From Corallium rubrum (taxonomy: Eukaryota; Cnidaria; Anthozoa; Scleralcyonacea; Coralliidae), in contig CAXIUP010000160.1 of assembly GCA_964035015.1 (NCBI GenBank), positions 56,805 through 120,804 of the forward strand: a DNA stretch of 64,000 nt. Direction: 5' to 3'. The first letter of the stretch is position 1. Each line of letters opens with the position of its first letter. The position numbers were made by a program, and so were the translations under genes. Below are positions 1-64,000 of the stretch, one piece after another. The notes beneath the pieces are model-generated. The model was not told where the DNA came from and made no database searches. It worked only from the letters and a program-made list of their open reading frames with translations.

Positions 1-117
1 CGGCGCGTTACGTCAGCAAGCCCTAACCCTAATATCATTACTTATGCTACCCTCTTAACCCTAACTTTCCCCCCTAAACCATAGTTGTTACTCAACCCCC
101 CGGTTTTCACTACATCA
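1..117 (+). repeat. Left terminal inverted repeat
   Basis: About 117 bases containing CCCTAACCCTAA and further CCCTAA-like motifs, CRE-like TACGTCA and a C-run. It pairs with 2,586-2,701 with only a few mismatches. The true outer end may lie before the window. Confidence 0.85.
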
Positions 118-362
118 TACCGACTTGAACATTTGTTGATCTTATATAGTTTTGTATTCTAATTTAATATGTAATAAATATGTTTTGCATTTATATATCG
201 TGTCGTTGACTTCTCTTTATTCATTTACCTCGAACCTTTGTCGCGTGAACATGACTTGCTGTGGAGGTTTACCACAAATAGCCCTTTGTAATATTTTTCG
301 AAAGATTCGCTGTATATCAGCGTGCTGTGGGGGGAAAATTGTGATACAAGCATCCGAATTAG

Positions 363-710
363 ATGGCGGAACAGTACCTTCACGACCTGTATTACAACCC
401 AAAAAGTCCGGCAAGTTTTGGCGGCGTAGATGCCTTATACCGTGTCGTAAAAAGTGATGGTAAATTTCAGATATCCCGAAACAAGATAAAAACATGGCTT
501 AGACAGCAAGATACCTATACTTTGCATAAACGCGTACGACATAATTTTAAGCGAAATCGTGTTATTGTTGGAGCGATGGACGAGGAGTGGGAGGCCGATC
601 TAGTAATTATGGATTCGCTTAGTAAAACAAATAATGGTTATAAATACGTTTTAACTGTTATTGATGTACTGTCCAAATTTGCGTGGGTGGAACCATTAAA
701 AACAAAGAAT
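363..710 (+). pseudogene. Truncated retroviral-type (Polinton-like) integrase
   Basis: The frame starts at ATG 363 and gives about 116 residues resembling the zinc-binding and early core region of the rve integrases of Polinton/Maverick elements. The first catalytic aspartate lies in the E-W-E-A-D-L context (about residue 79). It is followed by the Y-V-L-T-V-I-D strand and the S-K-F-A-W-V segment typical of the family. The frame then enters unrelated repeat sequence at about 708-712 and stops at 737, so the second catalytic Asp and the Glu are missing. It cannot encode an active integrase. The integrase in intact relatives inserts the linear element DNA into the host genome (family knowledge). 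Confidence 0.75.
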
Positions 711-912
711 ATAAACTGTCAAGGGTTAAACGGCTGACTCGGCTATTTTATTAACGTCGTCAAGCATCTTGTTAATGTTGCTACGGCTGATATTTGCGTA
801 TTTATGCTCAGTGCACGTGCAGGAGACAAAAGAGAAAATCATTAAAGTTACTAATGACCAAAACTTAACCAGATTTGCATATAAGTAGAATATTTAATTC
901 ATTTTAGGGATG
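708..912 (+). repeat. Subterminal repeat shared with 51,155-51,370
   Basis: Nearly identical to 51,155-51,370. It runs from ATATAAACTGTCAAGG through the GTGCACGTGCAGG module to the sequence before 914. The integrase frame is fused to it at a short overlap containing GAATATAAACTG, which looks like a microhomology junction. Confidence 0.85.
799..862 (+). repeat. Conserved E-box module, copy 1
   Basis: Contains CTCAGTGCACGTGCAGGAGA (807-826) followed by AAAAGAGAAA and a CATTA-containing tail. It is one of eight related copies in the Polinton-like regions of the window. The CACGTG core is an E-box. Function unknown. Confidence 0.8.
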
Positions 913-913
913 A

Positions 914-1090
914 TCAAAAGGGAGATAAAGGTGGTTAGGCGAATGCGAAAATGTATACATTTTTAGAGCAAAATATTGTTGCTAGGATACTGCTTTGCTT
1001 GGATGCATGCATAAATTAACACACAGATTAACGTTTTAAACAATTTATTCGTCGTAGTGTAACAATTTTACACAAATATACAGTTCTTAA
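914..1090 (+). repeat. Left arm of nested 177-bp inverted repeat
   Basis: Reverse complement of 2,189-2,364, beginning CAAAAGGGAGATAAAG. The arms enclose the OB-like gene remnant, so 914-2,364 is a separate 1.45-kb inverted-repeat unit nested in the larger element. Confidence 0.85.
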
Positions 1091-1145
1091 GTCGACAACA
1101 TATTACGACTTTTCTTAATAGAAACTAAATGGTGAATTGTACTCT

Positions 1146-1240
1146 AATGCAAGTTAATGCAGTGTAATACAGTGTAATGCAACCTAATGCAGCCTAATGC
1201 AATCTAATTCAGCCTAATGTAGACTAATGCAGTGTAATTG
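1146..1240 (+). repeat. Degenerate 10-bp tandem repeat
   Basis: About nine degenerate decamers of the form CTAATGCAGT or TAATGCAGCC lie directly upstream of the OB-like reading frame. The final AATTGCAG could act as a 3' splice acceptor, so the following frame may be an exon rather than a complete gene. Confidence 0.6.
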
Positions 1241-2192
1241 CAGCTCTTAGAAAATTATAGCAGCGCTTTCTCCGACAACAAAATCATCCATCTTAAAGAT
1301 TTGCCTTTGGGATCTTACAACGTTATGGCCATGCGAGAGACCCAAACCCAGTTTGGAGTGAAGTATATCATGTTAGTAGACCAAAACGGAACGCTAAGAC
1401 TCTGCTATTCCAACAAGTATATCGAAACGTACTTACGCGATAACCTGACGGATGCTGACAAAGAGAAGATACGAGATCCTAAGCGAAATTACCTCACACT
1501 CTTCGAGAAACCACTGGCAGTCCTAAATATAACAGGATGGGGACGTACATCGCAAAGGCACGTTGTCGTCTACTGCAATATGACCTTCGCCGAAGACATG
1601 GCAAAACACGCTATTAAACAACTGCAGGAGCAAGTAACGAAGGAGATACAAGAAGAACGAGTAAAGTTGAGAAATGTGCACGTGGAATCGACGACGTCTG
1701 CGAAGGCTACACTAACACTGACGAGAGAAGAAATGGTGCCTTACAAACATTGCGAAATTTGGCCGAGTTACCTCTTGGTTCGACCCACACCCTAGTGGCA
1801 ATCGGTTACATCGAGCATTACGGGCATGAAAAACTTGTGGTCAAACTGGCCGACGGCATACTTTACCAGGCTGGGGATAATTTGGAGGAACAGAAAGAAC
1901 AATTAACAACAGAATGCAAAATCACCGTATCCAAAACAGAGTTATCGCCAACGAGAAAACGTTTGCACTGTGTAAAGTTATACAAAAAGGCGACTGGGCT
2001 GGTGTACTCGACTACGAGAAAGTGCCTCTATTGCCTGCAGAAAAGAAACGAAGTGTAGTCAAAGTGTTGGATGTCAAGTCTGTGGAACACAAGGGACAAA
2101 AACGTAAACTCCTACTAGCGGAAGACGGAACAGTTTACAAAGTCAAGCGATCAAAGCTGGAAAAGACTGTAAAAGTTGGACAATATGTTTAA
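1241..2192 (+). pseudogene. Broken gene of three tandem small beta-rich (OB-like) repeats
   Basis: The stretch is split over three frames (1,241-about 1,745; 1,750-about 1,925; about 1,914-2,192), implying at least two frameshifts. The first frame has no ATG before 1,325. Two segments open with a leucine-proline-leucine-glycine-serine motif, followed by a V-rich strand, a glycine, a K-rich hydrophobic strand and a D/N-G turn. The third segment, ending near 2,190, has the same strand spacing. The pattern suggests tandem single-domain nucleic-acid-binding (OB-like) folds. That is inference from pattern only, and I do not recognise a named family. It sits between 177-bp inverted repeats. Confidence 0.5.
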
Positions 2193-2364
2193 GAACTGTA
2201 TATTTGTGTAAAATTGTTATACTACGAGGAATAAATTGTTTAAAACGTTAATCTGTGTGTTAATTTATGCATGCATCCAAGCAAAGCAGTATCCTAGCAA
2301 CAATATTTTGCTCTAAAAATGTATACATTTTCGCATTCGCCTACCCCCCTTTATCTCCCTTTTG
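2189..2364 (-). repeat. Right arm of nested 177-bp inverted repeat
   Basis: Pairs with 914-1,090. It starts within the last codons and stop region of the OB-like frame, so the 3' end of that gene lies at the repeat edge. Confidence 0.85.
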
Positions 2365-2585
2365 AAGACTTAGTCTATTTGTTTGACTGCTTAGACTGTT
2401 GAACAATATTTGATGTTCTTCTAGACATGTGTTAAGGTGAAACGATAAAGTGTCTTTATCGATATCAACGTTATTTTTCTTTAATTCGTCGTACATAATA
2501 TCCATCTTGTCAAACGTTTACCGTACGCACTAAACAACTCGACGGTATTTTGCCTACGGAAATCAGTCGGAGACCAGTCGGGAGT

Positions 2586-2701
2586 GACGTAGTGAAAACC
2601 AGGGGGGTTGAGTAACAACTATGGTTTAGGGGGAAAGTTAGGGTTAAGAGGGTAGCATAAATAATGATATTAGGGTTAGGGCTTGCTGACGTGACGCGCC
2701 G
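2586..2701 (-). repeat. Right terminal inverted repeat
   Basis: Pairs with 1-117. It carries TAGGGTTAGGG-type telomere-like motifs and CRE-like TGACGT sites. Confidence 0.85.
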
Positions 2702-2709
2702 CTATAAAA
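2688..2709 (+). promoter_or_regulatory. CRE-like site plus TATA box at element edge
   Basis: TGACGTGA at 2,688 is followed 15 bases later by TATAAAA at 2,703. The same arrangement occurs at 9,325-9,347 and, inverted, near 49,965-49,985. This suggests a conserved core promoter or terminal motif. Promoter activity is inference. Confidence 0.45.
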
Positions 2710-3689
2710 TGAATACTAATGAGATGAGGGGCTACACACCGTTTGCATACTAATTACTTCCGCCGCCCACCGACTTATTATTTATGCATACGTCATTATT
2801 TCTCAGGCTCCTTTAGGACCCTCTTAACCCTAACTTTTCCCCCCAACCCTAACTGTTATTCAACCCCCCGGTGTTCATACGTCATAGCCGATAGAGCTCT
2901 CCGACTGATTTCCGAAGTTACATCATTGTCAAAAGGCATTCGACTTCTATCCTTATAAGTAATAGCAATTACCTTTTCATTTATACACTTTACCATACTG
3001 TCAGTCAACAGTTGTGGGACATGTAAACGTACAGAGCATGCGTACGATAAACTTTAACAAAATAGACGTTCTTTACAAGGAACGAAAGAGAAATTGATAG
3101 AGATACTTTATATTTTTTATCTGAAACCTCATCTGTGTGAGTATAGAGAGTTTTCAACAGTCCAAGTGGGTAAATCGGCTGAGAACTTCTGTGGTGTAAC
3201 TTGAATATTATTTGAATAAACTATGAATATTATATTAGTTTAGAACCTAAATATTCAAACAGAGTAAGTTAACCTAGAATCTTTGTTAGCTAAACCTTTG
3301 TTTATAAGCGAGGAAATTGTAGGAAGATAAAATGAGGAATTACTTCGAGAAGTCGAACTTAAGATACGAGTCGATTCGAAAACCTAAGGGCTTTCAATCG
3401 TATTGGCACATGGCAACGTAAATCTTATATAGAGAATGCTTAGCAACGTTCAATATGAATATATTAAGACACTTAGAAACAAATCAAACACAGAATTTTT
3501 ACTAAGTTAACCTTATACTTTATAAGTGAGGAAATTGTAGGAAGATAAAATGTGGAATCACTTCGAGAAGCCGTAAGAACGATTTTAAATGTCGAAATAT
3601 AAAGGCTAAGCGATTTATTACTTTGATATATAACTGAGATTCATCATGGTTACTAGGGATCGATATTAGAATATTCAAATTCGTTTGCA

Positions 3690-3775
3690 AGGCCACGTGC
3701 AGGAGATAAAAGAGAAACTCATTAGGGGTCATTAAGAGGATTAAGCGCTTAGGCAAGTCTAGGCGGGAAGATAAT
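3690..3775 (+). repeat. Conserved E-box module, copy 2 (variant)
   Basis: A variant module with GGCCACGTGCAGGAGA, then AAAAGAGAAACTCATTAGGG, GCGCTTAGGCAAGTCTAGGC and a gap-like tail. Confidence 0.8.
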
Positions 3776-3892
3776 TAACAGTGTTACCATAGCGAAACCG
3801 CGTCGCATCCTTCATTCGTCTCAGGCTCCTTGGCCCCGTGTAATACGTCATAATCGATACTCTCCGCTCTACTGCTACTTAGCCCCCCGGCA

Positions 3893-3990
3893 TATTTATC
3901 CTCAGTGCACGTGCAGGAGACAAAAGAGAAACTCATTAGGGGCAATTATGAGGATTAGGCAAGTCTAGGCGAGAAAGTCATTAGCGTGTA
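3893..3990 (+). repeat. Conserved E-box module, copy 3
   Basis: CTCAGTGCACGTGCAGGAGA at 3,901-3,920, then the conserved CAAAAGAGAAACTCATTAGG and AAGTCTAGGCGAGAAAGTCA blocks. It ends just before the 3' flank of the ATPase gene. Confidence 0.85.
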
Positions 3991-4030
3991 CTTTGCATAA
4001 GACAGAATTCACAACAATCAGTTTAAAATA

Positions 4031-4036
4031 TTTATT
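4031..4036 (-). terminator. Poly(A) signal for left ATPase copy
   Basis: TTTATT on the plus strand reads AATAAA on the minus strand, about 60 bases past the ATPase stop. It is mirrored at 7,912-7,917. Confidence 0.6.
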
Positions 4037-4094
4037 TAGGCTTTGGTTTAAACTTACACATATCAAAACAAATTACGGTTACATATAAAACGTT

Positions 4095-5426
4095 TTAGTA
4101 AGGTCTGCTTCTTAGATTATATTTAGGTGTTTTTATTTTAAAAGAAGCATGATAGTCTTTCTTGTCCTCTGATGATAATTGGGACACATCTTCTTTTGTC
4201 ATGGGTAAATATTTTGATCTAGTCATCATTAGATGGTGTTCATACTCTTCTCTTTCACCCGGGGACATCTTTGCCAAGTCGCTTTCTTTCCAATCCGAAG
4301 AGCTTTCCCAGTTATGAAAGAAATTATGTTTAAGCGTCGGTTGTGCAACTTTTGGTGGCGGTGTTACAAAATAGGTTTTAGGTGTAGCAGAGAAACCCCA
4401 CGGAAGATCGTCAGTTTCTTGCTTTATCTCCGGTGTCAAATTTGGTGTATTTTGCTGAGTTTGAAGATTAGTCAGAGGTTGAGACTGATTTTGCAGTTGG
4501 TTTTGGAACGTCAGAAAACGTCCTAGCTGATTGGAGTGAAGTATGTTCTTTTCTTCAGGTGTTAACTGTGGCGCTTTTACAATATCTTGCATTTTTTGTT
4601 CTGTATTGTACATGGCATTAACGATTGGAGGTAATTGATAGGATTGCTTTTGTATGAAACTACCCAGCTGTTGCTGCAGGCTGGAGCTATTTTCTCCAGG
4701 TAGAACATTGGTCTTGAGGCGATGATCGTCGTCCGTGGTCGGCTTTAGATCTAGCATAAGATAACCATGAGGGCGACTTGTGGCTTCCTCGTAACTCCTC
4801 ATAAATTCATGGACATGACCTGGGTTCACCTGCCGTGCCAAGACAGAAATTTGCTGCTTATCCCTCGGGGACTTAAAGAGCACAATATAGTGTGCGTTGA
4901 GGCTGATGTTTCTGGTTTCTTTGCCGTGATGGAAAATGTTCTGAACAATATAGATCACGGAGAGATTCCTGTGATGACTACCTTTAGTAAATAGACTAGC
5001 AATACGTTTATCTACCCCAGATTGAGCCATAAGATCATCGAGGACGACCAGGTTACGTTGAGAGACGTCTAGAAAATTATCAGAGTCAATGTTGGAAGGT
5101 ATACCCTCATAGAATTCGATGCCTGGTATTGTTTTGATCATTTCTAAATACATGGGCTGCCACTGTCCATAGCACCAAATGATACGTTCGGGAGGAGGAT
5201 TAATCGTAGTTTTGGCGTTTTCAAGAAGTGTTTTCACCCATACTGTTTTACCACTTTGAGTGCACCCTGCTACAATACACGTGAACGGGTGCTGCGTGAA
5301 TGTAGATACGTTGGCTAGAGGAATAGGTTGTGAGGCGTCGCTCTCGGGGTGGACATTCTTAATATGACGAAGAAGGTGCTCTTTTCTCGATAGACTTTTT
5401 CCGCATTTGTTGCAAACGTGTGACAT
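4095..5426 (-). CDS. C2H2 zinc finger plus A32/FtsK-HerA-like packaging ATPase, left copy
   Basis: 443 residues, starting at ATG 5,426; the open frame upstream has only non-ATG starts. Residues 5-26 form one C2H2 finger (C5, C8, H21, H26). The P-loop is G-C-T-Q-S-G-K-T at 54-61, and Walker B is the hydrophobic run ending D-D at 130-131. A following V-Q-N segment resembles the sensor region of virus-type packaging ATPases. The C-terminal 170 residues are Q/N/P-rich and end in a basic Y-N-L-R-S-R-P-Y tail. Relatives in Polinton-like viruses power genome packaging (family knowledge). The N-terminal finger may bind element DNA (inference). No lesion is seen. The copy at 6,522-7,853 differs at only a few residues. 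Confidence 0.75.
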   Translation of the reverse strand: MSHVCNKCGKSLSRKEHLLRHIKNVHPESDASQPIPLANVSTFTQHPFTCIVAGCTQSGKTVWVKTLLENAKTTINPPPERIIWCYGQWQPMYLEMIKTIPGIEFYEGIPSNIDSDNFLDVSQRNLVVLDDLMAQSGVDKRIASLFTKGSHHRNLSVIYIVQNIFHHGKETRNISLNAHYIVLFKSPRDKQQISVLARQVNPGHVHEFMRSYEEATSRPHGYLMLDLKPTTDDDHRLKTNVLPGENSSSLQQQLGSFIQKQSYQLPPIVNAMYNTEQKMQDIVKAPQLTPEEKNILHSNQLGRFLTFQNQLQNQSQPLTNLQTQQNTPNLTPEIKQETDDLPWGFSATPKTYFVTPPPKVAQPTLKHNFFHNWESSSDWKESDLAKMSPGEREEYEHHLMMTRSKYLPMTKEDVSQLSSEDKKDYHASFKIKTPKYNLRSRPY

Positions 5427-5511
5427 GTTTACACGATGAGCACTGAACACCGAATGAGTTTATTATTTGGGAGCGCAATATTTAAATTATTTAACTAAAT
5501 TTCTGCAGAGG

Positions 5512-6436
5512 ATCTAAACACCCAAACACCCCTGGGGTACCCCCAACCACGCCAGGGGTAACCCCCAAACACCCCCGGGGGTAACCCCCAAACACCCCCG
5601 GGGTAACCCCCAAACACCCCCGGGGGTAACCCCCAAACACCCCCGGGGTAATCCCCAAACACCCCCTGGGTAACCCCCAAACATCCCCAGGATACCCCCA
5701 AACACCCTTGGGGTACCCCAATCACCCCAGGGGTAACCCCAATCACCCCACAGGTAACCCCCAAACACCCCAGGGATATCCCATCACCCCTGGGGTAACC
5801 CCAATCGCCCCTGGGGGTAACCCCCAAACACCCCAGAGATACCCCCAAACACCCCGGGGGTAAACCCAATCGCCCCCGGGGGTAACCCCTAAACACCCCC
5901 TGGGTAACCCACAATCACCCCCGGGGGTATCCCCCAAACACCCCTGGGATAAACCCCAAACACCCCTGGGGTGATTGGGGTACCCCAGGGGTGATTGGGG
6001 TACCCCAAGGGTGTTTGGGGGTATCCCTGGGGTGTTTGGGGGTTACCCCCGGGGGCGATTGGGGTTACCCCAGGTGTGATTGGGGTACCCCAAGGGTGTT
6101 TGGGGGTATCCCTGGGGTGTTTGGGGGTTACCCCCGGGGGCGATTGGGGTTACCCCAGGGGTGATGGGATATCCCTGGGGTGTTTGGGGGTTACCTGTGG
6201 AGTGATTGGGGTTACCCCTGGGGTGATTGGGGTACCCTAAGGGTGTTTGGGGGTATCCTGGGGATGTTTGGGGGTTACCCAGGGGGTGTTTGGGGGTTAC
6301 CCCGGGGGTGTTTGGGGGTTACCCCCGGGGGTGTTTGGGGGTTACGCCGGGGGTGTTTGGGGGTTACCCCCGGAGGTGTTTGGGGGTTACCCCTGGCGTG
6401 GTTGGGGGTACCCCAGGGGTGTTTGGGTGTTTAGAT
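5512..6436. repeat. Central G/C-rich tandem array of the palindrome
   Basis: About 40 units of 20-25 bases of the type GTGTTTGGGGGTTACCCC, inverted about position 5,974. Units contain GGGGTTACCCC or GGGGTACCCC self-complementary cores and G-runs able to form quadruplexes. It lies between the divergent ATPase start codons and could be a bidirectional promoter, a replication or end-fusion junction, or simply an expanded minisatellite. The G-Y-P-rich ORFs read through it are not genes. Confidence 0.9.
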
Positions 6437-6521
6437 CCTCTGCAGAAATTTAGTTAAATAATTTAAATATTGCGCTTCCAAATAATAAACTCATTTGGTG
6501 TTCAGTGCTCATCGTGTAAAC

Positions 6522-7853
6522 ATGTCACACGTTTGCAACAAATGCGGAAAAAGTCTATCGAGAAAAGAGCACCTTCTTCGTCATATTAAGAATGTCCACC
6601 CCGAGAGCGACTCCTCACAACCTATTCCTCTAGCCAACGTATCTACAGTCATGCAGCACCCGTTCACGTGTATTGTAGCAGGGTGCACTCAAAGTGGTAA
6701 AACAGTATGGGTGAAAACACTTCTTGAAAACGCCAAAACTACGATTAATCCTCCTCCCGAACGTATCATTTGGTGCTATGGACAGTGGCAGCCCATGTAT
6801 TTAGAAATGATCAAAACAATACCAGGCATCGAATTCTATGAGGGTATACCTTCCAACATTGACTCTGATAATTTTCTAGACGTCTCTCAACGTAACCTGA
6901 TCGTCCTCGATGATCTTATGGCTCAATCTGGGGTAGATAAACGTATTGCTAGTCTATTTACTAAAGGTAGTCATCACAGGAATCTCTCCGTGATCTATAT
7001 TGTTCAGAACATTTTCCATCACGGCAAAGAAACCAGAAACATCAGCCTCAACGCACACTATATTGTGCTCTTTAAGTCTCCGAGGGATAAGCAGCAAATT
7101 TCTGTCTTGGCACGGCAGGTGAACCCAGGTCATGTCCATGAATTTATGAGGAGTTACGAAGAAGCCACAAGTCGCCCTCATGGTTATCTTATGCTAGATC
7201 TAAAGCCGACCACGGACGACGATCATCGCCTCAAGACCAATGTTCTACCTGGAGAAAATAGCTCCAGCCTGCAGCAACAGCTGGGTAGTTTCATACAAAA
7301 GCAATCCTATCAATTACCTCCAATCGTTAATGCCATGTACAATACAGAACAAAAAATGCAAGATATTGTAAAAGCGCCACAGTTAACACCTGAAGAAAAG
7401 AACATACTTCACTCCAATCAGCTAGGACGTTTTCTGACGTTCCAAAACCAACTGCAAAATCAGTCTCAACCTCTGACTAATCTTCAAACTCAGCAAAATA
7501 CACCAAATTTGACACCGGAGATAAAGCAAGAAACTGACGATCTTCCGTGGGGTTTCTCTGCTACACCTAAAACCTATTTTGTAACACCGCCACCAAAAGT
7601 TGCACAACCGACGCTTAAACATAATTTCTTTCATAACTGGGAAAGCTCTTCGGATTGGAAAGAAAGCGACTTGGCAAAGATGTCCCCGGGTGAAAGAGAA
7701 GAGTATGAACACCATCTAATGATGACTAGATCAAAATATTTACCCATGACAAAAGAAGATGTGTCCCAATTATCATCAGAGGACAAGAAAGACTATCATG
7801 CTTCTTTTAAAATAAAAACACCTAAATATAATCTAAGAAGCAGACCTTACTAA
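6522..7853 (+). CDS. C2H2 zinc finger plus A32/FtsK-HerA-like packaging ATPase, right copy
   Basis: 443 residues from ATG 6,522 (upstream in-frame starts at 6,495-6,498 are TTG and GTG). The architecture matches the left copy: C2H2 finger at 5-26, P-loop at 54-61, Walker B near 126-131, low-complexity linker, basic tail. Visible differences include A/S near residue 31, F-T versus V-M near 43-44 and V/I in Walker B. The gene is divergent from its twin across the central array. It has its own AATAAA 60 bases after the stop. Both copies are open and nearly identical, so the palindrome is young or kept uniform by gene conversion. Confidence 0.75.
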   Translation: MSHVCNKCGKSLSRKEHLLRHIKNVHPESDSSQPIPLANVSTVMQHPFTCIVAGCTQSGKTVWVKTLLENAKTTINPPPERIIWCYGQWQPMYLEMIKTIPGIEFYEGIPSNIDSDNFLDVSQRNLIVLDDLMAQSGVDKRIASLFTKGSHHRNLSVIYIVQNIFHHGKETRNISLNAHYIVLFKSPRDKQQISVLARQVNPGHVHEFMRSYEEATSRPHGYLMLDLKPTTDDDHRLKTNVLPGENSSSLQQQLGSFIQKQSYQLPPIVNAMYNTEQKMQDIVKAPQLTPEEKNILHSNQLGRFLTFQNQLQNQSQPLTNLQTQQNTPNLTPEIKQETDDLPWGFSATPKTYFVTPPPKVAQPTLKHNFFHNWESSSDWKESDLAKMSPGEREEYEHHLMMTRSKYLPMTKEDVSQLSSEDKKDYHASFKIKTPKYNLRSRPY

Positions 7854-7911
7854 AACGTTTTATATGTAACCGTAATTTGTTTTGATATGTGTAAGTTTAA
7901 ACCAAAGCCTA

Positions 7912-7917
7912 AATAAA
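7912..7917 (+). terminator. Poly(A) signal for right ATPase copy
   Basis: AATAAA 59 bases after the stop codon, mirrored at 4,031-4,036. Confidence 0.6.
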
Positions 7918-7957
7918 TATTTTAAACTGATTGTTGTGAATTCTGTCTTATGCAAAG

Positions 7958-8055
7958 TACACGCTAATGACTTTCTCGCCTAGACTTGCCTAATCCTCAT
8001 AATTGCCCCTAATGAGTTTCTCTTTTGTCTCCTGCACGTGCACTGAGGATAAATA
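7958..8055 (-). repeat. Conserved E-box module, copy 4
   Basis: Mirror of the 3,893-3,990 module in the right palindrome arm. Confidence 0.85.
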
Positions 8056-8172
8056 TGCCGGGGGGCTAAGTAGCAGTAGAGCGGAGAGTATCGATTATGA
8101 CGTATTACACGGGGCCAAGGAGCCTGAGACGAATGAAGGATGCGACGCGGTTTCGCTATGGTAACACTGTTA

Positions 8173-8258
8173 ATTATCTTCCCGCCTAGACTTGCCTAAG
8201 CGCTTAATCCTCTTAATGACCCCTAATGAGTTTCTCTTTTATCTCCTGCACGTGGCCT
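8173..8258 (-). repeat. Conserved E-box module, copy 5 (variant)
   Basis: Mirror of 3,690-3,775. Confidence 0.8.
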
Positions 8259-9178
8259 TGCAAACGAATTTGAATATTCTAATATCGATCCCTAGTAACC
8301 ATGATGAATCTCAGTTATATATCAAAGTAATAAATCGCTTAGCCTTTATATTTCGACATTTAAAATCGTTCTTACGGCTTCTCGAAGTGATTCCACATTT
8401 TATCTTCCTACAATTTCCTCACTTATAAAGTATAAGGTTAACTTAGTAAAAATTCTGTGTTTGATTTGTTTCTAAGTGTCTTAATATATTCATATTGAAC
8501 GTTGCTAAGCATTCTCTATATAAGATTTACGTTGCCATGTGCCAATACGATTGAAAGCCCTTAGGTTTTCGAATCGACTCGTATCTTAAGTTCGACTTCT
8601 CGAAGTAATTCCTCATTTTATCTTCCTACAATTTCCTCGCTTATAAACAAAGGTTTAGCTAACAAAGATTCTAGGTTAACTTACTCTGTTTGAATATTTA
8701 GGTTCTAAACTAATATAATATTCATAGTTTATTCAAATAATATTCAAGTTACACCACAGAAGTTCTCAGCCGATTTACCCACTTGGACTGTTGAAAACTC
8801 TCTATACTCACACAGATGAGGTTTCAGATAAAAAATATAAAGTATCTCTATCAATTTCTCTTTCGTTCCTTGTAAAGAACGTCTATTTTGTTAAAGTTTA
8901 TCGTACGCATGCTCTGTACGTTTACATGTCCCACAACTGTTGACTGACAGTATGGTAAAGTGTATAAATGAAAAGGTAATTGCTATTACTTATAAGGATA
9001 GAAGTCGAATGCCTTTTGACAATGATGTAACTTCGGAAATCAGTCGGAGAGCTCTATCGGCTATGACGTATGAACACCGGGGGGTTGAATAACAGTTAGG
9101 GTTGGGGGGAAAAGTTAGGGTTAAGAGGGTCCTAAAGGAGCCTGAGAAATAATGACGTATGCATAAATAATAAGTCGG

Positions 9179-9370
9179 TATGACGTAGTGAAAACCAGGG
9201 GGGTTGAGTAACAGCTAGGGTTAGGGGGTTTCGGAAGAGCGCGAGTCAGTTATGACGTAATAAAACCTGGGGGTTCAGCAACAAGCGGGGGTACGGGGGT
9301 GCCGGGACTAGGGTTAGAACTTAGTGACGTAACGCGACGCTATAAAATGAATAAATAATAAGTTGAATAT
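9179..9370. repeat. TIR-like subterminal sequence of another family copy
   Basis: Resembles 2,583-2,725: TGACGTAGTG, a G-run, TAGGGTTAGGG-like motifs, TGACGTAAT, then the CRE/TATA pair. It directly abuts the palindrome. Confidence 0.75.
9325..9347 (+). promoter_or_regulatory. CRE-like TGACGTAA plus TATAAAA
   Basis: TGACGTAA (9,325-9,332) and TATAAAA (9,341-9,347) in the same arrangement as 2,688-2,709. No gene begins within the next 300 bases. Confidence 0.45.
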
Positions 9371-9420
9371 TTAATGAGGCGGCATCCCTTTGGTTGCCAT
9401 ATGGGGATCTATTACTACTG
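9366..9420 (+). repeat. Direct repeat, left copy
   Basis: Contains AATGAGGCGGCATCCCTTTG and an ATCTATTACTACT-like end. A diverged direct copy lies at 11,806-11,880. The pair flanks the two small genes between them. Confidence 0.65.
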
Positions 9421-9632
9421 CGGTCTTACTCCAACAGCAAATAGTAAGCAAATGATGCGCCGAAAAAACCGACGCCGAGAATAAGCATATTAATTAGGAT
9501 TTCTTTGTCTAAGCTCTGACGTCGCCCAGACTCTACCAGACTCGTTCTTTTGTTTAAATTGCTAATGAGTCATTAACATCATTAGTGTACATGGACTTAG
9601 GCCTATACAAATATTGGCAACATTGCTCTCAG

Positions 9633-9640
9633 TATATAAT
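9633..9640 (+). promoter_or_regulatory. TATA box upstream of ORF at 9,724
   Basis: TATATAAT about 85 bases before ATG 9,724, a reasonable core-promoter distance. Confidence 0.45.
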
Positions 9641-9723
9641 GGTATACAACCGCAATAGACGCCTATACGTTTTGGTTACTGCTTGTTGTCAACAAAGGTT
9701 TAGTCGTTGCGGTGATTTTCTTC

Positions 9724-10158
9724 ATGATGAGTGAAGAAAAGTACGAAGAAGAAAATAAAGAATGGAGACGAGCGATGAACCTTCGACTTTACCTACGGGA
9801 TCATCAGCTTATAGAAAACCGCAGGGCCGAAGATTTAAACACACAATTACTTCGAGCATATACAATCTTAAAACTAAAGAAAAGGAAGACACTGCAGAGA
9901 ATGATCATAATATGTCAAGAGAAAGTGATAGAGCCTTGGTGTCTGAATGAAAAGCAGGCATTTGAAAAACGGTGCTCTTATCGTAACGATAAAATATCAT
10001 ATTGTTTAACAATTTATGCTAATATGCAGTTGGAGAAAAGAAGGAAAAGAAGAGAAACTACGCTAGTACGATTTCCCAAGGCTTATATCGAACGGATATT
10101 CGAACAGTTTTCCCCGCTCTTTTTTGTTACCTTGGTCTATATGAAAAGTTGTGATTGA
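9724..10158 (+). CDS. Small basic orphan protein in Polinton-like region
   Basis: Starting at ATG 9,724 the frame gives 144 residues rich in K, R and E, largely helical in character, with no motif I recognise. A second frame from ATG 9,762 to 9,950 (62 residues, S/T/E/K-rich, hydrophilic) overlaps it. Sequence alone does not decide which frame is real. The TATA box at 9,633 and the position between element repeats suggest an element accessory gene. It could be an overprinted pair or a pseudogene. Confidence 0.35.
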   Translation: MMSEEKYEEENKEWRRAMNLRLYLRDHQLIENRRAEDLNTQLLRAYTILKLKKRKTLQRMIIICQEKVIEPWCLNEKQAFEKRCSYRNDKISYCLTIYANMQLEKRRKRRETTLVRFPKAYIERIFEQFSPLFFVTLVYMKSCD

Positions 10159-10560
10159 GTAAACGTACTGCCTATGGGATCTAAGAAGTTTATCTGCGAA
10201 CATTACAAATAATCCTTTACACTTAGAGACGCCCAACGCTAAAGAATTAATGGTAATTCTGCGATTACTAAGCGAGTGATTGTAAATAATTTCGATACTG
10301 ATGGATTTTAACTTTTGCGTGTTTGTAAATATTAGGAGCTTTGTGTGATGGTAAATATGAAATTAGATATTTTTGAAACTTGATTTCGTTATTTAGTCTT
10401 ATTATAAAAAACGTTTCTTTAAACAAATCACATTTTAAAAATTACAATCTTTTAAGAGCTACCATCATTGAAAGAATACAAACGAAATTTTCTCATGCCT
10501 AAAGACTTAAAATAGAAGGTGTATACTTCAGAAATCCCACACGTGAAAGACACCGTTTGT
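10140..10560 (+). pseudogene. Degenerate copy of element sequence also at 51,880-52,200 (inverted)
   Basis: The segment matches the reverse complement of about 51,880-52,200 in patches: the K-K-F-I-C-E-H stub starting at ATG 10,171, the CTCATGCCTAAAGACTTAAA block near 10,495, and a decayed stem-loop around 10,451 (TTTTAAGAGCTACCA). The short K-K-F-I-C-E-H frame resembles the start of a zinc-finger protein but stops after 12 codons. It looks like a dead 5' gene end. Confidence 0.5.
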
Positions 10561-10710
10561 CAAAAATTTGGAACTTCGGAAATCAGTCGGAGAGCTATCG
10601 GGAATGACGTATTTATTACACAGGGGGGGGGGGGGGGTGTTAAGAATTAGGGTTGGAGGGTTGGATAAAAGCTATGGTTAAGAGGCTCTCTAAAGAGCCT
10701 GAGACGAATG
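10556..10710. repeat. Subterminal sequence with G-run
   Basis: Contains AAATCAGTCGGAGAGC, TGACGTATT, a run of about 16 G (10,622-10,637), TTAGGGTTGG and GGAGCCTGAGA-like AAGAGCCTGAGACGAATGAA. All are shared with the ends of the palindrome and with 49,850-50,220. Confidence 0.75.
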
Positions 10711-10744
10711 AAGGACGCGACGCGGTTTCTCTGTGGTAACACTG

Positions 10745-10840
10745 TTAATGACCTTCTCGACTAGACTTGCCCAGGCGCTTAATCCTCTTAATGACCCCTA
10801 ATGAGTTCCTCTTTTGTCTCCTGCATGTGCACTGAGAATA
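10745..10840 (-). repeat. Conserved E-box module, copy 6
   Basis: Inverted module; the core is mutated to CTGCATGTGCACTGAG (CACGTG changed to CATGTG). Confidence 0.75.
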
Positions 10841-11065
10841 AATATTCAAATATCACACTTAGTAACAGAAAGCGTAGCAACGCTTTCAAAGTAATAAATC
10901 GCTTTGCCTTTATATTTCGACACTTTAAATCGTTCTTTTCATGACTTCTCGAAGTGATTCTTCATTCGATCTTCCTACGATTTCCTCGCTTATCAACGAA
11001 GGTTTGCTTTGAAATCTACAATTATTAGCCATATTAAGACAAAACACAGCATTTATACAAGAAAA

Positions 11066-11548
11066 TCATTTATTACTTTCTCTCCAATAAGAAAGATATC
11101 CTAGAATACATTTCCTTTCTGGATTATCCGCATTACTATACAATTGCCACAGTGCATACAACATGGACTCTGACGTGTTTTCTAAATGTCTTAAACGTTC
11201 AAGAGCGTCTTTATGGCACATGATCTTCAGTACTCTTGTCGCTTCAATAAACTCGTCCCAAATCAATCGTTTATCGTTTACAAATGCAATGGCATCTTTG
11301 CGGTACAATTCCCATCTTTCTTCCTCGGTCATCATGAGGCAATCATGCTGGCGCTGACTGGGGTGATCAATCTTACAACCACAACAGTTTTCTTCGCATA
11401 ATTTCTCGATTTCAGTGGCAATGGCGTCTGTGTATATGGTCTCTATCAATGAAAACAGCTTTTGGTATTCGACAACGAACACTTCGTCGACATGTACTTT
11501 ATTTCCCCAGGTTTCACATTTACGGTTTCTAGATCGTCGAGTATTCAT
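11066..11548 (-). CDS. Orphan protein with Cys/His cluster
   Basis: 160 residues from ATG 11,548. The N-terminus is basic (R-R-S-R-N-R-K). A cysteine/histidine cluster at residues 51-70 (C51, C55, C56, C58, H62, H68, C70) around an H-P-S-Q motif probably binds zinc. I recall comparable G-C-x3-H-P-S-Q patterns in unnamed proteins of invertebrate Polinton-like elements, but cannot verify this here. The rest is helical with W and E. The last codons and stop (AAT AAA TGA) coincide with an AATAAA poly(A) signal. Upstream on the minus strand are a TATA box and AP-1 sites. No frameshift is seen. Confidence 0.6.
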   Translation of the reverse strand: MNTRRSRNRKCETWGNKVHVDEVFVVEYQKLFSLIETIYTDAIATEIEKLCEENCCGCKIDHPSQRQHDCLMMTEEERWELYRKDAIAFVNDKRLIWDEFIEATRVLKIMCHKDALERLRHLENTSESMLYALWQLYSNADNPERKCILGYLSYWRESNK

Positions 11549-11674
11549 GTCTCAGTTCTAAACGGCTTTCAACAAACGTTCCAATCTTTCTCTAAAGTCT
11601 CGAACAAGTATAGATTCGTCCAACGAACTTAGCCGACCAGACCAGATGTAATCCTAACATCGTAATGTCCGAGC

Positions 11675-11681
11675 TTATATA
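11675..11681 (-). promoter_or_regulatory. TATA box for the 160-residue gene
   Basis: TATATAA on the minus strand, about 127 bases upstream of ATG 11,548. Confidence 0.5.
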
Positions 11682-11752
11682 ACTTCATGCGCACTTGTTA
11701 TCCCAATCTTGCCCAATCATGTCACAGGCGTTCGTCATGCATTCGTCGTGCG

Positions 11753-11798
11753 TGAGTCACGGTGTGTGAGTCACGCCTGAGTCACAGTGCGTGAGTCG
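11753..11798 (-). promoter_or_regulatory. Cluster of AP-1 sites
   Basis: Three perfect TGAGTCA sites (11,753; 11,767; 11,778) and one TGAGTCG (11,792) lie 70-120 bases upstream of the TATA box. TGAGTCA is the bZIP (Jun/Fos) consensus, so inducible transcription is a reasonable inference. Confidence 0.55.
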
Positions 11799-11805
11799 CG
11801 GTGAA

Positions 11806-11880
11806 TATTAATGAGGCGGCATCCCTTTGGTCCCTATATGCGGAGGGGGGGGGGGGGGAGGGGGGGTTATCTACTACTTA
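11806..11880 (+). repeat. Direct repeat, right copy, with G-run
   Basis: Diverged copy of 9,366-9,420 with an inserted run of G residues. Confidence 0.65.
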
Positions 11881-11910
11881 AGTATCCTATTTTTTAATGC
11901 GGTTATAGGG

Positions 11911-12230
11911 ACTTTGCAAGTTTTCAATTCTGTTTTCAACATTGTTTATGTCTCGCTCATCTTGCAGATAGTTTTCAATAGTCACCAAGTTATTAGACTG
12001 TGAACATGAGTAATACTTTTCAGTATAAAAATTGAATAAATCATATAAATCGTTTATAATCAGTTTGTCTTTATCGAGACAGCGGAATATTAATCCAGAT
12101 CGAAATATTCTGTAAATAGCTCAGCACCGTTTACTGTAGATTTACCGCCGTCAAGATCTACAGTTGTAAGTTTCAGCCACATGACTGATTAATAACAGTG
12201 TTCTAAAGTCACTTGTGATCTTCTAAAAGC
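11911..12230 (-). pseudogene. Degenerate unidentified coding remnant
   Basis: On the minus strand, protein-like sequence runs from about 12,170 with a D-L-D-G-G-K-S motif. It shifts frame near 12,100 and continues to a stop near 11,911 in a K/N/Y-rich segment with E-N-Y-L-Q-D-E-R. At least one frameshift is needed and no start is evident. Family unknown. It is probably another decayed element gene. Confidence 0.35.
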
Positions 12231-12392
12231 TTCAAGACGGAGCAATACCTGATCGATAGCACACCACGTGGTTTCGGAAAGCCTAGCGGGGTGACGCAAT
12301 AATTGCAATTTGTCGACCAGAAAAATAATACCGAAACGCCACCGGAACCTAGACTGAGTAATAATAATAGCCCGAGTAATAATAGCCCGAGT

Positions 12393-12396
12393 AATG

Positions 12397-12478
<82 letters not shown>
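12393..12478 (+). repeat. (AAT)n microsatellite
   Basis: An uninterrupted AAT array, preceded by two TAGCCCGAGTAATAAT-like units, that joins directly to the 3' end of the minus-strand retroelement. Confidence 0.95.
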
Positions 12479-12481
<3 letters not shown>

Positions 12482-15400
12482 TTTAAATATATTTAGTACA
12501 CTTTTTCAATAATGTCAATCAATTAATGTCAGTTAGTTCAATTAAAAATATGTAAAATCCATTCAAATATTAAATTAGTTAAAATGTACATCCAAAGTTA
12601 AAAAATACAGATTCATTCAGAAAATAAACTTAACTTACAATAATTACAGATATAGATTATAATTATAAATAATAATAATAATAGATAATAATATTATAAA
12701 TATTGATTAAAATATTTTTCTTTTCCAAATCTAATCTTTAAAAACTTCTATGTGAAAAAAATAAATTATAAAAATAATTGGAGTAACCTAATTTAGAATT
12801 AATCTTCCTTAAATTGTCGGAACAAAAAAAAACAAAAAACAAAACAAAAAAACAAACAGAAACCAACTAATGGATCCTTGCAACACCAGTCTCTATGTCT
12901 TAATCAATATCTTTAACATTACAATGTACTCTTCTTATCACTCTAGACCCTCTAAGACATAACAGGGCTGATCGAAGGATTGAAAAGGATATCTTTGCTC
13001 TTATCCACGCCATTGTCTTCGAATACATCTCTCCTTTCTTATTAGCGAGTAGCTCAGCTAATCGACTGTGATATCTCAGACACTCTTCTCCCATTCCACC
13101 AGTTGTTGTAAATATCAGAGGTGTAAATGTTCCTTGCTCTATATCTGTGACCCGTCTGTTATACATACGTTTCTTCTCATTCTCATGCATGCGGTAGATC
13201 TGTTTAGGAGTTAGATCTATATAAGACTCTGCATTTGGGTGACATACCCGGACATCGAAGAATGCAGATCTTTGTTTTTCCAAAAAACCACGTGCATGTA
13301 CATCAAGTCGGCGTCCGCTGATTTGTTTGATCCAGGGTTTAGGACTTCGCCATTGACTTCTTGCAACATTGGTTCGTCTACATATCATTGCATGGTCTGT
13401 GCTAAAGGACTCTCCGCATACCCACTTCGATGGGTTATCGTTGAAAGGCCAATCATATCTTAACTTCAATGCGTCTCTGAACTCACGCTTGCTTAAAGTA
13501 AAGCCCATCTCTGAAATCGGAATAACTGTCAACCAAGGTAGAGGCTCCTTTCTCTGAGGAAAATTCCAACATTCGCTTCACCTTTTGCGATGCTGAGCTG
13601 TTGATGACTTCAGCTTTTTCGTTTATGACCTCGTTTTTCTCTTTCCGTACCATCTGTTTCAGCGTTTGTATTCTGGAATCATCGGGTAGTTCATGCATTT
13701 GTGATTTGATTTGTTCCACCAATGGGGCTGTTATCTTTGTAGACGCTGCGTATTCTTCATCTGCTTTTTGGCATGGGTTTGACTCCAAGACCACCCTTTC
13801 TCACTGGTAGTGCCAGAATCTCGCGCTCAAGTTGGGTGCACTCGTGGTCTGTCAAAGCTGGTAGGAAGACCTTGGCTATTGCATTCTCTAATGGTTGTAT
13901 TAGATCTTGAATTTCGGGTAGAGTTCGCAAGAAATATGTCCATCGATGTTTCAGGCCAAAGGTATAAACGGCGTAACTTGCTTGAGGATGTGTTGTTACA
14001 AATTCAGCTAACTTGGTTATCTCTTTTATCCATTCTTCTACTTTCTCGTTGACATATTCGGTCAGGTAAGATCTCGATCCAACTACTGCTCCTAGATGTT
14101 TCTGTCCTTCCGTTGTGATGTTTATGGCAGTTTCTCCAAAGGTCTCCCTTGCGATTTCTTCTTTCTCCGGTTTTACGATTAACCAACATTTCTCATCCTT
14201 TGGATAGTAACCATAGTCAGGCCCAGTTTCTGCCAATGTGTCCCACCACCTCTTTAACTGCGTTGTAGATCCTGCTCCACTTGCATCGTCTGCAAACCAG
14301 CACTGCTTTGTAGAACTTGCAAGATGCAAGTGTGTGATGAGTGGTTGAAGGCCTATTGCGTAGAGGGCCATTGAGATAGGGTCACCTTGTGTCATACCTT
14401 CATATGATTTGAGTTCCTGGCCTCCAACTACGAACAAACGTGATGGTACCCGATACGTATTTATCGCATAGGTCGCAATAGTCGGGCATAGAATTCTGGT
14501 GTTGTGGAGAGCGGCAGCTCTATTCAGGGCGTTGAAGGCATTGGAGGCATCGATGAGCAAGATCGCATCTGTGTCATCAGCATGAAATATATTACGCATG
14601 GCATGGATTGCAGCTTCACTCCCGGAAGATTGACCTGCACAGACCTGAAGTGAACCACTTGCTTCCATTACATCTGGTTTGACAACATTCATCACACACT
14701 TACTGATTCTTCTTCTTAACACCTCACCCACCCCAATTGGTCTGACTGCACCTTCACCTTTGTCTAAAGGAATTAGACGGCTTGCTACTATCGCCTCAAT
14801 CGAAGATGGGTCAACAAATTCTGTGCACAGAGTCTTTGTTAGGGTAGCCAATGCCTCACAAAGCGCTGTGGAAGATTGCTTGAATGACATGCAGGCAAGT
14901 ATTCGCCTGAATCCATTTGCATCAACACCAGATGGGCCGCCAGATCCTTTCGTCTTCAGGGCAGCGTCTCGTATCATTTCTCCATTTATTCCAATATACA
15001 AACTTTCTGGTACATCTTGCATTGGTCCACAAAGAAGTGTTCCAGATTTCGCCTCTTGTGCTTCTGGGTGTTTCTGTCTGGCGTAGGTGAAGCATTACAT
15101 CATCCGTTAGGGGTAGCACACCTCCACAAACATCATCACTTAGAAAACGCATCGCCGAATTTATTTGGCCGTCCATAACAAGTTTGGCAAATATTTTGGC
15201 TCTGTTAGGAGGTTCACATTTCTTTCCCTTTCCGATGCGGGCTTGAATCATTCTTCCTTCTCGTAGCAGCTTATCAATTTCTCCATCTTTCCATAAGGCC
15301 AAACGTTTCTTTAGGCAGTCTTTTGCTTTAGACTTTTGACCCGGCTTCTGTAGTCCAACAGCCAGAAGCACAAAAGCGGCTTTCAGAGCAAGCTGTTGCT

Positions 15401-15862
15401 TTTCGGATTTATTGTTCCATTGATTGATATGCATTGTTAATTGATCAATAAAATCTCTTCCTATTTTCCCATATGGGACAAGAAACACATTCTTTCTCCA
15501 TGATATGATTTCATTGTATGCCTTTGTAATGGATGATGTTTGAATTATTATCGGAGTGCCATCAGCATCATTTCCCCATTCAATCGTGGTAGATTTGTCC
15601 ACCGTGATGTAATCTGGCAGACGTGTCGAGGACTCTTCTTCAATATCATTTTTTCTTTGTGTATTCACATGAGGTGACCGTAAGGCATGTATCTCGTCTT
15701 CATATTGATCGTCAAACCCATCAACCGTTTCATGCAAATTTATATTTGAAGTTTCCAAATTTGCATTTTCAGTTGTCAGTGCTTCGATATCCCGCCTTTC
15801 AGCTCTGATTTCGTCTTCATCTTCTTTCGCTGAGGCGACTGTAATTTCTACTCCATCGCCAT
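12479..15862 (-). mobile_element. Non-LTR retrotransposon A, 5'-truncated, decayed
   Basis: A minus-strand element with RT and endonuclease-like coding. Its 3' UTR (12,479-12,899) is A/T-rich and ends directly in (ATT)n. The coding frame is still open at the 5' border near 15,862, where AAT-like sequence begins, so the insertion is 5'-truncated. Confidence 0.8.
12900..15862 (-). pseudogene. Reverse transcriptase polyprotein with REL-like endonuclease (element A)
   Basis: Four minus-strand frames in order (15,862-14,922; 15,022-13,757; 13,794-13,483; 13,532-12,900) are parts of one broken ORF. The first frame has an acidic N-terminus and a helical region before the RT. The second has RT motifs: [30 protein letters not shown] and the catalytic F-A-D-D. 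The last has F-S-T-D-H-A-M-I-C and an R-x-D-x-9/10-F-F-D-V-R-V pattern like the PD-(D/E)XK endonucleases of REL non-LTR elements. It is clearly related to element B (16,790-20,520). At least three frameshifts make it inactive. The exact clade is not assigned. Confidence 0.75.
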
Positions 15863-16030
15863 AGTAAATAATAATAGTAATAAATCTCGCTTATTTAAGG
15901 TAATTGTAAATTACCTTAAATAAGCGAGAATTCGCCAATTTCTACTCACGACGCCATAGTAAATAATAATAATAATAAATCTCGCTTATTTAAGGTAATT
16001 GTAAATCTGGCTTATTTAAGGTAATTTATA
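15839..16030. repeat. About 95-bp tandem duplication at retroelement border
   Basis: Two copies of a unit containing AATTTCTACTC, CGCCATAGTAAATAATAAT and AAATCTCGCTTATTTAAGG. It spans the 5' border of element A and the 3' border of the next minus-strand fragment. It may be a long target duplication or local slippage. Confidence 0.65.
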
Positions 16031-16690
16031 ATCGGCTACTTGAATCAACACTAACAATATATAACTAATAACTATATAACAACATAAAACAAATATACAG
16101 CACAATAATTTAAAAAAGTTAGCAGTTCAGGATTTGTCCATTCCTTGTTTCGGCAACAGAATATGTAATAGGTGGTTCTGGTTGCGATCGTCGCATTCTA
16201 TGAATACAATATTTTTGATGAGTCTGAATGTAGAACATTTTGCTGCAAAGACACCAAGGCAGCTAATCGATAGGTTTACAAATTTAACTTATCTGAATTG
16301 TTCACTTCTACTTTGTTCCCTAATCAATTCTGAATATTTGGATTTTTTACGATCGACGTTGTTTTGAAGATTTGACTCAAAACCAACAGTCAGTTCAACA
16401 ATGTAGAGGCATCCACTTGGAGTTGATAGGAGCAAGTCTGGACGGTATGTGTCACCAGTTATTATGGATGGACTTTTATAACCTGGAAGATCAACATAAA
16501 GACTTGAACCACTTACGGTCTGTAGGCTCGTTGCGAGAAAGTTCAAGATAGAGTCGTGTCTCCATGTAAATCGTTCCAGGTACGACTGGCAACCTGCCAC
16601 TACGTGAAGAAGAGTTTCCGGAGTCAGACAAAGAGAACAATCTGAAGTTGGTGATACACCCCATCTTACAAGGTTTTTGCGCGTGGGAAG
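15970..16690 (-). mobile_element. 5'-truncated non-LTR retrotransposon 3' fragment (NeSL/R2-like)
   Basis: The minus-strand fragment holds only the C-terminal coding region (16,289-16,690) and 3' UTR. It lies between AAT-type arrays at both ends. Confidence 0.7.
16289..16690 (-). pseudogene. C-terminal CCHC and REL endonuclease fragment
   Basis: Open from about 16,690 to a stop at 16,289. There is a C-x2-C ... H-x4-C zinc knuckle (C-S-L-C ... H-V-V-A-G-C). It is followed by a restriction-like endonuclease signature: Y-R-P-D-L-L-L, then V-E-L-T-V-G-F-E, spaced as in R2/NeSL-type elements. Sequence downstream on the minus strand to 16,134 still resembles the conserved C-terminal tail, but contains stops. 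The RT domain is absent. Confidence 0.7.
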
Positions 16691-16696
16691 AGAGTA

Positions 16697-16788
<92 letters not shown>

Positions 16789-16802
16789 TTTTTTTTTTTT
16801 TT
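16697..16802 (+). repeat. (AAT)n microsatellite with T-run
   Basis: The AAT array ends in about 15 T. On the minus strand this is the poly(A) tail of element B followed by (ATT)n, so element B inserted next to the array. Confidence 0.9.
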
Positions 16803-19800
16803 AAATAATAATAAAACTTTATTTCACATTTTATGACTATACTTTACAATAAAAAAAAGAGAAGAAGTTAATTACAATATAATACATATAAACTCATGGC
16901 AGTCCACAGGGATTTCATACAAAGTTAATAAGAAACCTTAGTTAAAATAATGATAATGATAATAAAAATTAAATTAAAAATTAAATTAAAAATGTCAGTT
17001 AAATCACACTCCGATATAAAGGAAAAGTCATTAGCAACGTAGCTGGCTCTCCAGCAGACCGAGTTCTAAGTTTTTGTTTTTCACTTGATTAGGGGATTTT
17101 CTAGTCCCTCTCATGCATGCAATGGCTGATCTTAATAGAGCGAAGGAGAGGCGGCATCTCATCCATGCTAAGGTGACAGCATATTCCCATTTCCACTTGA
17201 CTGCTAGCATCTCTGCCATTCTCTTGTACGCAACCGTTGTTTCTTTGCTCAGACCACCACTTGTAGAAAAGATCAAAGGTGTAAACGTACCATGCTCTAT
17301 TTCTCTTACTCTGTCGCCGTACTCTCTTTTTTTCATATTCTCCTGGCTTCTGTATAAAGAACTAATGCTGGTGTTGCGATAACTAGGCGCGTTTGGGTGG
17401 AACACCCTTACGTCAAAAAATGCGCTTTGTTGGCGACACCAGAAACCTTTAGCCTTTATATCAGATCTAGCCTCGTCTTGTCGGTTTGCAGACTGCGGAT
17501 ATATGCTTTCACCCGTAATTGGCTGTAGCTGTGGTTCCTTCTCTGTTTCATTACACACCTCTCTCAGCCAATCAGCAGTGATGTCGCGAATCTCATTATG
17601 GCGAACAATGGTCATACCACCGTGTGAACAAATCATAGCATGATCTGTAGAGAAGTTGGCACCACACACGCAATGCTGAGGTAGATTCTTTAGCTGCCAA
17701 CCATATCGTAGGCACAGGGCGTCACGGAACTCGCTCTTGTTCAAGTCAAAACCGTGTTCTTTCAGCGGACAGTGAGCCAGGAAGAAGAACCTTTCTCATT
17801 TAAGAGATCCATTGACCTTTTGTGGCGAGTAGCATTTCTCTGACGGCATTGGCCTTGTTTGCATGATTTTCTGCTTTTTCTCGACGTGTCGTCGTTTTAA
17901 TCTCGCTTAGATCAGGTTTTCGATACGAATCGGCTTGCTCAATTATCATTTGCTTCAGAGGCTCAGTAATCTTTTTGGATGCATGGAATTGATGGCAAGC
18001 TTCTTCAACTGGATTAACGATATTCAGACCACCATGTCTTGTTGGCAATGATAACATCTTTCTTTCTGCAATGGAGCAGTGACTTCGTCCAGTTAAGGCA
18101 GGAATTAACTTCTCAGTAATAATCTCTTCGATAGGTTGAAACAGCTCATCAACATTCTCAACCGTCCGCATGATAAACTGCCATTTTCCTTTTATGGAAT
18201 GGATAAAGGCCGCATACGCTGCATGGGGATAAATTTCGGCGATCTTAGCCAGGACATTGATTTCTTCTTTCCACATTTCAACTTTACCTGCGACATACTC
18301 TTGAACGAAATTTGACGTACCAATTGCTGCCCCCAGGATGTTATGACCAGCGGTTGTTATACGGATTCCAGTATTTTCAAAAAGAGCTGTGGCAAGGTGG
18401 ATGTATTCTGGCTTGACTACCAAGGTCGTTTTGGCTGGGTTGGGATGGTAACCGTATTCGGGACCAACTGTTGTCAGGTGTTGCCACCAACTTCTTAGAG
18501 CATGTAGCTTTCCTGCTGATGTAGAGTCGTCTGCGAACCAAACTTGTTTAACATCACTAGACGTTTCATGACGTAGACTGTTGATTAAGGGTGTTATGGC
18601 GAGCGCATACATAGCCATAGCTAGGGGATCTCCTTGCGTAGTTCCTTCCGATGACAAAATTTCATCACCACCTGTGACAAATAGTCTCACTGGTTTTGAG
18701 TACGTGTTATTGAGCACGGTAGATATCGCTGGGCATATGATGCCAATGTTGTGGAGGGCAGCTTTCCGATTCAAGGTATTAAATGCATTCGTAGCATCAA
18801 CCAGGAGCATTGCTTCGGTATCATCCATTGATTCAATCTCTTTCATAGCATGTATGGCGGCTTCGCATCCTGCTTCATGACCAGCACATGTTTGGAGGGC
18901 TCCGGCAGCAGACTTAACGTCTTCGCCAATAGCTTTGAGAATTGCTTTGGCTACAATACGCCTTGGCACTTCCCCGACGCCAATAGGGCGCACTCCTGGA
19001 TCCTTGTTCAAAGGGATCAAGCGACAAGCTACATATGCCGATAGGCCATCCGGGTCGACTTGGGTTGTGCATAAACGTTTGGCCACACCAGCTAGAGCAT
19101 TACATAGGTCGACTGAAACACCCTTGAACGAAGAACAAAAGCGCCGCCAACCATAAGCATCCACCCCAGACGGGCCCGCAGAACCGTCTGTTCTCATTGC
19201 TGCTTGCTTGATGGTTCACCGGTTATTCTTTCAAAAACCACCGGATCAAAGCATATTTCATCAGCCTCTGTATCAGGGAGTAATACTTCTGGTGAAGGTA
19301 TCTTCGCTTCAGGATGTTTCTCAAGCAAGACATCTCTTGTAGATCTCCATGTAACATTACCATTGCCATCCATATTAGGTAATAATGCGTCGAGTGAAAG
19401 AAGGCCTCCCTTATCTGCATTGGAAATCAGGCGGACTGCCTGATGGACCTTTCCTTGCAGCATAAGCCGACTGAAACCACGCGTGATCTTCTCGAATTCG
19501 AGCAGCTGGTTTGTTTGGGAGATGAGATGCTTTTGAATACATCTGCCTTCATTAACGAGTGCCTTTATGTCGCCTTTTAACCAGAGATTAAGCCGCCTTT
19601 CTAAACAATTAACATGATCTTTTGTCTTACTTTTAACAAACGGTTTTTGCAATAACAAAGATTGCATGACTGAGCATGCCTTCAATGAAATGCAATCAAG
19701 CGGACTCGCATCAGCATATGACTGATAAAGCCTAGCCATCTCTTGTACGAATGACTTGCCACTTCTCCCCGATGGAATCAAAAACACGTTACGTTTCCAA

Positions 19801-20520
19801 TGAACAATTTCTTCGTATGCATCGTTTATCCTTGCACAGAACTCAGCACCTTTAACTTCATTCCATTTGAAGCTTGGTTCTTCATTAGGCGCATCGTTGA
19901 AGCTATTGTTATGCAAAGGTACATTGCTATCAGTAATGTGCATATTTACTGAATTGAGTGTTCCTCCTTGATGCGAATAACTGCTTTCGATGTTGACTTG
20001 CACTTGATCGTTTATACTAGATTCTGAAACAGTAATCCCTTCATCAAGAGCAGGCTGACCTATCCTCTCGCCATTTCCTTCCCCTACGTCGACTTGCCGC
20101 TCATTGATCAGCACTTGATTGATTATGCTAGTTTCCGACGCGGTAGCTCTTTCGCCAAGGACAACATGGCCCATCCTTTCACCGTTTCCTTGCCCAACGT
20201 CGATTTGCCGCTCATTTGCCTCGTAATTACCAACATTGCTGCTTAGTTCAGGAGGTTTTTGCTTTTTCTCATAGCGAGCCACCGTATCTCGTAGATTTTG
20301 TGCCGTTAAATTGAGTGAGGCATAGCCTTTCGCTTCCCATAATAGTTTCATAGTCTTCATATAACCATGTCGACCGGCATTTGAAGTTCCTTCGCTATTG
20401 CTTCTCTCCAAGGCTCTTTTACGACAATCGAAAAGATCATCAATCGTTGACTGGGTCCACTTTGTCCTACCAGAGGACTTCGAACTTCTCTTTGGAGGCA
20501 TTTTATAGCCTACATATACG
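16790..20520 (-). mobile_element. Non-LTR retrotransposon B, near full length, decayed
   Basis: A minus-strand element with an N-terminal DNA-binding region, RT, endonuclease-like domain and a 3' UTR with AATAAAG and a poly(A) tract. An AAT array lies at both borders (16,697-16,788 and 20,563-20,735). Confidence 0.85.
17031..20501 (-). pseudogene. Reverse transcriptase polyprotein with Myb-like N-terminus (element B)
   Basis: Three frames: 20,501-19,194 (start M-P-P-K-R-S), 19,197-17,800 and 17,744-17,031. Frame 1 opens with a W-T-Q-S ... L-R-D-T-V-A-R-Y-E-K Myb/trihelix-like domain, followed by acidic repeats and a helical region. Frame 2 is the RT: G-P-S-G-V-D-A-Y-G, R-P-I-G-V-G-E, T-Q-G-D-P, F-A-D-D. 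Frame 3 has F-S-T-D-H-A-M-I-C and F-F-D-V-R-V endonuclease-like motifs. The ATGA overlap at 19,194-19,197 looks like translational coupling. However, alignment with element A indicates one original ORF broken by a single-base indel there and by another near 17,790. Confidence 0.75.
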
Positions 20521-20562
20521 TAAGAAATACACTCACATAAAGAGACATCTTACCCCCATAAA

Positions 20563-20594
20563 TAGATAATAATAATAATAATAATAGTAATAAC

Positions 20595-20655
<61 letters not shown>

Positions 20656-20666
20656 GTAATAACAAC

Positions 20667-20697
<31 letters not shown>

Positions 20698-20735
20698 GTA
20701 ATAATAATAATAATAGTAATAGTAATAGTAATAGT
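20563..20735 (+). repeat. (AAT)n-type microsatellite with interruptions
   Basis: AATAAT arrays interrupted by AGT, AAC and ATG variants, at the 5' border of element B and grading into the hexamer array. Confidence 0.9.
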
Positions 20736-21648
20736 TATGGTAATAGTAATAGTGATAGTGATAGTGATAGTGATAGTGATAGTGATAGTGATAGTGATAG
20801 TGATAGTGATAGTGATAGTGATAGTGATAGTGATAGTGATAGTGATAGTGATAGTGATAGTGATCGTGATCGTGATCGTGATCGTGATCGTGATCGTGAT
20901 CGTGATCGTGATCGTGATCGTAATCGTAATAGAAAAAGTAATCGTAATAGAAAAAGTAATCGTAATAGTAAAAGTAATAGTAATAGTGATAGTGATAGTG
21001 ATAGTGATAGTGATAGTGATAGTGATAGTGATAGTGATAGTGATAGTGATAGTGATAGTGATAGTGATAGTGATCGTGATCGTGATCGTGATCGTGATCG
21101 TGATCGTGATCGTGATCGTGATCGTAATAGAAAAAGTAATCGTAATAGAAAAAGTAATCGTAATAGTAAAAGTAATCGTAATAGTAATAGTGATAGTGAT
21201 AGTGATAGTGATAGTGATAGTGATAGTGATAGTGATAGTGATAGTGATAGTGATAGTGATAGTGATAGTGATAGTGATAGTGATAGTGATAGTGATAGTG
21301 ATAGTGATAGTGATAGTGATAGTGATAGTGATAGTGATAGTGATAGTGATAGTGATAGTAATAGTAATAGTAATAGTAATAGTTATGTTAATACTAATAG
21401 TAATGGTAATGGTAATGGTAATGGTAATGGTAATGGTAATGGTAATGGTAATGGTAATGGTAATGGTAATGGTAATGGTAATGGTAATGGTAATGGTAAT
21501 GGTAATGGTAATGGTAATGGTAATGGTAATGGTAATGGTAATGGTAATGGTAATGGTAATGGTAATGGTAATGGTAATGGTAATGGTAATGGTAATGGTA
21601 ATGGTAATGGTAATGGTAATGGTAATGGTAATGGTAATAGTAATAATG
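20736..21648 (+). repeat. About 910-bp hexanucleotide satellite
   Basis: Successive blocks of (GATAGT)n, (GATCGT)n, AGAAAAAGTAATCGTAAT inserts, again (GATAGT)n and (GATCGT)n, then (GGTAAT)n. The block order is partly duplicated, so there is a higher-order repeat of several hundred bases. The long V-I and V-M dipeptide frame through it is not a gene. Confidence 0.95.
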
Positions 21649-21649
21649 T

Positions 21650-21837
21650 AAATTTCGTTTTATTGATAATTAATAATTAAATTACAATGATAAACCTCAC
21701 TTATACAGGTAGTTTACCAATGTCTACTTGAACTGATGCTATATGACAATAAAAAGATTAGATGATCATTAGTTCTGGGTTATTCCATTCTTTGTTACGT
21801 CTACAAAAAGCATAGTACGAGCTTCTATAGTTATAAT

Positions 21838-21838
<1 letters not shown>
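21650..21838 (-). mobile_element. Very short 3' fragment of a non-LTR element
   Basis: The minus strand reads a short coding tail (Y-A-F-C-R-R-N-K-E-W), then a stop and a 3' UTR. This matches the extreme C-terminus of REL-type elements. It is severely 5'-truncated and lies between repeat arrays. Confidence 0.5.
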
Positions 21839-22138
<300 letters not shown>

Positions 22139-25100
22139 GTTGGCAGATAATAATAGTTGGCAGACAGCCAACAATTGAGGAAAGGGATACAACGCCAGAG
22201 AATGGAAGAGAAGAATTACTTGAGAGAATGCAAAGAGATAACCTTGGGGAAGAAGAAATCAATATCTTGGACTTGTTACTTGAAGAGATGAAAACCGACG
22301 ATGTCCAAATCCTATCCAATATGAGAAGTTATGATCGCAGAAAATTGAAGAATATGTCCAGAAAAGTTGAGAAGGTGGTACAATATTTTAAAGTAAAAAA
22401 TTTAGAGCAGGTGAATAATGTCCTTAAAGCAGCTGCGAATGTCGTGGGAAAGCAGATTGGAGTGAAAAATAAAAGGGAATTCAAGAAGAAAGAGCCGTGG
22501 TGGAAAAGAAGGCTGGAAGGACAGATGAAAGATATAAGAAATGATTTGAGTCGACTAGAATACCTGAAAAAAGGTAGATTGGTTAGAGAAAGTATACTTA
22601 ATAAGTTGGAGAGAAAATATGATATATTTCGGAAAGACTTGTGGGTTGTGATAGAGCAGGTGAAGCAGCGAATTATAGCAAAAGCAGCTAAGATTAAGAG
22701 ATATGAAAGCAGCATAGACCAATATCAGCAAAATAGACTGTTCCAGAATAACCAGAAACGACTATTCGCAAAACTTGATGGTATAGAGACGTACAACAGC
22801 GTTATACCTAATGCTGAAGAAAGTAGAGATTATTGGAATAATATCTGGAGTAAAGAAGTGGTGGATTAACGAACTGGAAAATGAATATGCTAGAACAGAG
22901 AAACAAAGTGATATTAAAATAACACCAGAAATGATTGCAAAATAAGCAAGTAAACTGCCAAATTGGAAAGCTCCCGGGCCCGATGGACTCCAAGGGTTCT
23001 GGTTGAAGCATGTGAGATCAGTGAGGGTAATCTTAGCTGAACTCTTAAATAAGTGTATAAATCAAAGCAACGTACCGAAATGGCTAACAAAAGGAGTGAC
23101 TACACTTGTGTGTTGAAGGATAAGGATAAAGGGAGTGCAGTAACCAATTTTAGACCGATCACGTGCCTTCCAATGATGTGGAAATTGTTAACTGGAATGA
23201 TATCAGAAGAAATGTATAAACACCTCGCGGGGGAAAATCTTCTTCCTAATGAACAGAAAGGCTGTAGAAAAGATTCTAGAGGGACGAAGGATCAACTTTT
23301 GGTTGATAGGATGATACTGCGAAATTGTAAGAGACGACAAACTGAACTTGCAATGGGATGGATTGATTATCAGAAGGCTTACGATATGGTGGCTCATTCG
23401 TGGATATTGAGATGTTTAGATATATTTAAAATAGCCGGAAATATAACAGGTTTAATCAAAAGCAGTATGATGAATTGGGAAACAGAATTAACGTCGGGGA
23501 AAGTTATATTAGGGACGGTGAAAATAAGGCGAGGGATTTTCCAGGGTGATAGTTTGTCCCCACTGCTCTTCGTCCTAGCTTTAATACCTATGTCGATCAT
23601 TTTAAGAAAAGTGAAAGCGGGGTACGACTTTGGTGGAAGTAAGGGGACCATAAACCATTTATTGTTTATGGATGATTTGAAGCTTTATGGAAAAAATGAG
23701 AGACAGCTGGACACATTGGTAAATTCCGTGAGGATTTTCAGTGAAGACATACGAATGCAGTTTGGTATCAGCAAATGTGCTATTCTAGTAATGAAGCGGG
23801 GTAAATACGTACTCAGTGAAGGTATTAAACTCCCTGACCACCAACAAATCAAGGAAGTGGAAATTGATAAGGGATATAAGTACTTGGGAATTTTGGAGGC
23901 AGACGGAGTAAAGGACGGTGATATGAAAGAGAAGATCGTGAAAGAATATTATCGACGAATCAGGAAAATATTGAAATCAAAACTTAACGGAACAAATACC
24001 ATAACTGCCATGAATTCAAGAGCTGTTTCAATTATCAGGTACGGTGCAGGAATTATAAAGTGGACAAAGGAAGATCTGCAAAAGATGGATAGGAAAACTA
24101 GAAAATTGTTAACAGTAGGTCCTATATAGAGCATTCCACCCCCAAGGTGACGTTGATCGGCTTTACTTTAAAAGAAGTCAAGGAGGTAGAGGGTTAATTA
24201 GTGTGGAAGATTGTGTTAATGTTGAAGTAAATAGTCTGCGGAAGTACGTCGAAAGCAGTGACGAAAAGTTATTAATCCTGGTAAGTAAGGAGGAGGTGTT
24301 GGAGGAAGGGAAAGAGAAAAAGGAGATCCAGAGTTCGAGACGTGATAAGTATGTAGGAAAAAGTTTACATGGAAAATTTTACACTAGTACCGAGGAGGGG
24401 AGAGATTGTAAGGCCTGGGATTGGCTGAAAAGGGTAAATCTGAAGGGAGAAACAGAAGGAATGCTGATGGCGGCACAAGACCAAGCATTGCGGACTAAGT
24501 ATATCAGGAAAGTGATTGATAAGGAAGACATATCTGCTACATGCAGGCTATGTGGAGAACGTGATGAGACAATAGCACATATTGTCTCGGAATGTAAGAT
24601 GTTAGCCCAAAAACAGTATAAGAATTGGAGGCACGACAGAATAGCACAGGTGATACACTGGGAATTGTGTAAGAAATACAATATGGAGCATGCAGAAAAG
24701 TGGTACGAGCACAAACCTGAAGGTGTCATTGAAAATGAAAATGTAAAAATACTGTGGGATATGAAAATTCAAACTGATAGGGAGATAGAACACTCCCGAC
24801 CAGATATACTAACCCTGAATAAAAAAGACAGAAGTTGCTTGTTGATAGATGTTACATGTCCAATTGACACAAGAGTTATACAGAAGGAAAGAGAAGAAAA
24901 AAAAGAAATACCAAGATCTTAAAATAGAAATTAAAAGAATATGGCAATGTAAGGAAGTAACAATTGTACCCATTGTTATTGGAGCACTTGGAACAATACA
25001 TAACAATTTTGACAGGTGGATAGAGAAGCTAGATGCCACAATAGAGTTTCAGACACTTCAAAAAGCTTGTTTATTAGGATCTGCAAGAATCTTGAGATAC

Positions 25101-25197
25101 GTGCTTGGTATCTAAGGGTACGGGATGTACCTTGATGTTAAGCAAAAAGGGACAAAAACCCAACTCCAGCTATAAGATCAAAGCTGTGTGAAAACAA
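22139..25197 (+). mobile_element. R4/Dong-like non-LTR retrotransposon C, 5'-truncated
   Basis: Begins abruptly within coding sequence, next to an AAT array (with a short AGTTGGCAGATAATAAT slip), and ends in AAACAAAAATAATAAT. It is a close copy of element D (25,421-29,064). Confidence 0.85.
22150..25115 (+). pseudogene. Reverse transcriptase/REL endonuclease polyprotein (element C)
   Basis: Frames 22,228-22,869, 23,053-24,129, 24,203-24,922 and 24,849-25,115 are collinear with the intact protein at 29,208-33,092. RT motifs include G-P-D-G-L-Q-G-F-W near 22,979, F-Q-G-D-S-L-S-P near 23,540 and catalytic F-M-D-D near 23,668. The CCHC knuckle C-R-L-C ... H-I-V-S-E-C lies near 24,545. REL residues R-P-D-I-L ... 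L-I-D-V-T-C-P lie near 24,800-24,860. The lesions at 22,867 (frameshift to TAA) and 22,943 (in-frame TAA) are shared with element D. An extra GT near 23,112 and a frameshift near 24,120 and another near 24,900 are private. Confidence 0.8.
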
Positions 25198-33202
<8,005 letters not shown>

Positions 33203-33265
<63 letters not shown>

Positions 33266-33370
33266 TAATAATAATAATGATAATAATAATAATAATAATA
33301 ATAATATAAAAAAAAAATTAAAAAAAAAAAAAAAAATAAAAAAATAATAATAATAATAATAATAATAATC
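33203..33370 (+). repeat. (AAT)n microsatellite with A-runs
   Basis: AAT arrays at 33,203-33,304 and 33,340-33,369 separated by an A-rich spacer. It forms the 3' flank of element E. Confidence 0.95.
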
Positions 33371-34370
33371 CCCGAGCCCGGGCGGAGGGCCGAAGGCCCG
33401 GAGCCCGGTGAGGGTGCTAATCTCGACGTGCGTGGAGTCCACCTTACTCGCGAGATGAAAAGCTGAAAGCAATTCTGAAACCTGTTTGTATATATATATG
33501 TTATCAAATCCACAACTTGCGCAGTTCGAATAGCAGGGTACTGGTAACTAAACTGTTAAATTATTCAAATTATTTAAATTTACGTCAGCAAATTATAATT
33601 TATAAGTTCGGTTGGATTACGAAACAGTTTTTCAACGATCATGACGAAAGAAATCTTTGCCAGAAAAAAATGGTTTCAGCTAAAATGTACATTAATATTA
33701 CTATGAAAAAAGACCAAAGAGAGAAGGCTAACAAGAGATGTGGCAGCGAGAAAAAGACAACAATAAATACGACTTAAAACCACTGGAAAAAGCCTAAAAA
33801 TTAATACGATAAAGACGGAAAACGATGCCGACCGAAATGTTACTGAAAGAAGAAGGATGTGTCCTGGCTGAAACTGTTCAAAGCCGGTAAAGATTTTTGC
33901 TCTGGTGTAGTCTACATAACTCGAGAGGAAACGATGGAGAAATTTTGAAACAAACGGCTTTTTAGATCATGAAGAGAACTAAATGATGCCTTGTCATATT
34001 TCAATGTGTCAAGAACGAAAAAAGTAGGAAACCGCGAACGAGAAAAACAATCCGAAAAGACTAGACTGAATTGGCAGTGTTTGTGGTGACAAAAGCAGAA
34101 GAAAGTTTAACGGTAGGAGATTCGTATTTACCAGTTTAGCTGAGTTAAAACGGAAGAAATCCTGATAATGAAAATGAAAATTAATATAAATAACATATTG
34201 TCTAGAATTGTCTTGCAACGCTAGCACGTTGACATTGTGTCTTTTCTTGGCCACTGTTTATATATATTTTTGAATGAAAATTTGTCATTTGGTTCATTTC
34301 GGTGTGTCAATACATGACTACAGATGAACCTTGCTAACTAATTTTCTGGATGTTTTCTGACCTGTGTGTA
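33371..34370. other. Intergenic stretch, GC-rich edge
   Basis: A GC-rich block (33,371-33,420) with the inverted GGGCCGAAGGCCC abuts the AAT array. It may be the truncated end of another insertion. The 86-codon frame at 33,517-33,777 is basic and unrecognised. I see no convincing gene. Confidence 0.4.
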
Positions 34371-34572
34371 GTCCAAGACCTTCCCATATGCTGATTAAAA
34401 TCGTCTGGTGTTAGCGAGAATAAAATTCTTAAAGTGGCCAATGGACAATACAGGGTTAAGGAGATAGCATGACATAGTTGCTTAACCCTTTATAGCCTAA
34501 GACCTTCCCATATGCTGAATAAAATCGTCTGGCGTTAGCCAGAATAAAATTCTTAAAGTGACCAATGGACTA
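34371..34572 (+). repeat. Tandem direct repeat, period about 122 bp
   Basis: AAGACCTTCCCATATGCTGA through AAAATTCTTAAAGTG and CCAATGGAC occurs at 34,371-34,445 and again at 34,493-34,568 with few changes. Confidence 0.8.
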
Positions 34573-35727
34573 TAAATATTAAAATGGTTAATACAACAAA
34601 AAACAGAAATTAGGGGGGTGGAGGGTGGGGGGGGGGGGAGTGAGGTTAAAAAATGCATATAAAGCGGGCGAGGGGTTGTTGCGTTCATGTATTTCTAGTA
34701 ATAATGCAGGATGTTACACTAGTCAGGGTCTGAGAGGGTCTGAGAGGTGGAACTTTCTCCCTGGGGTGTTGTGGTAAGATTTAGGGTTACCGGGGGTTGT
34801 TGTAAGGTTTAGGGTCAGGTTTAGAGGTGGGGGTCAGGGTTGGGTTTCATTTTCTGTAATATTCAGGATTATCTGGAATTCTAGACCATTTCACAATTCA
34901 GGATAATCATGTAAACAAATACGATAGATATAAGTGATTAAGGTCAGTAGCAGTAAGGTTTAGAAGAGACTATGTTACAGGTCGGGATGAAGAACATTTT
35001 AAACATTGATTTCCAAAAAAACGTTATTGACGTCGTAAAGCATTAACTAATAATCACAGCATTAATGTAGTGATTAGGAAGTTGAGTTTTAAGGTTACAT
35101 CACATGATAGAATCTCATTTCACCAAAATACTCACCGCACGCTCAATTTTTAAGTTTTGTTTCTCAAATTTGGCATGCACAATGATAAGTGACTGAAGAA
35201 GCTAAGAATTCAACAAAAATTCTACACTTTTAAAAACTGCAGTTGCGACGAGGTGCTTTTCAAATAATGGCGCCCTTTGCGCCAAGATATAGCGGCGGTT
35301 CTGGTTTCACTCAGGAGCTTCCAAAACATCATATTTCTCATCTCAAATGATCAAAGAACAAAACTGTGTCGGCATTTTTTGACAGGTATTGTATTTGCTT
35401 TGATATAAAGCAGACAAGTTGACTCATCTTGATTTGGTGAAAACGATAGAAGAAATGCATATCGAACACGGTTTTACTCTTTTATTATTCTTCGACACTG
35501 TGGCCAAGTTTGGGAAGAATTGGATAAAACGCGAGCCGCCGCTATCTATTTTTGTAGAGGGATTTGGAGAAATTTTCTTTCTCTATAAAAGACGATAAAA
35601 GATTTGGCGGTTTTGCCTTTTTTTGTCATTTCCCCCGCCCACACTTATAATCCTCTTATCACCTTGGACCGTAAACCAATCAGACACAACTCTACCTTAT
35701 AATGTTTTCTCCCCGATCAAATACATC
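34573..35727. other. Intergenic stretch with G-run and TTAGGG-like motifs
   Basis: Contains a G-rich run (34,617-34,640) and GGTTTAGGGTCAGG-type motifs near 34,780-34,850. A GCCAAGATATAGC block at 35,280 recurs inverted near 36,215, so 35,270-36,240 may be an old TIR element. No gene recognised. Confidence 0.4.
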
Positions 35728-35925
35728 ATGCCGGCAAAACGCAAATGTAAAGAATTATCTTCGAGAAAAGATTTCTTGCTTCTTGCAGCTTTTCGTTACA
35801 TGTGTATTGAAGCGATACCGTGTTTTTTAAATAAAGATGATGATGACGATGTTCTTCCTGAAACAATGTCATCCGTCAGCGCTTGTCTTTCGTTCGCAAC
35901 TTCGCAGCGAAATCCTTTCGGTTAA
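35728..35925 (+). CDS. Small hypothetical ORF
   Basis: 65 residues from the ATG at 35,728 (M-P-A-K-R-K-C-K-E-L-S-S-R-K), with an acidic D-D-D-D-D stretch. It is basic then hydrophobic, with no family match. It lies between possible inverted repeats and may be a first exon or an element remnant. Confidence 0.25.
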   Translation: MPAKRKCKELSSRKDFLLLAAFRYMCIEAIPCFLNKDDDDDVLPETMSSVSACLSFATSQRNPFG

Positions 35926-37139
35926 CGCACCTTCTCATTTACCAATTAGAGCAAAATATAGTTTTGTTTTTCCTCTGTGCCTTTGATTTCAAAGGTATGG
36001 CGCCGGCCGACTCACGGGTCGAGAAAGACCAATAATATACTTCTTTCGGAATTTCATTGTGTTGTTGAGATAAACCATGTCTTCAAAACAACGAACCGCG
36101 ACAAGATATTCGATACCCGCGAAGATTTCACGCGGCGCGTAAACTAATAATTCGCTATCAATCATAATTGCAAACTTTCGCGCCAAGAAATTCAGTAGTC
36201 GTAACATTTTTGGCTATATCTTGGCCGCTTTTTAATATTTTCGAAAAAAAATTACGGCAATCGAGAGATTTCCAGTTTCTTAATGTAAATCGATGAAAAT
36301 GTAAAATATGATGAAATCAGTGTTTTATCATATAATGTAACCTTAAACTGATTAACTGAGGTAGTTAGAATCTAGTATTGAGCAAGGCAGACTACTCCAA
36401 AGTTTAAATATATAGTTCAAGTATTAACTAGCTTAAAAAGTTTAGTACAGCCCTTAGAAACTAGTACATCTGGTTCTGAACTGTTTCTAGTGATTCTGAC
36501 TGAATTATTGAGTTGCACATAAATAATAATGCAAAAATATAAAGATACTGTTACTGTCAACAAATTTTCCCCTGAAAGTCTGTCATTTTCATGAATGTTG
36601 CTTGTGTTCTCACATCTTGGATTTTGTTGCGTGAACCAGATCATTGAACAACTGTTAGTATTGCTGAAACAATGTGAAAAACCTATGAACATCGCAATTG
36701 CTCGACCAAAAGCATGAGAAAGTGTATACAGCGCCAATATAAATATGCAGAATGTTAGCGTTTTGATCCTCATCTCTGTACCGGCGGTATTATAAAATAT
36801 TTATATTTATAGAATGTAGAGACCTGTTTGGCTGTTTAGCCATGAGGTTGTTCGGTTGCCACTTGGATGCAACAGCTTCGGCTAGCTTTGCCTTTGACGA
36901 AATTGTTGGTAGGTTTTCCAAGTAAATTGCTTATATGGTTGATCAGTGATATGCTTGATACAAAATTCCACAGAGTAGGAACGAAGGAACATGACTGTCG
37001 ATGAATTTTCGAAGTGATGGAACACTCGATTGACTCGAAGTGTAGGCTACATATATGGGAGGTATTGCGCAATTTTGTGTGGCGAAAAATAAAAACAAAC
37101 GGAGCCGAAACCTAGGCTCGGCTACTAAAGGTAGCCCGA
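35926..37139. other. Intergenic stretch without recognised gene
   Basis: AT-rich. The minus-strand frame at 36,417-36,773 has a hydrophobic N-terminus but lacks any recognised domain and is probably chance. A hairpin CTCGGCTAC/GTAGCCCGAG lies at 37,117-37,140, just before an AAT array. Confidence 0.4.
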
Positions 37140-37174
37140 GTAATAATAATAATAATAATAATTTTTTTTTTTTT

Positions 37175-37231
<57 letters not shown>

Positions 37232-37242
37232 TTAATAATAAC

Positions 37243-37298
<56 letters not shown>

Positions 37299-37303
37299 TA
37301 GAT
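37140..37303 (+). repeat. (AAT)n microsatellite with T-run
   Basis: A short AAT array, about 15 T, then a long AAT array. It has the same layout as 16,697-16,802 but no adjacent retroelement coding was found. Confidence 0.9.
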
Positions 37304-37599
37304 AGGTAATTGAATGTAATGAAAATTTAGATATTTAGATTCACTGAAATAGTAATTTAGCCTCTAAACATGTTTTAATTAGTAATACAACAAAACATTA
37401 CGTCTAAATAAATATTTTGAATAATACAACTACCTCGAATTTTGTGCTGGGCTCTTATATATGTCACAAGATTCTGTAGTATTTTCAGTATGTTTACTTT
37501 TGGTATGTTTGCATAAATTGAAATTACAATCCACAATTAGTTATCTTAGACTCTCAAGCCAAATAAATACCAGTATCCGCATGTAACGCATTGCGTACC

Positions 37600-37850
37600 T
37601 ATTTTTGTTTTTGTTTTTGTTTTTGTTTTTGTTTTTGTTTTTGTTTTTGTTTTTGTTTTTGTTTTTGTTTTTGTTTTTGTTTTTGTTTTTGTTTTTGTTT
37701 TTGTTTTTGTTTTTGTTTTTGTTTTTGTTTTTGTTTTTGTTTTTGTTTTTGCTTTTGCTTTTGCTTTTGCTTTTGCTTTTGCTTTTGCCTTTGCTTTTGC
37801 TTTTGCTTTTGCTCGTGCTCGTACTCGTGCTTGTGCTTTGCTTTGCTTTT
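37600..37850 (+). repeat. (TTTTTG)n hexamer array grading to (CTTTTG)n
   Basis: About 24 TTTTTG units (37,600-37,750), then CTTTTG units, then GCTCGTGCTC variants. The dipeptide frames are not genes. Confidence 0.95.
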
Positions 37851-37858
37851 ATTTTGTT

Positions 37859-38720
37859 TAAAGTGCCTATGAAGTGAAATCTTTTATTGCTTCATTTGAA
37901 AGTGCATCAAAAAGTAGGACAATTTGCAGTTTACCGTTCCTTGATATCTTTTATAGTTCCAGAGTTATAAAGATTTAAAGATGTCAAAATGAAAAAAAAA
38001 ATATGGAACAAACAAATTGCTGATTCAGCACAAATTGTGACGTCATGTGGTTTGCATGTTAATTTGGTAAATGTTTAAATGAACTATTGCTCAGTTACTA
38101 TGTGTCAGAATCAAATGAACCTTTGCACACATATAGTGCAAGATGAAACACAGTTGATAATATCACCAATTTTGTTGTCAAGGTAACACTGTTGTACCCA
38201 GGCCCCTTGCACGGATTTTATAAAACACCATGTATTTATCTCTGTGGGCATAATTTTCAAATTATTATAGTATAAACGTATTTTAGGCATGCATAGGTAC
38301 GACAAGCACTTGTCAGATATTATTTAATCCTTGTCAGGACAGTGAAGGTGGTTTATATATAAAATCCGTGCAAGGGGCCTGGGTACAACAGTGTTACCTT
38401 GCCAACAAAATTGGTGATATTATCAACTGTGTTTCATCTTGCACTATATGTGGGCAAAGGTTCATTTGATTCTGACACATAGTAACTGAGCTATAGTTCA
38501 TTTAAACATTCACCAAATTAACATGCAAACCACATGACGTCACAATTTGCGCCGAATCAGCACATTGTTCGTGCCATATTTTTTCTTCATTTTGACATCT
38601 TTAAATCTTTATAACTTTGGAACTATAAAAGATATCAAGGAACGGTAAACTGCATATTGTCCTACTTTTTGCTGCTCTTTCAAATGAAGCAATAAAAAAT
38701 TTCATTTCATAGGCACTTTA
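37859..38720. mobile_element. 860-bp foldback element
   Basis: Position x pairs with about 76,579-x. The arms (TAAAGTGCCTATGAA ... TTCATAGGCACTTTA) are about 430 bases each with roughly 90% identity, meeting near 38,289. It has no coding capacity and is a long inverted-repeat MITE. Confidence 0.85.
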
Positions 38721-38768
38721 ATCTTTCTAGAGTCTTTATTTTTCTAAGTTCACATCAATGCTTTTTAG

Positions 38769-38900
<132 letters not shown>

Positions 38901-38904
38901 TGAT

Positions 38905-38937
38905 CTGCCCATCTGTCTGTCTGTCTGTCTGCTTTCC

Positions 38938-39016
<79 letters not shown>

Positions 39017-39196
39017 CGTCCGTCCGTCCGTCCGTCCGTCCGTCCGTCCGTCCGTCCGTCCGTCCGTCCGTCCGTCGGTCGGTCGGTCGGTCGGTCGGTC
39101 CGTCCGTCCGTCCGTCCGTGCGTCCGTCCGTCCGTCCGTCCGTCCGGCGGGCGGGCGGGCGGGCGGGCGGGCGGGCGGGTGGTCGGTCGGTCCATT
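38905..39196 (+). repeat. Tetranucleotide array (GTCT)n-(GTCC)n-(GTCG)n-(GGGC)n
   Basis: Adjacent blocks differ by one base in the repeated tetramer, showing a stepwise change of unit. Frames rich in R-P-T-D or S-V-C-L are artefacts. Confidence 0.95.
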
Positions 39197-39534
39197 GTTT
39201 TCTCTGTCTCCCCATCCACTCGCCTATTCGTTGGTCTGTCCGTCTGTCCTTTCATCTATCTGTTTATATGTCTGTTTCTCTGCCTGTGTTATTGGCCTTT
39301 GACTCAATGATCTTCGGTCACCTAAAAGTGAGTTTTCTAGTGTAATCAGTTACTTAATAATAGGATGCATTGATTTACATCTTAGCATATTATTAAATAC
39401 CATCGTGGCTACAAAGCTCAAAAGAAACCTTGTCCTGTGGCCAGATCCACCATAAAGTCACTTCTCTTTCAAATACTTGATGGGATTCACTATCTTCACT
39501 CAAATTGGATTCTTCACAGAGATCTGGTACGATA

Positions 39535-39955
39535 ACAAAATTTCTTGTACGTCAGAGTTACATCCTTTTCAGTTTTTCGTTACCCTAAATCGTTGTTGAG
39601 ATATTTAAGTTTGTTTGATATGCAAATTAACAATTTGACATCACATGTATGTGCAAATGAGAATTGTACTGTATATCTTTGATATTATTAAACATAATTA
39701 TTAATCACTTTAAATCTACATGTTTGGTATTGTGGGAGAAACACGTCCATACGTTTCCTTCCAATTATCTTGGTTTATAATGGCAACGGTACTGTATATA
39801 ACCTTCTCCGATAACTCATTATGCATACGTGACGTCAAAATGTTTAATTTGCATATCAAATTGAAATATATATCAACCAAAATATAATAACAACGAAGCA
39901 ATGAATCGAAAAACGGCAGAAGATGTTGCTTTGTCATGTTTGTCATATTTTATTA
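39535..39955. mobile_element. Diverged foldback MITE
   Basis: The left arm with TTTGATATGCAAATTAA and a GACATCA site pairs with the right arm TTAATTTGCATATCAAA and GACGTCA, extending outward with mismatches to about 39,535 and 39,955. It has no ORF. Confidence 0.6.
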
Positions 39956-40640
39956 TATGGCTATTTGTTCTTTTTATTTTTAAATTTCGAACGTTGCTTT
40001 CGTCTTCGAAGCTTGCTGTTACCTGGCCTGTGTAGCAAGCCGAGATTTTAAAGACCCTGCGATTTTAAAAACCGCTCATTGATTTTCCACGCTTGACCGC
40101 TTCCGATCCGTCAACAGTCGACCAATGAAAATGAAGCAACAGAAGCGAATATCACCGAAACAATAAAATCGATCAACGGCTCATCGATAAGACTAAAATA
40201 TTAAAGATTTCAAACGAAGAAACGAAATAAACACACTTTCTAAGTAGGCTACTGTAGTTGGGAAACGGAAACAAATGGGAATACAAGAGTAACTAGAAAT
40301 ATGAAAATCTTGCTATGCCACTAATGCCTGCCATTATTGATCTGATGTTTGGTTCAAGCAAATAACTGCGGCCATTCATGTATTTAAAAGTCTGTCATTT
40401 TGCAATTTCAAAACACTAGCTAGACGCGAACGATACGACTGAGTTACGCCTTAACATTTACGACTCACCAGAAAGAGGACTACAAGTCAAGTTATTATTC
40501 CGACCAAATATCTAAATGTACGGCCACCAGAACTCCTCGCGATAAGAAGAGTAAATAATTTTAGAGTCAGCAGTAAACAGTACGCCATTTTTAAAACCAA
40601 GTAATATTTCGCGTTTCACTCGATTAAACTGGATATACTA

Positions 40641-40852
40641 GGTAATTTTGGTGAAGGAAAATTTCGAGTATAGAATATATACATTATAAGACCAAACCGG
40701 GACCAGTTGCGAAAAATGCAACACCTAGGCCTTCCGGTTACGAATTGAACCAGCGACCGTGCGATGCTAGTGCAGTGTTCTGATGCGACTGAACTACTTG
40801 GTCTTATAATGTATATATTCTACACCTGAAATTTTTCTTCACAAAAATTACC
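40641..40852. mobile_element. TA-flanked MITE with tRNA-like core
   Basis: 55-base TIRs (GGTAATTTTGGTGAAGG ... TTCACAAAAATTACC) flanked by TA on each side (40,639-40,640 and 40,853-40,854), as for Tc1/mariner-type insertion. The core on the minus strand is tRNA-like. Confidence 0.75.
40700..40800 (-). other. tRNA-like (tRNA-Ala type) core inside MITE
   Basis: The minus strand has TAGTTCAGTCGC (A-box-like), an anticodon-loop-like CTAGCAT and GGTTCAATTCG (B-box-like) in tRNA order. The acceptor stem does not pair well, so it is not a functional tRNA gene. A SINE-type or captured tRNA remnant is likelier. Confidence 0.4.
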
Positions 40853-40854
40853 TA

Positions 40855-41368
40855 CAGTCCTGGACAAAATTGTTGGGACACTTTGCCGTTATTGACGATT
40901 TCACTTGGTGTCCCAAGGACTTTTGTCCAGGATTGTCTGAAAATGGCGAATTAAACAAAATCGAACAAAAAAAAATCGATTTGGACGCGGCGATTCTGCG
41001 CAGTTTGTTTCAAAGTGACAAATACGCTCCCACATGCACGAGCAACAGATTGTTTGTGGAGTATAGAAGGGTTGGTGAATATGCAAATTAAATAAGAGCT
41101 CCCGTGCGGGTGGTACCGGTGCGGGTGGGAACTCTGCAGAGACTCTGCTCCAGTGATCCCTTCCCCATTGAGGGGGCAAGGGGGAGCAGAGACGGTGGGC
41201 TCTTTTATTAAACTGTAGTTCTTTCGCAATGTTACAAAGCTAAAAAGCTGTGTTTTATTGAAAATTTCAAAATTCGTCATCTTCAGACAATCCTGGACAA
41301 AATTGTTGGGACACTTTGCCGTTATTGACGATTTCACTTGGTGTCCCAAGGACTTTTGTCCAGGTTTG
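40855..41368. mobile_element. 514-bp TA-flanked element with identical 73-bp terminal hairpins
   Basis: Ends are CAGTCCTGGACAAAATTG and CTTTTGTCCAGGTTTG, flanked by TA at 40,853 and 41,369. The 73 bases at 40,859-40,931 and 41,292-41,364 are identical and each folds on itself (CCTGGACAAAA ... TTTTGTCCAGG). It shares its left TA with the preceding MITE. The internal ORF at 40,870-41,091 is probably chance. The interior has a G/C inverted repeat near 41,095-41,210. Confidence 0.7.
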
Positions 41369-41370
41369 TA

Positions 41371-43325
41371 GAACATCCACTTTTAAAACCAGTTGGCAGT
41401 AGTTTTCCCTATATAGTAGTGTACTTTATAAAATGACCGGTTACGAAGAAGATAAATTAGTGCGTTATCTTAATTACTCGGGCTATCTGGTATGTGAGTC
41501 TAGGATTTGGCTCGGTTTTTACTTTTTTTGGGGGGTGTCACGATTTTGCATTTTTGCACATTTTATTTCCGCTACTTTTCGTACTTCCGGTGAGTTGTTT
41601 GCCGTGGGACGGAATGAGGCCATGATGTATGTTGTAAGTTCTTTGCTCCTTTCTCTTTTGGAGTTTGACCAAAAGTTGAACAGCTTTGCCTTTTGATCAA
41701 GGTATTCTTGCACGTTGTTGGTAGATTTCGAAACTAACTGACTTTGTAGTTTGTTTATTTAACAGTGATGTGGCTGACAACTCCTTAATCGTAAATATGT
41801 TCACCTCTGTGAAGTATGCACCACATTCAGCCTTCGATCTGATCTTTCTCGGCTCACTCCTACATTTGCTCGCGCGGTATAGAGCTGCGGAGGAGATCTC
41901 TACTTTGCCAGTAGCCCGAGCGAACGCCTGACTAAGGCGTCTTGTTTATAAAGTTATCCTTCGAAAGATTTGTCAGCTCCAATAATGTTCCCAGTGCTAT
42001 TTATGTTTGTGATGTGGCGGAGCTGAAAATCGGAAGCTCTGTTGGGTAGACTGCGCTTGATTGACAGAAGCCTGCGTTCGTCGGCGAACGGGGTTTTTTA
42101 AAATACTGAGGTCAATCCGCAAGCGAAACTCCACCTTCGTACCCAGACTACTAAGAAACGCTTGGTACGCAGGCTAGCTGTTACCTTACTGGTTAGCTTT
42201 TCGTGTCGCTTCTTGTTTACACTAGTTCTGCTTTCATTTGTCGTGTTTTTAGGTGCACAAGTTTAAAGCGAACTAGCAGCAATGTTCCAGCGCATTTTAT
42301 TGTTCGAAATACTTGAATAAAGATGCCTAGTTCTCTTGTATTTGTATTCGAATTGACTCGGACATTTCCCCGCCGAAACTTTGAGAAAAAGCGTGTTGAC
42401 CGGCCGCTCAATATCGTAAGATCATGACCGTTTGGGAACCAATCAGCATAGTGTACATCGTTTTGCGTACGTGCCGGAAAACGAACTCACCATATAATAC
42501 AACATACAATCATAAGCATCTTAATATTTTGACTTATTATAGAAACCCGCAAATATACTTGTGATGGGCGAAGGACCTGAGAGAGGAAGAGTTAAAATTG
42601 GTGAGTACTTTTGGCACTCGCCGTAAACTAGTGTACAGTGCATGTCAGTTACTAAAAGGACGTGTCAAGGATACAAGCAGGATTTTTGAAAGGGGGTAGG
42701 GTCGTTTTTAGCATGACACAAGCGACGACACAATTGTATGGGGAGGGAAGGGGGGGGGGGCGTGGGCATGTTCCTCCGGAAAATTTTTGAACTTTTAATA
42801 GGTCTCTCAAACGACATTTCCTGCATTTTGAGGACACTTTTGAGCAAAATACTGTATAAAGGTTTTAAATCACATCTTTTAACTGTGCATTCCGCTATTT
42901 TTAAGAAATATTTCGTTGATTTCCGTCTAAACGATGTTAGACTTTTATTTTGCATTTTATTTTAATATGGTTTGAGAAAACTTGTAATAATTTCAAAAAG
43001 AGTAGAAAGTAGGAGTAACTTTTGACCTAAAAAAATTTCCCTTGCCCCCTAAAAAGCCCCGGGGAGGGGGCGACAGCCTTCCCCGACCACCCCCTGGTTG
43101 CGCTCCTGGAACCTGTTTATTAGCGCGGTGAAGCGATCAAATTATTCCCTCTATTCCGAGGGTGAATTTTTCGATCTTATTCTGACAACTCTTTTTTCGG
43201 CATACGAATTTAGGTTTACACAGAGTAGTCAGCTTAGAAAGAATGCAATCTGTGGTATATTATTACATTACTAATTTCTTGAACGGTACCGAACGCAAAA
43301 TCTAGCAATTTGATTTGTTTCTGTT
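41371..43325. other. Intergenic stretch with two candidate first exons
   Basis: An ATG at 41,433 opens 19 codons before CTG/GTATGTGAG. An ATG at 42,564 opens 12 codons before a strong G/GTGAGT donor at 42,600. Neither product is recognised and no downstream exon is convincing. The sequence at 41,475 also shares a TAGCCCGAGTAAT-type motif with repeats elsewhere. Treated as unannotated. Confidence 0.3.
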
Positions 43326-43512
43326 GGCCCGTTTACACAGGTGATTTCTGGTGCGATTTTTCTCATTCTGGCGCATGCGATGGAATGGGTATCTCACGAA
43401 TGTATTGAACCACTATGGCTTTGTACAAATATATCCAATGCATTCGTAAGTCAATCTATTCGATTGGATCAGCCAGGAGGATCGCACCAAAAATCGCCTG
43501 TGTAAACGAGCC
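43326..43512. mobile_element. 187-bp MITE with CGTTTACACAGG ends
   Basis: TIRs of about 32 bases (GGCCCGTTTACACAGGTGAT ... CCTGTGTAAACGAGCC). No ORF. Confidence 0.75.
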
Positions 43513-43590
43513 TTGAGAGGTCTGGAACTTGCCGTTCCGGAGCGCTTACACCCAGAATTGAATTATACTGCATGCAAGAAGGTATGTCAT

Positions 43591-44383
43591 GAAGCCCCGT
43601 TTACACGACACGAATTTTTGGTATGGCACTCTTAAACTTTTTTGCAGGCTTGCCAATGTGTTTTGGCACGGCACTCCTGATTTTCGCAGTGTAAACGCAA
43701 AATTATAGGTCCCCGTGCTATAAAATTTTGGGGTGCCGTGACCACCTCAAGAGGTAGTCTCGGCCCGCCTAAATTTAGGGGCCGCAGAAAAAATGCAACT
43801 TACGCATGCGCACATTCTTCAAATCAAAGGCAATATGGCGTCTACAATTCGTCCATACAAGTAAAAGTAGGGGCAAAATATGTTCAGATGAAGCAATAGA
43901 GCGCTTATACATTTGTGGGCAGAGGATGCAATTTAAGTTCCGTTACATACGTGTAAAACCAGCTAAGAAATGAAAACAAGCTAAGACAGCTCCAATAAAT
44001 TGAATTCTGCGTTTTTTTATCTTGTGAACAGGTATTCGTGGATAAGAGCTGTCTTTAAATTGTGTCTGCATAACATTTTTTTCTTTTCTTTATCTAAAGA
44101 TACTAAGCTACAGCCAATTTATTCACCGCGTTTTCGTCCGCCATGTTTGAAAATATCCGCGAATATTGTAATTCACGTTTATTACCGCTTAAAATTGTTC
44201 CGATGGCTCAACTTTTTAGACGACCCTATTCGTGATCAGGAGTGCCGGTTGGAAAGTTAGACGCGTTTCGGATCCGCCAAAGATGTGTCGGGCAAACGAA
44301 GCAGGCCGTTTTAAGGGAAGTTGGTCCGCGTGCCTAAATTTAAGAGTGCGATCCAAAAACTCGTGTCGTGTAAACGGGTCTTC
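43591..44383. mobile_element. 793-bp MITE with CGTTTACACGACACGA ends
   Basis: TIRs start GAAGNCCCGTTTACACGACA on both sides and stay similar for about 50 bases, including GCACTCTTAAA. It is related in end sequence to the 187-bp MITE next door. No convincing gene inside. Confidence 0.75.
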
Positions 44384-45743
44384 AGTCAGGGCTATCAGAG
44401 CTACGGGGTGTTGAAATATCTCGTGCAAGTATGCTCACTTGTTAAAATTTTTGAAATCTTTCATTGGATGTATTATAATTCAAATTTCTGCATTATGTAA
44501 AACTTTTTTAAATGCTCAAAATGTTTGCAACATCTTGTATTGTTAATATAACAGTCTTTTACTTCTCACAAGTATTATAAATTTTCAGATTTATTTTTTT
44601 TTGTTCAAGTACTTAAAGGTGATCTACAGTGCAATCTGCGCAGTCCAGAAAGTAGGCTCATATTAATAATTGTACGTTTGTTGATGTTTCTCAAAGTTCC
44701 AGGGCTGCACTGCAAACCCACAAATCTTGTTAAAATAATGTTTTTTTAGGGATTTGCAGTATAATTTTATGGTTTAACGGAAAGAGTTGGTTGCGTGTGT
44801 GTTGTAAAGAAAGGAGAACAAAGAGTGGCCTAATCTCTGGGCGACTGAAATTTTCAGGCCGACCTAACTACAGACCAGCTTTCCATGTACAGTTAACAGA
44901 ATCTAAGTCTAATTGGGACCGATTCGGGCCACGAAAAACAGCTTTGTAACCGACGTAATAAGCATACTTTCACCTCTGTCTAGTCCCGTCGTTCTAAAGC
45001 ACCGCGTATTTGATGAGACTGGTACCTAGGTCTGACGTCACCGCTCAAGGTGCTCTAGAACGCCTAGCAGATTTCAGTATTTTTAAGATGGCAATATTTA
45101 ATACACTTGACAAGGTTAAAACACAAATTGTTTACGCTTGACGTACCTTCAATAGGAATGAAATAGTAAACCATATGTAAATTTTAAACATGCACGTTTT
45201 AATAACTAAGAAATTCTAAAATAAAAGCTTTGAGTAAACCTGCCGATAAGTCAGTAAATTCGTTCTTCAACGTCCAACAGCTCACCTAACGTTTAATGAA
45301 TTCATCACCTTCAATATTTTCTGTACTTCGTAAAAATATCCGTTGTAATAACTTATCAATGTTAACGTTTCAATTTTAAATACCCACGGCATTACACAAT
45401 GCGAAATACAACAATTAAAATCACAACATTCTGCAAACAGCGTCAATAAAACACAAATACAGGTCAAGTGGTGTAAATACCAAATAATAAGATTGATTTA
45501 ATCACAGGTCGAGGTCGGCAAGTTCTTAGTTATTACGTTGGAACAAGTAATAAAACAAATCAAAATTAGTCACCTGGTTTTGCAGCCGGGGAAAATATTT
45601 TCTTTTACGAGCATGATGGGGTCCGGTGTCCAGGGCCCACTTTTTGAAAATTAGGGCCCATTTTACTAAAATCTGCTAGGCTCTCTCGCGCAGCGCTCGA
45701 GAACAGGCGCCCATGCTAGCAGATATTATAACAGCGAAGAGAG
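44384..45743. other. Intergenic stretch without recognised gene
   Basis: AT-rich unique-looking sequence. A short inverted repeat (CGTTCTAAAGCACC / GGTGCTCTAGAACG) lies at about 44,990-45,063 and a TCTCTCGCGCAGCGCTCGAGA-like segment near 45,682. No gene seen. Confidence 0.4.
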
Positions 45744-46024
45744 TGCAGCTACCAATGGAAATTACATGTTTATTTATATTCCTCTACATAATTTACATAA
45801 ATTATGAACACGCATGCGTAAATGCGTTAATTTATGTGATTTCCATGTGACTGAAATCGAAACTCGAAGCAGTGGGCTTCACTCGTGGATAGTTATATTT
45901 TAATAGTTTTGTTTGGGATTTGCAAGGAATTTGCAGTATGTATAGGACGGATACAGTCGGTGAGTTTGTAGTATATACAGTATAGAGTAATTTGTAGTTT
46001 ATATTGTGTGTGTTATTTTAATTT
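45744..46024 (+). repeat. 5' LTR (at least this segment)
   Basis: Matches 59,711-59,993 nearly base for base, from GCTACCAATGGAAATTAC to GTTATTTTAATTT. The true LTR may be longer, because the 3' copy stops matching at 59,993 and could be truncated. No clear primer binding site was identified. Confidence 0.8.
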
Positions 46025-46190
46025 GTAAGTGATTGTTATGTATGTAATTGTTTATATTCAGAAAACCTCGTATATTATATCGATTGTTCGTTTTTTTTTA
46101 GTCATTTGTCGTGGATTAGGGGTTCAGTACAGTTTTCGACTTTAACGCAGTCGTGAAAAATTGTTTGAAAATCGGTTTAACCTGTTGAAT

Positions 46191-47327
46191 ATGTCGCTTT
46201 CGTCGATGACGTCCGTTGAAGACAACACGAGTATGTGCCTTGATCATGATAAAGAACGTCGACGAAGAAATCTCGAAGGGAGAGTGCCCCGAAGAAGTAA
46301 ATAACCAAGAAGTGGAAAAGGCACGCACAAAATTTCCAAGCAGGAAAACGAACGATGCTAGTTACAAGGATGAAAGAATCCATCAACTCTTAAAGAGCCG
46401 CTCGGGCCATATTGGCGTGTTGACAAAAGCTTACAATAGCAGTCAGCATTTAATCGTGAACGACAAAGGTAACGTGGGTGATATTTCATTAAATTTAGAA
46501 CGTTTTTCTGAAGCGTGGCGTAAATTTGTGGATGTACATGAGAAATATTTTGTTTTATTGGAAAGTGACAAACAAAACGCTTGTGCTAATTACGAAGAGC
46601 AAGTGCAGCAGAAATTATGTGTTGATACCATGGTAACGGAGTGGCGTAAGATGACCAAAATAGAACGGGTGAATAAATTTGTGGGCGGAAGTAAGTGTTC
46701 CGAATCTGAAAGGTCAAAGAGCAAGCGAAATAAAGTGTCAACATCAAGTTCAAGGTTATCGACAATTTCAAAGAAAAAGGAAGAGATGGCACTTGCGCAA
46801 TTGAAGGTACAACACCTAAAAAACAACAACAGTTTGAAATTCAAGAACAAGAAATTAAAAGAATGAAGGAATTGGCTGAAGCTGAGATGGAAGTTAATAA
46901 ACCAGCAATATCATTTGAGATCTATCAACAAGCTGAGGAGGAAAATTGTTCTGAAAGAGACACCTTTGAAGAATGCCTACTGCCATCTCTGTTAGGAGAG
47001 ATTAATAAACCCATTGAATCATATGGAATAAATGTGGAGAAAGGAAAGGGAGTCAACAAAACAGACCGAGATCGAACAGTGTTTTCAGTACCTGAGTACA
47101 AGCCTAATGGAAATCAAGAAGTATTTTCCAGCATTCTAAATGAAAAAGTTTGTCTGTTTGACAATATCCCTTTACCAATTGGCACTCTAACAGGCAATTC
47201 AGTTGCTTTGAAAAAGGGGGAACAATCATTTATACAAACAACCTCTGAAGCTAATGACCTATTTCCACCAATGACTTTCCAGCAACAGGATCACATACCA
47301 TTTCATTTGCCTACTGTGCCTATTTGA
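46191..47327 (+). pseudogene. BEL/Pao gag N-terminal region
   Basis: An ATG at 46,191 opens a frame that ends early at about 46,303. The main frame (46,246-46,866) is a basic/helical domain with R-S-G-H-I-G-V-L-T-K-A-Y and a Lys/Ser-rich coil. It shifts near 46,862 into 46,863-47,327, which ends at an in-frame TGA directly followed by ATG 47,328 in the same frame. This is the variable N-terminal part of gag. At least two frameshifts and one stop. Confidence 0.65.
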
Positions 47328-48743
47328 ATGTCGCAACCACAAAATGTGTCAACCTCAGTGCCAGGTGCAACTAATGTCACAACAAGGTCTCAGGACAAGC
47401 TACCAAAGAGTATCTTCACATCAGCAGCAAGAAATAATGTTTTGCCAAGAGCAATGACATTCAACACCTCTCCTGGACAGCAGCAAGCACCATTGGGCCC
47501 ACAGCTTCAGAATACAACAGAACAACAGCCAAGCCATGAAACAGTAGAAATTCCATCCAGCCAAAGAACCAATGGTGAAGAGATAGTACAGGCACTGCGA
47601 CAAGTTGTCCATAAACCTAAAATTGAATACTTTCATTTTAATGGTGAACCTCTCAAGTATGCTACATTTATGCATAACTTTGAGAACTGCTTGGAAAGGG
47701 ACAACCCTGATGAGTCGAGAAAGCTGCAGTTGCTGATCCAGCATTGTACAGGAAGGGCAAAGAAAGCCATTGTGAATTTGCCCAGTGGAGATGGTTACCG
47801 TATTGCTAAAGAAACATTGCACGAAAACGTTGGAAAACCTCACGTAATTGCCGAGGCACATATAAAGAAGTTGATGGACTTGCCCAATTTAAAGAATGGA
47901 GATGGTCCTTCATTGCTAGAATTTTCAAGGCATTTGAACACAGCACAAAGAACATTGACTGAAATAGGTGCTTCTTATGCATCAGGTTTGAATCACATGA
48001 ACACTTTGAGAGAACTAGCAAAGAAACTTCCAATGTACCTCAGAGCCAGATGGACAGAATGTGCTGGCAACCTTATCGAGTCAGACCGAATACCAGGATT
48101 TGAAGATTTTCGGAAATTTATCAAACAAAGAGCAAAGTTGGTGAATGACGAATTTGGAAAAGACATGAACGATGGCCCTTCAAAATTCAAGAACAGTAGA
48201 AACGAAAGGAGTGGAAAGAGCAATGGGTTGGGCTCCAAATTTTCCTCATTTGCAACCGGATTGAATAGTCAAAGGGGGACTACACGTTATCCAAGACCAA
48301 CATGTGAAGTTTGTTCTGGCCAGCATCGGATATGGAAATGTGAAAGGTTCAAGAATATTGAATACAGCCAGAAACGCAAGTTTGTCCTGCAGAATGGACT
48401 TTGCAATAAGTGTTTGGAGAAGGGACGTATTGCCAAGGACTGCCCTAAGACGAACTTCAAATGTCTTAAACATGGATGCGGTGAGCAACATCGCACCTTA
48501 ATGCATCGACCTGGCAAGGAAAAGGACAGCACAAGTCAAGATCAGAGTAAGGAGACTGCAGGGACAAGAGAAAGCAGAATATGTCTGGGAGTTGTTCCAG
48601 TTAGAGTACAAGGAAGAGCAGGCACACAAGAAGTAGAGACATTTGTCTTATTGGACAATGGTTCAGAAGTGACCTTGTGCCACGGTGATAAACTAAAGTT
48701 TACGTTAACTGGAGTAAATGGTTCGGCTGAAGTAGAGAGCTAA
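47328..48743 (+). pseudogene. BEL/Pao gag core, zinc knuckles and protease start
   Basis: 471 codons. A DUF1759-type gag core spans about residues 90-275 (K-I-E-Y-F-H-F-N-G-E ... F-M-H-N-F-E). Zinc knuckles follow: C-E-V-C ... H-R-I-W-K-C and C-N-K-C ... C-P-K. The start of an aspartic protease is near residue 445, with active-site-like L-L-D-N-G-S-E-V-T-L-C. The site reads D-N-G where canonical retroviral-type proteases have D-S/T-G. The frame stops at 48,741 with TAA and continues in the same frame from 48,759. Confidence 0.75.
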
Positions 48744-49553
48744 ATTGTAAATATTGTTGTGAAATCTTTGGACGGTGCTACTGCTGTTGAATTACCCAAT
48801 GTGAAAACTGTGGAACGATTGCCAATATCGAAAGGCTGTGTACCAAAGCAAATTAATCTTGAGAAGTGGCCTCATTTACAAGGCATCGATATTCCTGAAT
48901 TGAACGATGGGAACGTTATGCTGCTGATTGGTCTAAAGGAAAGACCACGTTTGTTTCTTCCATTGGAAAGCAGAGAAGGTGGTGAAGATGAGCCAATAGC
49001 TATTCGATACAGCTTGGGATGGACGGTCATGGGTCCTATTGGTGGCAAGAAAGAAGATTGTGATTGTTCCGTGAACTTTACTCGAAGCAGAGATGAAATC
49101 CTAGTGGCAGAGCAAAACTATTCCGGAGTTCTTGGATACGCAGGGAGGTGCTTGGAGGATGGTCAAGAAGTTTTAAATCCAGATAGAAAGAGGTTGGTTG
49201 CATATGGGGAAGACTAATTGTCTATATATCGATGGTGACCAAGATAGACCGCACAAGGTTGAGAATGACATTTTTACTCAGCAGTGAGAACGATTTTGGA
49301 ATTCTGACTTTAACCGACGCAGTGGTGGACAGCAAGGTGAGTGCCTCATTGGAAGACAAAAGAGCTTTACACGTGATGGAAGAGTCAGTAAAACTGGTGG
49401 ATGGTAATTTTCAAGTGGCATTACCTTGGCGTCAAGACCCTCCAGTTATTCCTAACAATAAACCGATGGCAGAAAGAAGACTTCAATCCTTGAAGAATTT
49501 GTTAGAAAGATTTCGAGAAGTATAAAGATGCTATAGTAGTATTATAGAGGCCG
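48744..49553 (+). pseudogene. BEL/Pao protease C-terminal part and pol linker
   Basis: Frames 48,759-49,217 and 49,232-49,553 continue the polyprotein after a nonsense codon. I-R-Y-S-L-G-W-T-V-M-G-P and A-E-R-R-L-Q-S-L-K are typical of the Pao region between protease and RT. A frameshift lies near 49,215. Similarity ends at about 49,553, where foreign repeats start. The segment normally just before the RT is missing from both sides of the insert. Confidence 0.65.
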
Positions 49554-49575
49554 ATCGAGCCCCTTTTTTAAGGCG

Positions 49576-49765
49576 GCGCTAGGCGGCATTAATATTCAGG
49601 CGGCGTTCTCATTAATATTCAGGCGGCGTTCTCATTAATATTCAGGCGGCGTTCTCATTAATGTTCAGGCGGCGTTCTCATTAGTATTCAGGGCGGCGTT
49701 CTCATTAGTATTCAGGGTGCCGTTCTCATTAAATATTCAGGCGGCGTTCTCATTAAATATTCAGT
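49576..49765 (+). repeat. 23-bp tandem repeat
   Basis: About seven units of AGGCGGCGTTCTCATTAATATTC. The single T/A changes between units exclude a CRISPR-like spacer structure. Confidence 0.9.
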
Positions 49766-49815
49766 GTGACGCCCGGTGTGACGCACGGTGTGATGCACGG
49801 TGTGATGTACGGAAG
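49766..49815 (+). repeat. 12-bp tandem repeat
   Basis: Four units of GGTGTGACGCAC type directly after the 23-bp array. Similar GTGTG/CACGG wording surrounds the AP-1 cluster at 11,750. Confidence 0.75.
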
Positions 49816-49829
49816 TAATTAGGGCGTTT

Positions 49830-50785
49830 GTGAATGATGATATAAACCCATGTCACTCAACCCCACGTCATACTTATTATTTAGGCATACGTCATTATTT
49901 CTCAGGCTCCTTTGGGACACTCTAACCCTAGCTGTTACTCACCCCCCTCCCCTGTATTCATTTTATAGCGGCGTGTTACGTCATTATTTCTCAGGCTCCT
50001 TTGACGCCCCAAACCCTAACTAACCCAACCCCCCGGTTTCTATTACGTCATATTCACTTATTATTTATTCGTTCTCATTGTGCATACGTCATTATTTCTC
50101 AGGCTCCTTTGAGACCCTCTTAACCCTAACTTTTATCCAACCCCCAACCCTAATTCTCAAACCAACCCCCCGTGTAATACGTCATTCCCGATAGCTCTCC
50201 GACTGATTCCCGAAGTTCTGGGTTACGTCATTATCAAAAGGCATTTGACTTATATCCTTATAAGTAATAGTAATCACCTTTTCATTTAAACACTTTACCC
50301 TACTGACAGTCAACAGTTGTGGGACACGTATACGTACAGAGCATGCGTACAGTAAACTTTAACAAAATAGACGTTCTTTACAAGGAACTAAAGAGAAATT
50401 GATAGAGGCACTATATTTTTTATCTGAAACCTTGTCTCGATGAGTATAGAGAGTTTTCAACAGCCTAAGTGTCTGAATTGGCAGAGACAACTGTTCTGGT
50501 GAAACCTGAATATTATTTGAATAATGTGGAGACTTTGAATATTATATTAGTTAGAACCTAAATGATCAAACAGTTTGAACCTAAATGATCACGTTTGGTG
50601 GCAATAAGTGTTAGAGAGCTATCGTTTACTTTGGCCTAGTGTATAGAGTATACGAATCCTTGGATGAAGAATCAATTCGAGAAGCCGCAAGAAGAACGAT
50701 TTTAAGTGTGGAAATATAAAGCCAAAGCGGTTTATTACTTTGAAAGCGTTGCTACCCTTTCTGTTACTAAGTGTGATATTTGCAT
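49830..50785 (+). repeat. Subterminal family sequence with CRE-like and telomere-like motifs
   Basis: Several TACGTCATTATTTCTCAGGC blocks, CCCTAAC motifs, and TTTTATA next to GTTACGTCA (about 49,967-49,983, minus-strand promoter arrangement). From 50,200 it is colinear with 2,900-3,300. No gene. Confidence 0.8.
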
Positions 50786-50885
50786 ATTTATCCTCAGTGC
50801 ACGTGCAGGAGACAAAAGAGAAACTCATTAGGTGCAATTAAGAGGATTAAGCGCTTGGGCAAGTCTAGGCGAGAAAGTCATTAGC
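50785..50885 (+). repeat. Conserved E-box module, copy 7
   Basis: CTCAGTGCACGTGCAGGAGA at 50,793-50,812 with the full downstream tail GGCAAGTCTAGGCGAGAAAG. Confidence 0.85.
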
Positions 50886-51039
50886 AACACGCGTACATGT
50901 AATATAGAATTTAAAATATTTTATTGAGAAATATATCTTGACACACAAAAAAAACCCCAAAAAAACAACTCTTGATTATTATTGACTGTTGTTTCATGTG
51001 AATCTTCGTATAATCTTCTTTACCCATTTACTTGGAGAT

Positions 51040-51207
51040 ATGTGCCAAATTGTCGCTTATTTAGCTTTAGTTTATAAAGTAAACGATGCCTTGAATGAAG
51101 AAACCGTTCGGCAAGCTGTTCGAAAGACATTGAATCATTTTCTTCAGAGGGGGTTGCCAGAATATAAACTGTCAAGGGTTAAACGGCTGACTCGGCTATT
51201 TTATTAA
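51040..51207 (+). CDS. Small hypothetical ORF in element
   Basis: 55 residues from ATG 51,040, helical and basic (V-R-K-T-L-N-H-F-L), overlapping the start of the repeat shared with 708-912. It may be the 3' end of a larger, lost gene. Unrecognised. Confidence 0.3.
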   Translation: MCQIVAYLALVYKVNDALNEETVRQAVRKTLNHFLQRGLPEYKLSRVKRLTRLFY

Positions 51208-51370
51208 CGTCGTCAAGCATCTTGTTAATGTTGCTACGGCTGACATTTGCGTATTTATGCTCAGTGCACGTGCAGGAGATAAAAGAGAAAACTCATTAAA
51301 GTTACTAATGACCAAAACATAACCGGATTTGCATATAAGTAGAATATTTAATTCATTTTAGGGGTGATCA
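51155..51370 (+). repeat. Subterminal repeat shared with 708-912
   Basis: Nearly identical to 708-912. Here it follows the 55-residue ORF, whereas at 708 it follows the integrase fragment. Confidence 0.85.
51252..51310 (+). repeat. Conserved E-box module, copy 8
   Basis: CTCAGTGCACGTGCAGGAGA at 51,260-51,279. A partial tail (GGCAAGTTCAGGCGAGAAAG) recurs near 51,418. Confidence 0.85.
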
Positions 51371-51439
51371 TGAGTTTTTTGGGGATAATAAGGGGCATGA
51401 AGAAGTGTTAATGCATGGGCAAGTTCAGGCGAGAAAGTC

Positions 51440-52150
51440 ATTAGGACAGGTTCTGAAATTACGAAACTAAAGAGACCGGCTTACGAGGAGTACCTTGTTG
51501 AAAAATATGGCAACGTTACGAACAAAAGCAATTTGAACTAATGTTGTATGTGTTATGAGGACATTATCGAGTTAATCCGAAATAAACGTGTAGATTGAAC
51601 TTGCTCATTTTAAATACATTTTAATATCCTTTTGCGGGACATGTGTCCCGGAGGGACTTATATTTGATAATTAGTCCCGTTTGAATAATACCCCATGCGT
51701 CCTCTCTGCATGATCCCCCAAAGACCCTGCAAGTTAAGATATCCTAAGAAGAACTTAAGATGTATTTTAGATGAGGAATCATTTCGAGAAGTCGTGAAAA
51801 GAACGATCTTAAATGTCGAAATATAAACTAAAGGCAAAACGAATTATTATTATTATATTACAAGTCTAAACGAAGTCGTTAGCAGTGTTAACTTTCCCGT
51901 GTGGGGTTTCTGTAGTATACACCTCATATTTTAAGTCTTTAGGCATTATGAGATTTATTTGCAATGTTCGCAGATAAACTTCTTAGTCCACATGGGCAAT
52001 ACGATTTCTCAATCACAAGTTTTTAAAAGTTTGTATAAACACTAATGTTTCTGTTTCGATTAAATGAATCAAAAATATTTTGTAGTTTGCAAATGGGGGG
52101 TGTGACGAAGTGAACTAAAGAACCTTGTGCTTGCTGGAAATATTATGAGT
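51440..52150. other. Element sequence without long ORF
   Basis: AT-rich. On the minus strand near 51,990 there is a short K-K-F-I-C-E-H-C zinc-finger-like start that stops after 12 codons (parallel to 10,171). The rest is unrecognised. Confidence 0.4.
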
Positions 52151-52179
52151 ATATTTCGTTTGTATTCTTTCGAACGATT

Positions 52180-52199
52180 TGGTGGCTCTTAAAAGAGCC
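52180..52199 (-). terminator. Histone-type 3' stem-loop
   Basis: The minus strand reads GGCTCTTTTAAGAGCCACCA. This is a six-base-pair stem with a four-base loop and ACCA tail, matching the animal replication-dependent histone mRNA 3' stem-loop. A purine-rich CGAAAGAAT about 10 bases further resembles the histone downstream element. It lies about 130 bases past the stop of the RING-like frame, not near any histone gene. Confidence 0.65.
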
Positions 52200-52326
52200 G
52201 GTTTGTGTTTTGTTTTCTCTGTGTAGGCACTATACGGCGATCCACAAACAGCCACAATAAATGGACTGTCCGCAGAACATCTTTGTGTCCGAGGGTATCT
52301 TCTGTCGTAGTGTCTCTACACATTTT

Positions 52327-52551
52327 TTATGTAAAAGGGATTGACAGCATGTTGTCCCAACTAAGCCGGTTTGCTCTCCTGCTGGTTTTAAACACAGGAA
52401 GCAAAAAATCGGTCTCTACGAACTCTTTTCGGCAGTAAGCACATAGTGCATGCTGTTCCCAGTTGTTGCCTGCTGTCATTATCCATCTTCTTAAACAAGC
52501 AGCGTGTGTGAGATGGCTACAACAGGGTGTAGCAAAGGCTTTCTCCTTTAT
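52327..52551 (-). CDS. RING-finger-like C-terminal coding segment
   Basis: An open minus-strand stretch of 74 codons between a TGA at 52,552 and the stop at 52,327. It contains [14 protein letters not shown], then C-A-Y-C-R, which fits the second half of a RING domain (C-x-H-x2-H-x2-C-L-x2-W ... C-x2-C-R). It has no ATG before the motif, so it is probably a last exon or a 5'-broken gene. RING proteins are usually ubiquitin ligases (family knowledge). The mirrored copy in the right arm is cut at 56,326. Confidence 0.45.
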   Translation of the reverse strand: MKEKAFATPCCSHLTHAACLRRWIMTAGNNWEQHALCAYCRKEFVETDFLLPVFKTSRRANRLSWDNMLSIPFT

Positions 52552-54395
52552 TCACACCCTAAATCTAGGAGGTGTTTTCATAACGATGCCTATATTTGTG
52601 GAAACTTATCAAAATACTGTAATTCTAATACTAAACTTGTAATTTAGAGCTTGCACTACCCCATATTCCTCACTCTTTTATGCATTGCGTGTGTGTTTCA
52701 GAACGTATACGCCAACTCTTTCGCATAAGCCCACGCGACCAAACAATTATGCACGCCCTAAATCTATGAATGTTTTTTCTTATTGATGTCAATATTTGTA
52801 GAAACTTATCAAAATACTATATTTTTAATACTAAACATATAATTTAGAGCTTGCATTACCACACACCGACTCCTCACTCTTTTTAGGCAATATTTTGCTA
52901 TAATATAACTCAACAACACCTTTTATACGAGAGTTGATAAGCGTCGGCTTACACATTTAACCTGTACCAAAGGAATATCAGAAAGACATACACGTTATTT
53001 GTAAATACTTTATTGAACTTCAGCATAGTACAGAAGATGATGTTTCAACGATTCAACAGTAATTTTAATTCTTATAATTGGCGTCATTCCAATACTATGG
53101 CGTTTAGATTGATTGTAGGAGTACATTAGTTTTTTATAATACTGGTTCCTTTCGTTTGATGAAATCTAAACATATATTCAAAATGCTATATAGCCTTTAA
53201 TAAACCATTATCAGTATGTCTCAATGTCGCTTTTCTCAGGTATTGAGCACTTATCTTTGTACCCGGGGTTGATATACATAATGTGTATCAGTCGGAAATA
53301 TTCCGGATCTTACTCGGATTTCATCGGGGCATGTCGGTGTGAGATCGACAAACAGGTAAGAACACGGCTCTTTGGTTGCCATCTGGTAGGCTTGCTGGAA
53401 AAACTTTGTGTTGTCGGGATACAACTGTTTAGCAAGATGAGTCACTTGACTTGCATCACGAACATTTTTTGTTAGGACAAAGTAACTAGCGTTGAGAGAG
53501 ATGGTACGATGGTCTTTGCTTTGATGAAACAAATTTTGTACAATGTAAATCACGCTGAGATTACCATGATGGGATTTCTTCGTGAACAGTTTGGCAATAA
53601 TCGTATCTTTTTCACCCATCATGTCATCAATGATAAATAGATTTCTTATTTGGGGATTAATACTATCCAATATAGATTCGGATAAACCTTGCACAAACTG
53701 AATCCCAGGAATAAGAAGTTCCATTTTAGCAAACGTGTCTTGGTACTCAGAATAAAAATAAATTATATTTTCTGGGACAGGGTCGATCATGATTTGGGCG
53801 TTGGCTAACAATTCCTTGACAAAGGATGTCTTCCCCGTCTTGGTTCCCCCAGAGACCAAGAGCCCAAAGGGATGTGCTAATTGTATGGAGTATGTCTTTT
53901 TGTTGTCTTGGTCATTCGATGCGGTTCCATCAAATGGAGAATGCTTAAATGTAAAATCAGTAGACATCGTTTGTATTGGCCGATCTCCCCCATGCAGGAC
54001 CTTTACGTGGCGTTGTAAATTAAATTGTCTTGAAAAGCTCTTTCCGCAAATATTACAAGCGCTAGGCATGTTCACACAACAACTCTCAAATTACTTGTGA
54101 AAATTTCTAGGAGAAAAGTAAGATTATATCCTTGAGTTTCTTCTCTATTGCATGTGGGATACCAAAACGAACCAATGCGTATGCGTAGCTGGATGTTACT
54201 TAGACGCCGCCTCTAAGGGATTAACTCATGAGTAAAGGAGTAACTCATGAGTTACTCATGAGTAAAGGAGTAACTCACGAGTAAATGAGTAAATGAGTAA
54301 CTCATGAGTAAATGAGTGACTTATGAGTTACTCATGAGTAAATGAGTAACTCCGAGCCCTCGGCACCGAGCTCCGAGGCCTTGGCTCCTGGCTCC
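52472..54395 (+). repeat. Left arm of second palindrome
   Basis: Pairs with 54,397-56,327 (sum about 108,793-108,799, with small indels). The arm includes the 5' part of the RING-like segment, two diverged direct repeats (52,560-52,690 and 52,759-52,890) and the ATPase. Confidence 0.9.
53251..54069 (-). CDS. C2H2 zinc finger plus packaging-type ATPase, second family, left copy
   Basis: 272 residues from ATG 54,069 (54,075 is GTG). The C2H2 finger is at C5, C8, H21, H26, spaced exactly as in the 443-residue protein. The P-loop is G-G-T-K-T-G-K-T at 74-81. Walker B is a hydrophobic run ending D-D at 148-149. A V-Q-N-L-F segment follows. It shares gene layout and domain order with the ATPases at 4,095 and 6,522 but is diverged in sequence and lacks their C-terminal about 170 residues. 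The frame is intact. Likely role: DNA packaging motor of a Polinton-like element (inference). Confidence 0.7.
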   Translation of the reverse strand: MPSACNICGKSFSRQFNLQRHVKVLHGGDRPIQTMSTDFTFKHSPFDGTASNDQDNKKTYSIQLAHPFGLLVSGGTKTGKTSFVKELLANAQIMIDPVPENIIYFYSEYQDTFAKMELLIPGIQFVQGLSESILDSINPQIRNLFIIDDMMGEKDTIIAKLFTKKSHHGNLSVIYIVQNLFHQSKDHRTISLNASYFVLTKNVRDASQVTHLAKQLYPDNTKFFQQAYQMATKEPCSYLFVDLTPTCPDEIRVRSGIFPTDTHYVYQPRVQR

Positions 54396-54580
54396 AGTAA
54401 ATGAGTAACTCGTGAGTTACTCCTTTACTCATGAGTAACTCATGAGGTATTCATTTACTCATTTACTCACGAGTTACTCATTTACTCACGAGTTACTCAT
54501 TTACTCGTGAGTTACTCATTTACTCATGAGTTACTCTTTTACTCATGAGTTACTCCTTTACTCATGAGTTAATCCCTTAG
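54195..54580. repeat. Central TGAGTAA/TTACTCA tandem array
   Basis: Units of GAGTAACTCATGAGTAAAT type, inverted about 54,396 with a GC-rich CCTCGGCACCGAGCTCCGAGG hairpin-like insert near 54,358-54,390. Each unit holds bZIP-like TGAGTAA half-sites. It separates the divergent ATPase starts. Confidence 0.9.
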
Positions 54581-56327
54581 AGGCGGCGTCTAAGTAACAT
54601 CCAGCTACGCATACGCATTAGTTCGTTTTGGTATCCCACATGCAATAGAGAAGAAACTCAAGGATATAATCTTACTTTTCTCCTAGAAATTTTCACAAGT
54701 AATTTGAGAGTTGTTGTGTGAACATGCCTAGCGCTTGTAGTATTTGCGGAAAGAGCTTTTCAAGACAAGTTAATTTACAACGCCACGTAAAGGTCCTGCA
54801 TGGGGGAGATCGGCCAATACAAACGATGTCTACTGATTTTACATTTAAGCATTCTCCATTTGATGGAACCGCATCGAATGACCAAGACAACAAAAAGACA
54901 TACTCCATACAATTAGCACATCCCTTTGGGCTCTTGGTCTCTGGGGGGACCAAGACGGGAGACATCCTTTGTCATTGAATTGTTAGCCAACGCCCAAATC
55001 ATGATCGACTCTGTCCCAGAAAATATAATTTATTTTTATTCTGAGTACCAAGACACGTTTGCTAAAATGGAACTTCTTATTCCTGGGATTCAGTTTGTGC
55101 AAGGTTTATCCGAATCTATATTGGGTAGTATTAATCCCAAAGTAAGAAATCTATTTATCATTGATGACATGATGGGTGAAAAAAATACGATTATTGCCAA
55201 ACTGTTCACGAAAAAATCCCATCATGGTAATCTCAGCGTAATTTATATCGTGCAAAATTTGTTTCATCAAAGCAAAGACCATCGTACCATCTCTCTCAAC
55301 GCTAGTTACTTTGTCCTAACCAAAAATGTTCGTGATGCAAGTCAAGTGACTCATCTTGCTAAACAGTTGTATCCCGACAACACAAAGTTTTTCCAGCAAG
55401 CCTACCAGATGGCAACCAAAGAGCCGTATTCTTACCTGTTTGTCGATCTCACACCGACATGCCCCGATGAAATCCGAGTAAGATCCGGAATATTTCCGAC
55501 TGATACACATTATGTGTATCAACCCCGGGTACAAAGATAAGTGCTCAATACCTGAGAAAAGCGACATTGAGACATACTGATAATGGTTTATTAAAGGCTA
55601 TATAGGATGGCGCATTTTGAATACATGTTTAGATTTCATCAAACGAAAGGAACCAGTATTATAAAAAACTAATGTACTCCTACAATCAATCTAAACGCCA
55701 TAGTATTGGAATGACGCCAATTATAAGAATTAAAATTACTGTTGAATCGTTGAAACATCATCTTCTGTACTATGCTGAAGTTCAATAAAGTATTTACAAA
55801 TAACGTGTATGTCTTTCTGATATTCCTTTGGTACAGGTTAAATGTGTAAGCCGACGCTTATCAACTCTCGTATAAAAGGTGTTGTTGAGTTATATTATAG
55901 CAAAATATTGCCTAAAAAGAGTGAGGAGTCGGTGTGTGGTAATGCAAGCTCTAAATTATATGTTTAGTATTAAAAATATAGTATTTTGATAAGTTTCTAC
56001 AAATATTGACATCAATAAGAAAAAACATTCATAGATTTAGGGCGTGCATAATTGTTTGGTCGCGTGGGCTTATGCGAAAGAGTTGGCGTATACGTTCTGA
56101 AACACACACACAATGCATAAAAGAGTGAGGAATATGGGGTAGTGCAAGCTCTAAATTACAAGTTTAGTATTAGAATTACAGTATTTTGATAAGTTTCCAC
56201 AAATATAGGCATCGTTATGAAAAACACCTCCTAGATTTAGGGTGTGAATAAAGGAGAAAGCCTTTGCTACACCCTGTTGTAGCCATCTCACACACGCTGC
56301 TTGTTTAAGAAGATGGATAATGACAGC
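54397..56327 (-). repeat. Right arm of second palindrome
   Basis: Mirror of the left arm; ends at the BEL junction inside the RING-like segment. Confidence 0.9.
54724..55540 (+). pseudogene. C2H2 zinc finger plus packaging-type ATPase, second family, right copy
   Basis: Starts at ATG 54,724 and matches the left copy. A two-base deletion near 54,960 removes the P-loop lysine codon region and shifts the frame (54,724-54,975, then about 54,960-55,540). Residues after the shift remain very similar, including Walker B (I-I-D-D) and V-Q-N-L-F. The deletion is recent relative to the palindrome, because the twin is intact. Confidence 0.75.
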
Positions 56328-57218
56328 CCAGAAAATACGGAAAGAAAAATTAGAGAGAGAAGATGGAAGAGTCTGCTATCTTCTCCACCACCCAGTCACC
56401 CATCGACTGAAACCAAACAAAGTCAGAATTGTATTTGATTGCGCTGCCAAGTATGGAGGTGTTTCCCTCAATCAGGAATTGTTGCAAGGTCCAGACTTAA
56501 CAAATTCCCTGGTAGGCGTTCTCATACGGTTTCGTCAAGAACCTATTGCGGTAGTAGCTGATATCGAATTCATGTTCTATCAAGTGTTGGTAGAACCCAA
56601 AGATTGCGATGCGTTTCGATTTCTCTCGTGGGAGAATAACGATCTTGAAGAAACTCCGCCGGAGTATCGGATGGTGAAGCGTGTCTTCCGTGCAACGTCC
56701 TCGCCTAGTTGCGCAAATTTTGTTTAAAGAAAGCAACATCAACCTATGAGAAAGAATTCGACCCAAAGATGGCCAAAACCGTCGATAGAAACATGTATGT
56801 GGACGATTTAATGAAATCGGTGGACCACAAAGAAAGAGCCATGAAGCTGGTAAAACAACTACAGGAATTGTTGAAGAAAGGGGGCTTTAGATTAAGAAGT
56901 GGGTTAGTAACAATCGAGAAGTTCTGGCTGAAATACCAGAGAGCGAGAGAGCAAGTTCGGTTATCAACTTGGATATCAACTTTCGACCCACTGGGGCTGA
57001 TCGCTCCTTACGTAATGAAGGCTAAACTGTTGTTGCAAGAATTGTGCCGAAAGAAACGGGGCTGGGATGACGAGATCGATGACCAAGAGAAGTGGTCACG
57101 CTGGCTAGAAGATCTTCCAAGGCTAGAAGAAGTGAAGACAGAACGCTGTTTTAAACCCAAAGTGTTTGGTGAAATCAAGAGTGCGCAGTTACATATTTTT
57201 CTGATGGATCGCGAGTAG
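56327..57218 (+). pseudogene. BEL/Pao reverse transcriptase
   Basis: The first frame (to 56,727) has the RT opening [18 protein letters not shown] and L-L-Q-G-P-D-L-T-N. The next (56,709-57,218) has the catalytic Y-V-D-D near 56,795 and the Pao-type F-D-P-L-G-L-I-A-P. A deletion at the frame switch removes the segment between R-A-T-S-S-P-S and the next motif. The frame then ends near the RNase H. Confidence 0.75.
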
Positions 57219-57950
57219 GATATGGAGCAGTAGCTTACCTGCGACTCGTGGATATGAATGAGCGCATTCATTGTTTCTTTGTACTGAGGAAGGCTCGCCT
57301 AGCGCCAATTCGTGAAGTCACAATCCCGAGATTGGAATTGTCTGCAGCAGTAATTTCCGTGCAACTCCGTCAAACGATTGAAGAAGCATTGGATATGAGT
57401 GTGGATCAAGTGATTTTCTGGACTGATTCTACCACAGTATTGAGGTGCCTCAAAATTAAACGAAGCGTTTTCACACCTTCGAGTCCAATCGCCTTACCAC
57501 AATACGTAATGGATCATCTGTTTCGGAATGGAGATATGTCAAGAGCGAAGACAACCCTGCTGACGACGCATCTATGGGATTGAAGTTGAATGCAATGCTA
57601 AAAGATGACCGATAGTTAAACGGCCCAAAGTTCCTGTGGAAAGATCAAAGTTCGTGGCCCACAAACATAGAGGTGCCACCTTTAAACGATGGTGATCCCG
57701 AAGTCAGAAAGGAAACAAGGATCAACGCTACGACGGTCAGTGAACCAGCCCTGGAAGCCTTCAGTGAACCAGCCCTGGAAGCCTTACTGCAACGATATTC
57801 TTCTTGGTGGCGATTGAAACGAGCGGTTGCTTGGTTGTTGCGATATAAACAGTTCCTGAAAACAAGAGATAAGGTTTCCTCAAGAAGAGAAAGTCTATCT
57901 ACATGTAAAGCTGGTGAAGATGAAAAGGAAATGAAGATGGGAATTTAGAG
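57219..57950 (+). pseudogene. BEL/Pao RNase H region and linker
   Basis: Frames 57,248-57,583 and 57,673-57,948 contain R-L-E-L-S-A-A-V and F-W-T-D-S-T-T-V-L typical of Pao RNase H. A short duplicated E-P-A-L-E-A segment lies at 57,740-57,785. Frameshifts near 57,225, 57,583 and 57,950. Confidence 0.7.
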
Positions 57951-59610
57951 CTGCGGAGAGCAGAAAGCGAGATTATTCGTTATGTTCAGTTTACCTCATT
58001 TCCTGAGCTGACAAGAACATTTGGAAATCCTGAACCCGAATCCGGACGAAAATTGGTAAAGAAGACGCTTCCGAAGGCTGGAGCATCAGTATACAAGCTC
58101 AACCCAAGGATGAATGATGGATTGCTAGTAGTAGGAGGACGGCTCCAAAATGCACGAGTTGATGAAGGGGCAAAACACCCAATGATCCTGCCTTACAAGT
58201 ATCACGTGATCGATCTGATCATCAAACACCATTACGCAGCGGTTGGCCACATGGGACAAGAGTCCGTGCTAGCATCTTTAAGAGAGAAATTTTAGATCCT
58301 GAAAGGAAGATCGGCAGTGAGACGAGTAGTAAGCATATGTGTTGACTGTCAGAAGAGAAAGAAACCAACAAGTGAACAGTTCATGGCTGATTTACCCCAA
58401 GACAGAACGACAGCATGTGAACCTCCTTTCACATCAGTAGGCGTTGATTATTTTGGACCACTGGAAGTCAAGTAAGGGAGAAGCCGTTGTAAAACGATAT
58501 GGTTGTATCTTCACGTGTTTGAATATACGTGCTGTTCATGTTGAAATTGCGCATTCACTGAGCACGGACTCAATGATCAATGCATTGAGAAGATCCATAA
58601 GTGTGCGCGGATACCCCGAAGAGATAAGAAGTGGTTGCGGGACGAATTTTACAAAGGCCGACAAGGAGTTGAAAGCTAGTATCAAGGAGTGGAACCAACA
58701 GAAAATTGGAAATTTCTGTGCTCAGAAAGGAATTAAATGGATTTTCAATCCCCAAGGAGCCAGCTATATGGGAGGAGCATGGGAGAGAATAAGATCTGTA
58801 CGCCAAATTCTTAAAGCCCTGCTAAAAGAACAGATTGTCTGTGATGAAGTATTATCAACCGTCATGGCGGAGGCAACGAACATTCTCAACGACAGACCTC
58901 TGACTCGAAATAGCAGTGATCCAAGGGATGAAGAGCCTTTGACCCCAAACCACCTATTGCAGTTATGACCTTGTTCCTCAGTACCACCTGGAGTGTTCAA
59001 CAAAGATGATCAAGACAGCCAGCGCAAATGGAGACAAGCTCAGTATTTGTCTAACTTGTTTTGGAAATGTTGGACAAGTCCCAAACCTTCAAGAACGCCA
59101 GAAGTGGAATGAAATAAAGAAGAATTTGAAGATTGATGACTGAGTACTCCTAACAGATGAAAACTTTCCAAGAGGCAGTGGCTGTTAGCTCGAGTGGCCG
59201 TTAGCTCAAGTGTTTCCAAGCAAGGATGGTTTAGCGCGTATCGCTAAAATTAAAACAAGTTCAACAGTGGTAACTTGTGCCAAACGTCGTCGACGAGGAG
59301 AGATAAAGACGACCACGATAATCCTTACTCGTCCAATAACGAAGTTATCCAAATAGTGTAATAAAAGTAGCGTGCTGCGTAGGCAGGGTAGAAACAACGA
59401 TCGAAATATAGCAAGGTTAGATATACTGCTGAAACAGAGAACGTAGGAGTCTAACGTTTCGAGCGAAGGCCCTTCGTCAGAGAGAAACGTGACGAATGGC
59501 CTTCGCTCGAAACGTTAGACTCCTACGTTCTCTCTTTCGGCAGTATATCTAACCTTGCTATATTTCAATAACGAAGTTATGTCGTCTTGAAATGGATGAA
59601 GAGTGTGAAC
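57951..59610 (+). pseudogene. BEL/Pao integrase and C-terminus
   Basis: The zinc-binding H-H-Y-A-A-V-G-H-M-G (58,225) is followed after a stop at 58,293 by C-V-D-C (58,340). The core begins with V-D-Y-F-G-P (58,440), shifts frame, and continues 58,444-58,968. The second catalytic position reads S-G-C-G-T-N-F where S-D-x-G-T-N-F is usual, so the Asp is lost; G-A-W-E-R supplies the Glu. The extreme C-terminus (ending E-C-E-Q-T-D, near 59,620) is split by the MITE at 59,349. Confidence 0.7.
59349..59565. mobile_element. Hairpin MITE with 15-bp target duplication
   Basis: CAATAACGAAGTTAT at 59,334-59,348 is repeated exactly at 59,566-59,580. Between them the sequence from 59,403 to 59,565 folds into a long hairpin (TAGCAAGGTTAGATATACTG ... 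and CGAGCGAAGGCCCTTCGTCA at the loop side). Removing one repeat and the insert restores continuity of the BEL reading frame. Confidence 0.8.
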
Positions 59611-59710
59611 AGACTGATTGAGTGTATTACTGTTTATTGTGTTAAGCATGGTAGCTTTTTTTTTTAAATTTGTGAATGAGCATATGCATGTATGTTCATT
59701 TAGGGGCCGG

Positions 59711-59993
59711 TGTCGCTACCAATGGAAATTACTTGTTTATTTATATTCCTCTACATAATTTACATAAATTATGAACACGCATGCGTAAATGCGTTAATTT
59801 ATGCGATTTCCATGTGACTGAAATCGAAACTCGAAGCAGTGGGCTTCTCTCGTGGATAGTTATATTTTAATAGTTTTGTTTGGGATTTGCAAGGAATTTG
59901 CAGTATGTATAGGACGGATACAGTCGGTGAGTTTGTAGTATATATAGTATAGAGTAATTTGTAGTTTATATTGTCTATGTGTTATTTTAATTT
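59711..59993 (+). repeat. 3' LTR of BEL/Pao element
   Basis: Matches 45,744-46,024 with a handful of differences. It stops matching at 59,993, just before the DIRS-type element sequence. Confidence 0.8.
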
Positions 59994-60610
59994 ATGCTTC
60001 CCCCCTGGCTATTCAATAAATTATATAAAGGGTGCTGCTTTTTCCGATGCTCGTTTACTGGGACCACAACATAACAAAACAGATTCCAGTATGGAGTAAT
60101 TGGCTATGGACAAGAACCCATAGCCGCTTTAATCAATTATCAATTTGTTAATCAAATCTGATATTTACAATATTCAACAAATTTTTCTGGCCCAGTAAAG
60201 GTGAGGGCTACAAAAAAACGCCAAAAGCAACATAATTTAAGAAATTATGGTGCTCACCCCACCTATAGGAAAAGCAGCACAACCATTGCCTTTGCCAATC
60301 AGTTTGTAGTGTTGCAAAGATCGAAGAAAAGCATGTGACTGTTGCCCTTGCTAACTAGCCCACGCTTTCCCCACTAAATAATTAACTTGTGTACAATAAC
60401 ATTGCAATGGAAATCAAGCGAGCCACAGCCCTTGCATGCAGCACACTAGACCCCACCATGAAAGTAATATTATATTAACAAACTAGGCATAAAACTCTGA
60501 ATAAGAGAGAACGGCTGCCTTGCTAATCAGTTTCCCAATTCAGCGTTGACTCCGAGAACAACTTCCCCTGCAAGCTGCTATTGGAAATTATTAACTTTGC
60601 ACACATTGAA

Positions 60611-61416
60611 TTAACTAGATAAAGTTTGGATACGAATATATTTAAGGAAAGCATTAGATTTCCAGCGCCCTAATGTTCGGATCTGTCCATCCGACATCCC
60701 CCTATCTGCAGCACGAGAAGCGGCCCCTATTCGGAAACTGTGTCCCTTGTAACGCGATGGATCAAGTCCACAAAATTGAATGGATTGAGAAAGTTTTTTC
60801 AGAAAACACAGCTCTTGACATTGGGCATCCATCCATCGTTATGAAAAGAGGCCCGGATCTATGCCCCCTGAGATGTAAATAGTCGAGCATAAGTTGTACA
60901 GGACAAAAGGTTTCATTGGCGAGAAATCGCCAAAGAAAAAGGTCGCTCGTTGTAGTTGTGTTTAAAGTTGTAGAAAGTGACCTTCAGAGCCACTATTTGC
61001 TGTTTTTCATTCACTAACTTAGTAAGTTGGTTAATTTGAAGGTTGTGGCCAGACGTAGAGGATGTAATTTCACCCACCCTCAAAAAGGCAAAAAATGCAA
61101 GTAAACACATAGCTTGAAATTGACATATGCTATAGTGGTTGACCGAAATTTGTGCAGCCGGTGCCAATATTCTATGAAGGATAGGCAAGGTAATTGGTAG
61201 CCTACTATCAAGGCGAGATCCAATCTTGCCATAACCCTTGAGCATTTGCATTATAAAAAATGTTTTTGTGGGATCAGAAAAACCTGCTAATTTATGGCAA
61301 TATCCTAAGGCTGACACATAAGTATTTACCGTGGAAGGGGCATATTTATGATCGAACATATAAGCTATGAATAGTGCTAGGGTAGGAGGAGGAACCGGAA
61401 GAGTACCAGCAACCAC
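60611..61416 (-). pseudogene. DIRS-type tyrosine recombinase
   Basis: Frames 61,416-60,913 and 60,832-60,611. The first has the core-binding helices (S-T-V-N-T-Y-V-S-A-L) and an R-V-G-E-I segment containing the first catalytic Arg. The second has the C-terminal box G-H-S-F-R-I-G-A (H-x-x-R), G-R-W-K-S and the Y in F-L-K-Y-I-R. A stop near 60,913 and a frameshift in the A-run near 60,800 break it. It would integrate circular element DNA without target duplication (family knowledge). Confidence 0.8.
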
Positions 61417-61474
61417 AGGTAAAGTAACATGAAGAAACTGGTAAAAAAGCTTCCAAGCCCGTTTATAAGTTGGG

Positions 61475-62371
61475 ATGGAGGAAGGTGGTAGACTGGACGC
61501 AATAAGTGTGGATACTATATTTGCCAGTTCTGTGGCTGCAGACCCGGAGGAATGTACGTTTGCATCAGGTCCATATGAGCTGGTGCCAAGAGATGGAATT
61601 TCTGGATCTGCAATCGAGATAATGAATCTGCTAGAGTGTTGTGAATACCCCGTATGTGCTTAGCCTTGAAGACTATATTACATTCCAGACTAACCAACAC
61701 TAACTTCCGTGCAAAAAAACATTAGTTCTTATCTTTGCTTCATTGTCCGTAAAGAACAAAATACAGCGATTCTGCATTTCACTTCCCCATAGCAATAGAC
61801 TAAGCATAATGGGGTAGAACTCTAACACTGCAATATTACGATTGATCCAGCTAGCTGGCCATGCCCCATAGCACCACTTACTTCCAAACACTGCGCCGAA
61901 ACCTATGACCCCAGAGGCATTTGTTATAAAGAGATTTAATCTTTCCGAACTGTACCACGTGTCATCCATAAAGAAAGATTTACCTGATAAAATTGATTGC
62001 CACACTGTCAAGTCCGCTTTGACTTCTCTGGTCATCCGGATAAAATGGTAAGGAGACCGAAAACCTGTTGTAAGGTCTATTAACCGCGGTAAAAATGCCC
62101 GTCCTGGTACCACCACGGAACAAGCAAAATTTAGCAAACCAGTTAAAGACTGTATCTCCTTTAATGTGACCTTCTTACGTTTAAGGAATTCAACGATACT
62201 AGACAGACACTTGATAATTTTTTCCAGAGGCAATCGGGCCTCGCGGAGCACAGAATCTAGCTCAATATCAGCGAAACATAAAGTGGTGTCTGGACCACAA
62301 GTTTTTCTGGTGCTATGGGGACACCCAGGTAACCACAAAGATCTACAAATAGATTTAACTGTTCTTGACAT
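61475..62371 (-). pseudogene. DIRS-type RNase H region
   Basis: The frame 62,371-61,700 runs from the RT thumb (L-L-N-F-A-C-S-V-V-V-P-G-R-A-F) into RNase H (I-T-N-A-S-G-V-I-G-F-G, L-E-F-Y-P-I, F-F-T-D-N-E-A). It ends by frameshift near 61,715, and 61,700-61,515 continues with A-K-H-I-R-G-I-H-N-T-L-A-D-S-L-S-R. The first catalytic Asp position reads T-N-A where T-D-A is usual. Confidence 0.7.
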
Positions 62372-62965
62372 AGCTTGTATGATGGGGCAATAATTAGAAA
62401 ATCGTCGAGAAGGTGTAATATATGATTAATTTTTAGCTTGTTCTGTGCCATCCATTCCAAAGCAGAACTGAAAGTCTCAAATGTTTTACAAGAGCTGGAG
62501 CAACCCATCGGCATGCATCTGTCGTAATAGTATCTACCCCGCCATTTCATACCCAGTAAATTGTAATCCTGGGGCTGAATAGGTATAATCCTAAAAGACC
62601 CTAAAACACCCTATACCAGCTAACTTAATCTGCTTAATTGCGTCTGAGATGGTTGCATATGACACGCTTGTGTACTCAGATGATATACCATCATTAACAG
62701 AATCACCTTTTGAATATGATAAATGATGAATCAATCGAAAATCTCCTGGATTCTTTTTAGGAACAACCCCTAATGGGGAAGTGCAAAAGGGGGATAAAGG
62801 AGGAATTGTAAAAGGTCCAGCTAAACGACTGGCTCCCAGCTCTTTTCTAAACTTATTATCCCCTGCATCAGGATTTTGAGATGCAGACATCAATAAATTG
62901 TCTGCATGGCAAGAAACCCGAATACCCTCATAATGTAAAGGAAAACCATACTTAAAACCAGACAA
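62257..62965 (-). pseudogene. DIRS-type reverse transcriptase
   Basis: Frames 62,965-62,591 (G-V-V-P-K-K-N-P-G-D-F-R-L-I-H-H-L-S-Y) and 62,550-62,257 (Y-Y-Y-D-R-C-M-P-M-G-C-S-S-S-C-K-T-F, then L-L-D-D-F) are the two RT halves. Frame breaks lie near 62,590-62,600 and near 62,300. Confidence 0.75.
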
Positions 62966-64000
62966 AAGTGTTCTGCAATGGAATGATTGTAACCAGACAA
63001 AAGAAATCCAAACGATCGACTTCCATTGGAGTAGGTAAACTATGGTTTGGCTGGTTGTAATTTGCTAGGCTGAGACTTGGCAGACTAGGGGGCACTGTTG
63101 GACACTTCAGTTTTGGCACGAAAACTACACTGTCTGGGTGGATGTGAACCCTCGCATTTGTAGCACAAATGCTTAAAAGCACATCCAAAGCACTTCACAC
63201 CCCTGCTAAATTTGAAACAGTAACCTTTCGGGACACTGTCGTCTCTAAGTTTTAACTGATTGGGATGATTTGTAGCTATGGGCTTTCGTACATCCGTCTG
63301 TTGTGAACGTATCCATAACTTCCAATGGATATTGCTCCATGGAAATGCAGCTGGTTGCGACTGACGTAAAAAGACGGAAGTTCTCAGCGTAGAACTTCCA
63401 ATCGTGCCCCCGAGCTGCGAAGTCCTGTACCACCTCCCCATATTTCATGAGATCAGGGGCCTCATTGGGGTATTTACGCGTATAAGCGCCAACAAATTTA
63501 TGACAGCACTTCAACCAGGATTCGATACTTAAAAACTTTTTCGTTTGGGAAACAGGTTCTAAACACAAAGCTGGCACTGAGCCTTTATCTGCCTTATTAA
63601 TAGTAAGTTGGTATTTACTGTCGAACACAGGGTTTGAGAGTAGGGCACTGAATTCAAAATATTCATTGTTCCAAATCTTTGAACGCAACTTATCTGAAAC
63701 TCTGGAGTCAATGGCCAAAGCTGGGTGACGTGAACAGTTGCTCGGGTAGAGACTCGTTCCCCACAAGACTTGGCTCACCTGAAAGTGCTGACTGTGCAAC
63801 TGTAAGAGCATCCTGTACCAATGAGGTCACGTTGCTGGGTTGACTTCCACTGACCGGTATTTCATGTAACAAACTCGGCCCCATTGTAGGAACTTGAGGG
63901 AGTACAGAGGGCTGAGACTGGGCTGTGCTTGAAGTTGGCATGGAGGCTGTACTTAGCCGTTTCGTTACTTCGTCAGTGACCTTGGTGACAAAGGTATCTA
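62966..64000 (-). pseudogene. DIRS-type gag region with zinc knuckle
   Basis: Three frames (from beyond the window edge to 63,708; 63,811-63,245; 63,441-63,085) form the gag-like protein. It has a Q/S/P-rich N-terminus, a W-x-E-Y-F-E-F helical segment, and a C-x2-C ... C-x2-C cluster (C-F-G-C-A-F-K-H-L-C-Y-K-C) near 63,160. At least two frameshifts. The N-terminus lies outside the window. Confidence 0.65.

What the first reader, a model, noticed from the sequence alone, without database searches (positions are those of the whole stretch)
2770..9178. 6.4-kb near-perfect palindrome with two intact divergent zinc-finger/ATPase genes
The whole segment is its own reverse complement about position 5,974. 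Each arm holds a complete 443-residue gene (C2H2 finger, P-loop, Walker B) plus the terminal repeats of a Polinton-like family. Long palindromes are unstable, so near-identity of the arms implies a recent origin or active homogenisation. A possible reading is a hairpin or head-to-head dimer intermediate of a linear virus-like element, integrated as such, or an autonomous foldback element whose TIRs contain its gene. I know of no described element of this layout.
Basis: partly seen in the sequence, partly recalled or inferred. Interest (0 to 1): 0.87.

Follow-up and report, generated by a model that had tools for sequence, protein, structure and literature searches.

The report
Palindromic mobile element with twin genes
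This 6.4-kb DNA palindrome is one of at least 26 copies of a Maverick-type mobile element in this genome that has become its own mirror image, with the same gene in each half, and its two halves look as if they are copied from one another before each jump.

Summary
The palindrome is real: 2769-9179, arms 99% complementary, a 443-aa gene in each arm (C2H2 finger, Pox_A32-type ATPase), converging 22-bp arrays in the centre. It is not a one-off: all 54 long arm matches listed from the 474-Mb genome (a capped search) fall into 26 loci as head-to-head pairs. Of 21 loci with both ends readable, all have AGTAG.../...CTACT ends and 20 an exact 6-bp target duplication: Maverick/Polinton signatures. So they integrated as palindromes.

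Over whole arms, the partner arm is nearest in 22 of 23 loci (one tie). Differences between loci sit in both arms; arm-private ones are rarely shared (7 of 260 columns). Private changes look neutral (38 N:12 S), between-locus sites constrained (63 N:78 S; p=1.4e-4). One locus is a double palindrome with 5-nt inverted microhomology at its fold: a snap-back scar made before integration.

Best reading: a Maverick-derived, heritable snap-back element, mobilised in trans, whose arms are recopied or repaired through a hairpin. My searches found no description of one. Some polymerase matches also lie in inverted pairs; a multipartite Maverick remains possible.

The parts
2769..5862 (.). left arm of the palindrome
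   Evidence: inverted repeat with 6086-9179, 3,094 nt, 99%
6086..9179 (.). right arm of the palindrome
   Evidence: 0 mismatches over the outer 2,019 nt
4095..5426 (-). ATPase gene, left arm, 443 aa, intact frame
   Evidence: not scanned apart in Pfam, 4 residues different from the right copy
6522..7853 (+). ATPase gene, right arm, 443 aa, intact frame; N-terminal C2H2-like finger, Walker A GCTQSGKT (motif name recalled)
   Evidence: RecA/F1-like P-loop fold, weak model
5517..5972 (.). central minisatellite, left array, ~22-bp unit with palindromic CCCC(N)GGGG core
5962..6431 (.). central minisatellite, right array, reverse-complement units
9180..9419 (.). outer part of the right terminal repeat, ending TATTACTACT, followed by GCGGTC; no left counterpart inside the window
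52472..56327 (.). second palindrome of a different family (ATPase about 41% identical): genes 53251-54069(-) and a frame-broken copy from 54724(+), central TAACTCATGAG-type array

Best explanation
A family of Maverick/Polinton-derived, non-autonomous palindromic elements. SHOWN: at least 26 loci are head-to-head palindromes; where both ends are readable they have AGTAG/CTACT ends and 6-bp target duplications, so each integrated as a finished palindrome; over whole arms the two arms of a locus are each other's nearest relatives; between-locus changes are in both arms; the ATPase is under purifying selection between loci but not visibly after insertion; one locus carries a snap-back junction. 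INFERRED: the ancestor arose when a linear, TIR-ended Maverick DNA was copied back on itself near the ATPase, giving a molecule with the same replication and integration end on both sides. Its single strand folds into one long hairpin (arms = stem, minisatellite = loop); copying or mismatch repair of that stem makes the arms the same before an integrase supplied in trans inserts it. The ATPase is kept because it helps the element spread (packaging is the likely role).
For: 54 of 54 long arm matches listed are paired, in 26 loci; the search scored 27 of 2,190 candidates. Self-alignment shows an inverted repeat at all 25 fetched loci, C39 in two overlapping pieces, L010 and L028 partly masked. 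TSDs exact in 20 of 25 loci scripted, 20 of 21 where both ends are readable, the other 5 of 6 bases. Whole arms: partner nearest to the left arm in 22 of 23 loci, one tie; in the tree 19 of 23 loci have sister arms and 4 are unresolved, none split. 0-22 arm substitutions in 24 loci, none in 8. 0 shared arm differences in 14 chosen locus pairs against 1-115 symmetric ones; 7 shared of 260 asymmetric columns in 23 loci, six of the 7 one-base C gaps, a long gap counting once per column. Selection contrast p=1.4e-4, dN/dS 0.82 within and 0.20 between. L022: double palindrome, 8,150 bp, TSD CGCGGG, junction microhomology ACCTG (L022:5019-5023), all four gene starts identical over 593 nt. Maverick end motif (AGT)2//(ACT)2 and 6-bp TSD: PMC8097293, passages.
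Against: Over the gene alone the pairing is weaker: of 24 loci, 4 single arms (L017_R, L019_L, L020_L, L025_R) are 1-2 sites closer to an arm of another locus than to their partner, and 5 arms tie. The loop asymmetry is shared between some sister loci (L018/L019, L026/L027, L031/L033, L033/L034 in the same orientation, L017/L020 flipped), so arms are not simply rebuilt from one half each cycle. A one-base deletion sits in one arm only in 5 of 7 loci of one subclade; it is in a G run and may be recurrent or a sequence error, but could be inherited heterozygosity. In the window locus the outer 2 kb is identical and the inner 0.7 kb is not (KS p=6e-5), which looks like local conversion there. A full-length Maverick with these ends was not read, so the parent and the trans-acting integrase are inferred. 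The structure model is weak (pLDDT 70.4, best TM about 0.4).
Confidence: 0.7

Rival explanations
1. The palindrome is inherited unchanged and the arms are made alike in the chromosome by gene conversion after insertion, as in Y-chromosome palindromes (recalled); no hairpin intermediate is needed. This does not exclude the best explanation and may act beside it.
For: Clustered mismatches in the window locus; shared loop asymmetry.
Against: In 6 other loci tested, mismatches do not depart significantly from even spacing (KS p 0.053, 0.055, 0.35, 0.50, 0.62, 0.82), though two are borderline. One-arm gaps of 10-33 bp persist unconverted (L009, L024, L033). Conversion in place does not explain L022, whose inverted duplication lies inside one TSD pair.
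Confidence: 0.3
2. Each palindrome formed independently by snap-back from a full-length Maverick with a single ATPase; there is no palindromic lineage.
For: ATPase genes that look single exist (49 rows at 88-91%, no two within 20 kb, in a capped list); snap-back can happen (L022).
Against: The 46 rows at 92% or more (30 loci) include 25 of the 26 known palindromic loci and form a separate identity class; near-identical sister palindromes share similar central arrays. The single genes could not be fetched, so there is no joint tree.
Confidence: 0.15
3. Assembly or library artefact (palindromic reads).
For: Reads could not be mapped here.
Against: Different flanking sequence on the two sides joined by an exact 6-bp duplication at 20 loci; arms of many loci differ by substitutions and indels of their own.
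Confidence: 0.02
4. A Foldback/Galileo-type (P superfamily) element with a captured ATPase.
For: Long internally repeated TIRs, nearly palindromic copies.
Against: For Galileo the passages imply 7-bp flanking duplications, TIRs up to about 1.26 kb, and the longest TIRs only in copies without the transposase frame (PMC3573991 passages); here 6 bp, Maverick end motif, gene inside the arm.
Confidence: 0.03

Closest known systems
Maverick/Polinton elements
   Same: (AGT)2//(ACT)2 ends, 6-bp TSD (PMC8097293 passages), Pox_A32-type ATPase
   Different: about 4.7-8.2 kb instead of a multi-gene element; only an ATPase seen, once in each arm; whole element palindromic
AAV snapback genomes (symmetric and asymmetric SBG, PMC8235507 passages)
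   Same: one genome end and its gene doubled head to head, self-complementary, replicating with helper functions; asymmetric forms leave a loop
   Different: parvovirus subgenomes found in virus populations; here a chromosomal family at many loci with its gene under selection
Palindromic defective genomes of adenovirus and of yeast linear killer plasmids (recalled; my searches showed no paper on them)
   Same: linear DNA with inverted ends gives palindromic derivatives of one end
   Different: not known to me as integrating, self-perpetuating families
Foldback / Galileo / Tetris elements (search listing; PMC3573991 passages)
   Same: long internally repeated TIRs, near-palindromic copies
   Different: different superfamily and target duplication; gene not inside both TIRs

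Membership tests
Maverick/Polinton | 6-bp target site duplication | tested here: met
   20 of 25 loci scripted; of the 5 others L021 has 5 of 6 bases, L010 and L028 are masked on one side, W and L024 lack a readable pair; the C39 locus was looked at apart and not resolved
Maverick/Polinton | conserved (AGT)2//(ACT)2 end motif | tested here: met
   AGTAGT or AGTAGA (and complement) at both ends in the 21 readable loci; exact (AGT)2 motif from PMC8097293 passages
Maverick/Polinton | packaging-type ATPase | tested here: met
   PF04665 1.9e-5, 24.7 bits against cut-off 22.8
Maverick/Polinton | own protein-primed PolB, integrase, protease and capsid genes | tested here: not met
   no ATG frame over 96 aa in the outer parts of 7 arms checked; the central arrays of the other loci were not scanned for frames. 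So it is filed as a derivative, not as a Maverick proper
Foldback/Galileo (P superfamily) | 7-8-bp TSD and P-type transposase | tested here: not met
   6-bp TSD; Pfam scan of the only large gene shows an ATPase
Snap-back (foldback-primed) derivative | inverted duplication with inverted microhomology and loop at the fold | tested here: met
   in L022 only, 1 locus of 26: ACCTG, loop 126 nt of gene sequence. The fold of the ordinary family members is hidden in the minisatellite
Snap-back (foldback-primed) derivative | extrachromosomal self-complementary molecule | not testable with these tools
   needs DNA from the organism

The most novel reading that the evidence does not exclude
The genome hosts a multipartite Maverick system in which separate small elements with a shared family of ends each carry one gene, several of them as palindromes (ATPase head to head; PolB tail to tail), held together by trans-complementation, with the palindrome acting as a built-in proofreading device: every cycle folds the element on itself and makes its two gene copies agree.
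Probability: 0.17. Interest if true: 0.93.

Novelty: new variant of a known kind. Interest (0 to 1): 0.82.

Why it matters
Palindromic derivatives of linear DNA viruses are usually seen as replication errors. Here one appears to have become a mobile lineage that keeps a gene under selection, in a class of transposons that has been argued to be bona fide viruses (title of PMC4028283, listing). Arm divergence gives a clock for each insertion, as LTRs do, and the family makes it testable how Maverick DNA replicates (single-strand, hairpin and snap-back steps), which to my knowledge is inferred mostly by analogy.

Tried and rejected
Assembly artefact: rejected on target duplications and locus-specific differences. 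Single doubled locus: rejected. Foldback/P-superfamily: rejected on TSD length. Relatives in viral contigs: none, with the protein or a 22-row alignment. PHROGs: no significant match. Solved structures by sequence: at E up to 0.001 only a zinc-finger protein. Integrase family PF00665: 150 rows with no way to tell Maverick integrases from others, probably mostly LTR elements; not used. Literature: Polinton+palindrom, 44 papers, 15 listed, none by title or abstract start on a palindromic Polinton; also (listings; 19 papers, 10 listed); linear-DNA palindrome searches gave nothing on point; AAV snapback genomes came up. Shared one-arm G5 to G4 deletion: kept as ambiguous, because the centre orientation (L017/L020 flipped) does not follow it.

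Not answered: a DNA search with the PolB piece L035 and a protein search with the integrase fragment 363-722, each tried many times, and one with the second-family ATPase, tried once. So the PolB pairs rest on the coordinates and scores only.
Full report
OBSERVATION. The inverted repeat is real: arms 2769-5862 and 6086-9179, 3,094 nt, 99%. Mismatches are not evenly spread: none in the outer 2,019 nt, 8 in the next 684, the rest in the central arrays. Each arm has an intact 443-aa gene pointing outwards from the centre; the right copy was scanned and has a Pox_A32-type ATPase domain over the curated cut-off and a C2H2 finger under it. A fold model gave a P-loop core of RecA/F1 type with weak global agreement. 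The centre is two converging arrays of a ~22-bp unit. Terminal-repeat sequence continues on the right to 9419 (TATTACTACT); no left end is in the window, where another Maverick-like piece (1-2701) lies against the arm.

THE GENOME. The window lies in a 474-Mb assembly of 312 contigs, host not named. A search with the arm reported 194 matches from 27 scored candidates of 2,190; the list shows 54 matches of 1 kb or more, and all 54 fall into 26 loci as plus-then-minus pairs, one locus (C12) with four arms. I fetched the other 25 loci in 26 pieces. Each shows an inverted repeat on self-alignment; L010 and L028 are partly masked and the C39 copy is interrupted. A protein search scored 95 rows of 2,173 candidates: 46 rows at 92% identity or more in 30 loci (25 of the 26 known palindromic loci, one more visible pair at C8:17.36 Mb, four with one arm listed and the partner undetermined), and 49 rows at 88-91%, no two within 20 kb, which look like single genes.

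ENDS. By script, 20 of 25 loci have AGTAGT or AGTAGA ... CTACT ends flanked by an exact 6-bp duplication; L021 has 5 of 6 bases; L010 and L028 are masked on one side; L024 and the window locus lack a readable pair; C39 was not resolved (sequences). The script looked for motif pairs near the ends of the inverted repeat; 13 of the 20 lie exactly at its ends, the others 2-30 bases off in total. Vertebrate Mavericks are reported with (AGT)2//(ACT)2 ends and 6-bp duplications (PMC8097293, passages). Duplications around the whole palindrome show that it was complete before integration.

ARMS EVOLVE TOGETHER. In 24 loci with both gene-bearing arms the arms differ by 0-22 substitutions in about 1.5-2.9 kb, with none in 8 loci. 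In whole-arm comparison of 23 loci (L010, L028 and C39 left out), the partner is the nearest arm to the left arm in 22 and ties in L019. A maximum-likelihood tree has sister arms in 19 of 23 loci and leaves L011, L017, L019 and L034 unresolved; none is split. Over the gene alone the signal is weaker: 4 arms (L017_R, L019_L, L020_L, L025_R), all in one shallow subclade, are 1-2 sites nearer to another locus than to their partner, and 5 arms tie. In 14 chosen locus pairs, with columns near gaps left out, 1-115 sites separate both arms of one locus from both arms of the other, 0-10 are private to one arm, and none is an arm difference shared by both loci. With gaps, 260 columns show an arm difference in some locus (a long gap counts once per column) and 7 of them in more than one: six one-base C gaps and one substitution. 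So the arms were practically identical when each copy inserted, while the family as a whole diverged. In L013 and L030 both arms have a stop at the same residue.

SELECTION. Arm-private changes in the gene, 24 loci: 38 non-synonymous, 12 synonymous. Sites differing between loci in both arms: 63 and 78 (Fisher p=1.4e-4). Pairwise dN/dS is 0.82 between arms and 0.20 between loci, the latter over 325 pairs of 26 loci. The gene decays after insertion but has been kept during spread. A caveat: part of the between-locus record could date from a non-palindromic ancestor.

A SNAP-BACK SCAR. L022 is 8,150 bp with the duplication CGCGGG on both sides. It reads: arm, centre, first 730 nt of the gene of the second arm, a fold, and the same backwards. 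At the fold ACCTG (L022:5019-5023) is shared between gene positions 726-730 and the complement of 595-599, leaving 126 nt of gene as the loop. Its four gene starts are identical over 593 nt; its halves differ by 9 substitutions and 6 internal one-base gaps, all within 2538-3272 of the half, between the two gene starts, where the array lies. A broken linear copy of the palindrome evidently folded back, was copied, and integrated.

MECHANISM. Shown: palindrome before integration, Maverick-type integration marks, arm sameness at insertion, gene retention, and one snap-back event. Inferred: that ordinary members arose the same way, that single strands fold into a hairpin whose stem is corrected or recopied, and that a full Maverick supplies polymerase and integrase. 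Against a strict rebuild from one half: loop asymmetry is shared by some sister loci, though many pairs show no preference for either orientation, and a one-base G-run deletion sits in one arm in 5 of 7 loci of a subclade. Correction of a stem with an uncorrected loop fits both better than full rebuilding. The window locus itself shows clustered mismatches (KS p=6e-5) where six others tested do not reach significance (p 0.053-0.82, two borderline), so local conversion has probably acted there too.

WIDER PATTERN. A second, only 41% related ATPase sits in a second palindrome in the window (52472-56327). PF03175 polymerase matches (76 of 1,079 candidates scored, list cut) include four convergent pairs spanning 6.9-8.3 kb, one (C49) with equal domain scores on both sides; by eye I saw no partner within 20 kb for the other polymerase loci listed. 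The terminal repeat of the window element occurs on other small elements: one of 6.15 kb at C20:9564136-9570285 with a single ATPase row, and one beside a polymerase match at C1:40.17 Mb. These are coordinates only; apart from 1,200 bases of one polymerase gene the sequences were not read.

NOVELTY. In some searches (listings) I saw no palindromic Maverick. The nearest described behaviour is that of AAV snapback genomes (PMC8235507, passages). The element is best filed as a new variant: a derivative of Mavericks by its ends and ATPase, not a Maverick proper because the other core genes were not seen.

Noticed in passing
52472-56327: Second palindromic ATPase element of another family, with its own central TAACTCATGAG-type array; right copy frame-broken near 54960. 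It lies inside a longer retroelement-like stretch.
   Followed up: partly
1-2701: Maverick-like piece with terminal repeats 1-125/2576-2701 (94%), a truncated integrase (363-722; rve E 0.003, below cut-off) and a nested inverted repeat 914-1090/2189-2365 (98%) around small frames.
   Followed up: partly
G000 C49:8477462/8485208, C20:2813095/2819970, C25:668822/677152, C1:17719949/17727135: DNA polymerase B (PF03175) matches in convergent inverted pairs spanning 6.9-8.3 kb; possible palindromic polymerase elements.
   Followed up: partly
G000 C20:9564136-9570285 and C1:72862850-72870131: Small elements with the same terminal repeats, one with a single ATPase row, the other 98-99% alike in its ends but without an ATPase row in the capped list.
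   Followed up: no
L022:880-9029: Double palindrome with four gene starts, a fossil of a snap-back event inside one target duplication.
   Followed up: yes
45743-46013 and 59710-59980: 97% direct repeats bounding a stretch with a DUF1759 gene (47328-48743); probably the LTRs of a BEL-type retroelement (name recalled) interrupted by nested insertions.
   Followed up: no
20561-22138: Over 1 kb of AATAGT hexamer and then ATA triplet repeats at the start of a strand-skewed region (20-34 kb) that holds a reverse-transcriptase gene (29208-33092).
   Followed up: no
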